DNA from: Pseudomonadales bacterium
GTDB taxonomy: Bacteria > Pseudomonadota > Gammaproteobacteria > Pseudomonadales > Azotimanducaceae
Assembly (NCBI GenBank): GCA_017854255.1
Contig: JAFMIA010000016.1
Span: 1 to 49,981 of the forward strand
Direction of reading: 5' to 3'
Length of the DNA: 49,981 nt
Shown here: piece by piece, positions 1 through 49,981 of the stretch
Layout: the number at the start of each line of letters is the position of its first letter
How positions within the stretch are numbered: the first letter of the stretch is position 1
Notes under the pieces: model-generated
Databases searched by the model: none
What the model was told of the DNA's origin: nothing
The model's input: the letters and a program-made list of their open reading frames with translations, nothing else
Position numbers and translations under genes: made by a program

Positions 1-1564
1 CTTCATCCTGATATAAAAGTGTGAGAAATTCGTTGGTTTGGCCATCGATTTCTAGCGTGACCAACCCTTGGTAGCGTCCAACCCCATGCTCTAAATGCAC
101 AACTGGAGCGCCTTCCGATAGTTCGGTTAAGCTTCTAACGACCAGCTCTTCAGCTTGGTCGCGTTCTTTCTGCCGGCGCCGTGCCTGTAAAACGCGCTCG
201 CCGAACAGCTGCGGCTCTGAGATTTGGATCACGCGGTGCTCTGGCAGGTACATGGATCGGTCAACGGGTGCGTGGCTAATGCAGAGTGGGGCGTCAGAGG
301 TTAAAAAATCCAGCCAGGAACTCACCATTTTTGGGGCAAGGCCCGCGGTTCTCAGCAACTGATCAATCAGTTCTCGTCGGCCGGGCGTTTCGGCACTGAT
401 TAGGATGCGCGCGTCTTGCGTTGCAAGGTGCGTTCGCAACCGGTGAAACGGATCGGCCGCGCGATCTTCAATGCCAAGATCGGGCGCGGGCAGGGTGTCA
501 AAGGTGCGCGCACCTTTTCGAAAGGTTTCCAGTCGATCAAGACGAGGAAAGGCCTTTAACAATCCCATGAGTTCATCTTCAGCGAGGAGTAAAGCCTCGG
601 GCGGTAAGATCGGTCGCTCAAGGTCATAACGCAGACTCTCATAGCGGGATTTTGCCGTCTCCCAATAGCTCTGGATGGGATTGGCAATGGCTTCGGTGAT
701 CAGCAATAGATCCGCCGGTAGATAATTCAGGAGGGTTTCGGTTTCGGTATAAAATAGCGGCAGATAATACTCAATACCCGCCGGCGCTTGGCCCTCTGCG
801 ACGTCTTGGTACATTCGACAGTCTCGGGGATTGCCGCCAAATTGCTCGTGCCATTGATCTTGAAATAACCGGATGCCCTCTTTGGATAACGGAAACTCGC
901 GAGCGGGCAGGGTATCAATGGCGTCGGTGATCCCCGTCGACAGCTGGGTTTCTGGATCAAAGGTTCGTATGGACTCGATCTCATCGTCAAACAGTTCAAC
1001 CCGAAACGGATTTGCAGCCCCCATTGGAAATAGATCGAGCACCGAGCCCCGTACGGTGAACTCGCCGTGTTCAATCACCGTGTCGACGGCGCGATAGGCG
1101 CTAGCATGCAGTTGACGTCTTAACGTACTGAGGTCTAATCGTTGACCGGTTTGCAGCCGCAAATTATGGCCAAGTAAGAAGGCCCTGGGGGGTAATCTAA
1201 GGAGTAAAGTTGCGGCTGGCACAATGACCACAGCGCGATCAAGCGCTGCTCGACTGAGTAAGGCCAAACGATCCGATAAAATATCTTGATGCGGAGAGAA
1301 GCCGTCATAAATAAGGGTTTCATAGTCCGGAAAAATATCGATCGGGTAGGCGCCACCAGAGAAAAACGCCAGTTCCTGCTGAAGTCTCTGCGCACTTTGA
1401 GAATGCTCAGCGATGATTAGGATACATCGATTTTCAGCCAGGGCCGTTTCGTGAATGGCCAGCGCAAAAGCGGCGCCCTGCAGGCCATGCCACCGCCTAA
1501 CATCCTCCGGTTGCTTGGGGATGTCCTCGGCTTGGATCAGGAATTGGGTTGCTGGATCGATCAT
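1..1564 (-). CDS. mfd: Transcription-repair coupling factor Mfd, N-terminal half (partial, runs off the window)
   Basis: Mfd is the cytoplasmic ATP-dependent translocase that removes stalled RNA polymerase and recruits UvrA. The reading frame is open from the ATG at 1564 to the window edge, about 521 of a usual 1,150 residues. The visible part is the UvrB-like N-terminal module, with FPDYETLIYDGFSPHQD near residue 70, a family hallmark. The edge residues match the segment before the RNAP-interacting domain (NEFLTLLYQDE). The translocase motifs lie outside the window. The start is supported by the alignable N-terminus. It is divergent from the GAPDH-like gene, as I recall for Pseudomonas. Identity is firm; only completeness is unknown. 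Confidence 0.95.
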   Translation of the reverse strand, partial: MIDPATQFLIQAEDIPKQPEDVRRWHGLQGAAFALAIHETALAENRCILIIAEHSQSAQRLQQELAFFSGGAYPIDIFPDYETLIYDGFSPHQDILSDRLALLSRAALDRAVVIVPAATLLLRLPPRAFLLGHNLRLQTGQRLDLSTLRRQLHASAYRAVDTVIEHGEFTVRGSVLDLFPMGAANPFRVELFDDEIESIRTFDPETQLSTGITDAIDTLPAREFPLSKEGIRLFQDQWHEQFGGNPRDCRMYQDVAEGQAPAGIEYYLPLFYTETETLLNYLPADLLLITEAIANPIQSYWETAKSRYESLRYDLERPILPPEALLLAEDELMGLLKAFPRLDRLETFRKGARTFDTLPAPDLGIEDRAADPFHRLRTHLATQDARILISAETPGRRELIDQLLRTAGLAPKMVSSWLDFLTSDAPLCISHAPVDRSMYLPEHRVIQISEPQLFGERVLQARRRQKERDQAEELVVRSLTELSEGAPVVHLEHGVGRYQGLVTLEIDGQTNEFLTLLYQDE

Positions 1565-1664
1565 GAAGAAAAAGACGCAAATAAAATTGAGATTCCAGCG
1601 GGAGTTTACGCGAAGACGGTGGCTTGCGCTTACTCGCATAGCAATTTTATTCGCGGCGTGCGCT

Positions 1665-1696
1665 TTGATTGCGCCGAAGCGCTGAGTCCTTATAAT
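1665..1696 (+). promoter_or_regulatory. Candidate sigma70-type promoter for the GAPDH-like gene
   Basis: A perfect TATAAT lies at 1691-1696 in the divergent mfd/gap intergenic region. The best upstream hexamer is TTGATT at 1665-1670, but the 20-nt spacer is longer than the ideal 17. The -10 is convincing and the -35 is not. It would give a leader of roughly 165 nt. Confidence 0.35.
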
Positions 1697-1809
1697 GGCG
1701 GCTGAGCGACGAAAGGGGTCCTACGCAAGACCAAATGTAAGGACTCGTTTTAGGGCGCGCGCGCAGGTTGACCCAAAATGCGGAACCGTTTCTGAGCGGC
1801 AGTGCTCTA

Positions 1810-1847
1810 AAAATAAGATGTCAAAACAAGATCTCAAAATAAGACTC
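1810..1847 (+). repeat. Degenerate A-rich 13-bp tandem repeat in the gap leader
   Basis: Three consecutive units read approximately AAAATAAGATGTC, AAAACAAGATCTC and AAAATAAGACTC. They end just before the ribosome binding site of the GAPDH-like gene. The region is clearly A-rich compared with its surroundings. It could be an unstructured translation enhancer or a protein or RNA binding site; nothing proves either. Confidence 0.5.
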
Positions 1848-1870
1848 AAAGATAAATTTAGGAGATGACC

Positions 1871-3337
1871 GTGGCCAAACCCGGACTCGACGAAGTATTT
1901 TCCGATTGGAAACAGCGTGAAGCGTTGGCGGAAGCGATGATTCCTTTGATAGGACAGCTCTATCGCCGCAACGTGGTCATTTATATTCACGGCGTGCCCC
2001 TGTTCAATCAATCCGTCATCGAAATGATGAAAGCCCATCGCCGAGTTAGGCAGATTGAAAAGAACGAGCTGTCTGAGTTCGAAACCCATCCCATGATTGC
2101 CGTCTTGGCAACGCTAGACCTGTCACCTGCGCATATCGATATTGGTAAGTTGGCTGGGGCGTATATGGCTGACCCGCAAGGCCTGACGGTTTCGGATTAT
2201 GTGAAACAAGCTTGCGCCGAGATTATCGGGGTTGAAGCTCAAGTGACGCATGCTGCGAGGGATGTTGTGGTCTACGGCTTTGGGCGAATTGGCCGATTGG
2301 TCACACGGCTTTTGATCGAGAAAGCCGGCGGTGGTCAGAACCTGGTTCCCAAAGCGGTTGTTTTAAGGCCCCCTAAGGACCCGATAAAGGATTTAAGAAA
2401 GCGCGCGAGTCTGCTGCGCCGCGACTCGATTCACGGACCTTTTGCAGGCACGATTCGAGTTGATGCCGACAACCAAGTGCTCATTTGCAATGGTATGGCG
2501 ATCAAGTTTATTTATGCCTCTGATCCCAGCGATATTGACTATCCGGCGCATGGCATCCAGGACGCGCTGATTATTGACAGTACCGGGGTCTGGCGCGATG
2601 AGGCGGGCTTGTCACAACATTTGCTCAGCCCGGGTACCGCGAAAGTGCTACTCACGACGTCCGGTAAGGGTGCTGTGAAAAACATTGTGTCTGGTGTTAA
2701 TTCAAATTTAATTGAGGCAACCGATACACTCATTGGCGCCGCATCGTGTACGACCAACGCCATTGTCCCGGTATTAAAGGCGATTAATGATCGTTACACG
2801 ATTGAGCATGGACATATGGAAACCGTGCATGCCTACACAGATGATCAGAACCTCCATGACAATACGCATTCAAAGGAACGCCGCGGTCGCAGTGCGCCCC
2901 TGAATATGGTGTTGACCGAATCCAATGCCACGAGCTCGGTGGGCAAACTCCTGCCAGAACTCGCGGGTAAGTTAACGGGGAATTCTATTCGAGTCCCGGT
3001 GCCGAATGTCTCGATGGCCATTCTTAACTTAACGGTTGAGACCGCAACGACTCGTGAGGAGGTTAGCGACTATCTGCGGGATGTGTCCCTCAATTCATCG
3101 ATGCAACGGCAGATTGACTATACCGAGTCGAGCGAGGTGGTTTCGTCCGATTTTGTAGGCAATCGCCATGCAGGCATCATCGACTCCCACGCGACCATCG
3201 TGAATGGTCACCAAATGGTGCTGTACGTTTGGTATGACAATGAGTTTGGATATAGCTGTCAGGTTGTGCGTTGTGCCCAGAAAATGGCCGGTATCCGCTA
3301 TCCCTTGATCCCAGCGCAACCTGGAAGCGCAGAATAA
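1871..3337 (+). CDS. Glyceraldehyde-3-phosphate dehydrogenase with long N-terminal extension
   Basis: It catalyses the NAD(P)-dependent interconversion of glyceraldehyde 3-phosphate and 1,3-bisphosphoglycerate. About 130 residues precede the Rossmann motif VYGFGRIGR; the catalytic Cys sits in GAASCTTNAI and the C-terminus ends with the family WYDNEFGYSCQ. At about 488 residues it is longer than the classical ~335, and matches the extended gammaproteobacterial form found beside mfd in Pseudomonas. Start choice: the Shine-Dalgarno GGAG (1861-1864) directly abuts the ATG at 1865, leaving no spacer. The GTG at 1871 has a normal 6-nt spacing and is preferred. The role of the N-terminal extension is not visible from sequence. 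Confidence 0.9.
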   Translation: MAKPGLDEVFSDWKQREALAEAMIPLIGQLYRRNVVIYIHGVPLFNQSVIEMMKAHRRVRQIEKNELSEFETHPMIAVLATLDLSPAHIDIGKLAGAYMADPQGLTVSDYVKQACAEIIGVEAQVTHAARDVVVYGFGRIGRLVTRLLIEKAGGGQNLVPKAVVLRPPKDPIKDLRKRASLLRRDSIHGPFAGTIRVDADNQVLICNGMAIKFIYASDPSDIDYPAHGIQDALIIDSTGVWRDEAGLSQHLLSPGTAKVLLTTSGKGAVKNIVSGVNSNLIEATDTLIGAASCTTNAIVPVLKAINDRYTIEHGHMETVHAYTDDQNLHDNTHSKERRGRSAPLNMVLTESNATSSVGKLLPELAGKLTGNSIRVPVPNVSMAILNLTVETATTREEVSDYLRDVSLNSSMQRQIDYTESSEVVSSDFVGNRHAGIIDSHATIVNGHQMVLYVWYDNEFGYSCQVVRCAQKMAGIRYPLIPAQPGSAE

Positions 3338-3410
3338 CGGGTACTTCCAGGTCAGCGCGTTTCTTGGGTAGGCGCATAGACCGCTAGGGTAACGAGGGTC
3401 TTCATATCAA

Positions 3411-3430
3411 TCTGGCTGGCCTGAGCCAGA
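3411..3430 (+). terminator. Hairpin between the GAPDH-like gene and the GNAT gene
   Basis: Perfect 7-bp arms TCTGGCT and AGCCAGA enclose a 6-nt loop, about 75 nt past the gap stop codon. No T-tract follows, so it is at best a weak or factor-dependent terminator or an RNA 3'-end structure. Confidence 0.3.
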
Positions 3431-3544
3431 CCCACGAAAAGGTTTATTCAGCACGCCACTATGTTGGTCCGGCGCTTATGGATAGGCGCTTATGCATGGG
3501 TGCTGCCAAAATTCAACGAAAACACGGATGCCAAGGATACAAGT

Positions 3545-4141
3545 ATGTCCAAACTATCGCCCCCTGAAGTTCGCGTGGCAACGTTGCAAGAGCGCGATTG
3601 GGTGCTGTCGACCATTGAGGTTGCCTTCATCAATGACCCCGTGATGCGCTTTAGTTGGCCCCGTGCCAAGGAATACCTGACAGGCATTCGGCACGTTGCG
3701 AATGCCATGGGGGGGAAGGCCTTTGACCATGGGAGTGCTTATTTGGCGCCCGGATTCTCAGGCGTTGCTTTGTGGGTGCCGCCGGGGGTTCACCCCGATC
3801 TGGAACCGATTGGCGCTTTGATGGTGGAGACCGTTGACGCGGCGTTGCATGAAGACCTATTCGGTATGCTGGGCGAGATGGCGCAGTTTCACCCCCAGGA
3901 AGACCATTGGTATCTGGCGCAGATCGGCGTCGATCCGTTCTTTCAGGGCCAAGGAGTCGGCGCAGCTTTGATGAAGCATGCGTTGGCGCGCTGCGACACG
4001 GATGGCACGCCCTGTTATCTCGAAAGCTCGAACCCCCGTAATATCAGCCTGTATGAGCGCTTCGGGTTTGAGCGAGTGGGCGAGATTCAAGTGGGACGTT
4101 CACCCATAATGACGCCGATGATCCGACCCGCGCAGGGCTAG
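3545..4141 (+). CDS. GNAT family N-acetyltransferase
   Basis: A 198-residue cytoplasmic acetyl-CoA-dependent acetyltransferase of unknown substrate. The C-terminal half holds the GNAT core: strand 4 plus the CoA pyrophosphate-binding loop (IGVDPFFQGQGVGAALM, with the Q/RxxGxG/A pattern) and the closing SLYERFGFERVGE segment. The ATG at 3545 is chosen because AAGGA lies about 7 nt upstream. An in-frame start at 3461 exists but has no ribosome binding site and adds a non-conserved tail. It stands alone on the plus strand. The same frame stays open for 57 codons after the TAG stop (see findings). Confidence 0.85.
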   Translation: MSKLSPPEVRVATLQERDWVLSTIEVAFINDPVMRFSWPRAKEYLTGIRHVANAMGGKAFDHGSAYLAPGFSGVALWVPPGVHPDLEPIGALMVETVDAALHEDLFGMLGEMAQFHPQEDHWYLAQIGVDPFFQGQGVGAALMKHALARCDTDGTPCYLESSNPRNISLYERFGFERVGEIQVGRSPIMTPMIRPAQG

Positions 4142-4572
4142 GAAAAGTCCGTCGCGGCGGCTGAAAAGATTGCTCGCGGGTATCATGAACCACGTGTATT
4201 GGCGCAAAATCATCCGCCTTATCTAGATGGGCAGCCTACACCCGTCCAATTGGGAGCCAGCCTGTTTGGGTCGAAGGTTCTACGCATCATCGCATGCCCG
4301 GTTGAGGGCGCTTAGCCCCGAAAAATGGGTTCCGCGTCCACTCGGAGGTGACTTTTTGTTGTCATAATGCGACGAGGTCTTAAAGCGCTGATTCCGAGGT
4401 GGATTAATCAGATCCTAGTCTCTATAATTGCGGGCGCCAGAATGGCGACTTCGCTTGTCACAACCCGAAAATTAGCTGGGTTAAAGAACGCGGCAGAGGC
4501 TAGGCAATGAGAAGACGCTGATGCGCAATGGCTCAGTCTCAGCTTGATTGAAACAGTTCTGATAGGAAGGAC
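4142..4572. other. Intergenic region upstream of nqr, possible gene remnant
   Basis: No start-to-stop gene is supported. From 4142 to about 4312 the frame of the upstream GNAT gene remains open and reads protein-like (for example HPPYLDGQPTPVQLGASLFG) but has no start codon, so it may be a decayed coding remnant. The rest should contain the nqr promoter and leader. AT-rich -10-like elements occur at 4363-4368 (CATAAT) and 4423-4428 (TATAAT). Confidence 0.4.
4400..4428 (+). promoter_or_regulatory. Candidate promoter of the nqr operon
   Basis: A perfect TATAAT at 4423-4428 follows a weak -35 (TGGATT, 4400-4405) with a 17-nt spacer, about 145 nt upstream of nqrA. Only three of six -35 positions fit, so an activator or another promoter may be involved. 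Confidence 0.35.
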
Positions 4573-5916
4573 ATGATCAAAATTAAAAAAGGGCTCAACC
4601 TGCCCATCAGTGGTGCCCCCGAGCAGAGGATCGCGCAAGACTATCAGCCCAGCAAGGTTGCCATTCTCGGCGCGGATTTTCACGGTTTGAAGCCAACCTT
4701 GCAGGTTGCCGAAGGCGATCAGGTTCAAAAAGGCCAGGTGCTGTTTACCGACAAGAAAAACCAGCAAGTTCAGTACACCGCGCCCGCGTCAGGGGAAGTC
4801 GTGGCCATCAATCGGGGTGCGAAACGCGTTTTTGAATCGCTGGTGATCGCCGTAAATGATGCGCCGGCAGTACAGTTTGCTCAGCACGCACTGGCTGATT
4901 TATCCGGTTTAGCGCGTAGTCTTGTTGTTGAGCAGTTGGTTGCGTCCGGTGAGTGGACAGCACTGCGAACGCGGCCGTTTAATAAAGTGCCTGCACCCAA
5001 TACGGTCCCGCAAGCTATATTTGTCACGGCGATGGACAGTCGCCCCCATGCACCCAATGCGAATCTGGTGATTGCCGCAGACTCAGCAGCCTTCGATGCT
5101 GGCCTTGAAGTTGTGGCTCGACTCACCGAGGGCGCCACCTTTGTTTGTCTTGATGGCGAGGCGCCGGCGCCAAGCGTCGTGGGCACCGGAATTCGCATTG
5201 AGCGATTTGAAGGTCTTCATCCGGCCGGTCTGGTGGGCACTCATATTCATTATTTAGAACCCGTTCATGCCCTAAAAACGGTTTGGCACCTGCATTACCA
5301 GGACGTCATCGCGATCGGGCACCTGTTCTTGACAGGGGAAATCTACACCCAGCGCGTGATTTCCTTGGCAGGTCCAGCCGTCGCTAAACCACAATTGGTT
5401 AAAACAGTGCGCGGTGCGGCATTGCAGGCGCTGACAGAGGCCGCGTTAAAACCCGGTAACCACCGCGTGATTAGCGGCTCGGTATTGGATGGTCGTACGG
5501 CGGAAGGCTCAGAAGCGTTTGTTGGCCGATTCCACCTGCAAGTCGCGGTTCTGTCAGAAGGCACTGACCGAGAGTTCCTTGGGTTTGTTGCCCCGGGAAG
5601 CGATAAGTTTTCGATCACGCGGTTGTTTACAGCTTGGCTTCTCGGCAAGAAAGAATTCGATCTCACCACCAGCACGGGTGGGAGCGAACGCTCGATGATT
5701 CCGCTGGGGTCGTTCGAGCGGTTAGCCGCACTCGACATTTTGCCAACGCAACTCTTAAGAGCCTTGTTGGTCGATGATGTCGAGAGCAGTATCGAGTTGG
5801 GATGCCTTGAGCTCGATGAGGAAGATTTGGCCTTGTTCACCTTCGCGTGCCCTGGCAAGTATGAATACGGGCCATATCTGAGACAGATGCTGACCAAATT
5901 GGAAGCCGACGGGTAA
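4573..5916 (+). CDS. nqrA: Na+-translocating NADH:quinone reductase subunit A
   Basis: This is the large hydrophilic cytoplasmic subunit of the Na+-pumping respiratory complex that oxidises NADH and reduces ubiquinone. The protein has 447 residues, the normal family length, with the typical MIKIKKGLNLPISGAP N-terminus, a biotinyl/lipoyl-like fold (GDQVQKGQVLFTDKK) and no transmembrane segment. An AGGAAGG sits 2 nt before the ATG. It is first of six co-directional genes (A-F) with short spacers, an operon. The upstream neighbours (gap, mfd) recall the P. aeruginosa arrangement. Confidence 0.97.
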   Translation: MIKIKKGLNLPISGAPEQRIAQDYQPSKVAILGADFHGLKPTLQVAEGDQVQKGQVLFTDKKNQQVQYTAPASGEVVAINRGAKRVFESLVIAVNDAPAVQFAQHALADLSGLARSLVVEQLVASGEWTALRTRPFNKVPAPNTVPQAIFVTAMDSRPHAPNANLVIAADSAAFDAGLEVVARLTEGATFVCLDGEAPAPSVVGTGIRIERFEGLHPAGLVGTHIHYLEPVHALKTVWHLHYQDVIAIGHLFLTGEIYTQRVISLAGPAVAKPQLVKTVRGAALQALTEAALKPGNHRVISGSVLDGRTAEGSEAFVGRFHLQVAVLSEGTDREFLGFVAPGSDKFSITRLFTAWLLGKKEFDLTTSTGGSERSMIPLGSFERLAALDILPTQLLRALLVDDVESSIELGCLELDEEDLALFTFACPGKYEYGPYLRQMLTKLEADG

Positions 5917-5980
5917 ACACGCAATCAATTGCAATGCTCGCAAGTCTTGCGAGGGACACAGTTAAGAATAGGACGCTGGT

Positions 5981-7183
5981 ATGTCGCTAAGAACGTTTAT
6001 GGATGGCCTGGAGCCAAACTTCCACAAGGGTGGAAAGTACGAAAAGTATTACGCGATTTATGAAATGGTCGACACCATTTTTTACACGCCTGGTAAAACC
6101 ACGGTTGGCCAATCCCATGTTCGCGATGCGGTTGATATGAAGCGCGTGATGACGACCGTTTGGTGGTGCGCTTTCTTCCCGATGCTCGTTGGCATGTATA
6201 TGGTTGGGCATAACGCAACGGCTGCTATGCAAGAATTGGGTATTCCGGCCCTTGAAGGTTGGCGCGGCATGATCATATCCTTGATGGCAGGCTATGACCC
6301 GAACAGCCTGTGGGATTGTTTTGTCTATGGCGCAGTGTTTTATGTGCCCATTTACGCGGTGACGTTTGTTGTTGGTGGTTTGTGGGAAGTCTTGTTTGCC
6401 GTGAAACGGGGACACGAAGTCAACGAGGGCTTTTTTGTCACCAGCATCTTGTTCAGTCTCACGCTGCCCGCGACCATTCCTTTGTGGCAGGTTGCGATCG
6501 GCATTTCCTTTGGGGTGGTCGTCGGTAAAGAGATATTTGGCGGCACTGGTAAGAACTTCTTGAACCCGGCGCTCACGGGTCGCGCCTTTTTGTATTTTGC
6601 TTATCCCGCTCAAATCTCTGGCGACGCCGTTTGGACGGCTGTGGATGGTTACAGCGGCGCCACGGCGCTGAGTCTGGCCGCCGCAGGAGGGTTAGAAGGC
6701 GTGATGGCTTCTGGCATGACTTGGTGGGATGCTTTCTTAGGCAATATCCAAGGCTCGGTCGGAGAAGTCTCAACCCTTGCGATCTTTATCGGTGGCGCAG
6801 TTCTGCTCACGACAAGAGTTGCTTCTTGGCGCATTATGGCCGGCGTCTTCCTTGGCATGACGGCGACATCCTTGATGTTTAACTGGATTGGCTCGGATAC
6901 GAATCCGATGTTTGCCTTGCCCTGGCACTGGCATCTGGTGCTGGGCGGCTTTGCCTTTGGCATGGTCTATATGGCAACGGATCCCGTCTCGGCCGCGATG
7001 ACCAACACGGGCCGTTGGTGGTATGGGGCCTTGATCGGGGTGATGTGTGTCCTGATCCGCGTCGTGAATCCGGCTTTCCCGGAAGGCATGATGCTGGCGA
7101 TCTTGTTTGCCAACTTGTTTGCTCCCCTATTCGATTGGTCGGTCGTTAGGGCTAATGTCAGAAGGAGACTTGCGCGTGTCTGA
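5981..7183 (+). CDS. nqrB: Na+-translocating NADH:quinone reductase subunit B
   Basis: The main membrane subunit: about ten transmembrane helices, a covalently bound FMN, riboflavin, and a role in the Na+ channel and quinone site. The flavinylation motif SGAT is present, with the acceptor Thr at residue 228 ([10 protein letters not shown]). The [23 protein letters not shown] block is characteristic of the RnfD/NqrB family. Length 400 residues is near the usual ~410. Its stop codon overlaps the start region of nqrC by 8 nt, which suggests translational coupling. Confidence 0.97.
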
Positions 7184-8003
7184 AGAAAATACGTCTAGCA
7201 ATAAAGACTCTATCTCAAATGTGATTGTCATTGCCCTTGGGGTTTGTTTGTTTTGCGCGGTGGTGGTTGCGGGTTCGGCCGTGGCCTTGAAGGAACGCCG
7301 GGTTGAAAACAAGGCGCTCGATAAAAGCAAAAACGTTTTGATTGCAGCGGGCTTGTTCCAAGAGAATGTGACTCAGATGAGTGAGATCAATACCTTGTTC
7401 GAGCAGTTCGAGCAGCGGGTTGTTGATTTGCGCACCAAGCGACTGCTCACCGCCGATGAAGTCGCGGTTGTTGCTGCAGACAATCAGCTGAACTTTGGCC
7501 AGTATGATCAGCGTAAGGCAGCGAAAGATCCGAGTTTGTCGATGGCCCTAACGGATGCTCAGGACATGGCCTCAATTAATCGCCGCGAGCACTACGCACT
7601 GATTTATTTGCTGCGATCCGAGGTCGGAATCGACCGAATCATATTGCCGGTCCATGGCTATGGTCTTTGGTCAACCTTGTACGGGTTTATTGCCCTAGAA
7701 GGCGATGGCAATACGGTGTCGGGCATTACCTTTTACGAGCACGCAGAAACGGCTGGGCTGGGCGGTGAAGTTGATAACCCGACTTGGAAGGCCAAGTGGC
7801 AGGGCAAGAGAATCTATGATGATCAGGGTCAGGTGGCGATGCGCGTCATGAAGGGCAGTGTCGACCCCAGCAGTGCTGAAGCAGATTATCAGGTCGATGG
7901 CCTGAGCGGTGCAACGCTCACCAGTCGAGGCGTTGAAAATATGATTGGGTATTGGTTGGGTGATGAAGGTTACGGCCCAATCCTTAAAAACTTTAATGGT
8001 TAA
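7176..8003 (+). CDS. nqrC: Na+-translocating NADH:quinone reductase subunit C
   Basis: A membrane-anchored subunit with one N-terminal helix (about residues 15-35) and a periplasmic FMN-binding domain. The covalent FMN site is the SGAT motif near the C-terminus ([13 protein letters not shown], Thr247 counted from the chosen start). The GTG at 7176 is preferred because AAGGAG (7162-7167) lies 8 nt upstream. The ATG at 7155 would place that Shine-Dalgarno inside the gene. The resulting 275-residue protein starts [11 protein letters not shown] and is close to family length (~257). FMN attachment needs ApbE, which is not in this window. Confidence 0.95.
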
Positions 8004-8025
8004 GATCTGACGAACGGAAATCAGT

Positions 8026-8685
8026 ATGTCAAATGTAAAAGAAATTTTATTTGGGCCCCTTTTCAGCAACAACCCGATCGGTCTTCAGATTCTGGGTATT
8101 TGTTCGGCGCTGGCGGTGACCACCAAGATGAGCGTTGCGATCGTTATGTGTATTGCACTGACGGTGGTGACGGCCTTTTCGAATCTGTTTATCTCGATGA
8201 TTCGCAATCGGATTCCGTCGAGTATCCGGATCATCGTGCAGATGACGATTATTGCCTCCCTCGTCATTGTCGTGGATCAAGTTCTGGGCGCTGTTGCTTA
8301 TGATATCTCGAAGCAGCTCTCGGTCTTTGTGGGATTGATTATCACCAATTGTATTGTCATGGGGCGGGCCGAAGCCTTTGCCATGCAGAATCCGCCCGGG
8401 CTCAGTTTCTTAGACGGAATTGGCAATGGCTTGGGGTATAGCGTTGTGTTGATGAGTGTTGCGGCAATTCGAGAGTTGTTCGGATCAGGCAGCATGTTCG
8501 GGATTGAAATTCTGCCACTGGTCTCCCAAGGCGGCTGGTATACGCCGATGGGCATGATGCTATTGCCACCGAGCGCGTTCTTTATTATCGGTTTGCTGAT
8601 CTGGGCGCTGCGGGTTTGGCGCAAAGAGCAGGTGGAAGCGGCAGAATTTAAGATCGGTCCGCACACCGCGATGTCACACAGCTAG
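8026..8685 (+). CDS. nqrD: Na+-translocating NADH:quinone reductase subunit D
   Basis: A small integral membrane subunit with six helices, homologous to NqrE and in inverted topology to it. The two conserved cysteines that, with those of NqrE, hold the intramembrane iron centre are present: one in GICSALAV near residue 29 and one in [13 protein letters not shown] near residue 111. The 219-residue length is normal. It begins 23 nt after nqrC. Confidence 0.97.
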
Positions 8686-8696
8686 GGGCCTGGGAT

Positions 8697-9305
8697 ATGG
8701 AATATTATTTAAGTTTATTCGTCCGGGCGATATTCATTGAGAATATCGCGTTGGTGTTCTTCCTAGGGATGTGTACCTTTATCGCAATCTCTAAGAAGAT
8801 CGAAACGTCGTTAGGACTCGGGATCGCGGTCGTGGTTGTGCAAACCATTACGGTACCGGTCAATAATCTCATCTATCAGTTTCTGTTGGCCGATGGCGCC
8901 TTGGCTTGGGCTGGATTTCCCGAAGTTGACCTCAGCTTCTTAGGCTTACTCAGTTATATCGGCGTGATCGCTGCGATGGTGCAAATCCTCGAGATGTTCC
9001 TCGATAAATACGTGCCAGCACTCTATAACTCGTTAGGCGTGTTCTTGCCGCTGATTACTGTGAACTGCGCCATCCTTGGCGGTAGTCTGTTTATGGTCAA
9101 TCGTTCGTACAACTTCTCAGAAAGCATAGTGTACGGATTGGGATCCGGTGTCGGCTGGGCGATTGCGATAGTGGTTTTGGCGGGCATTCGCGAAAAGATG
9201 AAGTATAGCGATGTCCCAGAAGGCCTGAGAGGTCTTGGAATTACGTTTATCACTGTGGGTTTAATGTCGCTCGGCTTTATGTCGTTTGGCGGAATTTCCT
9301 TGTAA
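8697..9305 (+). CDS. nqrE: Na+-translocating NADH:quinone reductase subunit E
   Basis: An integral membrane partner of NqrD with six helices, 202 residues. It starts [20 protein letters not shown] as in characterised homologues. The conserved cysteines of the shared Fe centre are visible in [13 protein letters not shown] (near residue 26) and [13 protein letters not shown] (near residue 120). It is 11 nt from nqrD, in the same operon. Confidence 0.97.
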
Positions 9306-9326
9306 GCAAAGGGTGTATTGCAGTTT

Positions 9327-10550
9327 ATGAATACGGAAATATTTCTTGGGGTCGGTATGTTCACCACCATTATCATGGCACTGGTTGCTGTGATCTTGTT
9401 GGCGAGAAAACAACTTGTTTCAACTGGGGCTGTGAGCATCTCGATTAATGATGATCCAGATCGAACCTTGTCCACAAATTCTGGGGGTAAGCTCCTGAAT
9501 ACGCTCGCCGATGCGGGGATCTTTTTGTCCTCAGCGTGTGGCGGCGGTGGAACCTGCGGTCAGTGTCGCTGTCGGGTGGTTGAGGGCGGCGGCTCCATGC
9601 TGTCAACGGAAGCGGGACACTTTACGCGTGGCGAGGCGAAAGAAGGTTGGCGCTTGAGCTGTCAGACAGCGGTCAAGCAAGACATGAAAATCGAGGTCCC
9701 GGCTGAATTCTTTGGCGTCAAGCGCTGGGAGTGCGAGGTGGTGTCGAACCACAACGTCGCGACCTTCATTAAAGAATTGGTTTTGAAGTTGCCGGAAGGA
9801 GAAGACGTCGATTTTCGGGCTGGGGGCTTCGTGCAGTTTGAAATTCCGCCCTACAAGATCGCCTACAAAGACATGATCATTGAAGAGGACTATCAGGGCG
9901 ATTGGCAGAAGTTTGGCGTGTTTGACCATGTAGCAGAAGTTGATGAGCCGACGATTCGAGCCTATTCCATGGCGAACTACCCCGAAGAAAAGGGCATCAT
10001 GAAGTTCAATATTCGAGTGGCCTCACCGCCACCCGGAACCGATTTTCCGCCAGGCCGGATGTCGAGTTACCTGTTTACCAAAAAGCCGGGTGAAACCGTT
10101 ACGATATTCGGGCCTTACGGCGAATTTTTTGCCAAAGAAACCGATGCCGAGATGGTATTTGTTGGGGGTGGCGCGGGAATGGCGCCGATGCGGGCGCACA
10201 TTTTTGATCAGTTGCTGCGTTTGAACACCAACCGAAAGATTACCTTTTGGTATGGCGGGCGGAATCAGCGCGAGCTGTTTTATGTCGAAGAGTTCGATCG
10301 TTTGGCAGCCGAACATGAGAATTTTACGTGGCACATTGCATTGTCTGACCAAAACCTTGAAGGCTGGGATGGCTATACCGGATTCATTCACAATGTGCTG
10401 TTTGAAGAATATCTGAAGGACCATACTGCGCCGGAAGACTGTGAATACTACATGTGTGGCCCGCCGATGATGAATCAAGCCGTGCTGAACCTGCTGGATG
10501 ATTTGGGTGTCGAACGGGACAATATTTTCTTGGATGACTTTGGTGGCTAA
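9327..10550 (+). CDS. nqrF: Na+-translocating NADH:quinone reductase subunit F (NADH-oxidising, FAD/2Fe-2S)
   Basis: The entry subunit: one N-terminal membrane helix, a 2Fe-2S ferredoxin domain and a ferredoxin-NADP reductase-like FAD/NADH domain. Cluster ligands are Cys71, Cys77, Cys80 and Cys112 ([13 protein letters not shown] then LSCQTAV). FAD binding is seen in RAYSMANYP and NADH binding in [11 protein letters not shown] and YMCGPPMM, ending LDDFGG. The ATG at 9327 aligns with known NqrF N-termini and gives 407 residues; a TTG at 9318 is less likely. It is the last gene, followed by a strong terminator. No apbE or nqrM follows. Confidence 0.97.
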
Positions 10551-10585
10551 TACCAAATCACTGAGCGGTGCTCGTTGAATATCTT

Positions 10586-10609
10586 AAAGGCGCTTAGGCG
10601 CCTTTTTTT
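10586..10609 (+). terminator. Rho-independent terminator of the nqr operon
   Basis: A perfect 8-bp stem (AAAGGCGC/GCGCCTTT) with a 4-nt loop runs into seven T residues, 35 nt after the nqrF stop codon. Confidence 0.9.
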
Positions 10610-10618
10610 ATGGCTGGG

Positions 10619-11395
10619 TTATCGTGCAGGCATTTTTTCTTCGGAGAGGGCATAACCCGCATCACTTGGGATGCACAGATAGGTGCCATCTTCGCGGGTT
10701 TCAGTCCAGGGCAGCACTGTTTTGATATCGTGATGAGTCGCCGCGCTGATGGCGGCTGAAACGGTGCCGCTTTCGCCCAGTAACTCGATGTTTAATCGGG
10801 TTGGGAAAATAATAGTATAAGTCCCTTCTTTTTCGCCGATTAAGGCGTTTTCTGGTGAAATCCAGATGGAGTCCACTGATTCGGTGCCATCGTGCACGGC
10901 GAGATGATCCGATGGTGCAACGGCAAGATAAAACCACGTATCAAAGCGTTTCGGCATCATAGAGGGGGTTACCCAATGCGCAAACGGAATGAGGACATCG
11001 CAGGCGAGTCGTAACTGCTCTTGCGCTAAAAAATCAGCAAAGCTGATGTCGCCAGCATGGATCTTCTCTCGATAATCGGAGAGTTGTGCCAAGCGGTCTC
11101 CGGAAATTAAGTCGGTTTGGCCCTGCGCGCGTGCGAGCAATACGCCGCACTCTTCAAACGCCTCACGGATCGCGCCAACCTGCATCGCAACTTGGTAGTC
11201 GGTGGCGCCAGCAACGCCGTCGCAATAGTCTTTAGCGAGTTGATCAGCGGCATCAATTTTTCCGCCTGGAAAAACCAGCGCGCCAGAGGCGAAATCGATT
11301 TGGTGGTGTCGCACGACCATGAAGACTTCAAGGCCCTGTTCGCCATCTCGAAGCATCAGAATCGTCGCGGCCGGTACGGGGGGCTTGTCATTCAT
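10619..11395 (-). CDS. Nudix hydrolase, NUDT7/NUDT19-like
   Basis: Probably hydrolyses a nucleoside-diphosphate-linked substrate, possibly CoA or acyl-CoA as in the eukaryotic NUDT7/19 group. The Nudix box is split: FPGGKIDAAD near residue 42 and, after an insertion of about 25 residues, the catalytic helix REAFEECGVLL near residue 78, which keeps the REUxEExGU metal ligands. The length is 258 residues, with no signal peptide. Its start overlaps the stop of the MORN-repeat gene by 4 nt (ATGA), so it is the last gene of a four-gene minus-strand operon. It converges on the nqr terminator. The substrate is inferred. Confidence 0.85.
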   Translation of the reverse strand: MNDKPPVPAATILMLRDGEQGLEVFMVVRHHQIDFASGALVFPGGKIDAADQLAKDYCDGVAGATDYQVAMQVGAIREAFEECGVLLARAQGQTDLISGDRLAQLSDYREKIHAGDISFADFLAQEQLRLACDVLIPFAHWVTPSMMPKRFDTWFYLAVAPSDHLAVHDGTESVDSIWISPENALIGEKEGTYTIIFPTRLNIELLGESGTVSAAISAATHHDIKTVLPWTETREDGTYLCIPSDAGYALSEEKMPAR

Positions 11396-12081
11396 CGTTG
11401 TCGTTCTCCTATAATGCGCCAGCCTTTGGGTTCGCTCTGAAGCCTCAAGACTTTGTTGCTAATTTCTCGATATCGATCAGATCGGTAGGATTGACGTAAC
11501 TTCACATCTACCTGAGTCGGGGTGATGGGCGTAAACGACTCGTACGATAAATCGAGTTGGATGTAAGAGGGGATTAATATGCGCTCGCGCCGGTTCATTT
11601 CCCAGAGATTCCGGGATTCACCTTCGGCGAGCTCGAAGTCGTCGGAATAGAGGGATAAGTATTGATCCGGGTTTTGGGCCATCCAAGCGGCCGCCCATAA
11701 ATCTAAAGTATTGGTGATTGCGCTAATAGCGTTGTTATCTAATGGCGCAAGCGTCATGGGTTCTGCTGCTGGGTTTAGGGTAGGCCTGATTTCGGCATCG
11801 GGCTTGATCAGGCGGCCCCGGTTGAAGTCGCCCTCGTAGGTTGTGCCATCGGGTAAGATCATCATGCCGGGTCCATGGCGCAAATTATCTTTGAAACTGC
11901 CAATAAATCGCGTGCCATCTTGCCAGTATATGGTGCCTTGCCCTTGTCGCATTTGGTCCTGGAGGCCGCCGACATAACGGGTGCCATCGGGCCAAGCCAG
12001 GGTTTGCGTACTGGGTTCCTCGGCTTGCACGACAGGGACAAAGCCAAAGGCAATGATGAGGGAGAAAAAAACTAGGTGCAT
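11392..12081 (-). CDS. Exported MORN-repeat protein with C-terminal SnoaL/NTF2-like domain
   Basis: A 229-residue protein. A signal peptide (MHLVFFSLIIAFGFVPVVQA) is followed by three MORN-like motifs (YVGGLQDQMRQGQG, FIGSFKDNLRHGPG, YEGDFNRG). A C-terminal domain of about 110 residues resembles the SnoaL-like module found in bacterial L,D-transpeptidase-associated proteins (YLSLYSDDFELAEG, RSDRYREISNKVLRLQSEPKGWRIIGER). The start at 12081 is chosen because the signal peptide begins there; upstream in-frame codons add 23 non-conserved residues. MORN motifs often contact membranes or proteins. An envelope role is inferred from export, not shown. Confidence 0.75.
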   Translation of the reverse strand: MHLVFFSLIIAFGFVPVVQAEEPSTQTLAWPDGTRYVGGLQDQMRQGQGTIYWQDGTRFIGSFKDNLRHGPGMMILPDGTTYEGDFNRGRLIKPDAEIRPTLNPAAEPMTLAPLDNNAISAITNTLDLWAAAWMAQNPDQYLSLYSDDFELAEGESRNLWEMNRRERILIPSYIQLDLSYESFTPITPTQVDVKLRQSYRSDRYREISNKVLRLQSEPKGWRIIGERQR

Positions 12082-12166
12082 GAGGTAAATCTCACTATTT
12101 AGTAAGCAGACTAACACTGCTTCTTGGTCAACGAAAAGCACCGAGCACAATCGGCCCCAATGTCGT

Positions 12167-13192
12167 TTAAGGCGTCCTGATCAGAATGCGTTGTTCGACA
12201 GCGTACTGAAGGACCCGATTGGGTTCTATAATGAAGGGCCCATCGCGTTCAACGGTCATTCGGCAGTCGGTAAGGTTAGCCAGATCGTGCGTGCGGTCGC
12301 CATCATAGGCTAGGATCCCCTCGCCAGAAAGAGAAACCCCCGAGCCAAAGGGGACCGCTTCATGGTGCTGCACACAGACGTCTTGCCACAGTCCGGGCGA
12401 AATGGGCACTCTAACGCGACAGACCGCCGGTATGCCGCATTGCACTAAAACCCCAAAGTCATCCAAATGCCCGCTGGGTCTTAAGTATCCACCGATGGGG
12501 GAGAGTCCGACCGAGGCCGGTTCCGCGCGGGTTAACAGGAGTGTGCCAAGGCGGTCGCCTTGGAATGGTAGCAGAGAGCCTAAGCTGTCGTTGTGCAAAA
12601 CAACCGCATCAATGAGCGCGATATCATGAATCTGCGTTTGGTGCGACACAGCGCGTATGTGGATCCGCTTACAACGGTTTGTGATGGCTTCTTTGGTTAT
12701 CTGCCCTGATGCAATAAGGCCCGCTGCTGCGCCGGCTAAGGAGGCTTCAATCATCATGGGGAAAACATTATTTGTCCCCGTTGAAAGCGGCATGAGCGCG
12801 CAGTCAGGGTACCGCCGGGAAACGATGCGATTGGTGCCATCGCCGCCGAGCACGATAAAGGTTCGGCAGCCGGCTGCCCACATAAGGTCGATCATGGTCT
12901 CGGTATCGCGCGCGGTATGGGTTAGGGCAAAAGAGAGTATTTCCACCTGATCCCTTTGGGGCAGATTTTCGACCGCACGTTCATTAATGCGAAACGGTTC
13001 TTGAGCCAAAAATATACGCTGAACACCATTTTCGAGCGCCGCGAGAACCAATCGCGTGACCTGCTGTTGCTTTTCGTGATGGGCACTGGTGCTGGCCCGG
13101 GCGGCGACCCGTCTAACATCGCGGCCAGACATCGGATTGACGACGATGCCGAGGTACCCAGTCGATGGTTCGCTCAACGCGCGAAGACCCAA
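12167..13192 (-). CDS. ATP-NAD/AcoX-type kinase family protein
   Basis: A protein of about 340 residues with the NAD-kinase/diacylglycerol-kinase superfamily signature: VVNPMSGRD near the N-terminus, GGDGTNRIVSR near residue 115 and STGTNNVFP near residue 137. It resembles the AcoX group rather than canonical NadK; the substrate is unknown. The start is uncertain: no ATG precedes the conserved VVNPMSG, and TTG codons at 13192 and 13177 are possible; the latter overlaps the yaaA stop (TTGA). It lies between yaaA and the MORN gene, on the same strand. A second, different family member lies at 31642-32775. Confidence 0.8.
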   Translation of the reverse strand: MGLRALSEPSTGYLGIVVNPMSGRDVRRVAARASTSAHHEKQQQVTRLVLAALENGVQRIFLAQEPFRINERAVENLPQRDQVEILSFALTHTARDTETMIDLMWAAGCRTFIVLGGDGTNRIVSRRYPDCALMPLSTGTNNVFPMMIEASLAGAAAGLIASGQITKEAITNRCKRIHIRAVSHQTQIHDIALIDAVVLHNDSLGSLLPFQGDRLGTLLLTRAEPASVGLSPIGGYLRPSGHLDDFGVLVQCGIPAVCRVRVPISPGLWQDVCVQHHEAVPFGSGVSLSGEGILAYDGDRTHDLANLTDCRMTVERDGPFIIEPNRVLQYAVEQRILIRTP

Positions 13193-13935
13193 TCGGTTTC
13201 ACTGCTAAGGCTCGGTTGGTATTGGTAACCATCGGTATCGAAGGTTTTGAGGTGTTCAGGTTGCTTAATACGCTGCTTGATGACGAAATTTGCCATGGCG
13301 CCCCGCGCACGCTTTGCAAAGAAGCTAATAATTTTAAGTCGACCATTGCTCGTATCTTTGAAAACGGGATTAATGATTCGAACTTGACCGAGGGCCGGCA
13401 CATCAACGGCCTTGAAGTATTCATTCGACGCAAGGTTAATGAGTACGGGTTTCGTTTGGCCATCAAGGTCCTCGAGGAGCTTTTTTGCCAGCGCCGCTTG
13501 CCAAAAATCGTACAGATCAGCACCGCGTTGATTACTGAGCCGGGTGCCCATTTCTAATCGATAAGGTTTGATCAGGTCCAGGGGTTTGAGCAAACCGTAA
13601 AGTCCGGACAACATCCTCAGATGTTTTTGTGCGAATCGAATATCTTGCGTGGAAAATGTATCCGCTTCTAACCCTTGATAAACATCTCCCCGGAATGCAA
13701 ACAAAGACTGCTTTAAAGCGCCCCGAGCAGGCGTCCAAGTTTGGAAGCGTTCATGGTTAAGTGCCGCAAGCTTTGGACTGATTTTCATCATGCTGGCGAG
13801 GTCTTGCTGGGATTTCGTTTTCATCAATTTGGCGAGGGTAGATGCCTCTCGCAGCAAAACGGGTTTCGAGGTCTCGGTGGTCGGCGCTGGTGTATCAAAA
13901 TCGAGCGTCTTAGCAGGGGATAGGAGCATCAACAT
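13174..13935 (-). CDS. yaaA: Peroxide stress protein YaaA (DUF328/UPF0246)
   Basis: In E. coli, YaaA is induced by OxyR and lowers intracellular free iron during hydrogen peroxide stress. The 253-residue protein starts MLMLLSPAKTLDF, matching the family N-terminus, and contains the conserved FRGDVYQGL, LSGLYGLLKPLDLIKPYRLEMGT and NLASNEYFKAV blocks. The start is fixed by this alignment. It heads the minus-strand operon that ends with the Nudix gene. No clear OxyR site was identified upstream. Confidence 0.95.
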   Translation of the reverse strand: MLMLLSPAKTLDFDTPAPTTETSKPVLLREASTLAKLMKTKSQQDLASMMKISPKLAALNHERFQTWTPARGALKQSLFAFRGDVYQGLEADTFSTQDIRFAQKHLRMLSGLYGLLKPLDLIKPYRLEMGTRLSNQRGADLYDFWQAALAKKLLEDLDGQTKPVLINLASNEYFKAVDVPALGQVRIINPVFKDTSNGRLKIISFFAKRARGAMANFVIKQRIKQPEHLKTFDTDGYQYQPSLSSETDWVFAR

Positions 13936-14505
13936 GGGCAGTCAGAATCAGGGTCGTCAGTGTAGGGTTATCTTATCGCACGAAGTCGCGTTTGGCATGG
14001 GTTTCTTGAATTGCCGGCGATGGAAGATCGATTGTGCGCTTTACCGGGGCCGCCGCGATCTAGGGTTGGACAAAAGTGTCGACCCCTGAGGACAGGCAGC
14101 GAAGGCCCTCAAGGCGAATTAAAGGTTAGGTCTCAGGCTGCTCGGAGCTCGAGACCAAGAATTAGGGGGGCTAACTCCAACAGACGGGTTTAAGGGCGTT
14201 CATGCCGCTGGAAGTGGGCTATCGAGCTTGTTCAGGCATTGATCTCGTTCCAAATGAGTTAGCGATGGGATGGGTCTTCGTTCCAGTAGGCTACCAATAT
14301 TGATAGGACCTTTAGTCGAGTATGATCCGCAGCACAGATTGAGTTGAATAAATTCAAGAAAGGCCTAGAATTCTTAAAATATGCTGTCTGATGAAGGGTG
14401 CGTGCCGTCTTAAAGGCAGGGGCAGCATAGTCAGGTAGCTCAGAAAGTGTCATTGGTCCTTGGGGTATGATGGCCACCTGACAATATTAAAATAGACTAA
14501 ATGGT

Positions 14506-14545
14506 GCTAAAAGACGCTAAAAGATGCCGTAAGATGTCCAAGGCA
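14506..14545 (+). repeat. 10-bp degenerate tandem repeat upstream of the FecR/cyclase operon
   Basis: Successive 10-bp units read GCTAAAAGAC, GCTAAAAGAT, GCCGTAAGAT and GTCCAAGGCA, the last one decayed. The helical-turn period and the position about 100 bp before the gene would suit a repeated protein-binding site. This is a pattern observation only. Confidence 0.5.
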
Positions 14546-14547
14546 TA

Positions 14548-14563
14548 AACGCCAAAAGGCGTT
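14548..14563 (+). promoter_or_regulatory. Hairpin in the leader of the FecR-like gene
   Basis: AACGCC-AAAA-GGCGTT forms a perfect 6-bp stem with a tetraloop and no T-tract after it. It follows directly on the 10-bp repeat block. It may be a leader RNA structure or a DNA inverted-repeat site. Confidence 0.35.
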
Positions 14564-14641
14564 GAATGAGGTTGCAATTAAATATTTGAGTCCAAACACA
14601 AGGGGCTTAGATAATCCTTAAAATAATAGGAGCATGGTCGA

Positions 14642-15613
14642 ATGGTTAAACAACACGACGGGTCAAAAAGTGGTCTAGATGTGAAGCAGATGGTGTTAGC
14701 GGCGCTGTTGATGTTTGGCTTCATAGGGGTGGCCAGTGCGGAGGCGCCGCGAAGCCCGGTTGGCAAATTAATGGATCCAAACGGCGCTGTAGAATACAGT
14801 CGTGACGGCGAAAAGTGGCGCCCGGTGACACGTGCCAAATATTTGTTTTCTGGGTATCACGTTAGAACCGGTGACGATGGATCGGGCAACTTCATTAACC
14901 AAGAATCCGGGTTAGCGCAAAGTTTAAGCGCGAACGTGACGGCGATGGTCGGTGATGCTGGGTTGGAAGTTTCTGCCGGTGAGGTGTCGGATCCGTTTAG
15001 CAGTGATGCGGGTCTGATGGATGGCTTAGCCAATAAGTTTGCGTCGGCCCAGCGGTACACCACGGTCCGTCGTGCTGTGAAGAAGCCGGGCGAGCCCGAT
15101 TGCGAAGTAAAGGTTCGCTTAGCGCGTGAAATTACCGTTTCAGAAGGCTTTGCCGATTTGGTATGGGAAAAAGCCTGTCCTGACAATACCTTCGTGATTG
15201 TTTTAGGTGAGCAACAATTTGATGTGCCGACCGGAGACGCAGGCGAGCACATTCGCTTTCAGTTACCCCTACCAGCAGCGGGCGAATATGATCTGCGATT
15301 GGATGTTAAGGCCGGCGAAGAAGTCGTGTACACCCCACGGCGGCCTGGTAAGTTGAAAGTGCTGGCTTCAGCTGAAGAGGCGAGTATCAAAACCGCACTC
15401 ATGGCAGCTGGCGACGATTATTTTGCCCAGGCAGATGTGCTTGAACAACACGGCCTATTGGTGCCAGCAATGGATGCCTATCGTGCCTATTTTGATGCCT
15501 ACCCAGATGATATTGAGATGAAGCCTTTGTTTATCGCCAATCTTCAGGCGCTTCAATTAATGACGGAAAAAACGGCAGAGGCGCAGAAATACAATGACTT
15601 TATCTCTGAATAA
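14642..15613 (+). CDS. Exported FecR-like domain protein
   Basis: A 323-residue protein with an N-terminal signal peptide or anchor (MVLAALLMFGFIGVASAEA, ending near residue 35). A periplasmic FecR-like part follows (GAVEYSRDGEKWRPVTRAKYLFSGYHVRTGDDGSG, residues about 48-82). The C-terminal helical segment (AMDAYRAYFDAYPDD) is TPR-like. The AGGAG at 14628-14632 supports the ATG at 14642. It lies 3 nt upstream of the CHASE2 cyclase gene. FecR-like periplasmic proteins often sit beside CHASE2 cyclases, so a shared envelope-sensing role is plausible but inferred. There is no sigma-factor gene nearby, unlike classical FecR. Confidence 0.7.
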   Translation: MVKQHDGSKSGLDVKQMVLAALLMFGFIGVASAEAPRSPVGKLMDPNGAVEYSRDGEKWRPVTRAKYLFSGYHVRTGDDGSGNFINQESGLAQSLSANVTAMVGDAGLEVSAGEVSDPFSSDAGLMDGLANKFASAQRYTTVRRAVKKPGEPDCEVKVRLAREITVSEGFADLVWEKACPDNTFVIVLGEQQFDVPTGDAGEHIRFQLPLPAAGEYDLRLDVKAGEEVVYTPRRPGKLKVLASAEEASIKTALMAAGDDYFAQADVLEQHGLLVPAMDAYRAYFDAYPDDIEMKPLFIANLQALQLMTEKTAEAQKYNDFISE

Positions 15614-15616
15614 ACA

Positions 15617-17734
15617 TTGGATGCAGCCGGCTCGCGCGGCGATACGATCTTGAACGTTTTATCGTTCCTAAAAGGCAGATTCGATCTGCCTTTGGTTGTT
15701 TTCTTGTTTGGTTTGGCTTTGTTTGCAGAGTATCGAGAAGCCTTAACCATTGTCGAGGACGAGACCATCTCTTATCGGCATCTTGTGCGATCTGGGTACG
15801 GCGATCCTCAATTAACTGCGCCGAGCCCGGAAGTCACGGTGGTTTATACCGATGAAGACTTCTACGATGAATACGAGGTGTATCCGCTGCGACGGGTCGA
15901 TTTGGCGACCATTATCACCCGGTTGAGCGCGATGGGCGCATCGGTCATCGGGGTGGATATGTTGCTCGATTTCAACAGTGCCTATAACGAGGACCCGACC
16001 TTGGTCGACGCCATCGAGGCGGCCGGCAATGTCTTGCTGGTTTCGCAGGCGGAAATTTCAGACGATGCGGGTTACCAAAAAACAAACTTTGCGATTCCCA
16101 AGTTTTCTGATGTCGCCGAAAGCGGCTATTCCAATATTTCGTCCAACAGCGATCTGGCCGAAACAATGGTTCGGCTTCGAATCCATCCAGATGTGGCTGA
16201 ACGAGACAACGGCTGGCCTTTTGCGGTAAAAGCCTTGTCGATGCATGTGGGTGAAGCGCCGTCACTCCAAAACCATCAACTTTTCATCGGTGATGAAATG
16301 GTGGCCCAGCTTGATCAGCACAATGATCTCTATTTGGAATACCCTAGTCTGCCGCGCACCCTAGATTCAGCGGGCAATCGAGCACGACATGAAGTAGAAG
16401 GCATCGCCGCTGGGGATATTCTATTTGTCGATGAGGAAGAGTTGGAAGATCTTTCATATCTTGTAGATGGCAAGATTGTATTGATCGGCGAAGTCGCCGA
16501 AGTGGCCCACGATCAATTTGAGACCCCCGCTGGGAATATCTTTGGAGTGAATATCATTGCCAGCGAGATCGGAACGCTTTTGAAAGGTGGGCCGTTGCGC
16601 GCGGCGTCCCTCATGGTGGAATCGCTGATCGCGGCGCTTTTGTTGGTCGTAATCTTGGGAACCTCTTTTATTGCAGCCCCTTTGATTCGTAATGGGATTA
16701 GCTTGCTTGGCGCGGTCGTGTTTATTGGATTCTGTTTTTGGGCCTATGCGATTCAGGGCCTAATAATATCCATGGTCCCGAATATCATTGCCGTGGTGCT
16801 GTCAGTCATTTTAGTGAACGGACGGTTTTATCTGAACGAGATGGGCCAAAAAGCCTATATCAAAGATGCCTTTGGGCAGTATTTATCGCCGACGGTTGTG
16901 GCGGATCTGGTGAAAGACCCCGATAAATTGACCCTCGGTGGCGAAGAGCGAGAAATGACCGCTTACTTTTCTGATATTGCGGGGTTTTCGACTTTTTCAG
17001 AAGGTATGACGCCGACCCAGTTAGTGGGCTTGCTCAATGAATATTTGACGGCAATGTGTGATGTCATCATTGCGTCGGATGGCACCATCGATAAGTTTGA
17101 GGGAGACGCGATCATCGCCTTCTGGGGGGCGCCGATTGATCAGCCGGCCCATGCCCGCCAAGCCTGCTTCGCCAGTATTGATATGAACCATGCACTCGGG
17201 GGGCTCCGGGATCAGTGGATGGCGCAGGGCTTGCCAAAAGTTGCCGTAAGGATGGGCGTGAATACCGGGCGGATGGTTGTCGGGAATATGGGTTCTAGCC
17301 AGCGGATTAACTATACGATCATGGGGGATGCGGTGAATCTTGCCGCCCGACTCGAAGGCGCAAATAAGGCGTTTCGGTCGGACCTGATGATTTCGGAGTC
17401 GACCTATCTGCAGTGCGCCGACGATGTGGATGTCCGTGAGCTTGATATCATTCGAGTGGTTGGCAAAGCTGAGCCGATTCGGGTTTATCAGCTATTGAAT
17501 CGAAAGAATCAAACCACCGGGGTGCTTGCGGATGTCGTCGATCGCTATCATGGTGGGTTGCAATTGATTCGAGATCGAAACTTTGTGGATGCCAAAGCGG
17601 CGTTTCAAGCATGCGTTGATCTAATTCCAGATGACGGACCATCACTAACCCACCTCGCGCGATGTGAGACGTTTGTGTTGACGCCGCCACCGCAGGATTG
17701 GGATGGTGTCATGGAACTCAAAGAGAAAGGTTGA
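15617..17734 (+). CDS. CHASE2-domain adenylate/guanylate cyclase
   Basis: A membrane class III nucleotide cyclase with an extracytoplasmic CHASE2 sensor. A first helix lies near residues 22-38, CHASE2 about 40-330, three helices about 330-408, the catalytic domain about 445-620, then a helical tail. Metal ligands Asp453 (YFSDIAGF) and Asp497 (KFEGDAI) are present, as are Lys493, Thr567/Asp571 and the transition-state pair Asn574/Arg578 (NLAAR), so it should be active. The Lys and Thr/Asp positions favour ATP, hence cAMP, but specificity is inferred. The start is a TTG at 15617; TTG at 15650 is possible. Neither has a strong ribosome binding site, which suggests coupling to the FecR-like gene. 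Confidence 0.88.
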   Translation: MDAAGSRGDTILNVLSFLKGRFDLPLVVFLFGLALFAEYREALTIVEDETISYRHLVRSGYGDPQLTAPSPEVTVVYTDEDFYDEYEVYPLRRVDLATIITRLSAMGASVIGVDMLLDFNSAYNEDPTLVDAIEAAGNVLLVSQAEISDDAGYQKTNFAIPKFSDVAESGYSNISSNSDLAETMVRLRIHPDVAERDNGWPFAVKALSMHVGEAPSLQNHQLFIGDEMVAQLDQHNDLYLEYPSLPRTLDSAGNRARHEVEGIAAGDILFVDEEELEDLSYLVDGKIVLIGEVAEVAHDQFETPAGNIFGVNIIASEIGTLLKGGPLRAASLMVESLIAALLLVVILGTSFIAAPLIRNGISLLGAVVFIGFCFWAYAIQGLIISMVPNIIAVVLSVILVNGRFYLNEMGQKAYIKDAFGQYLSPTVVADLVKDPDKLTLGGEEREMTAYFSDIAGFSTFSEGMTPTQLVGLLNEYLTAMCDVIIASDGTIDKFEGDAIIAFWGAPIDQPAHARQACFASIDMNHALGGLRDQWMAQGLPKVAVRMGVNTGRMVVGNMGSSQRINYTIMGDAVNLAARLEGANKAFRSDLMISESTYLQCADDVDVRELDIIRVVGKAEPIRVYQLLNRKNQTTGVLADVVDRYHGGLQLIRDRNFVDAKAAFQACVDLIPDDGPSLTHLARCETFVLTPPPQDWDGVMELKEKG

Positions 17735-17737
17735 TTG

Positions 17738-18073
17738 ATGGCGGGCGTGATACAGCAGTCGATTTATGACGCGCTTTCAGCGACCTTTGACCCGAGCTAT
17801 TTGGTGGTCACCAACGAAAGTCATCAGCACAACGTGCCGCCTGGCTCGGAGAGTCATTTTAAAGTGGTGGTGGTCTCGGATAGCTTCGTTGATCAACGGC
17901 TCATTCAACGGCATCAGCGGGTTAACCGGGCTTTGGCCACACAATTGAACGGCCAAATTCATGCCTTGTCCATGCACACTTACTCCCAGAACGAATGGAT
18001 ACACAAAGGTGAAGCTGCGCCGTTGTCGCCCAATTGTTTGGGCGGGGGCCGCACGGTTGATGCCGCCAAGTGA
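17738..18073 (+). CDS. bolA: BolA family protein
   Basis: BolA proteins pair with monothiol glutaredoxins in Fe-S handling and act as stress-linked regulators of cell shape. The 111-residue protein has the family core NESHQHNVPPGSESHFKVVVVS and RLIQRHQRVNRAL, with LHTY-type SMHTYSQNEW. The ATG at 17738 has AAAGG 7 nt upstream; an adjacent TTG at 17735 is less likely. It starts 3 nt after the cyclase stop and overlaps the next gene by 4 nt (GTGA), so it is in the same transcript. Confidence 0.93.
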   Translation: MAGVIQQSIYDALSATFDPSYLVVTNESHQHNVPPGSESHFKVVVVSDSFVDQRLIQRHQRVNRALATQLNGQIHALSMHTYSQNEWIHKGEAAPLSPNCLGGGRTVDAAK

Positions 18074-18777
18074 GTCCGTTGGTGGAAACGACGAACCCGT
18101 CCGTTTGGATTTCAGGTAACGCAGGCTTAGTTGAAGTGGTGGTGGTTCGTCGAAAGCGCAAACGTTTGGCGCTGGTGGTTGAGACGGACGGCGAGGTTCA
18201 ATGTCGAATTCCCTCGCGATGTGCGCAGCGGACCGCCGAGACCTTTATCTTCGCGCACCAAGATTGGATCTTGCGTACGATCGCTCGAATGAAAGATCGC
18301 GTCGGGCGTCCGAGACCCCAATATGCCGAGGGTGCCGCGCACTATTTCTTAGGACAACGGTATCAGTTAGAGACGTGTCAGAATTTGCAGAGCAAAGCCC
18401 AAGTTCGCAATTCAGCGCTTTTAGTTCGCGCCGCGTCGGATGATCCGACCCAAATTCAAAAACGGCTTGAGGATTGGTATCGCACCCAAGCAGACCTCAT
18501 TTTTAATCAACGATTGTCGGCCTTGGTTGAATGCTTCGGCTTGCAGATGGCGTCCAGTCTGAAAGTTAGAAAAATGAAAGCCAAATGGGGCAGTTGTAGC
18601 CAGTCTGGCGTTATCACGCTCAATTTGTGGCTGATTACGCAGGATGTTAAAGCGATCGATTACGTCATTTTGCACGAGCTTTGTCACCTCAAGCACTTTG
18701 ATCATACCCCAGCATTTTATGCGTATCTTGCCGAATTTATGCCGGATTGGCGGGCCCGCAAAGCATTGCTTGTGTAA
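18070..18777 (+). CDS. YgjP-type M48-like zinc metallopeptidase (DUF45)
   Basis: A 235-residue protein. The zinc-binding HELCH (His202, Glu203, His206) and downstream His (FDHTPAFY) are present, preceded by the family motif KMKAKWGSCSQSGVITLNLWL. It resembles the E. coli YgjP / SprT-like putative metalloprotease group; the substrate is unknown. There is no signal peptide, so it is likely cytoplasmic. The GTG start overlaps the bolA stop. The gene ends convergently with tesA, 28 nt away. Confidence 0.88.
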   Translation: MSPLVETTNPSVWISGNAGLVEVVVVRRKRKRLALVVETDGEVQCRIPSRCAQRTAETFIFAHQDWILRTIARMKDRVGRPRPQYAEGAAHYFLGQRYQLETCQNLQSKAQVRNSALLVRAASDDPTQIQKRLEDWYRTQADLIFNQRLSALVECFGLQMASSLKVRKMKAKWGSCSQSGVITLNLWLITQDVKAIDYVILHELCHLKHFDHTPAFYAYLAEFMPDWRARKALLV

Positions 18778-18805
18778 TGCATCGCTCGCTTTAAGCGCAG
18801 GTTAT

Positions 18806-19429
18806 CTAATTGGATGTTAACCAGTTGAGGATCAGCGGCTTGATCTGTTCCTTGATGAGCGGTTGCGCTGCAACCGTGGGGTGGATGCCATCGCGTTGGA
18901 GGAGGTTGGGGTCGGTGGCAATGCCACTGAGTAAATGCGGTAAAAAGCCCGCAAGGTTAAATTCTGCCGCTAGAGTGCTATAAATGCCGACAAAGGCTTC
19001 GGTGTAGCGGCGACCATAGTTCGGGGGCAAGACCATCCCAATCAGAAGAATCTCAATGCCTTGTTTTTGACACAAGGCAATCATGTTCCCAAGGTTGGCT
19101 TGAATCTTCGAGATCGGATAGCCGCGTAAACCGTCGTTGCCGCCAAGCTCGAGTATGACGAGATCGGGTGCGTGAATTTCAAGGGCTTTTTTGAAGCGGT
19201 TCAGTCCGCCCGTGGTTGTCTCGCCGCTCACGCTGGCATTTGTGAAAGACACCGACGGCTGACTGAAGGCGAGATCCGACGCCAGTAAGGCAGGCCAGCT
19301 CTCGGGTTGGGTCATGCCATAGCCCGCACTGACGCTGTCACCATAAATCAGGATCGATCGGTTTTCAGCACCCTGCGTATATTGAGCGAAGGCGAGGAAG
19401 ATCAAAAGAAGTAATTGATCCCGTCGCAT
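18806..19429 (-). CDS. tesA: Periplasmic arylesterase / acyl-CoA thioesterase I / lysophospholipase L1
   Basis: An SGNH-family periplasmic esterase. The start at 19429 gives MRRDQLLLLIFLAFAQYTQG, a signal peptide, and a 207-residue protein like E. coli TesA (208). Frame extension upstream is antisense to ybbA and is rejected. Catalytic blocks: GDSVSAGYG (Ser32), GETTTGGL (block II Gly), GGNDGLRG (Asn) and DGIHP (Asp/His). It is divergent from ybbA across 43 bp, the same arrangement as in E. coli. Confidence 0.95.
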   Translation of the reverse strand: MRRDQLLLLIFLAFAQYTQGAENRSILIYGDSVSAGYGMTQPESWPALLASDLAFSQPSVSFTNASVSGETTTGGLNRFKKALEIHAPDLVILELGGNDGLRGYPISKIQANLGNMIALCQKQGIEILLIGMVLPPNYGRRYTEAFVGIYSTLAAEFNLAGFLPHLLSGIATDPNLLQRDGIHPTVAAQPLIKEQIKPLILNWLTSN

Positions 19430-19472
19430 GCGATCATGGATGGCTTTCAACGAAGACTGAAGTACGGAAACG

Positions 19473-20171
19473 ATGGGTATGATTAAGACGAACGACGTTT
19501 GCAAAGTTGTAGAGACCAGTGAGGGCGCGCTGGTGATTTTGGAAGGGATTACACTGGAAATCAACCAAGGGGAATCGGTTGCAATTGTTGGGGCGTCCGG
19601 GTCGGGCAAAACCACCTTACTCAGTTTGCTGGCGGGACTTGATTCGCCAAGCGAGGGCACGATTGTGCTCGGTGGGGATCAAGACATCACCATGATGAGT
19701 GAGGCGCAACGCGCAAAACTTCGCGGGGAGATGGTTGGTTTCGTGTTTCAAACATTCCAGTTACTCAGTAGCTTAACGGCGCTTGAAAACGTCATGTTGC
19801 CGGGCGAGCTTCGGAGCGACCCCCAGGCTGAGGACAATGCTAAAAAGCTGCTGGATCGAGTGGGCCTGGGGCATCGCCTTCAGCATTACCCCCGACAACT
19901 CTCCGGCGGTGAGCAGCAGCGGGTGGCAATTGCGCGCGCTTTTGCGTCCAATCCTAAGATTCTGTTTGCGGATGAGCCCACCGGTAATCTCGATGCTAAG
20001 ACGGGCGCCAAAATAATAGACCTGCTGTTCGATTTGAATGCTGATTTTGGTACCACGCTGGTTTTGGTGACTCACGATGCACGATTGGCATCTCGTTGTG
20101 AGCGCTCTATCTTGATCGAGGCGGGCCAGCTGGTCTCAGAGGTCCTGGAAACCAGCGCTGCCACTGCTTAG
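19473..20171 (+). CDS. ybbA: ABC transporter ATP-binding protein YbbA (LolD/MacB type)
   Basis: The 232-residue ATPase has Walker A GASGSGKTT, Q-loop VFQTFQLL, signature LSGGEQQRVAIARA, Walker B ILFADEPTGNLD and H-loop THDARLA. It belongs to the LolD/MacB group that powers FtsX-like permeases. It is followed after 11 nt by its permease gene and divergent from tesA. In E. coli the same three genes are neighbours, so this is the YbbA-YbbP pair rather than LolCDE. Confidence 0.93.
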   Translation: MGMIKTNDVCKVVETSEGALVILEGITLEINQGESVAIVGASGSGKTTLLSLLAGLDSPSEGTIVLGGDQDITMMSEAQRAKLRGEMVGFVFQTFQLLSSLTALENVMLPGELRSDPQAEDNAKKLLDRVGLGHRLQHYPRQLSGGEQQRVAIARAFASNPKILFADEPTGNLDAKTGAKIIDLLFDLNADFGTTLVLVTHDARLASRCERSILIEAGQLVSEVLETSAATA

Positions 20172-20182
20172 GTAATCGATTC

Positions 20183-22669
20183 ATGAAATTGGCTCTAAAA
20201 TTACTGATTCGAGATTGGCGCGGGGGCGAGTTAACGCTGTTGCTGGCTGCATTAATCATTGCGGTGGGTACCGTGACCACCATTACCTTGTTTGTCGACC
20301 GGTTGCAGCAAGCACTTTTGCTGGAGTCCGCCTCGTTTATTGCAGCAGACCGAGTCATTTCGGCGAGCCGCCCGATTGAGACGGCGCTTCTGGCGCGGGC
20401 AGATGAATACAACTTGCAGCGATCTGCGACGGTGTCTTTTTTATCGATGGTGTTTTCTGATGAGCGGGCTCAGCTGGCCGCTGTGAAAGCCGTGGACGAC
20501 GGCTACCCGTTGCGAGGCCAGTTAATTATCGCCGATGAGCCTTTTGGTTCTGGTAGGCCTACTGGCGCCGGGCCACAGCCTGGTTCGGTTTGGATGGAGT
20601 CCCGTCTGTTCCCGTCACTCGACACCCGTCCCGGGGCATCGGTGGATGTGGGCGCGTTAACCTTGCCGATCGCTGAAGTGTTGCTGAAGGAGCCGGACCG
20701 CGGGGGCGGTTTCGATACCGTGGCGCCCAGAGTCATTATGCATTTGAGCGATGTTGATCGCACTGAGATCATCCAACCCGGCAGTCGCGTGACGTATCGA
20801 TATCTGTTTTCCGGTGATGAAGGCAATTTAAAGGCCTGGGAGGACAGTGTTCGCCCAGACCTGCCGGAGGACACTCGGCTCTATGGGGTTAAAGAAGGGG
20901 CCGAGGAAATTGGTGAGGCCTTGTCGAAGGCGGAACGGTTTTTGTTGCTCGGCGGACTGCTGGGCGTCATCCTGGCGGGGGTCGCAATTGCGCTGGCCGC
21001 CAATCGCTATGCGCACCGGCACTTTGATCATGTTGCGATTCTTAAAACCCTTGGTGCCACGCCTGCTCGAATCGATCAAATCTACCTGGTGATTTTTATC
21101 GGATTGGGGCTGGCGGCAACGCTGATTGGGGCAGCCCTAGGCCTGATAGTGCAAGCAGGGGTCGCGGAAGTTTTACGGCCGTTGTTACCGGTTGCCTTGC
21201 CCGCGCCAACAATGAAGCCAGTTTTACTGGGGCTGACGACCGGAATGGTGTGTTTGTTGTCCTTTGCCTTGCCGCCATTATTAACCCTGAGAAACGCGGA
21301 CCCCGTCCGAGTGATTCGGCGAGATTTAGACACGGCGAACCCCTCGTCGCTTGTGGCCTATGGCTTTGGCGGCCTAGGTACATTTGGCCTTATGTGGTGG
21401 TACAGCCAAGACTTAAGGTTGACGGTTTTGCTCTTTATCGGGGGGCTGGTTGCGGTGTTGATCCTTGGGCTACTTGCTCTGCTCCTCGTGCGGTCGGGGC
21501 GACAGGTGGGCTTGCAGGCGGGTAGCGCTTGGCGTCTGGCGGTGGCGGGTCTACAGAGACGGCAATTAGAAAGTGCATTGCAAATATTAGCGTTTGGCCT
21601 TGCCCTGATGTTGTTGCTTACGTTGTTTTTGGTGCGCACTTCGCTCTTGTCTGAGTGGCGTAATCAAATTCCAGCCGATGCGCCGAATCACTTTGCCATG
21701 AACATATTGCCTGAAGAGCGTGGTGAGATCCGGGCCTTTTTGGATGTCGCCAAGGTCACGGTGACGCCCGAGTATCCTATGATTCGGGGGCGCATCACGG
21801 CGCTGAATGGGGTTGCGGTGGCAGAACTGACGCGCGCAGATGGCGGTGAGCGTGGTGCCCCGCGACTGAGTTCGACTCGAAACCTGACGGCGACGGCGGC
21901 CTTGCCTAAGGATAATAAAATTCTTTCCGGCGCGTGGTTTTCGCCGGCCTCCCAGGTGTCGGAAGTCTCTGTTGAGGCTGAGTTTGCAAAAAGTAATGGC
22001 CTCAAGCTGGGCGATATGTTGGTTTTTGAGATCGAAGGCCGCACGCTGTCTGCTGAGGTCACCAGTGTTCGCTCGGTCGCATGGGATAATTTACAACCGA
22101 ATTTCTATTTGATTTTTTCGCCATCGATGTTGATCGATTTCCCCTCTACCTTTATGACGAGCTTTTTCCTCGATGCAGACCAAAAGGCCTTGCTGAGCCC
22201 CCTGCTTCGGCAGTTCCCGACGATGACCGTGCTCGAAGTGGATGCTTTAATTGAACAGATAAGAACGATTGTGGCACAGGTTACTTTGGCAGTTGAATTT
22301 ATGCTGGTCCTGATTTTAATGTCGGGCGCTATGGTGCTTTTGGCGAGTATTCAAGCGAGCTTAGATGAACGCATGAAACAATTTGTGATCCTTCGAACCC
22401 TTGGGGCATCAAACCAATTGGTACGCAGCAGCCTGGCTCTAGAATTCGCGGTCTTAGGCGCCTTTGCGGGATTATTGGCGGCCCTGGGCGCAGAACTCAC
22501 CGTCTATGGTTTGGAGCGTGAAATCTTTGATTTGGATTACACGCCCACACCTTGGTTATGGGCGCTCGGGCCGATCTTGGGCGCGGGTTTGATTAGTGTG
22601 ATTGGCATGTTGGCGACGCGCCGGGTACTCGATCAGTCGCCGGTCGCGGTGCTCCGCGATTTGGCATAA
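20183..22669 (+). CDS. ybbP: YbbP-like ABC transporter permease (FtsX family)
   Basis: An 828-residue inner-membrane permease with two FtsX-like transmembrane blocks. One helix is near the N-terminus, a helical block spans about residues 250-490 (for example LLLGGLLGVILAGVAIALAA), and the C-terminal block follows a periplasmic region (ILMSGAMVLLASIQASLDER). FtsX coupling sequences occur as AILKTLGAT and VILRTLGAS. The length matches E. coli YbbP (~804). With YbbA it should use ATP hydrolysis for mechanotransmission or extrusion; substrate unknown. The link to TesA rests on conserved neighbourhood. Confidence 0.93.
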   Translation: MKLALKLLIRDWRGGELTLLLAALIIAVGTVTTITLFVDRLQQALLLESASFIAADRVISASRPIETALLARADEYNLQRSATVSFLSMVFSDERAQLAAVKAVDDGYPLRGQLIIADEPFGSGRPTGAGPQPGSVWMESRLFPSLDTRPGASVDVGALTLPIAEVLLKEPDRGGGFDTVAPRVIMHLSDVDRTEIIQPGSRVTYRYLFSGDEGNLKAWEDSVRPDLPEDTRLYGVKEGAEEIGEALSKAERFLLLGGLLGVILAGVAIALAANRYAHRHFDHVAILKTLGATPARIDQIYLVIFIGLGLAATLIGAALGLIVQAGVAEVLRPLLPVALPAPTMKPVLLGLTTGMVCLLSFALPPLLTLRNADPVRVIRRDLDTANPSSLVAYGFGGLGTFGLMWWYSQDLRLTVLLFIGGLVAVLILGLLALLLVRSGRQVGLQAGSAWRLAVAGLQRRQLESALQILAFGLALMLLLTLFLVRTSLLSEWRNQIPADAPNHFAMNILPEERGEIRAFLDVAKVTVTPEYPMIRGRITALNGVAVAELTRADGGERGAPRLSSTRNLTATAALPKDNKILSGAWFSPASQVSEVSVEAEFAKSNGLKLGDMLVFEIEGRTLSAEVTSVRSVAWDNLQPNFYLIFSPSMLIDFPSTFMTSFFLDADQKALLSPLLRQFPTMTVLEVDALIEQIRTIVAQVTLAVEFMLVLILMSGAMVLLASIQASLDERMKQFVILRTLGASNQLVRSSLALEFAVLGAFAGLLAALGAELTVYGLEREIFDLDYTPTPWLWALGPILGAGLISVIGMLATRRVLDQSPVAVLRDLA

Positions 22670-22750
22670 CGTCTTTTCAGATCTGATCTGGCGGTAAAGG
22701 ATGCGTGCGCGCTTGCTGATGGCCTGGCGGATGTTGGTTGAGGAGCTTCA

Positions 22751-23917
22751 ATGCAATCTGTAGATCTTGCGGGCAACCCCCAGCTGTTTGTTGGCGCATT
22801 TGATTTTGATCAGGTCGCGGCAGGGTTGATCCCGCGCCGACTTCCAGCGTTTACTCGTCAGCGCCTGCCAGCGGAAATGCAGCGAGTGGTGACAACCCCC
22901 TCCGGGGTCCGAATCGAATTTTTGAGTGACACAACCGAAATTGCTTTGGTGGTCCACTTGTCTTTGATACAGGCGGGGCGGCGCGTCCCGGCAGCGACCA
23001 TTGATCTTGTGGTGGATGGTCAGGTGGCGCAATCGGTGTCCCACGCTGAGGGGGACCTGATTAGAATGATGACCTCTGAAGAATCTCAGACGACCCCAGG
23101 GCCGAGCGTTTGTTATCGGTTCGAAGGCCTTGAGCCCCGGTTAAAACGCATTGCCTTATGGTTGCCAGTGAATGCCGTCGTCACAGTGCAGAGTTTACGG
23201 ATTGATGACGGCGCGAGCTTATCGAGCGTTGTGGCGGACAAGCCGCGCTGGGTGCATTACGGTAGTTCCATCAGCCAGTGCGCCGAGGCGGCGTCGCCAA
23301 CGCAAACTTGGCCAGCGATTGCGGCTGACAAAGCAGGGGTGCATTTAACCAGTCTTGGCTTTGGTGGGCAGTGTCATTTGGATCTGTTTGTTGCACAAAC
23401 CATTCGAGATCTCCCGGCAGACTATATTAGTTTGAAGGTCGGCATCAATATCGTGAATCAGAACTCGTTGGGTCGTCGCGCATTTGCATCAGCGCTCCAC
23501 GGTTTTTTAGACATCATCCGCGCCGGTCGCCATGCCCAGACACCCATACTGTTAATCTCCCCGATCTTTTGTCCTTTTAGCGAGGACACACCAGGGCCCA
23601 CGACGGCCACGATCATTTCGATCGATGGCCAAAAGAAACTCGTGTTCGACGCCATTCAAGGTCATGAGCCGGTTCGTCAAAACGCGCTGACCATTATCCA
23701 GATGCGACGAATCATGTCGGAGTTGATTGCCGCTCGCCGAGCCGATGGTGATGCGGCTTTAGATTATGTTGACGGCTTGACCTTGTTTTCAGCGGCAGAT
23801 CAGCAGGATCTCCCCGATAATTTACATCCCAATGCCGCGGGCTATGCTCGCATGGGTGAACGCTTTGCGAAGATTGCCTTTGATCAGGGGCTGTTTAACC
23901 GCCTTTCGGCATCTTGA
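22751..23917 (+). CDS. SGNH/GDSL hydrolase with N-terminal jelly-roll-like domain
   Basis: A 388-residue esterase-like enzyme. A beta-rich N-terminal domain (about 1-160) resembles the accessory domain of SsfX3-type SGNH hydrolases. The catalytic domain has block I YGSSIS (Ser173; GSS replaces GDS), block II GFGGQCH, block III KVGINIVN and block V DNLHP (Asp356, His359). No signal peptide is visible, so the substrate may be cytoplasmic; an acyl- or acetyl-ester is inferred. Its 3' end overlaps the convergent PhyH gene by 23 bp. Confidence 0.85.
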   Translation: MQSVDLAGNPQLFVGAFDFDQVAAGLIPRRLPAFTRQRLPAEMQRVVTTPSGVRIEFLSDTTEIALVVHLSLIQAGRRVPAATIDLVVDGQVAQSVSHAEGDLIRMMTSEESQTTPGPSVCYRFEGLEPRLKRIALWLPVNAVVTVQSLRIDDGASLSSVVADKPRWVHYGSSISQCAEAASPTQTWPAIAADKAGVHLTSLGFGGQCHLDLFVAQTIRDLPADYISLKVGINIVNQNSLGRRAFASALHGFLDIIRAGRHAQTPILLISPIFCPFSEDTPGPTTATIISIDGQKKLVFDAIQGHEPVRQNALTIIQMRRIMSELIAARRADGDAALDYVDGLTLFSAADQQDLPDNLHPNAAGYARMGERFAKIAFDQGLFNRLSAS

Positions 23918-24671
23918 AGTCGGTTTGGTTGAACCGCATTTTATCCTGCCCAGACACGATCGGTAGGACGTGGTTTTGGGCGTCGTACTGTAAGACGCGA
24001 ACGATGGGTGGAATTAGGCGGATCGATAAACCACACCGGGGTAGGCTTGATCGATTGACCTCGGAGTGATGCAAGAGTCGCTCATTAAACAAAATGAATT
24101 GTCCCGGTTCGAGTTCGATATCGATGGCGAGGCTTTCGTCAACGTATTCGGGATCGGCCATCTCAAGAAAAGCCATATCGGGAGTGGCTTTAATATGGGG
24201 CAACAGCTTTCTGTGGGAGCCCGGAATAACCTGCAGGCAGGCGTTGTCCCGGGTCACACGGTCGATCGCCAGCCATGCCGAAATAATGACAGGCGGCTCT
24301 AGGGGCCAATAGTTGTAATCCTGATGCCAAGGAATCTCCTTTGCACCCGGGCCCTTGTCAAAGAAATGAGCGCGCCATAGCAAGAGATCGTCGCCTGTGA
24401 TGCTGGTCATTTTGGTGACCATCTCTGGCAGTGTCGATAATCGGTACGCCAGGGCCGAATCTAAAAAACGGTTGTGATGCCGCGGAATTAACCGGCCATG
24501 CCAGCCTTCCTCCGGAAAAGGGTCGGGGCTGGTTTGGAGCAGGGTTGTAACGGCGCCTCTTAATCCCAACATGTCGGATATCGGCATGGCATCAAAGGGG
24601 CCGAGGAAGCCTTGCTGATGAAACTGCGCAACTTGATCTGGGCTGAGGGCTGTTGGCATGAAGGTCACCAT
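23895..24671 (-). CDS. Phytanoyl-CoA dioxygenase (PhyH) family protein
   Basis: A 258-residue Fe(II)/2-oxoglutarate-dependent oxygenase. The metal triad is visible as H-x-D in PWHQDYNYWP (His116, Asp118) and a distal His in LLHHSEVNRS (residue 201 or 202); the 2-oxoglutarate-binding Arg is probably the one in GLSIRLIPP. PhyH proteins hydroxylate diverse small molecules, so the substrate is open. The start may be Met1 or Met5. It converges with the SGNH hydrolase and overlaps its end. A second, dissimilar PhyH protein lies at 34323-35300. Confidence 0.88.
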   Translation of the reverse strand: MVTFMPTALSPDQVAQFHQQGFLGPFDAMPISDMLGLRGAVTTLLQTSPDPFPEEGWHGRLIPRHHNRFLDSALAYRLSTLPEMVTKMTSITGDDLLLWRAHFFDKGPGAKEIPWHQDYNYWPLEPPVIISAWLAIDRVTRDNACLQVIPGSHRKLLPHIKATPDMAFLEMADPEYVDESLAIDIELEPGQFILFNERLLHHSEVNRSSLPRCGLSIRLIPPIVRVLQYDAQNHVLPIVSGQDKMRFNQTDFKMPKGG

Positions 24672-24916
24672 GGCTTAAATCAGTCCCCAGAATATACCGA
24701 CTCATGAGATTGGTCACCAGCGCAGATTCGCCTTGTAAGATTTCACAAGATCTTTGTCATAGGTGAGGCGCGACGGGTTATGCCGAAGAGGGCTTAGAGT
24801 TTGACTGAACCAGTCTTTTGCCAAGGCAAACCCGTGCGGGTGTTTATCTCGCGCCCTCTAAGGAAAGCGGAAGACACTCTGATTCGGATCACGTAGTATC
24901 GGAAAAGCGCGCTTGA

Positions 24917-24928
24917 TTCACGCGTGAA
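24917..24928. promoter_or_regulatory. 12-bp perfect palindrome before the selenoprotein gene
   Basis: TTCACGCGTGAA is fully self-complementary and lies 8 bp before the AGGAG Shine-Dalgarno of the gene at 24947. The position would suit an operator. No known regulator is assigned. Confidence 0.35.
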
Positions 24929-24946
24929 ACCCAATAGGAGAAACCC

Positions 24947-26086
24947 ATGGCAGAAGCCTTTATGGCCTACCCGGAGCTTCGAAACCCATTCGAGGCTAAA
25001 CCCATTCACCCCGAAGGCAGCGCGACGGTGCTGTATCAGGGCAAAGCCATCACCTTGTCGAGTCTTGGTAAAGGTGATGGTCTGTTAATCGACCCAGCTG
25101 ACCTGACCCAGATCAATGGCTTTGTCTTAAAGGCCGAAGGCGCTTGCTTCGAAGATTTGTGCATCCCAATGACGGATGATGTGTTGATCGAGCAGGATGG
25201 GACGCAATGGTTTAGCTTAACGGCCTTTGCGGCATTGTTAGGACAACCGTTTGTTGCGGATCATGAGGCTGGTGTTTGGAGCTTTGCTGAGATTCCAGCA
25301 AAACGCGAGAACATGATGCTGAATGCGCAGGCACCCGATCTTGAAATCACCGACCGCAAAGGTTCTGTGATCCGGATGGCGGATCTGAAAGGCAAAAAAG
25401 CGCTTATCGTGACGTGGTCCTCCTGGTGAGGCTGCTTTCTTGACGTGCCCGTGTGGCAACGTATTTATGAAGAGATAAACGATCCGAACTTTGTACTGAT
25501 CTGTGCGGCCGAGGATACCGGCGGAGAAGCTGCGGCGGGACCCATTTTTGATGCGGCTAATCCGACGTATATCCAGGTCATAGATGAAAATCACCTGATC
25601 AGCAGTGCGTTTAATTTTGTGAACGTGCCGTCCGCGGCCTGGATTGATGAGACGGGGCAAATCGTTCGAATAGATGAGGGCACCTACTCGATGCTTCATT
25701 CCTTCGGGGAAGGTGAACAGGCAATTTCATTCGGCACGGATGTGTACGAGCCCGCTTTGAAAGACTGGGTGGCCAAAGGCGCTGATAGCGAGCATGTGCA
25801 GTCCGCAGAAACGGTTGCCGGTAATATTCGGCAGCATTCAAGCGATCAACAGAAAGCGGATGCCGCTTTTCGGCTGGGGAACCTGTTCCGAATGTATGGG
25901 CAGGAGGCCAAAGCGGATCAGTATTGGGAGATGGCGCGTGAGTTGAACCCCGATAGCGTTAATTTCATCCGTCAGAATCTAACGCTCACGGAAGAAGGTT
26001 CGGCCGGCGAGACGTTTAGAGAGATGATGGGAGCGTACGTCAGTGCTGGTCGGGATTATTACCGCCCACTTGATATTAAACTTTGA
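24947..26086 (+). CDS. Thioredoxin-fold (redoxin/TlpA-like) selenoprotein; TGA at 25427-25429 read as selenocysteine
   Basis: One reading frame of 379 residues interrupted only by a TGA as codon 161; no frameshift is needed. Residues 1-110 are an uncharacterised N-terminal domain. From about 115 a redoxin domain begins (NAQAPDLEITDRKG). The strand KALIVTWSSW leads into Sec161-Gly162-Cys163, where related proteins carry the resolving Cys pair. The cis-Pro loop NVPSAAWIDETGQIVRIDEG follows, which is typical of TlpA/ResA folds. The C-terminus has a TPR-like stretch (AAFRLGNLFRMYGQEAKADQYWEMARELNPDS). No signal peptide is present. An ideal AGGAG lies 6 nt before the ATG. A SECIS-like hairpin follows the TGA and a terminator follows the gene. 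An automatic annotation would give two genes (24947-25429 and 25445-26086). Alternative: a recent nonsense mutation. Confidence 0.85.
25441..25462 (+). promoter_or_regulatory. Bacterial SECIS-like hairpin for selenocysteine insertion
   Basis: Downstream of the in-frame TGA (25427-25429), ACG-TGCC (25443-25449) pairs with GGCA-CGT (25455-25462, one bulged A at 25459) around the 5-nt loop CGTGT (25450-25454). The loop begins 20 nt after the TGA and has a G, followed by T, at its second position. This fits the published bacterial SECIS model: apical loop about 16-37 nt from the UGA and G within its first two bases. It lies within the coding sequence, as bacterial SECIS elements do. SelB would bind here. 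Confidence 0.7.
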
Positions 26087-26092
26087 TCTAGA

Positions 26093-26119
26093 GGGCGGGC
26101 GTTCAGCCCGCCCGCTTTT
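26093..26119 (+). terminator. Rho-independent terminator after the selenoprotein gene
   Basis: A perfect 8-bp GC stem (GGGCGGGC/GCCCGCCC) with a 5-nt loop, then GC and four T residues, begins 7 nt after the TGA stop at 26084-26086. It marks the true 3' end of the interrupted gene and argues that both halves share one transcript. Confidence 0.75.
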
Positions 26120-26183
26120 CACAGCCTCGAAAGCATTTGGATAAGGGTCTGGCCTGCGAGGGTCGGATATTTAAATCCGTCCT

Positions 26184-27152
26184 TCAATGACCGATGACTT
26201 TGCCGAGACGTTGTGCGTCTTCGGTATAGTGCGCATAGGACTGTTTTAGCGTTGCTGAATTGAGCAAGGTGGTCGCGAGCACGTCGCCGGTTTCGGGGTC
26301 TTTGATCACGGTTTTGATCCACATGGATTCGGTTCGAGCGCTTTCGCCTAATCCAACCACTTCGCGTTCCAGTTGATATTCTTGGCCAACAAACAGTGGA
26401 CCTTTGATCATTTTAATTTCAAGGTCGGCAAATAATCCAATTGACGGTCCTTTGGGTCCGGGTAAACCATTCGGCGTGTGACCGACCAATGGGCTAATCA
26501 TTTCAGTTGGGATAATGGCTTTACCCCAAGGTGAGGTCTTGGCTTGCTCGGCGAAGTACCACCGACATGGTTCCGTTATCGTCTCCAATTTGTTCGCCAG
26601 CGTGAAGGGATAGCTGTCGCCAAGATGTTGGTCATAACCCATTGTGACGGTGTCCAGTGCGCTCGACTGATCTCCAATTTTTACGTGTTCGAGTAAGACA
26701 AGGTTTTCTGGTGTTTCCCGTGCTGCCATCAAAGATGCCAAGCGGGTCTCTGGATGATCGGGCCCGAGGGATGCTGTGCCTTCGAGTACGGTTTCACCGG
26801 TTTTTTTTACGGCCCAGATCTTGGTGATATTAGCGCGGCCTGCTGGTCGTTCGACGAAAGCTTGGACCGCTTCGCCTTCTACAACCACATTCTTGAAATG
26901 TGAGCTGATGCAGCCGGACTCGAACCAGCGGTCGCCCCAGATCTGATGCAAAAGCGGATCAAACTGTGAAAAATGCGTTGGGCCCTCAATGGGCGCGCCG
27001 CTAAAACCCAATGCCTGAGCTTGATCATCATCATGAATTGATAAATGGCCGCCGTATTCTTGTTCCGCTAGCATTTGTATAGGGCGTCGAAACGGGCTGA
27101 TTAAAACGCCGTCCTGTTCTTGGATTTCGGTCTCGAAGGGTGTCTGGGTCAT
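26184..27152 (-). CDS. MaoC/hotdog-like protein of unknown specificity
   Basis: A 322-residue cytoplasmic protein with no signal peptide. The layout suggests two hotdog-type halves. The first contains HDDDQAQALGFSGAPIEGPTHFSQ, similar to the MaoC-like hydratase hot-dog helix (G-F-x-G-x-P-I-x-G). The second contains FADLEIKMIKGPLFVGQEYQLEREVVGLGESARTES, like the strand pair of the fold. A CoA-thioester or related small-molecule dehydratase role is possible, but I see no certain catalytic Asp/His dyad. It stands alone on the minus strand, convergent with the selenoprotein gene. Confidence 0.6.
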   Translation of the reverse strand: MTQTPFETEIQEQDGVLISPFRRPIQMLAEQEYGGHLSIHDDDQAQALGFSGAPIEGPTHFSQFDPLLHQIWGDRWFESGCISSHFKNVVVEGEAVQAFVERPAGRANITKIWAVKKTGETVLEGTASLGPDHPETRLASLMAARETPENLVLLEHVKIGDQSSALDTVTMGYDQHLGDSYPFTLANKLETITEPCRWYFAEQAKTSPWGKAIIPTEMISPLVGHTPNGLPGPKGPSIGLFADLEIKMIKGPLFVGQEYQLEREVVGLGESARTESMWIKTVIKDPETGDVLATTLLNSATLKQSYAHYTEDAQRLGKVIGH

Positions 27153-27253
27153 CGTGGTCTCTATTTTGGTTTGAAGATCTAGCTTAGGTTTGGGCGCCGT
27201 GATTTTTCAAGCGCTATCTTTGGCCAGGTTACTGCTCTGCTAAGTAGGGAAGG

Positions 27254-27270
27254 GGCCTGCAATGCAGGCC
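27254..27270 (-). terminator. Hairpin after the polysaccharide deacetylase gene
   Basis: A perfect 7-bp stem (GGCCTGC/GCAGGCC) with a 3-nt loop lies 5 nt beyond the stop of the minus-strand deacetylase gene. No good T-tract follows in that direction, so it is a tentative terminator. Confidence 0.4.
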
Positions 27271-27274
27271 TGTT

Positions 27275-28327
27275 TCAGGGCTCTGCGTACCAAGTGTTGT
27301 CAGAATGCTGTTTCATCCAGAAGTAGGAATGCCAATAGAAGCGGCCGGGTTGATCACTCATCTGGGTGCAGTTATAGCGCGCTCGTCCAGCCGGCAGGGG
27401 CGCGCTTGCTTGAATCAAAATGCCGCTGTGTTTGGATTCGGGCGTGATGGCCCCGTTCGGCCCAAAACAGTTCAAACCGCGCGCATTAAGAAGGCCCAAG
27501 GCGGTCGCATTGATCATGGGTTTTGTTTCAAGCCCGGTCAGGATGGGATTGTGTAATGCGGGCACACCCGGAAAAGCGCGGGTTAAGACCTTCGTTTTAA
27601 AGCTACCGAGATCCGCGTAGGGCCCGCCCATCGGGAACCGTGGGATGACAAGAGGGGCGGGCCGTGACACTGCCCCGCTGTGTTGGCCAAAGACCAAAAA
27701 GTTGGCAGCCTGCAGCTGGTTCACAAGCAACGGATGGTATTCGCCGTAAGGCAAGGCGTAGTGTTTTGGCGCGAAGTCCAGATGCGTCTCAAGGGTTTCC
27801 TGAGCCCGTAGGGTGTCTTGCAAGAATTCGTCCGACCAAGCTTGAAGGCTTTTGTTGACCGGTTTTCTCGCCCAGTGCTGATGGCCTGTGCTGTGATTCG
27901 CAATCTCGGCGCCTGCAGCCTTCATCGCCTTCAACTCATCCCAAGCCAGGTAGCGCCCACCGGGTCTGCCAACCAGGTCAGTGGCCACGAAAATGGTGAA
28001 GGGCCAGCCTCTGGCGCGCAGGAGAGGGAAGGCCTCGGTAAAAATACTCCGATAGGCATCATCAAAGGTAATTGCGACTTCAAGCGCGTTTGCGCTGGCA
28101 TCACCTTCGTTTTGTTGTGAGAAATGCTCGCTGAGCGAAACAATGTTAAAACCAGACTGAGCCAAGTGCTCAAGATGCGCCGCAAAGACTTCGGGTTTTG
28201 TGCTGGTCGAAAACGGGGTGTCATCCGCAATATGGTGATACTGCAAGATCACCAAGGCATGGGCCGAGTTGTGCAGCAGTGTGAATAGGAAAACCAAGAC
28301 AAGCAAAAAGCGATCGGTGGTAATCAT
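27275..28327 (-). CDS. Exported polysaccharide deacetylase (NodB-type)
   Basis: A 350-residue carbohydrate esterase family 4 protein with an N-terminal signal peptide ([18 protein letters not shown]). It has the start-of-fold motif [11 protein letters not shown], motif 1 TFDDAYRS (Asp89, Asp90) and motif 2 HSTGH (His145, His149), plus the later PYGEYHP segment. It should remove N- or O-acetyl groups from an envelope or external glycan; the substrate is unknown. The arrangement resembles PgaB/IcaB-like deacetylases, but no poly-GlcNAc synthesis genes are nearby. It is divergent from ttcA, with the ttcA start 58 bp beyond its own. Confidence 0.88.
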
Positions 28328-28385
28328 TTCAGATCAGTTCTCCTCGGTGTTAAACTTTGCGCGGAAAATCTTAGAGTACTCTGTT

Positions 28386-29222
28386 ATGCCCGATCAGTCT
28401 CCCGAAGCCAAAGCCAAGCGCGAGGGCATTAAACTCGAGAAGCGATTGCGCCGAGAGGTTGGGCGTGCCATTGGTGATTTCAACATGATCGAGGCGGGCG
28501 ACAAGGTGATGGTGTGCTTGTCGGGTGGTAAAGATTCCTACGCAATGCTCGATCTTTTGATGACACTCAAGACCCGAGCGCCCATCGATTTTGACCTGGT
28601 GGCGGTGAACCTAGACCAAAAGCAACCGGGGTTTCCTGAAACGGTGTTGCCCAATTATTTGGCAGGCCTTGGCGTTGATTTCCACATTTTGGAAGAAGAT
28701 ACCTACTCTCTGGTTACCGAAATGGTGCCGGAAGGTAAGACCTACTGCGGCTGGTGCAGTCGTTTCCGCCGCGGGATCCTATATCGTTATGCCAAAGAGC
28801 AAGGGTTTACCAAGATCGCCCTCGGCCACCATCGCGACGACTTGATTGAGACCTTGTTCCTCAATCTGTTTCACGGCGGAAAATTAAAGTCCATGCCACC
28901 GAAATTATTGTCTGATGATGGTGGTAATGTCGTGATCCGGCCGCTGGCCTACTGTCGCGAAAAGGACCTCGTCGAATACGCGGATTTGCGCGCCTTCCCA
29001 ATCATTCCCTGTAACTTGTGCGGGTCTCAGGATAATTTGCAGCGGCAAGTGATTAAGGAAATGCTTGTGGCGTGGGATAAACAGTTCCCTGGACGAATCG
29101 AGACCATTTTTCGCGCGTTGAGCAGTGTTGCGCCGTCACAACTCTTAGACCGCTCGCTGTTTAATTTCGAAGACCTCAGCGCCAAACCACAACGCTTGCT
29201 CGATCTTGTAAACCTCTCCTAG
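28386..29222 (+). CDS. ttcA: tRNA 2-thiocytidine(32) synthetase TtcA
   Basis: A cytoplasmic [4Fe-4S] enzyme that thiolates cytidine 32 in certain tRNAs using ATP. The 278-residue protein has the PP-loop [12 protein letters not shown], the cluster-binding CGWC and CNLCGS motifs, and the family [28 protein letters not shown]. The ATG at 28386 is chosen because conserved sequence begins shortly after [14 protein letters not shown]; an upstream frame extension is antisense to the deacetylase. No strong ribosome binding site is visible. TusA, a sulfur carrier, is encoded 0.7 kb downstream. Confidence 0.96.
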
Positions 29223-29224
29223 CA

Positions 29225-29260
29225 CAGCGGTTTACTTGCACGCCCTAATCATAACCGCTG
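29225..29260. repeat. Inverted repeat between ttcA and yheU
   Basis: Perfect 8-bp arms CAGCGGTT and AACCGCTG are separated by 20 bp, just after the ttcA stop and 38 bp before yheU. It may be an operator or an RNA structure; there is no T-tract. Confidence 0.4.
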
Positions 29261-29297
29261 ATCAAAGACCCACCGCAGAACGAGGTTCAACCAAAGG

Positions 29298-29555
29298 ATG
29301 TATATTCCATTTGAATCGCTTAGTGCTGAGGCCCAGCAGGGTCTGATCGAAGCCTTTGTGCTGCGAGAAGGCACGGACTATGGCCCGGTCGAATACAGTT
29401 TTGAAGAAAAATGCAAAATGGTGCGATTGCAACTGGCGTCGGGCAAAGCTTTAATTGAGTTTGACTCGGATAGTGAAACGGCGCTCATTGTCTCGGCTGA
29501 GGCGGCAAGCGAAAAAAAATCAGTGCATCGCTTCAAGGATGGTGATCCGCTCTGA
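29298..29555 (+). CDS. yheU: YheU family protein (UPF0270)
   Basis: An 85-residue protein matching the YheU family by MYIPFESLSAEAQQGLIEAFVLREGTDYG, the conserved N-terminal block. The family has no established function. It is longer than E. coli YheU (72) by a variable tail (EAASEKKSVHRFKDGDPL). The last 36 bp overlap the convergent ABM-domain gene. Confidence 0.9.
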   Translation: MYIPFESLSAEAQQGLIEAFVLREGTDYGPVEYSFEEKCKMVRLQLASGKALIEFDSDSETALIVSAEAASEKKSVHRFKDGDPL

Positions 29556-29807
29556 GCTCTCGAGCAGAGGACCAATCTCTGTAAGGACTCGGCGGCGCTC
29601 GTCAGAGGCATACCAAGCCTGCCAATCGACCAGGCGGTCCCATTTAGACAAGATGATTCTTCTGTGAGAATTGCCTGTTTCTTTTAAGGATTCGCCGCCC
29701 AAGCAACCGGGCGCCTCGTTAACCGAATGAATCACACGACGGATGGTGCAATCGTAGTAATGCGCGAGCCCCTCAGCGATCTGACGTTCTATCAATACTT
29801 TGATCAT
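29520..29807 (-). CDS. Antibiotic biosynthesis monooxygenase (ABM) domain protein
   Basis: A 95-residue single-domain ferredoxin-like alpha/beta-barrel protein: MIKVLIERQIAEGL, then APGCLGGESL, RRIILSKWDRLVDWQAWYASDERR and ITILEA, the usual order of ABM-like small proteins. Such proteins include cofactor-free monooxygenases and haem-degrading enzymes as well as non-catalytic members; no specific function is assigned. It overlaps the yheU 3' end in the opposite direction. Confidence 0.75.
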   Translation of the reverse strand: MIKVLIERQIAEGLAHYYDCTIRRVIHSVNEAPGCLGGESLKETGNSHRRIILSKWDRLVDWQAWYASDERRRVLTEIGPLLESSERITILEAMH

Positions 29808-29913
29808 GATGCCCCCTAGCCGGTTGCGCGCGATTATACTGATGCAGCGGCTCGACTCAACCTTTGTGGCATAATGGCAAGGGCAAGATGCGCTGTAAAT
29901 TGAGAGGTGACGA

Positions 29914-30141
29914 GTGGATGCGGATTACGAATTAGATGCCCTAGGACTGCGCTGTCCGGAACCCCTCATGCTGTTAAGAAATAAAGTTCGGGAGATGAAC
30001 CAGGGCGACGTCATTAAAGTGCTCGCAACCGATCCCTCAACCAGCTGGGATTTCGAAAATTTTTGTCGATTTATGAATCATGAAATGCTCGAAAAAATCG
30101 AAAATGAATCGGGGTATCAGTATTGGATTAAAAAGGGATGA
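29914..30141 (+). CDS. tusA: Sulfur carrier protein TusA family
   Basis: A 75-residue SirA/TusA-fold protein. The persulfide-carrying Cys lies in LGLRCPEPLM, the family hallmark, and the C-terminal DPSTSWDFENFCRFMNHE is conserved. TusA relays sulfur from IscS to tRNA thiolation (mnm5s2U) and other pathways. GTG start with GAGAGG about 6 nt upstream. Its stop overlaps the next start (ATGA). Confidence 0.93.
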   Translation: MDADYELDALGLRCPEPLMLLRNKVREMNQGDVIKVLATDPSTSWDFENFCRFMNHEMLEKIENESGYQYWIKKG

Positions 30142-30614
30142 CTGCTGGGGCGCTGCCAGGTTTTTATTTTGCGTATGGCAGCAATATGGATGTTGAGCGG
30201 GTCCAGCTGCGCGGCATGGCCTTTGTTCGACGATGCTCCGGGCGGCTAGCAGGATACCGTTTGGTCTTTAATAAGCGTGCCAAGGGGGCGCAGGGGATTG
30301 CGCACGCCAACGTTGAGCCTTCGATCACCAGCGCGGTAGAGGGCGTGCTGTATGCGCTTGCCGCGCCCGAGAACATCCTCCAAATGGATCCTTATGAAGG
30401 ATATCCCGTCCGCTACAACCGCCGGATTCTGCCAATTGAAACCGAGACGGGCGTTGCGGCAGCTTGGGTTTATCAGGCGAATCCGCAGTTCATTGAAACC
30501 GGCTGCAAGCCAACGCAAAGCTACCTCAATCATTTATTAGCGGGCGCTGAGTTTCTGTCAGCATCTTACCTGGCGGACCTTATGGCAACACCCGTTGCAG
30601 AGGCGGTCTCTTGA
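30138..30614 (+). CDS. Gamma-glutamylcyclotransferase family protein
   Basis: A 158-residue protein with the glycine-rich substrate loop YGSN (residues 13-16) and the general-base Glu in MDPYEGYP (Glu87), as in GGCT/AIG2-like enzymes that release 5-oxoproline from gamma-glutamyl amines or peptides. The exact substrate is unknown. It is translationally coupled to tusA by ATGA and overlaps the epmC start (TTGA). Confidence 0.85.
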   Translation: MTAGALPGFYFAYGSNMDVERVQLRGMAFVRRCSGRLAGYRLVFNKRAKGAQGIAHANVEPSITSAVEGVLYALAAPENILQMDPYEGYPVRYNRRILPIETETGVAAAWVYQANPQFIETGCKPTQSYLNHLLAGAEFLSASYLADLMATPVAEAVS

Positions 30615-31141
30615 AGCCCCCAATGCCCGTCAGTCAGATCATCGAGGTCTTTAACAAGCGCCTAGGCGCGCGCTATGGCGTGCGGCTGAAAGGCGGCGGC
30701 GCCGAACCGTTTTATCAGGCGCCCAAGGCGGCTGAATGTGCTCTCATCGTTTTTCGAGCAGACTATAGCGCCAGTGCGCTGCATGAAGTGGCGCATTGGT
30801 GTTTGGCCGGCCCCCAGCGCCGGCTCTTGGATGACTATGGTTATTGGTACTTGCCAGCCCGAAATGCTGCCCAGCAAGCGGCTTTCGAGGCGGTTGAAGC
30901 CAGGCCCCAAGCGTTGGAAGCGCTTTTTGCCGAAGCAGCCGGGGTCGATTTTCAAGTCAGTAGTGATGACGTGGCATCCCTACCGAGTCCCGCTTTTAAG
31001 GCGCGGGTTGCGGCTGAGCGTCGCTTGATCGAGCAACAACTGCCGGTCAGGGCAAAATGCTTTCTGGCCGCGTTGCAGGGTGCCAATGCGTTAATTGTGC
31101 CAACTGCCTCGCGAACTGCCTCGCGCGCAGTGAATGGTTAA
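30611..31141 (+). CDS. epmC: Elongation factor P hydroxylase EpmC (YfcM)
   Basis: EpmC hydroxylates the beta-lysyl-lysine of elongation factor P. The 176-residue protein has the metal motif HEVAHWCLAG (His58, Glu59, His62) and the family DYGYWYLPARN and QAAFEAVEARPQALE. The start is either TTG at 30611, overlapping the previous stop with GAGG 8 nt upstream, or ATG at 30623. The last ten codons come from a 12-bp tandem repeat (TASRTASR) and the stop codon is inside an 18-bp repeat, so the C-terminus is probably recently altered. EpmA and EpmB are not in the window. Confidence 0.9.
   Translation: MKPPMPVSQIIEVFNKRLGARYGVRLKGGGAEPFYQAPKAAECALIVFRADYSASALHEVAHWCLAGPQRRLLDDYGYWYLPARNAAQQAAFEAVEARPQALEALFAEAAGVDFQVSSDDVASLPSPAFKARVAAERRLIEQQLPVRAKCFLAALQGANALIVPTASRTASRAVNG
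31102..31125 (+). repeat. 12-bp tandem duplication at the 3' end of epmC
   Basis: AACTGCCTCGCG is present twice in direct tandem, encoding the terminal TASRTASR. It lies just upstream of the 18-bp repeat block. Confidence 0.8.
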
Positions 31142-31189
31142 AACAGTCTGAACCGGTAAAACAGTCTGAACGGTTAAAACAGTCTGAAC
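31136..31189 (+). repeat. 18-bp tandem repeat, three copies
   Basis: Three in-phase 18-bp units: GGTTAAAACAGTCTGAAC (31136-31153), the same with a two-base difference (CGGT start, 31154-31171) and the same again (31172-31189). The first contains the epmC stop codon. The block ends 22 bp before the AGGAG of the next gene, so copy-number change would alter the epmC-paaI spacer. Confidence 0.85.
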
Positions 31190-31222
31190 GACTCACAAAG
31201 TTAAACAAAATAGGAGCATGGG

Positions 31223-31642
31223 ATGCGTTTTCCAGGAACCATGATGGTGCAGACGGGGTTCGACCCGGCCGAGGATCACATCGGACCGTTTTACTTTGAG
31301 CCTAAAGGGACCGCGGCTTTTGGGGGTTATGGCTTCGAGCTCAAAGCGAAGCATTGTAATGCGATGGGGTCCGTCCATGGCGGCGTTCTGATGACCTTTG
31401 CAGATTTCGCGCTCTGTATGGCAGCGACCGATCACTATGAAACTGAGACCTGCGTGACCGTCAGTTTTTCCTGTGAGTTTCTTCGAGGCGCAGAACTGGG
31501 GCAGGTTATCGCTTGTCAGCCCAGGATTAACCGAAAAACAGGTTCACTGGTCTTTGTTTCCGGCGAATGCACGGTTGAGGGCGAACCGTGCTTTAGCTTC
31601 AGTTCTGTTGTCAAGCGGCTCAGTCTGGACCGGCTGCGGTAA
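31223..31642 (+). CDS. PaaI-family hotdog thioesterase
   Basis: A 139-residue hotdog protein with the PaaI/4HBT helix motif NAMGSVHGGVLMTFADFALCMAA; the usual Asn/His-Gly-Gly and Asp catalytic region is preserved. It probably hydrolyses an acyl- or aryl-CoA thioester. AGGAG lies 6 nt before the ATG at 31223. The stop overlaps the ATG of the next gene (TAATG), which indicates co-translation. Confidence 0.85.
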   Translation: MRFPGTMMVQTGFDPAEDHIGPFYFEPKGTAAFGGYGFELKAKHCNAMGSVHGGVLMTFADFALCMAATDHYETETCVTVSFSCEFLRGAELGQVIACQPRINRKTGSLVFVSGECTVEGEPCFSFSSVVKRLSLDRLR

Positions 31643-32775
31643 TGCACGGCGGCGCACAGAAACTGCGCATTGGATTGCTGATGAATCCCTGCGCGGGCAT
31701 CGGTGGTCCGGCGGGTCTGAAGGGCAGCGACGGGGTTGAGGTGCAGACACTCGCGCGCGCACAGGGTATTGAAAGTCAGGTCTGCCGCCGGGTGGTGATG
31801 GCCCTCACGTCTCTGGCGCATCAGCTTGGCGACTTGCACTGGGTGACGTGTAGTGGGGCAATGGGTGAGCAAGCACTTTTAGCTTTAGGGATTCGTGACA
31901 GCGAGATTGTGTATATCACCCCCGCTGAAACCGAAGGTCAGGATACAAAGCGCGCAACGCGCGCGCTGCAGGACGCGAAGGTTGATGTGTTGCTGTTTGC
32001 TGGCGGAGACGGCACCGCCCGGGACCTGCTCGATGCCGCAAATGCGGGTCAAAGCATTCTCGGTATTCCGTGTGGTGTCAAAATGCACTCCGGCGTGTTT
32101 GCAAATCATCCACTGGCGGTGGCAGAAATATTGCGTGATCTGCTTGCCGGGAGGCTCTTGTCCGCCACGGTCGGTGAAGTCCGGGATATTGATGAAGTGG
32201 CTTTTCGGCAGGGTCGGGTCATTGCAAAGTTCTACGGCGAGTTACAGATCCCTGCGGCGTTAAGCTACATCCAGAGCACCAAGGTTGGCGGACGCGAGTC
32301 GGAAGGCTTGGCTCAACAAGAGATTGCGGCCGACTTCGTTGATTCAATGCTGCCGGGTATCATCTACTTTATGGGCAGTGGTCAGACCGTTGCGGGTATT
32401 ATGGCGGCGCTGGGTTTGCCGAATACGCTGCTCGGCGTCGATGTTATCTGCAATCAGGGCGTGCTACAAAACGATGTGACGTCGTTGGATTTGCTGCATT
32501 GGACAACGCAGGGGCAATGCCGGATTGTGGTGACGGTTATTGGTGGGCAAGGGCATGTGTTTGGCCGGGGTAATCAGCAATTTAGCCCAGAGGTCATTCG
32601 GGCGGTCGGGCTACCCGCAATCGAGGTGGTCGCCACTAAGACCAAACTGGAGGGCCTGACGAGTGGGTTCGTCATTGTGGATACGGGTGATCCAGACCTG
32701 GATGTGGCGCTGTCGGGGATCCACCGAATTCGAACAGGCTATCAAGATGCGGTTTTGATGCGTTGGGGAACATAG
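31642..32775 (+). CDS. ATP-NAD kinase family protein (COG3199 type)
   Basis: A 377-residue protein with the ATP-NAD kinase family start GLLMNPCAGIGGPAGLKGSDG, the phosphate-binding FAGGDGTARDLLD near residue 120 and GIPCGVKMHSGVFA near 150. It is larger than NadK (~295) and belongs to the long group whose physiological substrate is not settled. Coupled to the PaaI thioesterase gene by a 1-nt overlap. Distinct from the AcoX-like kinase at 12167-13192. Confidence 0.85.
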   Translation: MHGGAQKLRIGLLMNPCAGIGGPAGLKGSDGVEVQTLARAQGIESQVCRRVVMALTSLAHQLGDLHWVTCSGAMGEQALLALGIRDSEIVYITPAETEGQDTKRATRALQDAKVDVLLFAGGDGTARDLLDAANAGQSILGIPCGVKMHSGVFANHPLAVAEILRDLLAGRLLSATVGEVRDIDEVAFRQGRVIAKFYGELQIPAALSYIQSTKVGGRESEGLAQQEIAADFVDSMLPGIIYFMGSGQTVAGIMAALGLPNTLLGVDVICNQGVLQNDVTSLDLLHWTTQGQCRIVVTVIGGQGHVFGRGNQQFSPEVIRAVGLPAIEVVATKTKLEGLTSGFVIVDTGDPDLDVALSGIHRIRTGYQDAVLMRWGT

Positions 32776-32883
32776 GATTAATGCCGCTGAACGGGTGCGC
32801 AATAAGGCGCTGATCCGCGTAATACCCCTCAGTGGCCCTTGATGTGGTTTGGCAGTTGATTCCAGCGATATGAACCACGTGGG

Positions 32884-32897
32884 CTGTTTCGAAACAG
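32884..32897. promoter_or_regulatory. 14-bp perfect palindrome upstream of the YceI-like gene
   Basis: CTGTTTCGAAACAG is fully self-complementary and ends 22 bp before the ATG of the next gene. It resembles a LexA box (CTGT-N8-ACAG) but has N6 between the arms, so LexA is unlikely. A different dimeric repressor is possible. Confidence 0.4.
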
Positions 32898-32919
32898 AGT
32901 TTAATAAGGACGTTCAACA

Positions 32920-33513
32920 ATGAAACAACGGTTATTAATCACGGCTAAGCAGATGCTCATGATCCCAGTGGGGTTTTTACTTTGGAGCGCGCAGGGTTTG
33001 GCGGACTCGGCGTATCGTTTGAATCTTGAGACTGCGGTTGTCGGTGTGACATCAACCAAGAACGATCGAATCAGTGAACGACACCAAATTAAATTTAAAA
33101 CGGGCACCGTGTCGAGCACGGGTCAAGTTGATTTGGTGCTCGATTTGCGCACCACCGAAACCAACATTCCGATTCGAAATGAGCGCATGCAGCAGCATCT
33201 GTTTGCGCAATTCCCGCTTGCAACGGTCTCTGCCCAGTTGCCGCCAGACGTATTTGCCAAGGCTCGAGCAGGCAAGGCAATCTCCGAGCCCGTAGTCGTA
33301 ACACTGGTTGCCAACGGGGTCGCGCAAACGTACTCAATGCAGATGGTGCTCGAGCAGGATGTGATGGGCGGCCTGATCGTTTCGGGAAAGACCGAGATTG
33401 ATGTGAGCCTGTTTGGTTATGGCGCAGGGATCGAGATGCTACGCAACCTGGCCGGATTGCTTTCGATCAGCACGCTCGTGCCGGTTGATTTTTTATTGCC
33501 GTTTGATGACTGA
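32920..33513 (+). CDS. Exported YceI-like protein
   Basis: A 197-residue protein with a signal peptide ending near residue 29 (MIPVGFLLWSAQGLA|DS). The rest fits a divergent YceI lipocalin-like fold: a strand-rich body with DLRTTETNIPIRNERMQQHLF and FPLATVSAQLP, equivalent to the YceI paired motif in which a modified residue range precedes F-P-x-A. YceI proteins bind isoprenoid lipids in the periplasm; here that is only inferred. Its end overlaps the methyltransferase start by 8 nt. Confidence 0.65.
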   Translation: MKQRLLITAKQMLMIPVGFLLWSAQGLADSAYRLNLETAVVGVTSTKNDRISERHQIKFKTGTVSSTGQVDLVLDLRTTETNIPIRNERMQQHLFAQFPLATVSAQLPPDVFAKARAGKAISEPVVVTLVANGVAQTYSMQMVLEQDVMGGLIVSGKTEIDVSLFGYGAGIEMLRNLAGLLSISTLVPVDFLLPFDD

Positions 33514-34270
33514 TCATCTGACTGAAAATCAACGGTTTTGGGACGCCTATGCCCCTAAATGGATCGAGCGGGGGGAAGCGGCATGGCGCGCCGAGCAACC
33601 CTACTGGGGAATTTGGGCGACGCCGGAGTCTGAGCTGGCGCTCATTCCCAGCGACCTGGCAGGGCGGTCAGTGGTTGAGTTGGGGTGTGGAACAGGCTAT
33701 GTCTCGCGCTGGTTTGAGCAACGCGGGGCTTCTGTCACGGCCGTTGATTTGTCCCGCCAGCAATTGGCCACAGCCAAGCGGTTCGCGGCGCAGTTTCAAT
33801 CAGAGATTACCTTCATCCAAAGCAATGCTGAAGCCACGCCGCTACCCAACCGCTGTGCAGACATTGTGGTCAGCGAGTATGGCGCGGCCATTTGGTGCGA
33901 TCCGTATCGATGGATTCCTGAAGCGGCAAGACTTTTGGTGCCAGGCGGCCGGTTGATTTTTCTTGGCCATTCTCCTTGGGCCATGGTGTGTACGGATGAT
34001 GACGGTGAAGCCGTAACGAATGCCATGAAACGGAGCTACTTCGAGCTGCATCGAATAGATTGGACCGATGCGGCCATAGACCCAGGCGGCATCGAATTTA
34101 ATTTACCGTTGTCGAAATGGTTCCGGCTGTTTCGGGAGCAGGGCTTTCGCTTAGATGATTATTTAGAGATTCAGGCGCCAATGAACAAATCACCCGATCA
34201 GTTCTCAACCCCTTGGGAATGGGCCAGGGCCTATCCATCCGAGCAGGTTTTCAAGCTAACCAAAGTGTGA
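33506..34270 (+). CDS. Class I SAM-dependent methyltransferase
   Basis: A 254-residue protein with the SAM-binding motif VVELGCGTGYVSRWF (near residue 54), the acidic VTAVDLSRQQL and the post-motif ADIVVSEYGAAIW. The C-terminal region (PWEWARAYPSEQVFKL) resembles generic Methyltransf_11 proteins acting on small molecules; substrate unknown. The ATG at 33506 is chosen over an upstream start that would read 31 residues in the YceI-like gene's other frame. It overlaps the preceding gene by 8 nt. Confidence 0.85.
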   Translation: MTDHLTENQRFWDAYAPKWIERGEAAWRAEQPYWGIWATPESELALIPSDLAGRSVVELGCGTGYVSRWFEQRGASVTAVDLSRQQLATAKRFAAQFQSEITFIQSNAEATPLPNRCADIVVSEYGAAIWCDPYRWIPEAARLLVPGGRLIFLGHSPWAMVCTDDDGEAVTNAMKRSYFELHRIDWTDAAIDPGGIEFNLPLSKWFRLFREQGFRLDDYLEIQAPMNKSPDQFSTPWEWARAYPSEQVFKLTKV

Positions 34271-34322
34271 TGCGTGGCGGTTGCATCAAATATAGATTGG
34301 GTAGGGGCTGACCGGTGCCTCG

Positions 34323-35300
34323 CTAACTCTCGCCTCGTGGCATTGTGGCCCGCACCTTCGGGTCGAACCCACTGGCGACCCATTCACCTTGAGCACTGTT
34401 CCAGTGCGAAAAATAGCGTCGAAGCTTTGGGTCGGGATGCTCGATCAAACGCTGGGGAATCAGGTTCCAATCCGTCAGGGACGGACTGGGCGCTCGGATG
34501 TAACGCGACGTGGTGGGCAAACTACTGCTTAAAAACCCCCCTCTGGCGTGGTACTGGTGCCAGGTTCGGCGTCCTTCGCGCCCATTGCCATCAAGCCGGG
34601 TATGAAACAACGCGGTGTCGTAGAGGATGCAGGTGCCGGCAGGACCGCGGATGGGTTGCTCAACGTAATCCGCGCCCAACGCCTCAAAGGCCGCTCGAAG
34701 CGATTCAAACCGATGACTGCCTGGTACGACACAAAAGGCGGGACTGAGGTCGGTGACCGGCGTCAAATAGTGAATACTGCATAGGTAATCGCAGGGCAGG
34801 TAGGGCGCGCGCAAATGCCGATCCGGCAACACCGCATCGTGGTGAAAGTTCATCGTGCCCAGACCTGCGTCCGGCGGGGTTTCTCGAAAATTAAACTCGC
34901 TCCAGCGCACATGCTCAGTGCCGCCTAAGAGCGAGGCGATCAAAGAAAAACTGCCCGGATGCTGCAGGTACTGATCGAGTTCCGGGAAGTCGAGTAATGG
35001 CTGACTCAGAATTAAGCCTTGGTTTCGATGATGCGGTTTACGTTTTTCCCCTAAGCCCCATAAATCCGGACGTTGTCGCTGGCTGTCTTCAAAAAATTGA
35101 TTCAAAGCCTCAACTTCTTGAGCCTCAAGAGCGCCCTTAAGGACAACATAGCCCCATTGTTCGAAATGTTCAGCGGCGAGTCTAGATTGGGTGCTTAAAT
35201 CAAACTGAAGGGCAGCGTGAGGGCTCAACCGACCAAATCCCTGGGCCGCCAGGTCAGGGTCGCCGGCCTGATTTTGCTGTGGTGTCAACGAAATTGGCAT
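34323..35300 (-). CDS. Phytanoyl-CoA dioxygenase (PhyH) family protein
   Basis: A 325-residue Fe(II)/2-oxoglutarate oxygenase. The metal ligands lie in MNFHHDAVLP (His153, Asp155) and LFHTRLDGNGREGRRTWHQYH (distal His233, with Arg244 or Arg245 as the likely 2-oxoglutarate ligand). It is longer than the first PhyH protein and dissimilar outside the motifs. Substrate unknown; it converges on the methyltransferase gene, whose stop codon lies 52 bp away. Confidence 0.85.
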   Translation of the reverse strand: MPISLTPQQNQAGDPDLAAQGFGRLSPHAALQFDLSTQSRLAAEHFEQWGYVVLKGALEAQEVEALNQFFEDSQRQRPDLWGLGEKRKPHHRNQGLILSQPLLDFPELDQYLQHPGSFSLIASLLGGTEHVRWSEFNFRETPPDAGLGTMNFHHDAVLPDRHLRAPYLPCDYLCSIHYLTPVTDLSPAFCVVPGSHRFESLRAAFEALGADYVEQPIRGPAGTCILYDTALFHTRLDGNGREGRRTWHQYHARGGFLSSSLPTTSRYIRAPSPSLTDWNLIPQRLIEHPDPKLRRYFSHWNSAQGEWVASGFDPKVRATMPRGES

Positions 35301-35471
35301 GCTTAAATGTGGCTTGATTTAGGGGTCCCGTCAAGACCAAAAAAGTGCCGTGAATCAGGGGCGTATCTGTGGCTTGGACGATGAGCGAGAACAGACGTTT
35401 CATCTGGCGGCTTAACCAAAACAGCGCGCACTTTGGACTTTCAGCCTTGAATTCAAAATGTTAGGGAACAG

Positions 35472-37262
35472 ATGATTAAACAGTTTAGACATCTTTTATC
35501 GAGACAGGGCCTGCTGGTGCTCATCTTGATTGGCTTTGTGCCGGTCAGCTTTGGGGAAATTAGCCATGTGAGTGCGGGGAACAATTACACCTGCGTTATC
35601 GATGACGGCGCCGTTGCGTGTGGCGGTGAGAATACGGTGGGCCAGCTTGATGTCCCGCTACTCTCTGGCGCCCGTGCGCTCAGCGCCGGTGCGCGCGGTA
35701 CGGTGTGCGCGATCTCAGATGCGGGCTTAAGTTGCTGGGGACGGCAATCAGATGGTTTATTGGACATTCCAAAACTGGTAAACCCCGTGAAGGTCTCGGT
35801 TGGCAGTCGCCATGCTTGCGCCTTGGACGATGAAGGGGTGCGCTGTTGGGGCCTGAATGATTATGGCCAGCTGAACGTGCCAAAACTTGAAAGTGTTACG
35901 GCCCTTGCGGCGGGTGACGACTTTACCTGCGCCATCTCGGGTGGCCAGGTACAGTGTTGGGGCACTGATCATGATGGCACGCTTGATCCGCCGGCCTTTA
36001 AGGGCTTAGAGGTCTTGCGGGTTACTACCCATGCGTGCGCTGCGAGTCGAGATGGCATGGTTTGTTGGGGGCCGAACGACTTTGGCGAAAGTATTGCGCC
36101 GCCTTTTATGGAGATCTCGGATATTGGGGTTGGCGGTCTGCACAGCTGCGTTATCACCTCGGGCAAGGTGAAATGTTGGGGGTTTGGCAACCAAAATCAG
36201 TTGCTGGTGCCAGAGATAAAAAATCCCAGAATGCTGGCCTTAGGCAGTGGCCATAGCTGCGCCGTCGGTGACGAGGGTTTGGTCTGTTGGGGCCGCAAGC
36301 GCAGTTATTTGAACGCTGATGACGTGATGGCCTTTGTGGGCGGTGTTGCCGCGCCACCGAAACTCGAAACGGTGAGTTTGTATGATTATTTTAAACGGCC
36401 GCGCCCGGTAGTCATCGAGGAAAAAGGGCCGCTGGATTATGCGGACGATCTGCCGGTACTGCGCGCCGTCACCCAAAGCGGTGTTGTCATCAGTACGGGT
36501 AGTACCCACAGTTGTTATTTGAAAACAGGCGTTATTGAGTGCTTCGGTGATCGTGATGCGGGTCAGACAACCGTGCCGGCCTTGACGAATCCACGGCAAG
36601 TTAGCACAGGGTTCGATTTTAGTTGTGCAATTGCCGATGAAGGGGTGGTTTGCTGGGGTGATAATTCGCGAAATCAAGCCAATGCGCCCTTCACCATTAA
36701 TCCGATTCAAATCGCAACCGGTGGCCGACATGCTTGCTTGTTGGATGGCGCAACGGTTGATTGTTGGGGTTGGAACTTCAATGGTCAAACGGATGTACCA
36801 TCGACCTTACGTAACCCACGGCAGGTGACGGCAGGCCTCTATCACAGCTGTGCGCTGGATGATGACGGGGTGCATTGTTGGGGGTCGAATGCTTACGGTC
36901 AAACGGATGTGCCGGAGCTTGTGAATCCGAAATACCTCAGCAGTGGTTTGGGCAACCACAATTGTGTCGTCGACGATACGGGGGTTGTTTGTTGGGGCGA
37001 TGATGAGCACAGCCAAGCCCAGGCGCTGCCTTTGGTGCGACCGACTGATGTCAGCGTCGGCTATGAACACACTTGCGCGTTGGATGACTCAGGGGTTCAG
37101 TGCTGGGGCAAGAATTCCCAAGGCCAGTTGGATGTGCCTGTCTTGGACAATCCCAAGCAGGTGAGTGTCGGTGGCAATTATAGCTGCGCCGAAGATGCAA
37201 CCGGTTTGGTTTGCTGGGGGTATATGGGATTGGAAGCTGTGCAAGTGCCGGAAAATTTCTAA
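35472..37262 (+). CDS. Exported double RCC1-type beta-propeller protein, 14 repeats
   Basis: A 596-residue protein with a signal peptide ending near GFVPVSFG. The body is 14 repeats of about 37 residues with consensus VSxGxxHSCALDDxGVxCWGxNxxGQxxVPxLxNP, typical of RCC1/alpha-tubulin-suppressor-like propellers. Seven repeats come first, then a non-repeat linker of about 50 residues (VGGVAAPP to AVTQSG), then seven more. RCC1 propellers have seven blades, so two full propellers are predicted. Each repeat has exactly one C-x8-C pair, 28 Cys in all, suggesting one disulfide per blade in an oxidising compartment. AGGGA lies a few bases before the ATG. Function unknown; binding is likely. Confidence 0.88.
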   Translation: MIKQFRHLLSRQGLLVLILIGFVPVSFGEISHVSAGNNYTCVIDDGAVACGGENTVGQLDVPLLSGARALSAGARGTVCAISDAGLSCWGRQSDGLLDIPKLVNPVKVSVGSRHACALDDEGVRCWGLNDYGQLNVPKLESVTALAAGDDFTCAISGGQVQCWGTDHDGTLDPPAFKGLEVLRVTTHACAASRDGMVCWGPNDFGESIAPPFMEISDIGVGGLHSCVITSGKVKCWGFGNQNQLLVPEIKNPRMLALGSGHSCAVGDEGLVCWGRKRSYLNADDVMAFVGGVAAPPKLETVSLYDYFKRPRPVVIEEKGPLDYADDLPVLRAVTQSGVVISTGSTHSCYLKTGVIECFGDRDAGQTTVPALTNPRQVSTGFDFSCAIADEGVVCWGDNSRNQANAPFTINPIQIATGGRHACLLDGATVDCWGWNFNGQTDVPSTLRNPRQVTAGLYHSCALDDDGVHCWGSNAYGQTDVPELVNPKYLSSGLGNHNCVVDDTGVVCWGDDEHSQAQALPLVRPTDVSVGYEHTCALDDSGVQCWGKNSQGQLDVPVLDNPKQVSVGGNYSCAEDATGLVCWGYMGLEAVQVPENF

Positions 37263-37467
37263 TCCGCTAAAGGCGCGTTAGGCGGTTGTCTCGCCCGTAG
37301 AAACTTGAGGTGGCGCTTGTCGTCTCCGGGATGGCAGGCGCGGATGACGCGGCCGGCTTGCCATTCTTGACGCTGCCGCGTCGACAATAACCCAGCGCCT
37401 AGTAACGCCTGGCAGCTTGCGCTAAGCTCGGCGCGGTATCAAACCCTGAGCTTACAAAGAATCTTTT

Positions 37468-38247
37468 ATGTCTGATTTCAAAACCATTCGCCTGGAACGA
37501 CGGGCCCCACTGGGTTTGATCACCATTGATCGACCCGAGAAACACAATGCTATTTCCTTGCAGGTTCTTGACGAGCTGAATCGGGCTTTTGATCTGCTTG
37601 CGAGCGAGGATGCTATTCGGGTGATCAGCTTTTGGGGGGCAGGTGGCCGTGCTTTTGCTGCGGGATCAGATTTGAATGAAGTGGCGGACCGGGACTTAAA
37701 AAAAGGTATGGAGCCCATCGTACAAGGGCTTGCGGCGAAGCTTGAAGCGTCACCGAAAGTCACCATTGCCGCCATAGACGGTATTTGCATGGGGGGCGGC
37801 TTAGAGGTCGCCTTAGGCTGTGATCTTAGGGTTTGTTCGCCGAGCAGTCGCTTTGGAACGCCTGAAGGCAAGCTCGGTATTATCCCCGGTGGGGGTGCGA
37901 CCGCGCGATTGCCACGCCTCATTGGTAAAGGCTGGGCGTTGGAGATGTTGCTGATGGGCGAGCCCATTGGCGCCGAACGTGCGCGCCAAATAGGGCTGGT
38001 AACACGGGTTGTTGAATCGAGTGCGTTGAATGCAGAGGTTACTAAAATGGCTGATCATCTGGCGGGATTCGCCCCCTTTGTGCCACATTTTATGAAGGTG
38101 ATGGTCCAGCAGGGATTGGAAGGCAGCTCGGCGTCGGCCTTGGCGATGGAAAAGTTTGCTCAAAGCGCTTTATTGCAAACCCAAGACAAGCAAGAGGGTA
38201 TCGACGCGTTCTTAAGCAAACGGGCGCCAAATTTCAAAGGCCAATAG
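37468..38247 (+). CDS. Enoyl-CoA hydratase/isomerase family protein
   Basis: A 259-residue crotonase. The oxyanion-hole segments AFAAGSDL and GICMGGGLE are present. The two catalytic glutamates of hydratases are both kept: Glu113 (GGGLEVA) and Glu133 (GTPEGKLG), spaced 20 as in rat crotonase Glu144/Glu164, so hydration is more likely than isomerisation alone. It is convergent with the carboxylesterase gene. Role in fatty-acid beta-oxidation is inferred. Confidence 0.9.
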   Translation: MSDFKTIRLERRAPLGLITIDRPEKHNAISLQVLDELNRAFDLLASEDAIRVISFWGAGGRAFAAGSDLNEVADRDLKKGMEPIVQGLAAKLEASPKVTIAAIDGICMGGGLEVALGCDLRVCSPSSRFGTPEGKLGIIPGGGATARLPRLIGKGWALEMLLMGEPIGAERARQIGLVTRVVESSALNAEVTKMADHLAGFAPFVPHFMKVMVQQGLEGSSASALAMEKFAQSALLQTQDKQEGIDAFLSKRAPNFKGQ

Positions 38248-38258
38248 CCGGGATGAGG

Positions 38259-40094
38259 TTAAAATTGTTGGCGCTCAAGCAACTGCGTTACGGTTTGATA
38301 ATCCCGGTCTAAGCATTGTCCTGCTGCAAACGTCTGCCAGGCGGCGGGGTCGATGCCGTCGCCATTTCGATAGGTGAGTCCGTAAAGCGCTTGGCATCGC
38401 CCCATTAAATCAAAGCGCGGGTCTTGCTCGAGCTTGGCGAGCAGCCCGTTAAGCGTCAGCGCGGCGGTACTGCTAACAATCCCTTGGTCCTGATCGCTGT
38501 CTAGAACCAGGAAACGTTCGACATTGTCTGCTGCTTGCCAGACGGGCCAAGTGGGTTGCGGCGCTGGTAGTCCGAGGTTTGGGTTCCCAGTGTACGCAAA
38601 GGCGGCCCAGTAATTGCGCATTTGCTGGGATAATCGATCCGCCGACTCAGCGCCATCCCCAATCACAAACTTTGAGACCAAGGTTTGTTCCATGGCGGCT
38701 GGGAATAAAAATAGGAGTTCCATGGCGTGACCCGCGCCCAATAGATCGGCGTAGTTTAGGTCTTGAATGGTTGGTAATTCATCCCAATCAAAGCGGTAAG
38801 CGAATACGGTCTGCTCGCTTTGGGTCAGGCTGCGTGCGACGTCATCGGTTGCTCTAAGCTTCCAGAAATCACTGCCATATTCACTCATCGCCTCGTAATA
38901 ATTAGGGTTCTTAATCGTCAGTGGCATTCGATCGATGAAGGACCAAAGGCCATCGGGTTGACCCCATTCCACCAAATGCGGATCCATGGCATTAAACAGT
39001 TTTGTTTCGTCCCGATTGGTTCCCACCAGAACGGGAACCTTGGTGCGAGCGGGATCCTTGAGCGCGCCAACAATGCCATCAGAGCGGACTACGACCCCAT
39101 CCGGGAATACTCGGGTCATGCCCACTTTCCGAGGTTTAGCGGCTTGCTCGGCTTGCAGCAGATTCGCAGGCGTCTGCGCGCGCAGGTAGCCCGCTATTTC
39201 TGAGCTCGTCAGGTTGGCGAGATGCCGCTTTGCCGCGACCAAGTCTTCTGCAATGCCGTCGTTTATCAACAACTGATAGAGTATTTCTTGACTGCTTATC
39301 GTGCCCGAGACGCCATCGCTTGGATAATCGCTTTCGGCTTCGCTGAGGCTGGCGACGGACACAATCCCACTTTGGATGATGGCTTTTTGGAATAGCCCGT
39401 CCGCCAGCGGAGACGCGAGCAGGGCGGCGACATTATGGCCGCCTGCGGATTCGCCAAAAATTGTGACGTTGCTTGGGTCACCGCCAAACTCGGCAATATT
39501 GTCTTGCACAAAACGCAGCGCCGCAATGGTGTCGAGGGTGCCAAAATTACCAGAATCATCCATTGCGGTGGTGGGGCCCGCTCGCAGCGATGGATGGCGA
39601 AACCAGCCGAATGAGGCAAGTCGGTATGCAATGGTGACAACGATCACGGACTGCTCGCTAACGAGATGACTGGGGTTGTAGGTTGCAGCCGAACCCAGCG
39701 TGTTAGCGCCGCCGTGAATCCAAACCATGACCGGTAGGGCTTGATCAGAAGCCGTTTGCGTTGGCGCCCAGATATTAAGATACAGGCAGTCTTCGGCGCC
39801 GCTAAAGGCGTCATCGTTATCGCCTTGGAAAAAACCGCGTTGAAAACACGCTGGGGCATCCTCAAGTGCGGTGAGGGTTTGTGTCCAAGGTAAGGGCGCA
39901 ACGGGCGCGCGCCAGCGCAAGGCCCCGATCGGTGGTTGGGCGAAGGGAATGCCCCGCCAGACCGAAAGCGCGTCTTCTTGGGTACCAATGACCGGTCCAA
40001 AACGGGTTGTGCGCTGGGTTTCCTGATGGACCGTGGCATCACAGGCTGCAAGGGTGAGCAGCAGGAACGCGAGCGCTAAAATTCGTACTGCCAT
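38259..40094 (-). CDS. Carboxylesterase type B lipoprotein
   Basis: A 611-residue alpha/beta-hydrolase. The lipobox LAAC with Cys18 follows MAVRILALAFLLLT, so the enzyme should be lipid-anchored in the envelope. Oxyanion HGG (127-129), nucleophile in FGESAGG (Ser216), acid in NRDETKLF (Glu363) and base in GAGHAMEL (His456) are all present. The start at 40094 is set by the lipoprotein signal; an extension to 40238 adds 48 non-conserved residues overlapping the neighbouring gene's end. Broad ester hydrolysis is expected. Confidence 0.88.
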   Translation of the reverse strand: MAVRILALAFLLLTLAACDATVHQETQRTTRFGPVIGTQEDALSVWRGIPFAQPPIGALRWRAPVAPLPWTQTLTALEDAPACFQRGFFQGDNDDAFSGAEDCLYLNIWAPTQTASDQALPVMVWIHGGANTLGSAATYNPSHLVSEQSVIVVTIAYRLASFGWFRHPSLRAGPTTAMDDSGNFGTLDTIAALRFVQDNIAEFGGDPSNVTIFGESAGGHNVAALLASPLADGLFQKAIIQSGIVSVASLSEAESDYPSDGVSGTISSQEILYQLLINDGIAEDLVAAKRHLANLTSSEIAGYLRAQTPANLLQAEQAAKPRKVGMTRVFPDGVVVRSDGIVGALKDPARTKVPVLVGTNRDETKLFNAMDPHLVEWGQPDGLWSFIDRMPLTIKNPNYYEAMSEYGSDFWKLRATDDVARSLTQSEQTVFAYRFDWDELPTIQDLNYADLLGAGHAMELLFLFPAAMEQTLVSKFVIGDGAESADRLSQQMRNYWAAFAYTGNPNLGLPAPQPTWPVWQAADNVERFLVLDSDQDQGIVSSTAALTLNGLLAKLEQDPRFDLMGRCQALYGLTYRNGDGIDPAAWQTFAAGQCLDRDYQTVTQLLERQQF

Positions 40095-40200
40095 GATTTT
40101 CTCAAGCTTTGGGTAGACGACTCTTATAGGCTGTTGTTGCGCTAAGCGCAAATCATCCAACCTCAAAAGAGGCTCATCCCGATCGAGACGAATAAATGGC

Positions 40201-41103
40201 TTAATGCAAAGTTCCGTGAAATGGCGCAAAGACCTCATTAATGAGGCGGTCTAAGGTCTCGATGGGGTCATTGCCCAGATTAAAATCTGGAACGATGAAT
40301 TCATCGACGCCGAGGTCGCAGTAGGCGCCGATGGTATCTTGCAGCGCTTGAACGGAGCCGGCGATGCTCGCCTGGGTGTTGCCGCGCATTTTTTCAGCGA
40401 AGGCGTCATCGTCTGTCAAAAACACCAAAGCAACCGCGGTCCGCTTTAGCGTGCTTGGATCTCGTCCCAATCGCTCGCAGTGCGCATCCAATATGGCCAG
40501 TTTATGTTTTAAGGTGGCAACCGTACCCCAGACATTCCATTCGTCCGCATATTGAGCGGTGATCCTTAAGGTGACTTTCTCGCCGCCACCGCCGATCAGT
40601 AAGGGCAACCGGGCTTGCAAGGGTTTGGGTTCAAGGGGGGCATCGGTTAATTGATAGAACTGGCCTGAAAAACGGCTCGCTTTGTGCTCATAAAGTTGCT
40701 TGATCACCTGGCAGGCCTCTTCCAGCCGCGCTAGGCGTTCAGGGACATCAAAAAAGGGCAGGCCATATTTTAGATGTTCATTTTCCTGCCAACCGGCCCC
40801 CAGACCCAAAACCATTCGGCCGCCACAAATGTGATCGATCGTCGCTGCCATTTTTGCGAGCACAGCGGGGTGGCGGTAGGTATTGCCCGCGACCAATGAG
40901 CCAAACCGAATTCGCGGCACGCTCGCAGCGACGGCCGCAAGCGTTGTAAACGCCTCGGGCCAAGGCGCGCTGGTGTCTTCTGCGTTCGGCATAAAGTGAT
41001 CCGCCAACCAAAAGCCATCCCACCCGGTTTTCTCGACGTGATGTGCAAGGTCTAAAGTGGTGGCAAATGGATGGGTTGGCCTAGGCCAGAAGCTGAATTT
41101 CAT
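40201..41103 (-). CDS. Luciferase-like monooxygenase, LLM class F420-dependent-type
   Basis: A 300-residue TIM-barrel flavin or F420 enzyme of the TIGR03560-like group: MKFSFWPRPTHPF, GFWLADHFMP, RIRFGSLVAGNTYRHPAVLAKMAATID and RMVLGLGAGWQENEH are typical. Whether it uses FMN or F420 cannot be told from sequence alone; no F420 biosynthesis gene is in the window. It lies upstream of and on the same strand as the carboxylesterase gene, with about 106 bp between them. Confidence 0.85.
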   Translation of the reverse strand: MKFSFWPRPTHPFATTLDLAHHVEKTGWDGFWLADHFMPNAEDTSAPWPEAFTTLAAVAASVPRIRFGSLVAGNTYRHPAVLAKMAATIDHICGGRMVLGLGAGWQENEHLKYGLPFFDVPERLARLEEACQVIKQLYEHKASRFSGQFYQLTDAPLEPKPLQARLPLLIGGGGEKVTLRITAQYADEWNVWGTVATLKHKLAILDAHCERLGRDPSTLKRTAVALVFLTDDDAFAEKMRGNTQASIAGSVQALQDTIGAYCDLGVDEFIVPDFNLGNDPIETLDRLINEVFAPFHGTLH

Positions 41104-41358
41104 AATAGGGTCCTTGATGGTGGTCGCTTAACCGGGAATGCGCGGTCGTTGATAACGCTGGCTCGACATCTTACTGGCCTAGGAGCTTATCAAATGTCGC
41201 AGATCGTGTGTCGACTAAAGGTCTTGCGGGCAGGCTGATCTCAATAGGAGATGCCCCGCTTGATGCGCGGGCCATGCGCGGCGACAACCTAGCTCAGTCC
41301 TCGTAATTGCGAGTCGGACGACTTATGCTTTGAGCTGGCTCTAACCTGTTTCAATACT

Positions 41359-42945
41359 ATGAATGCTCAACAAAACCCGACGATTGCGGATTACTTCCTA
41401 GGGGCGGCGGCGCGTTGGCCTGAATCCGACTTTCTCGTCTTTCCAGATCACCGACACTCCTACGCTTCGATGAAAACCGCCATGCTATCGCGCGCAGCCA
41501 GTTTTAAAGCTTGCGGCATTGTCGCCGGCGATCATGTTGGCTTGCTGATGGCCAATTGTCCGGAGTACATCGAGTGCTTATTGGGCTTGCAGTGTTTGGG
41601 CGCCATCGCTGTGCCAATGAATGCGCGCTATAAGCCGGAGGAACTGGCCTATGTTGTGAGCAACGCCGAACTGAAACTCATCGTGACCCACGATTTGATC
41701 AGCGAGTACGCAGACTTCGGACGGCTTCTGCTCGAGGCGGCTGCGCTTTCAAAACCTGAGGCGCTTTCGGCAATGGTGATGTTGGGCGGGCAGCGCAATG
41801 GTTTTATGACTCAAGCTGACTTTGAAGCGGCGGCTGTTAACGTTGATCAATCGGCCCTGCTTGAAACCCTTGGCGCGGTTTCATCAGAGGATACGGCGAT
41901 TATGATGTATACCTCAGGCACCACCGCGCACCCAAAAGGCTGTCCGCTACATCATGATATGTTGGTTCAAAACGGCATCAATATGAATCAGAGCCGCTAT
42001 TTCTTGACCGATCAAGACCGGTTTTGGGCGCCGCTACCGATGTTCCATATGGCCTCGATCTTACCAATGCTGTGTTGTATTGATGCTGGAGCTGCCTTGT
42101 TATCGATGGTGCATATGGACGCGGGTGAAAGCCTTGCCATGTTGGAGGCTGAACGGGCAACGGTTGCATTTCCGTCCTTCCCGACCGTCACGGCGGCATT
42201 GATCGCACACCCAGATTTTGAGACTCGGGATCTCTCCTCGATCAAACGACTGAATAATGTCGCGCCACCGGACGTGCTTCGGCAGTTTCAAGCGGCTTTT
42301 CCTCAGTCTATCCAAACCGGTGCGTATGGCCTGACTGAAGCTGGGGGGGTTCTTGCGTTTAACCATCCTGATGAAACCCTTGAAAGTCGCGTGACCACCT
42401 GCGGTAAACCGATGCCGGGCTTGGAAGCGAAGATCATGCATCCGGAAACGCAGACGCCCTGCTTGCCGGGTGAGCGCGGCGAGATTTGGCTTCGGGGCTA
42501 CGCTATCTTCAAGGGCTATTACAAATCCCCTGAAAAGAACGAGGAAGCCTTTCAGGATGGCTGGTTCCGAACGGGCGATCTCTGCGTGATGCGGGCAAGC
42601 GGTGAGATCGAGTTCCACGGCAGAATCAAAGACATGTTGAAAGTGGGGGGCGAGAACGTCGCCGCGATCGAAATAGAATCCCTGATCTCAAAACATCCGA
42701 GCGTTAAAATGGCCCAAGTTATTGGGGTGGCGGATGACCGGTTGTCGGAAGTTGCGGCGGCCTACGTTGAGTGCCACGACGGGCAGCAGGTCACGCAGGA
42801 AGAGCTCATCGAATATTGTCAGGGCAAGATCGCGAGTTTTAAAATTCCGCGTCATGTTCGAGTCGTGCAGGATTGGCCCATGTCAGCCACCAAGGTCCAA
42901 AAGTTTGTGCTTCGGCAGTGGTTTGATGCTGAAGTTAGCGCTTAG
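41359..42945 (+). CDS. AMP-dependent acyl-CoA synthetase/ligase
   Basis: A 528-residue member of the ANL superfamily. The phosphate-binding loop is MYTSGTTAHPKG, motif A5 is GAYGLTEAGG, and the hinge region is FQDGWFRTGDL with GRIKDMLKVGGENVAAIEIE; the usual C-terminal catalytic Lys in the A10 region is probably the one in MSATKVQKFVLR. It should activate a carboxylic acid to its CoA thioester. The acid is not identified. It is convergent with the MFS gene, overlapping it by 11 bp. Confidence 0.9.
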   Translation: MNAQQNPTIADYFLGAAARWPESDFLVFPDHRHSYASMKTAMLSRAASFKACGIVAGDHVGLLMANCPEYIECLLGLQCLGAIAVPMNARYKPEELAYVVSNAELKLIVTHDLISEYADFGRLLLEAAALSKPEALSAMVMLGGQRNGFMTQADFEAAAVNVDQSALLETLGAVSSEDTAIMMYTSGTTAHPKGCPLHHDMLVQNGINMNQSRYFLTDQDRFWAPLPMFHMASILPMLCCIDAGAALLSMVHMDAGESLAMLEAERATVAFPSFPTVTAALIAHPDFETRDLSSIKRLNNVAPPDVLRQFQAAFPQSIQTGAYGLTEAGGVLAFNHPDETLESRVTTCGKPMPGLEAKIMHPETQTPCLPGERGEIWLRGYAIFKGYYKSPEKNEEAFQDGWFRTGDLCVMRASGEIEFHGRIKDMLKVGGENVAAIEIESLISKHPSVKMAQVIGVADDRLSEVAAAYVECHDGQQVTQEELIEYCQGKIASFKIPRHVRVVQDWPMSATKVQKFVLRQWFDAEVSA

Positions 42946-44170
42946 ATTGATCAATGCTTGGGTATCGCCCCAATAGTAAGACAAGAATGACCGAGCCCGT
43001 AAAAGCAACCGCGCCCAAGGCAAACCCAGTGCGATAACTCTGGGTGATCTCATAAAGCTCTGCAAAGAGGGCGGGGGCAATGCCGGATGCTGAGGCAAGC
43101 CCAGCATACAAAAAACCATAGATCTTGGCGTAATGTCTGGGGCCAAAGTAGGTCGCGGCCAGAAATGCCATCAAATCGAGTTCTGCACCTGCTGCGAAGC
43201 CCAATAAGATTGCCGCGATCTGAGCATTAACAAGGGTTAAATCCGACCAAAGCAATAAGCAGCCGACAATGGGCATCGAGATGGCGATGGCAGCAACCCC
43301 AGGCGCCCAGAAGCGATCCACGCAGAATCCGATGACCAAGCGGCCAACGATCACCGCAGTGCCAAATAAACTGATTGTTTGAGCTGCATCGACCGACGAA
43401 ATGCCGGTATCGGTGAGTGCGGGGATCATATTGGGTACCAGACCCGATTGCGCTATATAGACCAGAAAGATTGAAGCGAGCAGGACCCAAAATCGATAAC
43501 CTGAAACCGCCTCGGTCAGCGTTAAACCCCAATCCTCCTTCGGCGCTGTCACGTCGTCCGCTTGTGTGGTTTGACCGGGTTTGAAGTAGAAAAAAACGAG
43601 TGGCCAGGCGACAACCAGGGGCAGCAGGGCCAGCGTCATATAGCCCACCCGCCAGCCGTAATGGGTTAATACCCAAGCGATTGCCGGCGGCACCAGCACG
43701 GCGCAGAGTCCAGTGCCGCTGAGCACCAGCCCAAGCGCTAAACCGCGCTGGCGATGGAAGTTGGTGGTGACAGCGGTGGTCCAGGTGACCGGAATCGTGC
43801 CGGCGCCCAAAAGCGCCATCGCAGCATAGGCCGCATAAAACTGCCAAAGCTGCCCGGTTGCGAAGGCGGGTAGTAAAAAAGCCAGACTCAGGCCCGCAAG
43901 CCCAAAGAGCGCAACCATTCGGGCGCCGTGGCGATGAATGAGTAAACCGATGAGGGGGGATGTGAGCACCCCCATGCCGGTGCTGAACAAAAGCGATAAC
44001 TGAAACTCAGATCGAGACCATCCGAACTCTTGGGTAACCGGCACCACAAATAAGCCCATAGTATAAAACGGCAGCACAATCGAGCTGCAAATGACCCCGA
44101 CGCACGCGGCAATTAAGAGCAAAGGCTGGCGAGTGATTTCGTTCGAGGGAAAGTTTGACGAGACTGTCAT
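42935..44170 (-). CDS. MFS transporter, oxalate/formate-antiporter-like
   Basis: A 411-residue inner-membrane protein with about 12 hydrophobic helices. MFS signatures include LIHRHGARMVALFGLAGLSLAF between helices 2 and 3 and FNIL-like helix pairs around a central cytoplasmic loop (residues about 195-225). It resembles the monocarboxylate/organic anion-type MFS group. It is divergent from the PLP lyase across 175 bp and convergent with the acyl-CoA ligase. A role in uptake of the ligase substrate is plausible but unproven. Confidence 0.85.
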   Translation of the reverse strand: MTVSSNFPSNEITRQPLLLIAACVGVICSSIVLPFYTMGLFVVPVTQEFGWSRSEFQLSLLFSTGMGVLTSPLIGLLIHRHGARMVALFGLAGLSLAFLLPAFATGQLWQFYAAYAAMALLGAGTIPVTWTTAVTTNFHRQRGLALGLVLSGTGLCAVLVPPAIAWVLTHYGWRVGYMTLALLPLVVAWPLVFFYFKPGQTTQADDVTAPKEDWGLTLTEAVSGYRFWVLLASIFLVYIAQSGLVPNMIPALTDTGISSVDAAQTISLFGTAVIVGRLVIGFCVDRFWAPGVAAIAISMPIVGCLLLWSDLTLVNAQIAAILLGFAAGAELDLMAFLAATYFGPRHYAKIYGFLYAGLASASGIAPALFAELYEITQSYRTGFALGAVAFTGSVILVLLLGRYPSIDQSKR

Positions 44171-44345
44171 GCTGAGGCCCTTGTTGCTTTTCTAACACGC
44201 TAATCGATTCAGCGGCAGATTCCTAGCAGCCGTCATGGGGGGCCTGGATTTGAACGATCTGAGGGCTTGTTTTGGGGTAGCTGGTGCCCCCGCGTTCTGG
44301 CTATGATGTCGCAATCGACGATAACCAAGATTACGAGGCGACGCC

Positions 44346-45581
44346 ATGACGCAAGGTATGCCGGAGCACGGCACAGCATTTTCAGTTTTGAAGACAGAAA
44401 TGATCGAGCGCGGCCGCGGGGACGTGCAATGGCGAGCGGGTAAAACCGCGGTCTACGTGTTTAACGCGGGTGAGGATGTGACCGAGGTCCAAAAACAAGG
44501 CTATCTGTTATATCTCTCCGAAAATGGCTTGGGGCCGGCTGCCTTTCCATCGCTTAAAAAAATGGAAGCCGAAGTGGTGGGAATGGGACTGTCACTGCTG
44601 CATGCGCCGGAAGGGGCCGTTGGGCATATGACCTCCGGCGGCACCGACTCGATTACGATGGCCGTGAAAGCGGCTCGGGACTATGCCCGGGCACAGGGCC
44701 AGCCCGAACCGTTTAACCTAGTCCTGCCGTACTCGGCGCATCCCGCCTTCGACAAGGCGGCGGCGCTGATGTCGATCGAAATCCGGCGGGTTGCGACGCG
44801 ACCCGATTACTTGGCGGATGTGCGCGCTATGGCGGATCAAATCGATGACAGCACCTTGATGATGGTTGGATCTGCGCCCAGCTTTCCCTATGGCTTGATT
44901 GACCCGATCGCGGATCTTGGTGATCTGGCGACAGCGCGTAATGTTTGGCTGCATGTCGACGCGTGTGTTGGCGGATACATTGCCCCGTTTGTTGAAATGA
45001 ATGGTGTTGACCTGCCGCCTTGGGATTTTCGGGTGCCGGGGGTTTGTTCCTTGTCTGCGGATCTGCACAAGTACGGTTATTGTGCAAAGGGCGCCAGCAC
45101 CATTTTTTATCGTTCTGAAGTGCTTCGGGATCACATGATCTTTGATCAAAAAGACTGGCCGGCCGGCCGTATGGTGACGCCGACACTTGCCGGGACTCGT
45201 CCGGGTGGCGCGATTTCATCGGCTTGGGCTGTGATGCATTACCTTGGCATCGAGGGCTATCGACAAAAACAGCAATCGGTTACGCGAGCGCGCGCAAGAA
45301 TTGAAGAGGGCGTCGCTGAACTGGGGTTTGAGGTCTTGGGCGCACCAAAGCTCGGCATTATGGCGTTCAGTCATCCTGAACTGGATATCTTTGCGCTGTA
45401 TAAACGCCTGTTTGAGCGCGGTTGGGTGACCAGCTTGTGCACCCAGCCGAAAGCGCTGCACTTAATGCTGTCACCCTTTCATGAAACGGTGGTTGCACAG
45501 TACCTGACCGACCTCACCTGGGCCGTAGCGCAGGTTCGGGCAGGCGTAACCGATGCCGTGACTGAGGTGCGCTACAGTTAG
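44346..45581 (+). CDS. PLP-dependent decarboxylase/lyase, sphingosine-1-phosphate-lyase-like
   Basis: A 411-residue group II PLP enzyme. The Schiff-base Lys is Lys242 in SADLHKYGYCAKG; the cofactor pyridine contact is Asp205 in WLHVDAC, and TSGGTDSITMAVKAAR binds phosphate. It is most like bacterial sphingosine-1-phosphate lyase-like proteins, which also include amino-acid decarboxylase relatives, so the substrate is open. Divergent from the MFS gene. Confidence 0.85.
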   Translation: MTQGMPEHGTAFSVLKTEMIERGRGDVQWRAGKTAVYVFNAGEDVTEVQKQGYLLYLSENGLGPAAFPSLKKMEAEVVGMGLSLLHAPEGAVGHMTSGGTDSITMAVKAARDYARAQGQPEPFNLVLPYSAHPAFDKAAALMSIEIRRVATRPDYLADVRAMADQIDDSTLMMVGSAPSFPYGLIDPIADLGDLATARNVWLHVDACVGGYIAPFVEMNGVDLPPWDFRVPGVCSLSADLHKYGYCAKGASTIFYRSEVLRDHMIFDQKDWPAGRMVTPTLAGTRPGGAISSAWAVMHYLGIEGYRQKQQSVTRARARIEEGVAELGFEVLGAPKLGIMAFSHPELDIFALYKRLFERGWVTSLCTQPKALHLMLSPFHETVVAQYLTDLTWAVAQVRAGVTDAVTEVRYS

Positions 45582-45587
45582 TGGTAA

Positions 45588-46454
45588 TCAGACCCAATCC
45601 GGGCCCGGAGTGGTTCGATAGCCGAAATCAGAACCTTTAAGCGCTTGATTCGAACCATAGCGCGATACCCCGCCATCCACCATGAGGGTCTCGCCGGTAA
45701 TGAACCGGCCTGCAGGTGAAACCAAGAAGACGACGCCATTGGCGACATCTTCCGGCGTTCCCGGTTGCGGAATGGGGGTCTCGCCAATGTCAGATAGGAC
45801 ATCGTCATCGTAAGTCGCTTCCATGCCTGGGGTGATGATGGCGCCAGGGCCCAGACAATTAATCCGAACCTTGGGTCCCCACTCGTAAGATAGACTGCGG
45901 GTTAATTCGGCAACGCCGGCGCGGGCAGCGCCTGAATGGGCAATGCCCGGATTACCGCGGCCAATGGTCATGATGATGTTACAGATGACCCCGCCATGGC
46001 CTTTCAGCATCTGCTGGCCTAATGCTTGCGTCACATTCCACGTCCCGTTGAGGTTTAAATCGATAATGCTTCGCCAGCCATTGGCGCTATAGTTTTCTGC
46101 CGCTTGTGGAAATTGGCCCCCCGCGTTATTGACGAGGATGTCTACCTGCCCGCCGTTTTCGGTAACAAATCCGGCTAGGGCTTGCACGCTGTCAAGGCTG
46201 CGGATATCAACCTGGGTGACTAAAACGTTGCGGCCGGTTTCTGTTTCTATCTCTTTTGCCGTGGCCTGCAAGGCGGGCAGTTGCCTTGCTGCGAGGATTA
46301 GATCAGCACCTGCCTGCGCGAGTGCAAAGGCAATGGCGCGGCCGATGCCTGTGCCGCCGCCGGTGACGAGGGCGCGTTTGCCTTGAAGCAAATCAGGGGT
46401 AAAGCAATGGGTCGGTCCAGTCATTAGGATGTCCATAAAATGAAAGTCGATCAT
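45588..46454 (-). CDS. SDR family oxidoreductase lacking the canonical YxxxK motif (dienoyl-CoA-reductase-like)
   Basis: A 288-residue short-chain dehydrogenase/reductase. The cofactor loop TGGGTGIG (31-38), NNAGG and DLNLNGTWN are intact. At the active site, the usual Ser-Tyr-x3-Lys is replaced: the segment reads GIAHSGAARAGVAELTRSL, with His173 and Arg178 in the region of Tyr and Lys. This pattern resembles peroxisomal 2,4-dienoyl-CoA reductase, which lacks the catalytic Tyr, though there the Lys is kept. The start at 46454 has TTAGG about 6 nt upstream; Met7 is an alternative. It is convergent with the PLP gene. Confidence 0.85.
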   Translation of the reverse strand: MIDFHFMDILMTGPTHCFTPDLLQGKRALVTGGGTGIGRAIAFALAQAGADLILAARQLPALQATAKEIETETGRNVLVTQVDIRSLDSVQALAGFVTENGGQVDILVNNAGGQFPQAAENYSANGWRSIIDLNLNGTWNVTQALGQQMLKGHGGVICNIIMTIGRGNPGIAHSGAARAGVAELTRSLSYEWGPKVRINCLGPGAIITPGMEATYDDDVLSDIGETPIPQPGTPEDVANGVVFLVSPAGRFITGETLMVDGGVSRYGSNQALKGSDFGYRTTPGPDWV

Positions 46455-46575
46455 TGTAACCTAAGACCCCCGCGGTGACGGCTCAGCAATCGTTGACCCG
46501 AGCACGATATCAGTGCTTGATGGTTAACATGTCTCATCGCGTTTCATTGCGTTCACTCAGACAGGAGGTCTATTC

Positions 46576-47934
46576 ATGCGTTTTGTTCGATCGCTCGGCT
46601 GCGGGTTCGTTGTGCTGTTGGCCCTGTGGCCGCTTGCTAGTTTGAAGCTTCATGCGGTCGAGTTGGGTCCGATTGCGCAGCCGTTGCTTTCTGCTGCGGC
46701 GCGGCAGCGTCTCACGGCGCTGGCGACACGCTATGTGGCGGAGGGTCGGGTTCCGGGTCTGCATCTGATGGTGCGTCGTGGCGGACAGTTGGTGTTCGAG
46801 GCAGTGGTTGGCCAGCGCGCCCTTGCTGATAATCGCCCGCTTTCAAAAGATGATTTATATCGAATGTATTCGATGACGAAACCGGTTACTGCGGTGGCCA
46901 TCATGCAACTCTATGAGCAAGGTCATTTTAGGTTGTCGGACCCCGTAACGCGCTGGTTGCCCGAACTGGAAGGGTTGCGGGTCCGCAATCTTGACGGCTC
47001 ACTGTCGCGCGTTGATACGCCAATCACCATGCGCCACGTGCTGACACATACCGCGGGCTTCTCTTACGGATTCGATTTAAGTGATCCCTTGGATGCGGCC
47101 TATCGCGCCGCAAATCTTTGGGGCGCCGCGGATCTAGACGATTGGGTTCGACGGGTTGCGACGCTGCCGCTGAAGTTCCAACCCGGCGCTCAGTGGCACT
47201 ACTCGATCGCCTCGGACTTGACCGGTCTGCTCGTTCAAAGAATGTCGGGGCAATCGCTCGCGGTTTATCTCCAGCAAGCAATCTTTGAACCGCTGAAAAT
47301 GACGGACACCTTTTTCGAAGTCCCAACGCCGCAGCGCGCTCGATTGCTTGAAAATCATGTTTGGAACAAAACGACCGACGCCGTTGAACGGGTTCGCGGC
47401 ACTGTGCCGAGCCTGGGATTAAATGCCGAAACGGATGCGATGAGTAACTTTGATCAGGTCTCGCTTTTTTCCGGCGGCGCCGGGCTGGTTTCAACGGCGC
47501 AAGACTACATGCGTTTTGCCGACATGCTCCGCCTTGGGGGGGCTTTGGAGGGTGCAAGGATCCTGCAAACCGAAACCCTTAAGCTGATGACGCGGAATCA
47601 CCTACCCGAGATCATTCAAAGTGGTGGGCGTGCCAATGATGCGTTGGTTTGGGCCAACAACAGTTTTGGCTATGGACTGGGCTTTAGCGTGGTGATTGAT
47701 GACGCGTCTTGGCAACCGGAATCGAATATCGGTAGCTATTTTTGGGGCGGCGCCGCCGGCACGATTTTTTGGGTCGACCCAGAAGCGGATCTGGTGGCCC
47801 TGGCCTTGATTCAGTTAATGGACTCGCCTTGGCCGCTTCGGAAAGACTTGAGCCTCGCGATTTATGGCCCGACACCAAAAACGCGGTCTAGCGACTCGGC
47901 TGCGGCCGAATTAACCAGTATAAAAGGGGAATAG
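46576..47934 (+). CDS. Serine hydrolase, class C beta-lactamase family, exported
   Basis: A 452-residue protein. An N-terminal signal peptide (FVVLLALWPLASLKLHA) precedes a penicillin-binding-protein-like domain with SxxK as Ser99-Met-Thr-Lys102 and the second motif Tyr209-Ser (WHYSIASD). The family includes esterases, D-aminopeptidases and beta-lactamases; the WHYS motif is common in EstB-like esterases. Its 3' end overlaps the convergent RND gene by 47 bp. Confidence 0.88.
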   Translation: MRFVRSLGCGFVVLLALWPLASLKLHAVELGPIAQPLLSAAARQRLTALATRYVAEGRVPGLHLMVRRGGQLVFEAVVGQRALADNRPLSKDDLYRMYSMTKPVTAVAIMQLYEQGHFRLSDPVTRWLPELEGLRVRNLDGSLSRVDTPITMRHVLTHTAGFSYGFDLSDPLDAAYRAANLWGAADLDDWVRRVATLPLKFQPGAQWHYSIASDLTGLLVQRMSGQSLAVYLQQAIFEPLKMTDTFFEVPTPQRARLLENHVWNKTTDAVERVRGTVPSLGLNAETDAMSNFDQVSLFSGGAGLVSTAQDYMRFADMLRLGGALEGARILQTETLKLMTRNHLPEIIQSGGRANDALVWANNSFGYGLGFSVVIDDASWQPESNIGSYFWGGAAGTIFWVDPEADLVALALIQLMDSPWPLRKDLSLAIYGPTPKTRSSDSAAAELTSIKGE

Positions 47935-49981
47935 CGAACAGGATAAGCAAGGTCGAGAAGGCAAGCCCACCCATGATGCAGACCGCCATCTCTAAAAAGA
48001 AGGCGTCCGATAACAAAGGCGACATGCCGACGATGGTCGTGCCCGCAGCTAAGATTACCGGTCGCAAGCGACTGACGCTGGCAGCAATAATCGCCTCTTG
48101 GGTAAAGCCCAGTTCCGTAACGCGCTGATCGATTTCATCAACGAGCACCACGCAATTTTTGATGAGCATCCCAGACAGGCTGAGAAACCCTAAGAACGAT
48201 GGAAAGGTAAACGATAGATCGGTAATCAGCAGGCTTAGGACTACGCCGCAAACCGTCATGGGCACGGTTAACCAGATGATGATGGGTTGCTTGAGTCGAC
48301 CGAACAATAAAATGGTAACAAAGAACATAATGCCGAAGGTGATGGGAATACGCTGGCCTAAGGTTTCTCGTGCTTCTTGACTGCCTTCGTATTCGCCGCC
48401 CCAAGTGAGGGCATAACCTGCCGGTAGGGTCATGGCCTCTACCAGCGGCTGAACCTTGGCAAACTCCGCCGTAAAATTCGTGCCCAGGGGTGGGTTCGAG
48501 CCGGCCGTGAGGGTTGGCACTCGATCGCGACGATAAAGAATGGTCTCCTCTGTCGTTAGGGTAAAACCATCGAGCACCTGGCGAACCGGCACGAAGGCTC
48601 CCAGACCTTGGCTCCAAATGGTGCGATCGGAGATGCGCTGGAGATCCGTTCGTTCGACCAAGGGTGCCCGGGCAATAACGGGCAGCGTGATGTCTTCATC
48701 TCGAAACCGCGCAATTGGGATGCCGGTGGTGCCGTAACTCAGTGCAAGGGCAAGATCCTGCCGGGTGACCATGGCGCGCGCGGCATTCTGATCATTGAAT
48801 TCGGGCGCAAGCTTCAGTGCGGGTTGCCGCCAATTAATCTGTAAGTCGCGATGCTCGAACTGGGCAAAGATGGCCAGCGCCTGCTCACCTAATTTGCGCA
48901 AGACCCGGGTATCGGGTCCGGTGAATCGCGCTTCCATTTTGAAAGGCCCGCTGGGGCTAAACTCGCTACGACGAACTTGAACCGACGCGTTCGGGAAGTG
49001 CTCAAAGGCTAAGCGCCGGGCCTCCGTCATGCTGGGCTGCATATCTAAAACCGATGCCACCCGGACCAATAGATGGCTGTAGGCTGGGTTCGGTTGTTCT
49101 GGCTGAATCGTGGCGGCAAATCGGCTGGTGCCGCGGCCGACAAAGGTGGTGATATCCTCGACCGCCGCGATACCACGAAGACGGTTTTCAAATTTCGTAA
49201 TCTCGGCTTCATTGGTTGCAATGCTGGTGCCCTGCGGTAGATAAAAGTCCACAAAAAAGATGGGTGTGTTGTTGGTCGGAAAGAAGCTTTGTTTGACCTG
49301 TCCAAAGCCCCAAATACAGGCCAAGGTAATGCTCAAAATCAGCAGCATGCCAAGCCAGGCCTGCCGTAAACCGAGGCTAATAATCGCCCGGTATGGCGTG
49401 TAGGCCCAGCCTCGATAGATTTCGGCTTCGGCTTGCGCTTTGGTCGGTCTCAGCAGCAGATGCCCGAGCAGCGGCGCCAAGAGGATCGCCAGCACCCAGC
49501 TTAGCAAGAGTGAAATCCCGACAACTTGAAATAACGAGGCGAGGAAATGGCCGGTTTTATCATCCGAAAGCCCAATGGGGGCAAAGGCCAAGATACCAAT
49601 CACCGTCGCGCCGAGCAGGGGAAACTGGGTTCTGGAGACCGATGACTCGGCCGCCTGCCTCGGGCTGAGGCCGCGCTGAACCCCAATCACCATGCCCTCC
49701 ACTACGACGATGGCGTTGTCGACCAGCATGCCCATGGCGATCATCAGCGCGCCGAGGGAAATACGTTGCAGCTCGATATTGTAAATGGCCATCACCATGA
49801 GCGTGCCCATGACCGTCAGCAGTAGGATGGTGCCGACCACGGCGCCCGCGCGCCAGCCCATGAAAACGCAGAGCGCCAAGATGACCGTTGCAATGCTCGC
49901 AAGGAGATTGCGTAAAAACGTACTGATCGAGGCATCAACCACCTTGTGTTGGCGATAAATGGGTTGGAATTCGACGCCGAC
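47888..49981 (-). CDS. RND efflux transporter permease (partial, runs off the window)
   Basis: An inner-membrane proton-driven pump of the AcrB/HAE type. The frame is open from the stop at 47888 to the window end, about 697 residues of roughly 1,030, so the N-terminus lies beyond. Helix 4 has MIAMGMLVDNAIVVVEG, with VDN rather than VDD at the proton-relay site, as in many divergent RND members. A large periplasmic porter region (about residues 230-530 of the visible part) and the C-terminal helices with SLSGMLIKNCVVLVDEI follow. An in-frame GTG at 49942 is not the real start because the upstream frame (PIYRQHKVVDASI) continues the family pattern. Confidence 0.92.
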   Translation of the reverse strand, partial: VGVEFQPIYRQHKVVDASISTFLRNLLASIATVILALCVFMGWRAGAVVGTILLLTVMGTLMVMAIYNIELQRISLGALMIAMGMLVDNAIVVVEGMVIGVQRGLSPRQAAESSVSRTQFPLLGATVIGILAFAPIGLSDDKTGHFLASLFQVVGISLLLSWVLAILLAPLLGHLLLRPTKAQAEAEIYRGWAYTPYRAIISLGLRQAWLGMLLILSITLACIWGFGQVKQSFFPTNNTPIFFVDFYLPQGTSIATNEAEITKFENRLRGIAAVEDITTFVGRGTSRFAATIQPEQPNPAYSHLLVRVASVLDMQPSMTEARRLAFEHFPNASVQVRRSEFSPSGPFKMEARFTGPDTRVLRKLGEQALAIFAQFEHRDLQINWRQPALKLAPEFNDQNAARAMVTRQDLALALSYGTTGIPIARFRDEDITLPVIARAPLVERTDLQRISDRTIWSQGLGAFVPVRQVLDGFTLTTEETILYRRDRVPTLTAGSNPPLGTNFTAEFAKVQPLVEAMTLPAGYALTWGGEYEGSQEARETLGQRIPITFGIMFFVTILLFGRLKQPIIIWLTVPMTVCGVVLSLLITDLSFTFPSFLGFLSLSGMLIKNCVVLVDEIDQRVTELGFTQEAIIAASVSRLRPVILAAGTTIVGMSPLLSDAFFLEMAVCIMGGLAFSTLLILFAIPLLYWLIRPQPSR

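What the first reader, a model, noticed from the sequence alone, without database searches (positions are those of the whole stretch)
24947..26086. Undocumented-looking selenoprotein: redoxin-fold gene with in-frame TGA at the active site (Trp-Sec-Gly-Cys)
One frame is interrupted only by a TGA at 25427-25429. The TGA falls immediately after TWSSW and before Gly-Cys, where the first redox Cys of a TlpA/ResA/redoxin domain belongs. Both sides read as one protein, with the cis-Pro loop NVPSAAWIDETGQIVR downstream. Frame, codon quality and a shared terminator after the second half argue against decay, and a SECIS-like hairpin follows at the correct distance. The UGC motif (one residue between Sec and Cys) differs from the usual CxxC, and the protein has an uncharacterised ~110-residue N-terminal domain and a TPR-like C-terminus. 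Automatic annotation would report two truncated genes.
Basis: partly seen in the sequence, partly recalled or inferred. Interest (0 to 1): 0.92.

Follow-up and report, generated by a model that had tools for sequence, protein, structure and literature searches.

The report
UGC-type TlpA-like selenoprotein in Pseudomonadales
This gene, which looks broken by a stop codon, most likely makes a redox protein whose active site carries selenocysteine; it is a little-noticed branch of an already recognised bacterial selenoprotein family.

Summary
One frame (24947-26086) is interrupted only by TGA at 25427-25429, where a thioredoxin-fold protein should have its first redox residue (TWSSW-U-GC). Evidence for selenocysteine is strong but wholly computational. 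All 27 of 27 loci that cover the site keep TGA there. Distant relatives read WASWCGC, and the tree needs at least three Sec/Cys changes. Synonymous variation collapses just after the TGA, at a hairpin UGCC[CGUGU]GGCA that fits the bacterial SECIS model. The genome has selA, selB, selD and a tRNA-Sec. selB passes its cut-off in 4 of 4 tested Sec-form genomes and 0 of 4 Cys-form genomes. It is not a new kind: UGC-containing Prx/TlpA-like selenoproteins are catalogued since at least 2008, and NCBIfam NF041054 is the nearest model. New to the sources I could read is a separate WSSWUGC branch, which scores 235 bits against that model's cut-off of 300 and carries an N-terminal domain with an invariant Cys-x4-Cys that matches no solved structure. 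Most likely function: a soluble thiol-disulfide oxidoreductase or peroxidase, Sec161 attacking and Cys163 resolving; inferred, not shown.

The parts
24947..26086 (+). Selenoprotein gene, 379 codons plus stop, with TGA read as Sec at codon 161
   Evidence: Open frame apart from one TGA; full-length relatives with the same TGA
25427..25429 (+). In-frame TGA codon, proposed Sec161
   Evidence: TGA in 27 of 27 covering loci; TGC in six Cys-form relatives
25443..25462 (+). SECIS hairpin; core UGCC[CGUGU]GGCA at 25446-25458, loop starting 20 nt after the TGA; predicted local stem of 7 pairs with one bulged A
   Evidence: Synonymous constraint; four apical pairs standard in 120 of 120 cells over 30 distinct rows; local fold; loop CGUGU in 20 of 20 loci L071-L090
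25433..25435 (+). Cys163, second residue of the UGC motif, proposed resolving Cys
   Evidence: Invariant in alignments A1 and A4
25145..25162 (+). Cys67-x4-Cys72 (EGACxxxxCIP) in the N-terminal domain
   Evidence: Invariant in 13 of 13 rows of A4 and 26 of 26 rows of A5
24947..25306 (+). N-terminal domain, residues 1-120 (residues 1 to about 47 lie outside the NF041054 match)
   Evidence: AF2 pLDDT 82.6 alone; no PDB match with E below 0.28; no Pfam match at E up to 0.1
25322..25681 (+). Thioredoxin/redoxin-fold domain, residues 126-245
   Evidence: PF08534 over cut-off; best Foldseek matches 3kcm and ResA-type chains
25856..25954 (+). TPR-like helical stretch, residues 304-336
   Evidence: Weak Pfam TPR matches below cut-off; helices in the AF2 model
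24936..24940 (+). Shine-Dalgarno-like AGGAG upstream of the ATG
   Evidence: Read directly
26093..26119 (+). Terminator-like inverted repeat followed by a T run
   Evidence: Read directly; the terminator scanner was not run

Best explanation
The gene encodes one selenoprotein. SelB with Sec-tRNA-Sec, guided by the hairpin 20 nt downstream, reads the TGA at codon 161 as selenocysteine (well supported by comparison, not shown by experiment). The product is a thioredoxin-fold oxidoreductase of the UGC-containing TlpA/Prx-like kind. Inferred mechanism: Sec161 stands at the place of the first Cys of a TlpA/ResA CxxC, attacks a disulfide or a peroxide, and Cys163 resolves it to a Se-S bond. The invariant Cys67-x4-Cys72 pair in the N-terminal domain may then pass in the electrons that reset it. 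The protein is probably soluble in the cytoplasm, since no signal peptide is evident by eye.
For: TGA at the site in 27 of 27 covering loci. In 200 genomes of the same family 129 of 135 matches contain a TGA; of the other six, five are fragments that start at model position 157 or later, beyond the Sec position of about 139, and one is a CGC form. Sec/Cys pairs: TGA aligns with TGC in six Cys-form genes, and the tree needs at least three label changes. Synonymous diversity: the 12 lowest of 291 ten-codon windows all start at codons -3 to +8 relative to Sec, and codons +6 to +8 are GTG CCC GTG in 26 of 26 rows. The hairpin pairs survive residue changes: P to S through a U-G pair in L055 and L047, Q to R through a U-G pair in L047, and loop AGGUU in L062 and L096. 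Five of six Cys forms break one or more of the four apical pairs. Folded alone, nt 17-36 after the TGA form the hairpin in 34 of 35 Sec forms. Machinery: selB, selA, selD over cut-off and tRNA-Sec by ARAGORN. selB over cut-off in 4 of 4 other Sec-form genomes and 0 of 4 Cys-form genomes. Both halves are under purifying selection. Thioredoxin fold.
Against: No protein-level evidence. Covariation in the hairpin is not above shuffles (75 of 500 reach it) and two slid versions score higher on covariation (0.166 and 0.154 against 0.042), though they pair far fewer cells (60.0 and 55.3% against 82.7%); Pro, Trp and Gln codons fix most of the stem anyway. In the 57-nt fold the hairpin is the minimum-energy choice in only 24 of 35 Sec forms. 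One TGA-bearing relative, L097, breaks an apical pair and has further stops. The Rfam tRNA-Sec match is 45.8 bits, just under the gathering score of 47, and a tRNA-Ser scored 45.9; only ARAGORN's anticodon call separates them. In 200 family genomes selB at E up to 1e-50 (a threshold that 9 of 14 control genomes also pass, 2 over the cut-off) was found in 81 of 85 carriers and 98 of 115 non-carriers, which is weak support; the four carriers without it are drafts listed as 73 to 96% complete. Two of the four Cys-form genomes are 83% complete or 8% contaminated. The function steps (nucleophile, resolving Cys, N-terminal relay, location) are inference.
Confidence: 0.95

Rival explanations
1. Decayed or mis-sequenced gene: the TGA is a nonsense mutation or an assembly error.
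For: Many of these genomes are draft MAGs; one relative (L017) shows a frame disruption after the site and L097 looks degraded.
Against: TGA in 27 of 27 loci, 69-95% identical to the window protein in the 21 aligned, with synonymous sites far more changed than replacement sites on both sides of the TGA.
Confidence: 0.01
2. Two genes or a regulated split: the 160-aa N-terminal piece and a 213-aa piece from GTG 25445 are made separately by coupled reinitiation.
For: GTG at 25445 lies 15 nt after the TGA and a GAGG (25428-25431) precedes it. Some truncated product at the TGA is expected in any selenoprotein gene.
Against: Cys-form relatives are single uninterrupted frames. A split would cut the thioredoxin domain through its active site and leave Cys163 untranslated. 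Constraint on synonymous codons centres on the hairpin.
Confidence: 0.02
3. TGA is recoded as another amino acid (Cys or Trp) genome-wide or by suppression, not as Sec.
For: Cys relatives show that Cys works at the site.
Against: The same gene ends in TGA, as do relatives such as L016, L031 and L033, so TGA is a stop elsewhere. SelA, SelB, SelD and tRNA-Sec are present, and 4 of 4 genomes with only CGC forms have no selB over its cut-off.
Confidence: 0.02

Closest known systems
NCBIfam NF041054, WAxxUGC_long (ResA-like WAxxUGC motif-containing protein)
   Same: UGC active site, N-terminal Cys-x4-Cys and alignment over residues 48-350 at 1e-69. All 13 rows of A4, window included, match it at E up to 1e-5 (only the window's score is shown there). 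A same-genome paralogue (L047) passes it with 406.9 bits.
   Different: The window protein scores 235.5 against a cut-off of 300; motif WSSWUGC, not WAxxUGC; a longer N-terminus, part of which is shared with the CGC forms L057, L058, L060 and with L062; separate clade (98/90 support).
UGC-containing Prx-like / TlpA disulfide reductase selenoprotein family (pfam00578 / cd02966; PMC2398784, PMC9312934, PMC13188914)
   Same: UGC motif in a Prx/TlpA-like fold; listed among families found in the GOS samples, where it was more abundant in nonmarine ones (table row and passage).
   Different: I could not compare sequences: supplements were not available and the example accessions were not fetched, so whether this branch was among the 2008 sequences is unknown.
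ResA / TlpA thiol-disulfide oxidoreductases (PDB 3kcm, 1st9, 1jfu)
   Same: Thioredoxin fold, Foldseek E down to 6.8e-10 over the central domain.
   Different: UGC in place of CxxC; extra N- and C-terminal domains; no signal peptide or anchor evident by eye.

Membership tests
Bacterial selenoproteins | In-frame TGA conserved across species | tested here: met
   27 of 27 covering loci
Bacterial selenoproteins | Cys homologues aligned at the TGA | tested here: met
   Six CGC genes, at least three label changes
Bacterial selenoproteins | SECIS-like hairpin 16-37 nt downstream with G in the first two loop positions | tested here: met
   UGCC[CGUGU]GGCA, loop 20 nt after the TGA; model taken from PMC13188914 (passage); covariation inconclusive
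Bacterial selenoproteins | Host encodes SelA, SelB, SelD and tRNA-Sec | tested here: met
   over cut-off; tRNA-Sec by ARAGORN, 45.8 bits against 47 in Rfam
Bacterial selenoproteins | Selenium in the protein | not testable with these tools
   Needs 75Se labelling or mass spectrometry
NF041054 WAxxUGC_long | Score over the curated cut-off of 300 bits | tested here: not met
   235.5 bits
NF041054 WAxxUGC_long | Motif WAxxUGC (taken from the family's name) | tested here: not met
   WSSWUGC in the window and 27 of 27 covering loci
UGC-containing Prx/TlpA-like selenoproteins | UGC motif in a Prx/TlpA-like fold | tested here: met
   PF08534 over cut-off, PF00578 just under (25.2 against 26)
UGC-containing Prx/TlpA-like selenoproteins | Sequence kinship with the published members | not tested
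   Published sequences were not fetched
ResA/TlpA proper | CxxC active site | tested here: not met
   UGC or CGC in the members read
ResA/TlpA proper | Extracytoplasmic location | not tested
   No signal peptide seen by eye; no predictor available

The most novel reading that the evidence does not exclude
A distinct selenoprotein subfamily (WSSWUGC) in which a previously unrecognised N-terminal domain with an invariant Cys-x4-Cys works as a built-in electron relay for a UGC selenenylsulfide centre, giving a self-contained three-domain redox enzyme unlike single-domain TlpA or Prx proteins.
Probability: 0.3. Interest if true: 0.55.

Novelty: new member of a known kind. Interest (0 to 1): 0.38.

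Why it matters
The NCBIfam model does not reach its cut-off on this branch, so annotation that relies on that model would be expected to leave two truncated genes; a revised model would mend that. The repeated Sec/Cys swaps, with no selB over cut-off in the four Cys-form genomes tested, make a natural set for asking what Sec buys at a UGC/CGC site, and the Cys-x4-Cys domain is a testable redox partner.

Tried and rejected
Gene neighbourhood: apart from the two halves of the gene itself, no neighbour family is shared by more than five of 28 loci (window plus 27, several of them short), so context gives no clue to function. Copper amine oxidase-like N-domain: suspected by eye; Pfam gave nothing and Foldseek on the N-domain alone gave no match with E below 0.28, so it is dropped. 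N-domain in other contexts: in 38 genomes its hits fall in genes of this family or in fragments, none seen with another partner (judged from positions, not by reading every locus). Spread: 9 of 293 order genomes (E 1e-20), 3 of 369 class genomes and 2 of 398 phylum genomes (both E 1e-25) match, the query genome included in each. Co-occurrence with selB inside the family is weak. Covariation in the hairpin is not significant.

Papers: no hit for NF041054, WAxxUGC or WSSWUGC in the held library; the other searches are (listings only, save for the papers named here). The two Haft papers cited by the 2026 review are not held and were not seen. PMC12013277 was searched for six terms with no occurrence. 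PMC2398784, PMC9312934 and PMC13188914 were seen as passages (and an outline of the last). A look-up of the model MDE0950781.1 or MBL6689828.1 sequences was not attempted.

Full report
Observation. The frame from ATG 24947 to the TGA at 26084 is open except for TGA at 25427-25429. The TGA lies between TWSSW and GC, at the first redox position of a thioredoxin-fold domain. PF08534 covers residues 126-245 over its cut-off, and phmmer finds 3kcm and ResA chains. Without recoding the region gives two ORFs.

Conservation of the TGA. A scan of genome contigs gave 28 loci. One (L043) ends before the site. The other 27 all have TGA there; the 21 aligned are 69-95% identical to the window protein. In 200 genomes of the same family, 85 carry the gene or its paralogue in 135 matches, and 129 of these contain a TGA (sum checked). 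Of the six without, five are fragments that start at model position 157 or later, beyond the Sec position of about 139, and one is a true CGC form. I checked where the TGA lies only in loci fetched: it is at UGC in 19 of 19 of L072-L090 (L079 is the same gene as L053), in L071 and L096, and in L097, which looks degraded. The two class-level genomes read WGSYUGC with TGA and an insertion inside the thioredoxin domain, which is why they appeared as two pieces.

Sec/Cys pairs. In 293 genomes of the order, nine match. Five genes in four of these genomes have no TGA and read WASWCGC, with TGC at the aligned codon; a sixth is L091. selB is over its cut-off in 4 of 4 other Sec-form genomes and 0 of 4 Cys-form genomes. 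The sixth Cys form sits in a genome that has selB and a Sec paralogue. A tree of 19 proteins needs at least three Sec/Cys changes, and places seven WSSWUGC proteins in their own clade (98/90), apart from the WAPYUGC proteins that include the same-genome paralogue.

SECIS. Ten-codon windows of synonymous diversity were ranked over 26 aligned genes; the 12 lowest of 291 all start at codons -3 to +8 relative to Sec. Codons +6, +7 and +8 are GTG CCC GTG in 26 of 26. They lie in UGCC[CGUGU]GGCA, whose loop starts 20 nt after the TGA; this fits the published bacterial model (16-37 nt, G in the first two loop positions; PMC13188914, passage). Over 35 Sec forms (30 distinct) the four apical pairs are standard in 120 of 120 cells, but covariation does not exceed shuffles (75 of 500) and is higher in two slid controls, because the protein sequence fixes most of the stem. 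The better evidence is at the positions the protein leaves free and where the protein changes: P to S and Q to R keep pairing through G-U pairs, and proteins with PG or SG in place of PV keep the stem with loop AGGUU (L062, L096). Of six Cys forms, one keeps all four apical pairs and five break at least one. Nt 17-36 folded alone form the hairpin in 34 of 35 Sec forms; in the 57-nt fold it is the minimum-energy choice in 24 of 35. Against: a permissive SECIS rule is met by 278 of 1048 plus-strand TGAs in the window, and L097 breaks a pair.

Machinery. In the window's genome, selB (370.5 bits), selD (252.8) and selA (563.9) pass their cut-offs, with selA next to selB. ARAGORN calls a tRNA-Sec with anticodon tca at C91; its Rfam score of 45.8 is just under 47 and close to that of a tRNA-Ser at 45.9. 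The gene itself ends in TGA, so TGA is also a stop here.

Selection. Against 19 relatives, synonymous differences are 0.36-0.90 per site and replacement differences 0.03-0.27 in the 5' part and 0.03-0.18 in the 3' part. Both halves are kept as protein.

Architecture. AlphaFold2 gives pLDDT 87.4 and pTM 0.87. The listed Foldseek matches (best 50) are thioredoxin-fold proteins. The N-terminal domain alone (pLDDT 82.6) has no PDB match with E below 0.28 and no Pfam match at E up to 0.1. Cys67 and Cys72 are invariant in 13 of 13 and 26 of 26 rows. Cys186 is not: L055 and L056 have Ser. The C-terminus has weak TPR matches.

Known or new. NF041054 WAxxUGC_long matches at 235.5 bits, cut-off 300; the paralogue at C26 has 406.9. 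UGC-containing Prx-like selenoproteins appear in the 2008 GOS table (PMC2398784, passages), in a 2022 review (PMC9312934, passages) and in a 2026 review as a TlpA family (PMC13188914, passages). I found no paper naming NF041054 or the WSSWUGC motif in the held library. I therefore file it as a new member of a known kind.

Mechanism. Shown by comparison: TGA conserved, Cys replaces it, machinery present, hairpin under constraint. Inferred: Sec161 as nucleophile (it takes the place of the first Cys of the CxxC in the phmmer alignment with 3kcm), Cys163 resolving, Cys67/Cys72 as relay, cytoplasmic location. That CxC motifs can act as disulfide isomerases is recalled; one search gave only a listing. 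Substrate and partner are unknown; gene context does not help.

Noticed in passing
L047 (G000:C26:9632-10726, - strand): Second UGC selenoprotein gene in the same genome (WAPYUGC), a paralogue that passes NF041054.
   Followed up: yes
L056, L062, L064 (genome G255): One genome carries three UGC selenoprotein paralogues and two selB-like loci; contamination is listed at 6%, so the copies may come from two organisms.
   Followed up: partly
L091 (G1009:C130:6700-8300): A CGC (Cys) form in a genome that also has selB and a TGA-bearing paralogue, so a Cys version is kept beside the Sec machinery.
   Followed up: partly
L092, L093 (G603:C44, G382:C51): Class-level Sec forms with another motif, WGSYUGC, and an insertion inside the thioredoxin domain.
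   Followed up: partly
window 34268 (+) and 10023 (-): Two other long frames interrupted by a single TGA; the flanks do not look like redox sites and they were not pursued.
   Followed up: no
window 30611-31141: EpmC-like elongation factor P hydroxylase gene (PF04315).
   Followed up: no
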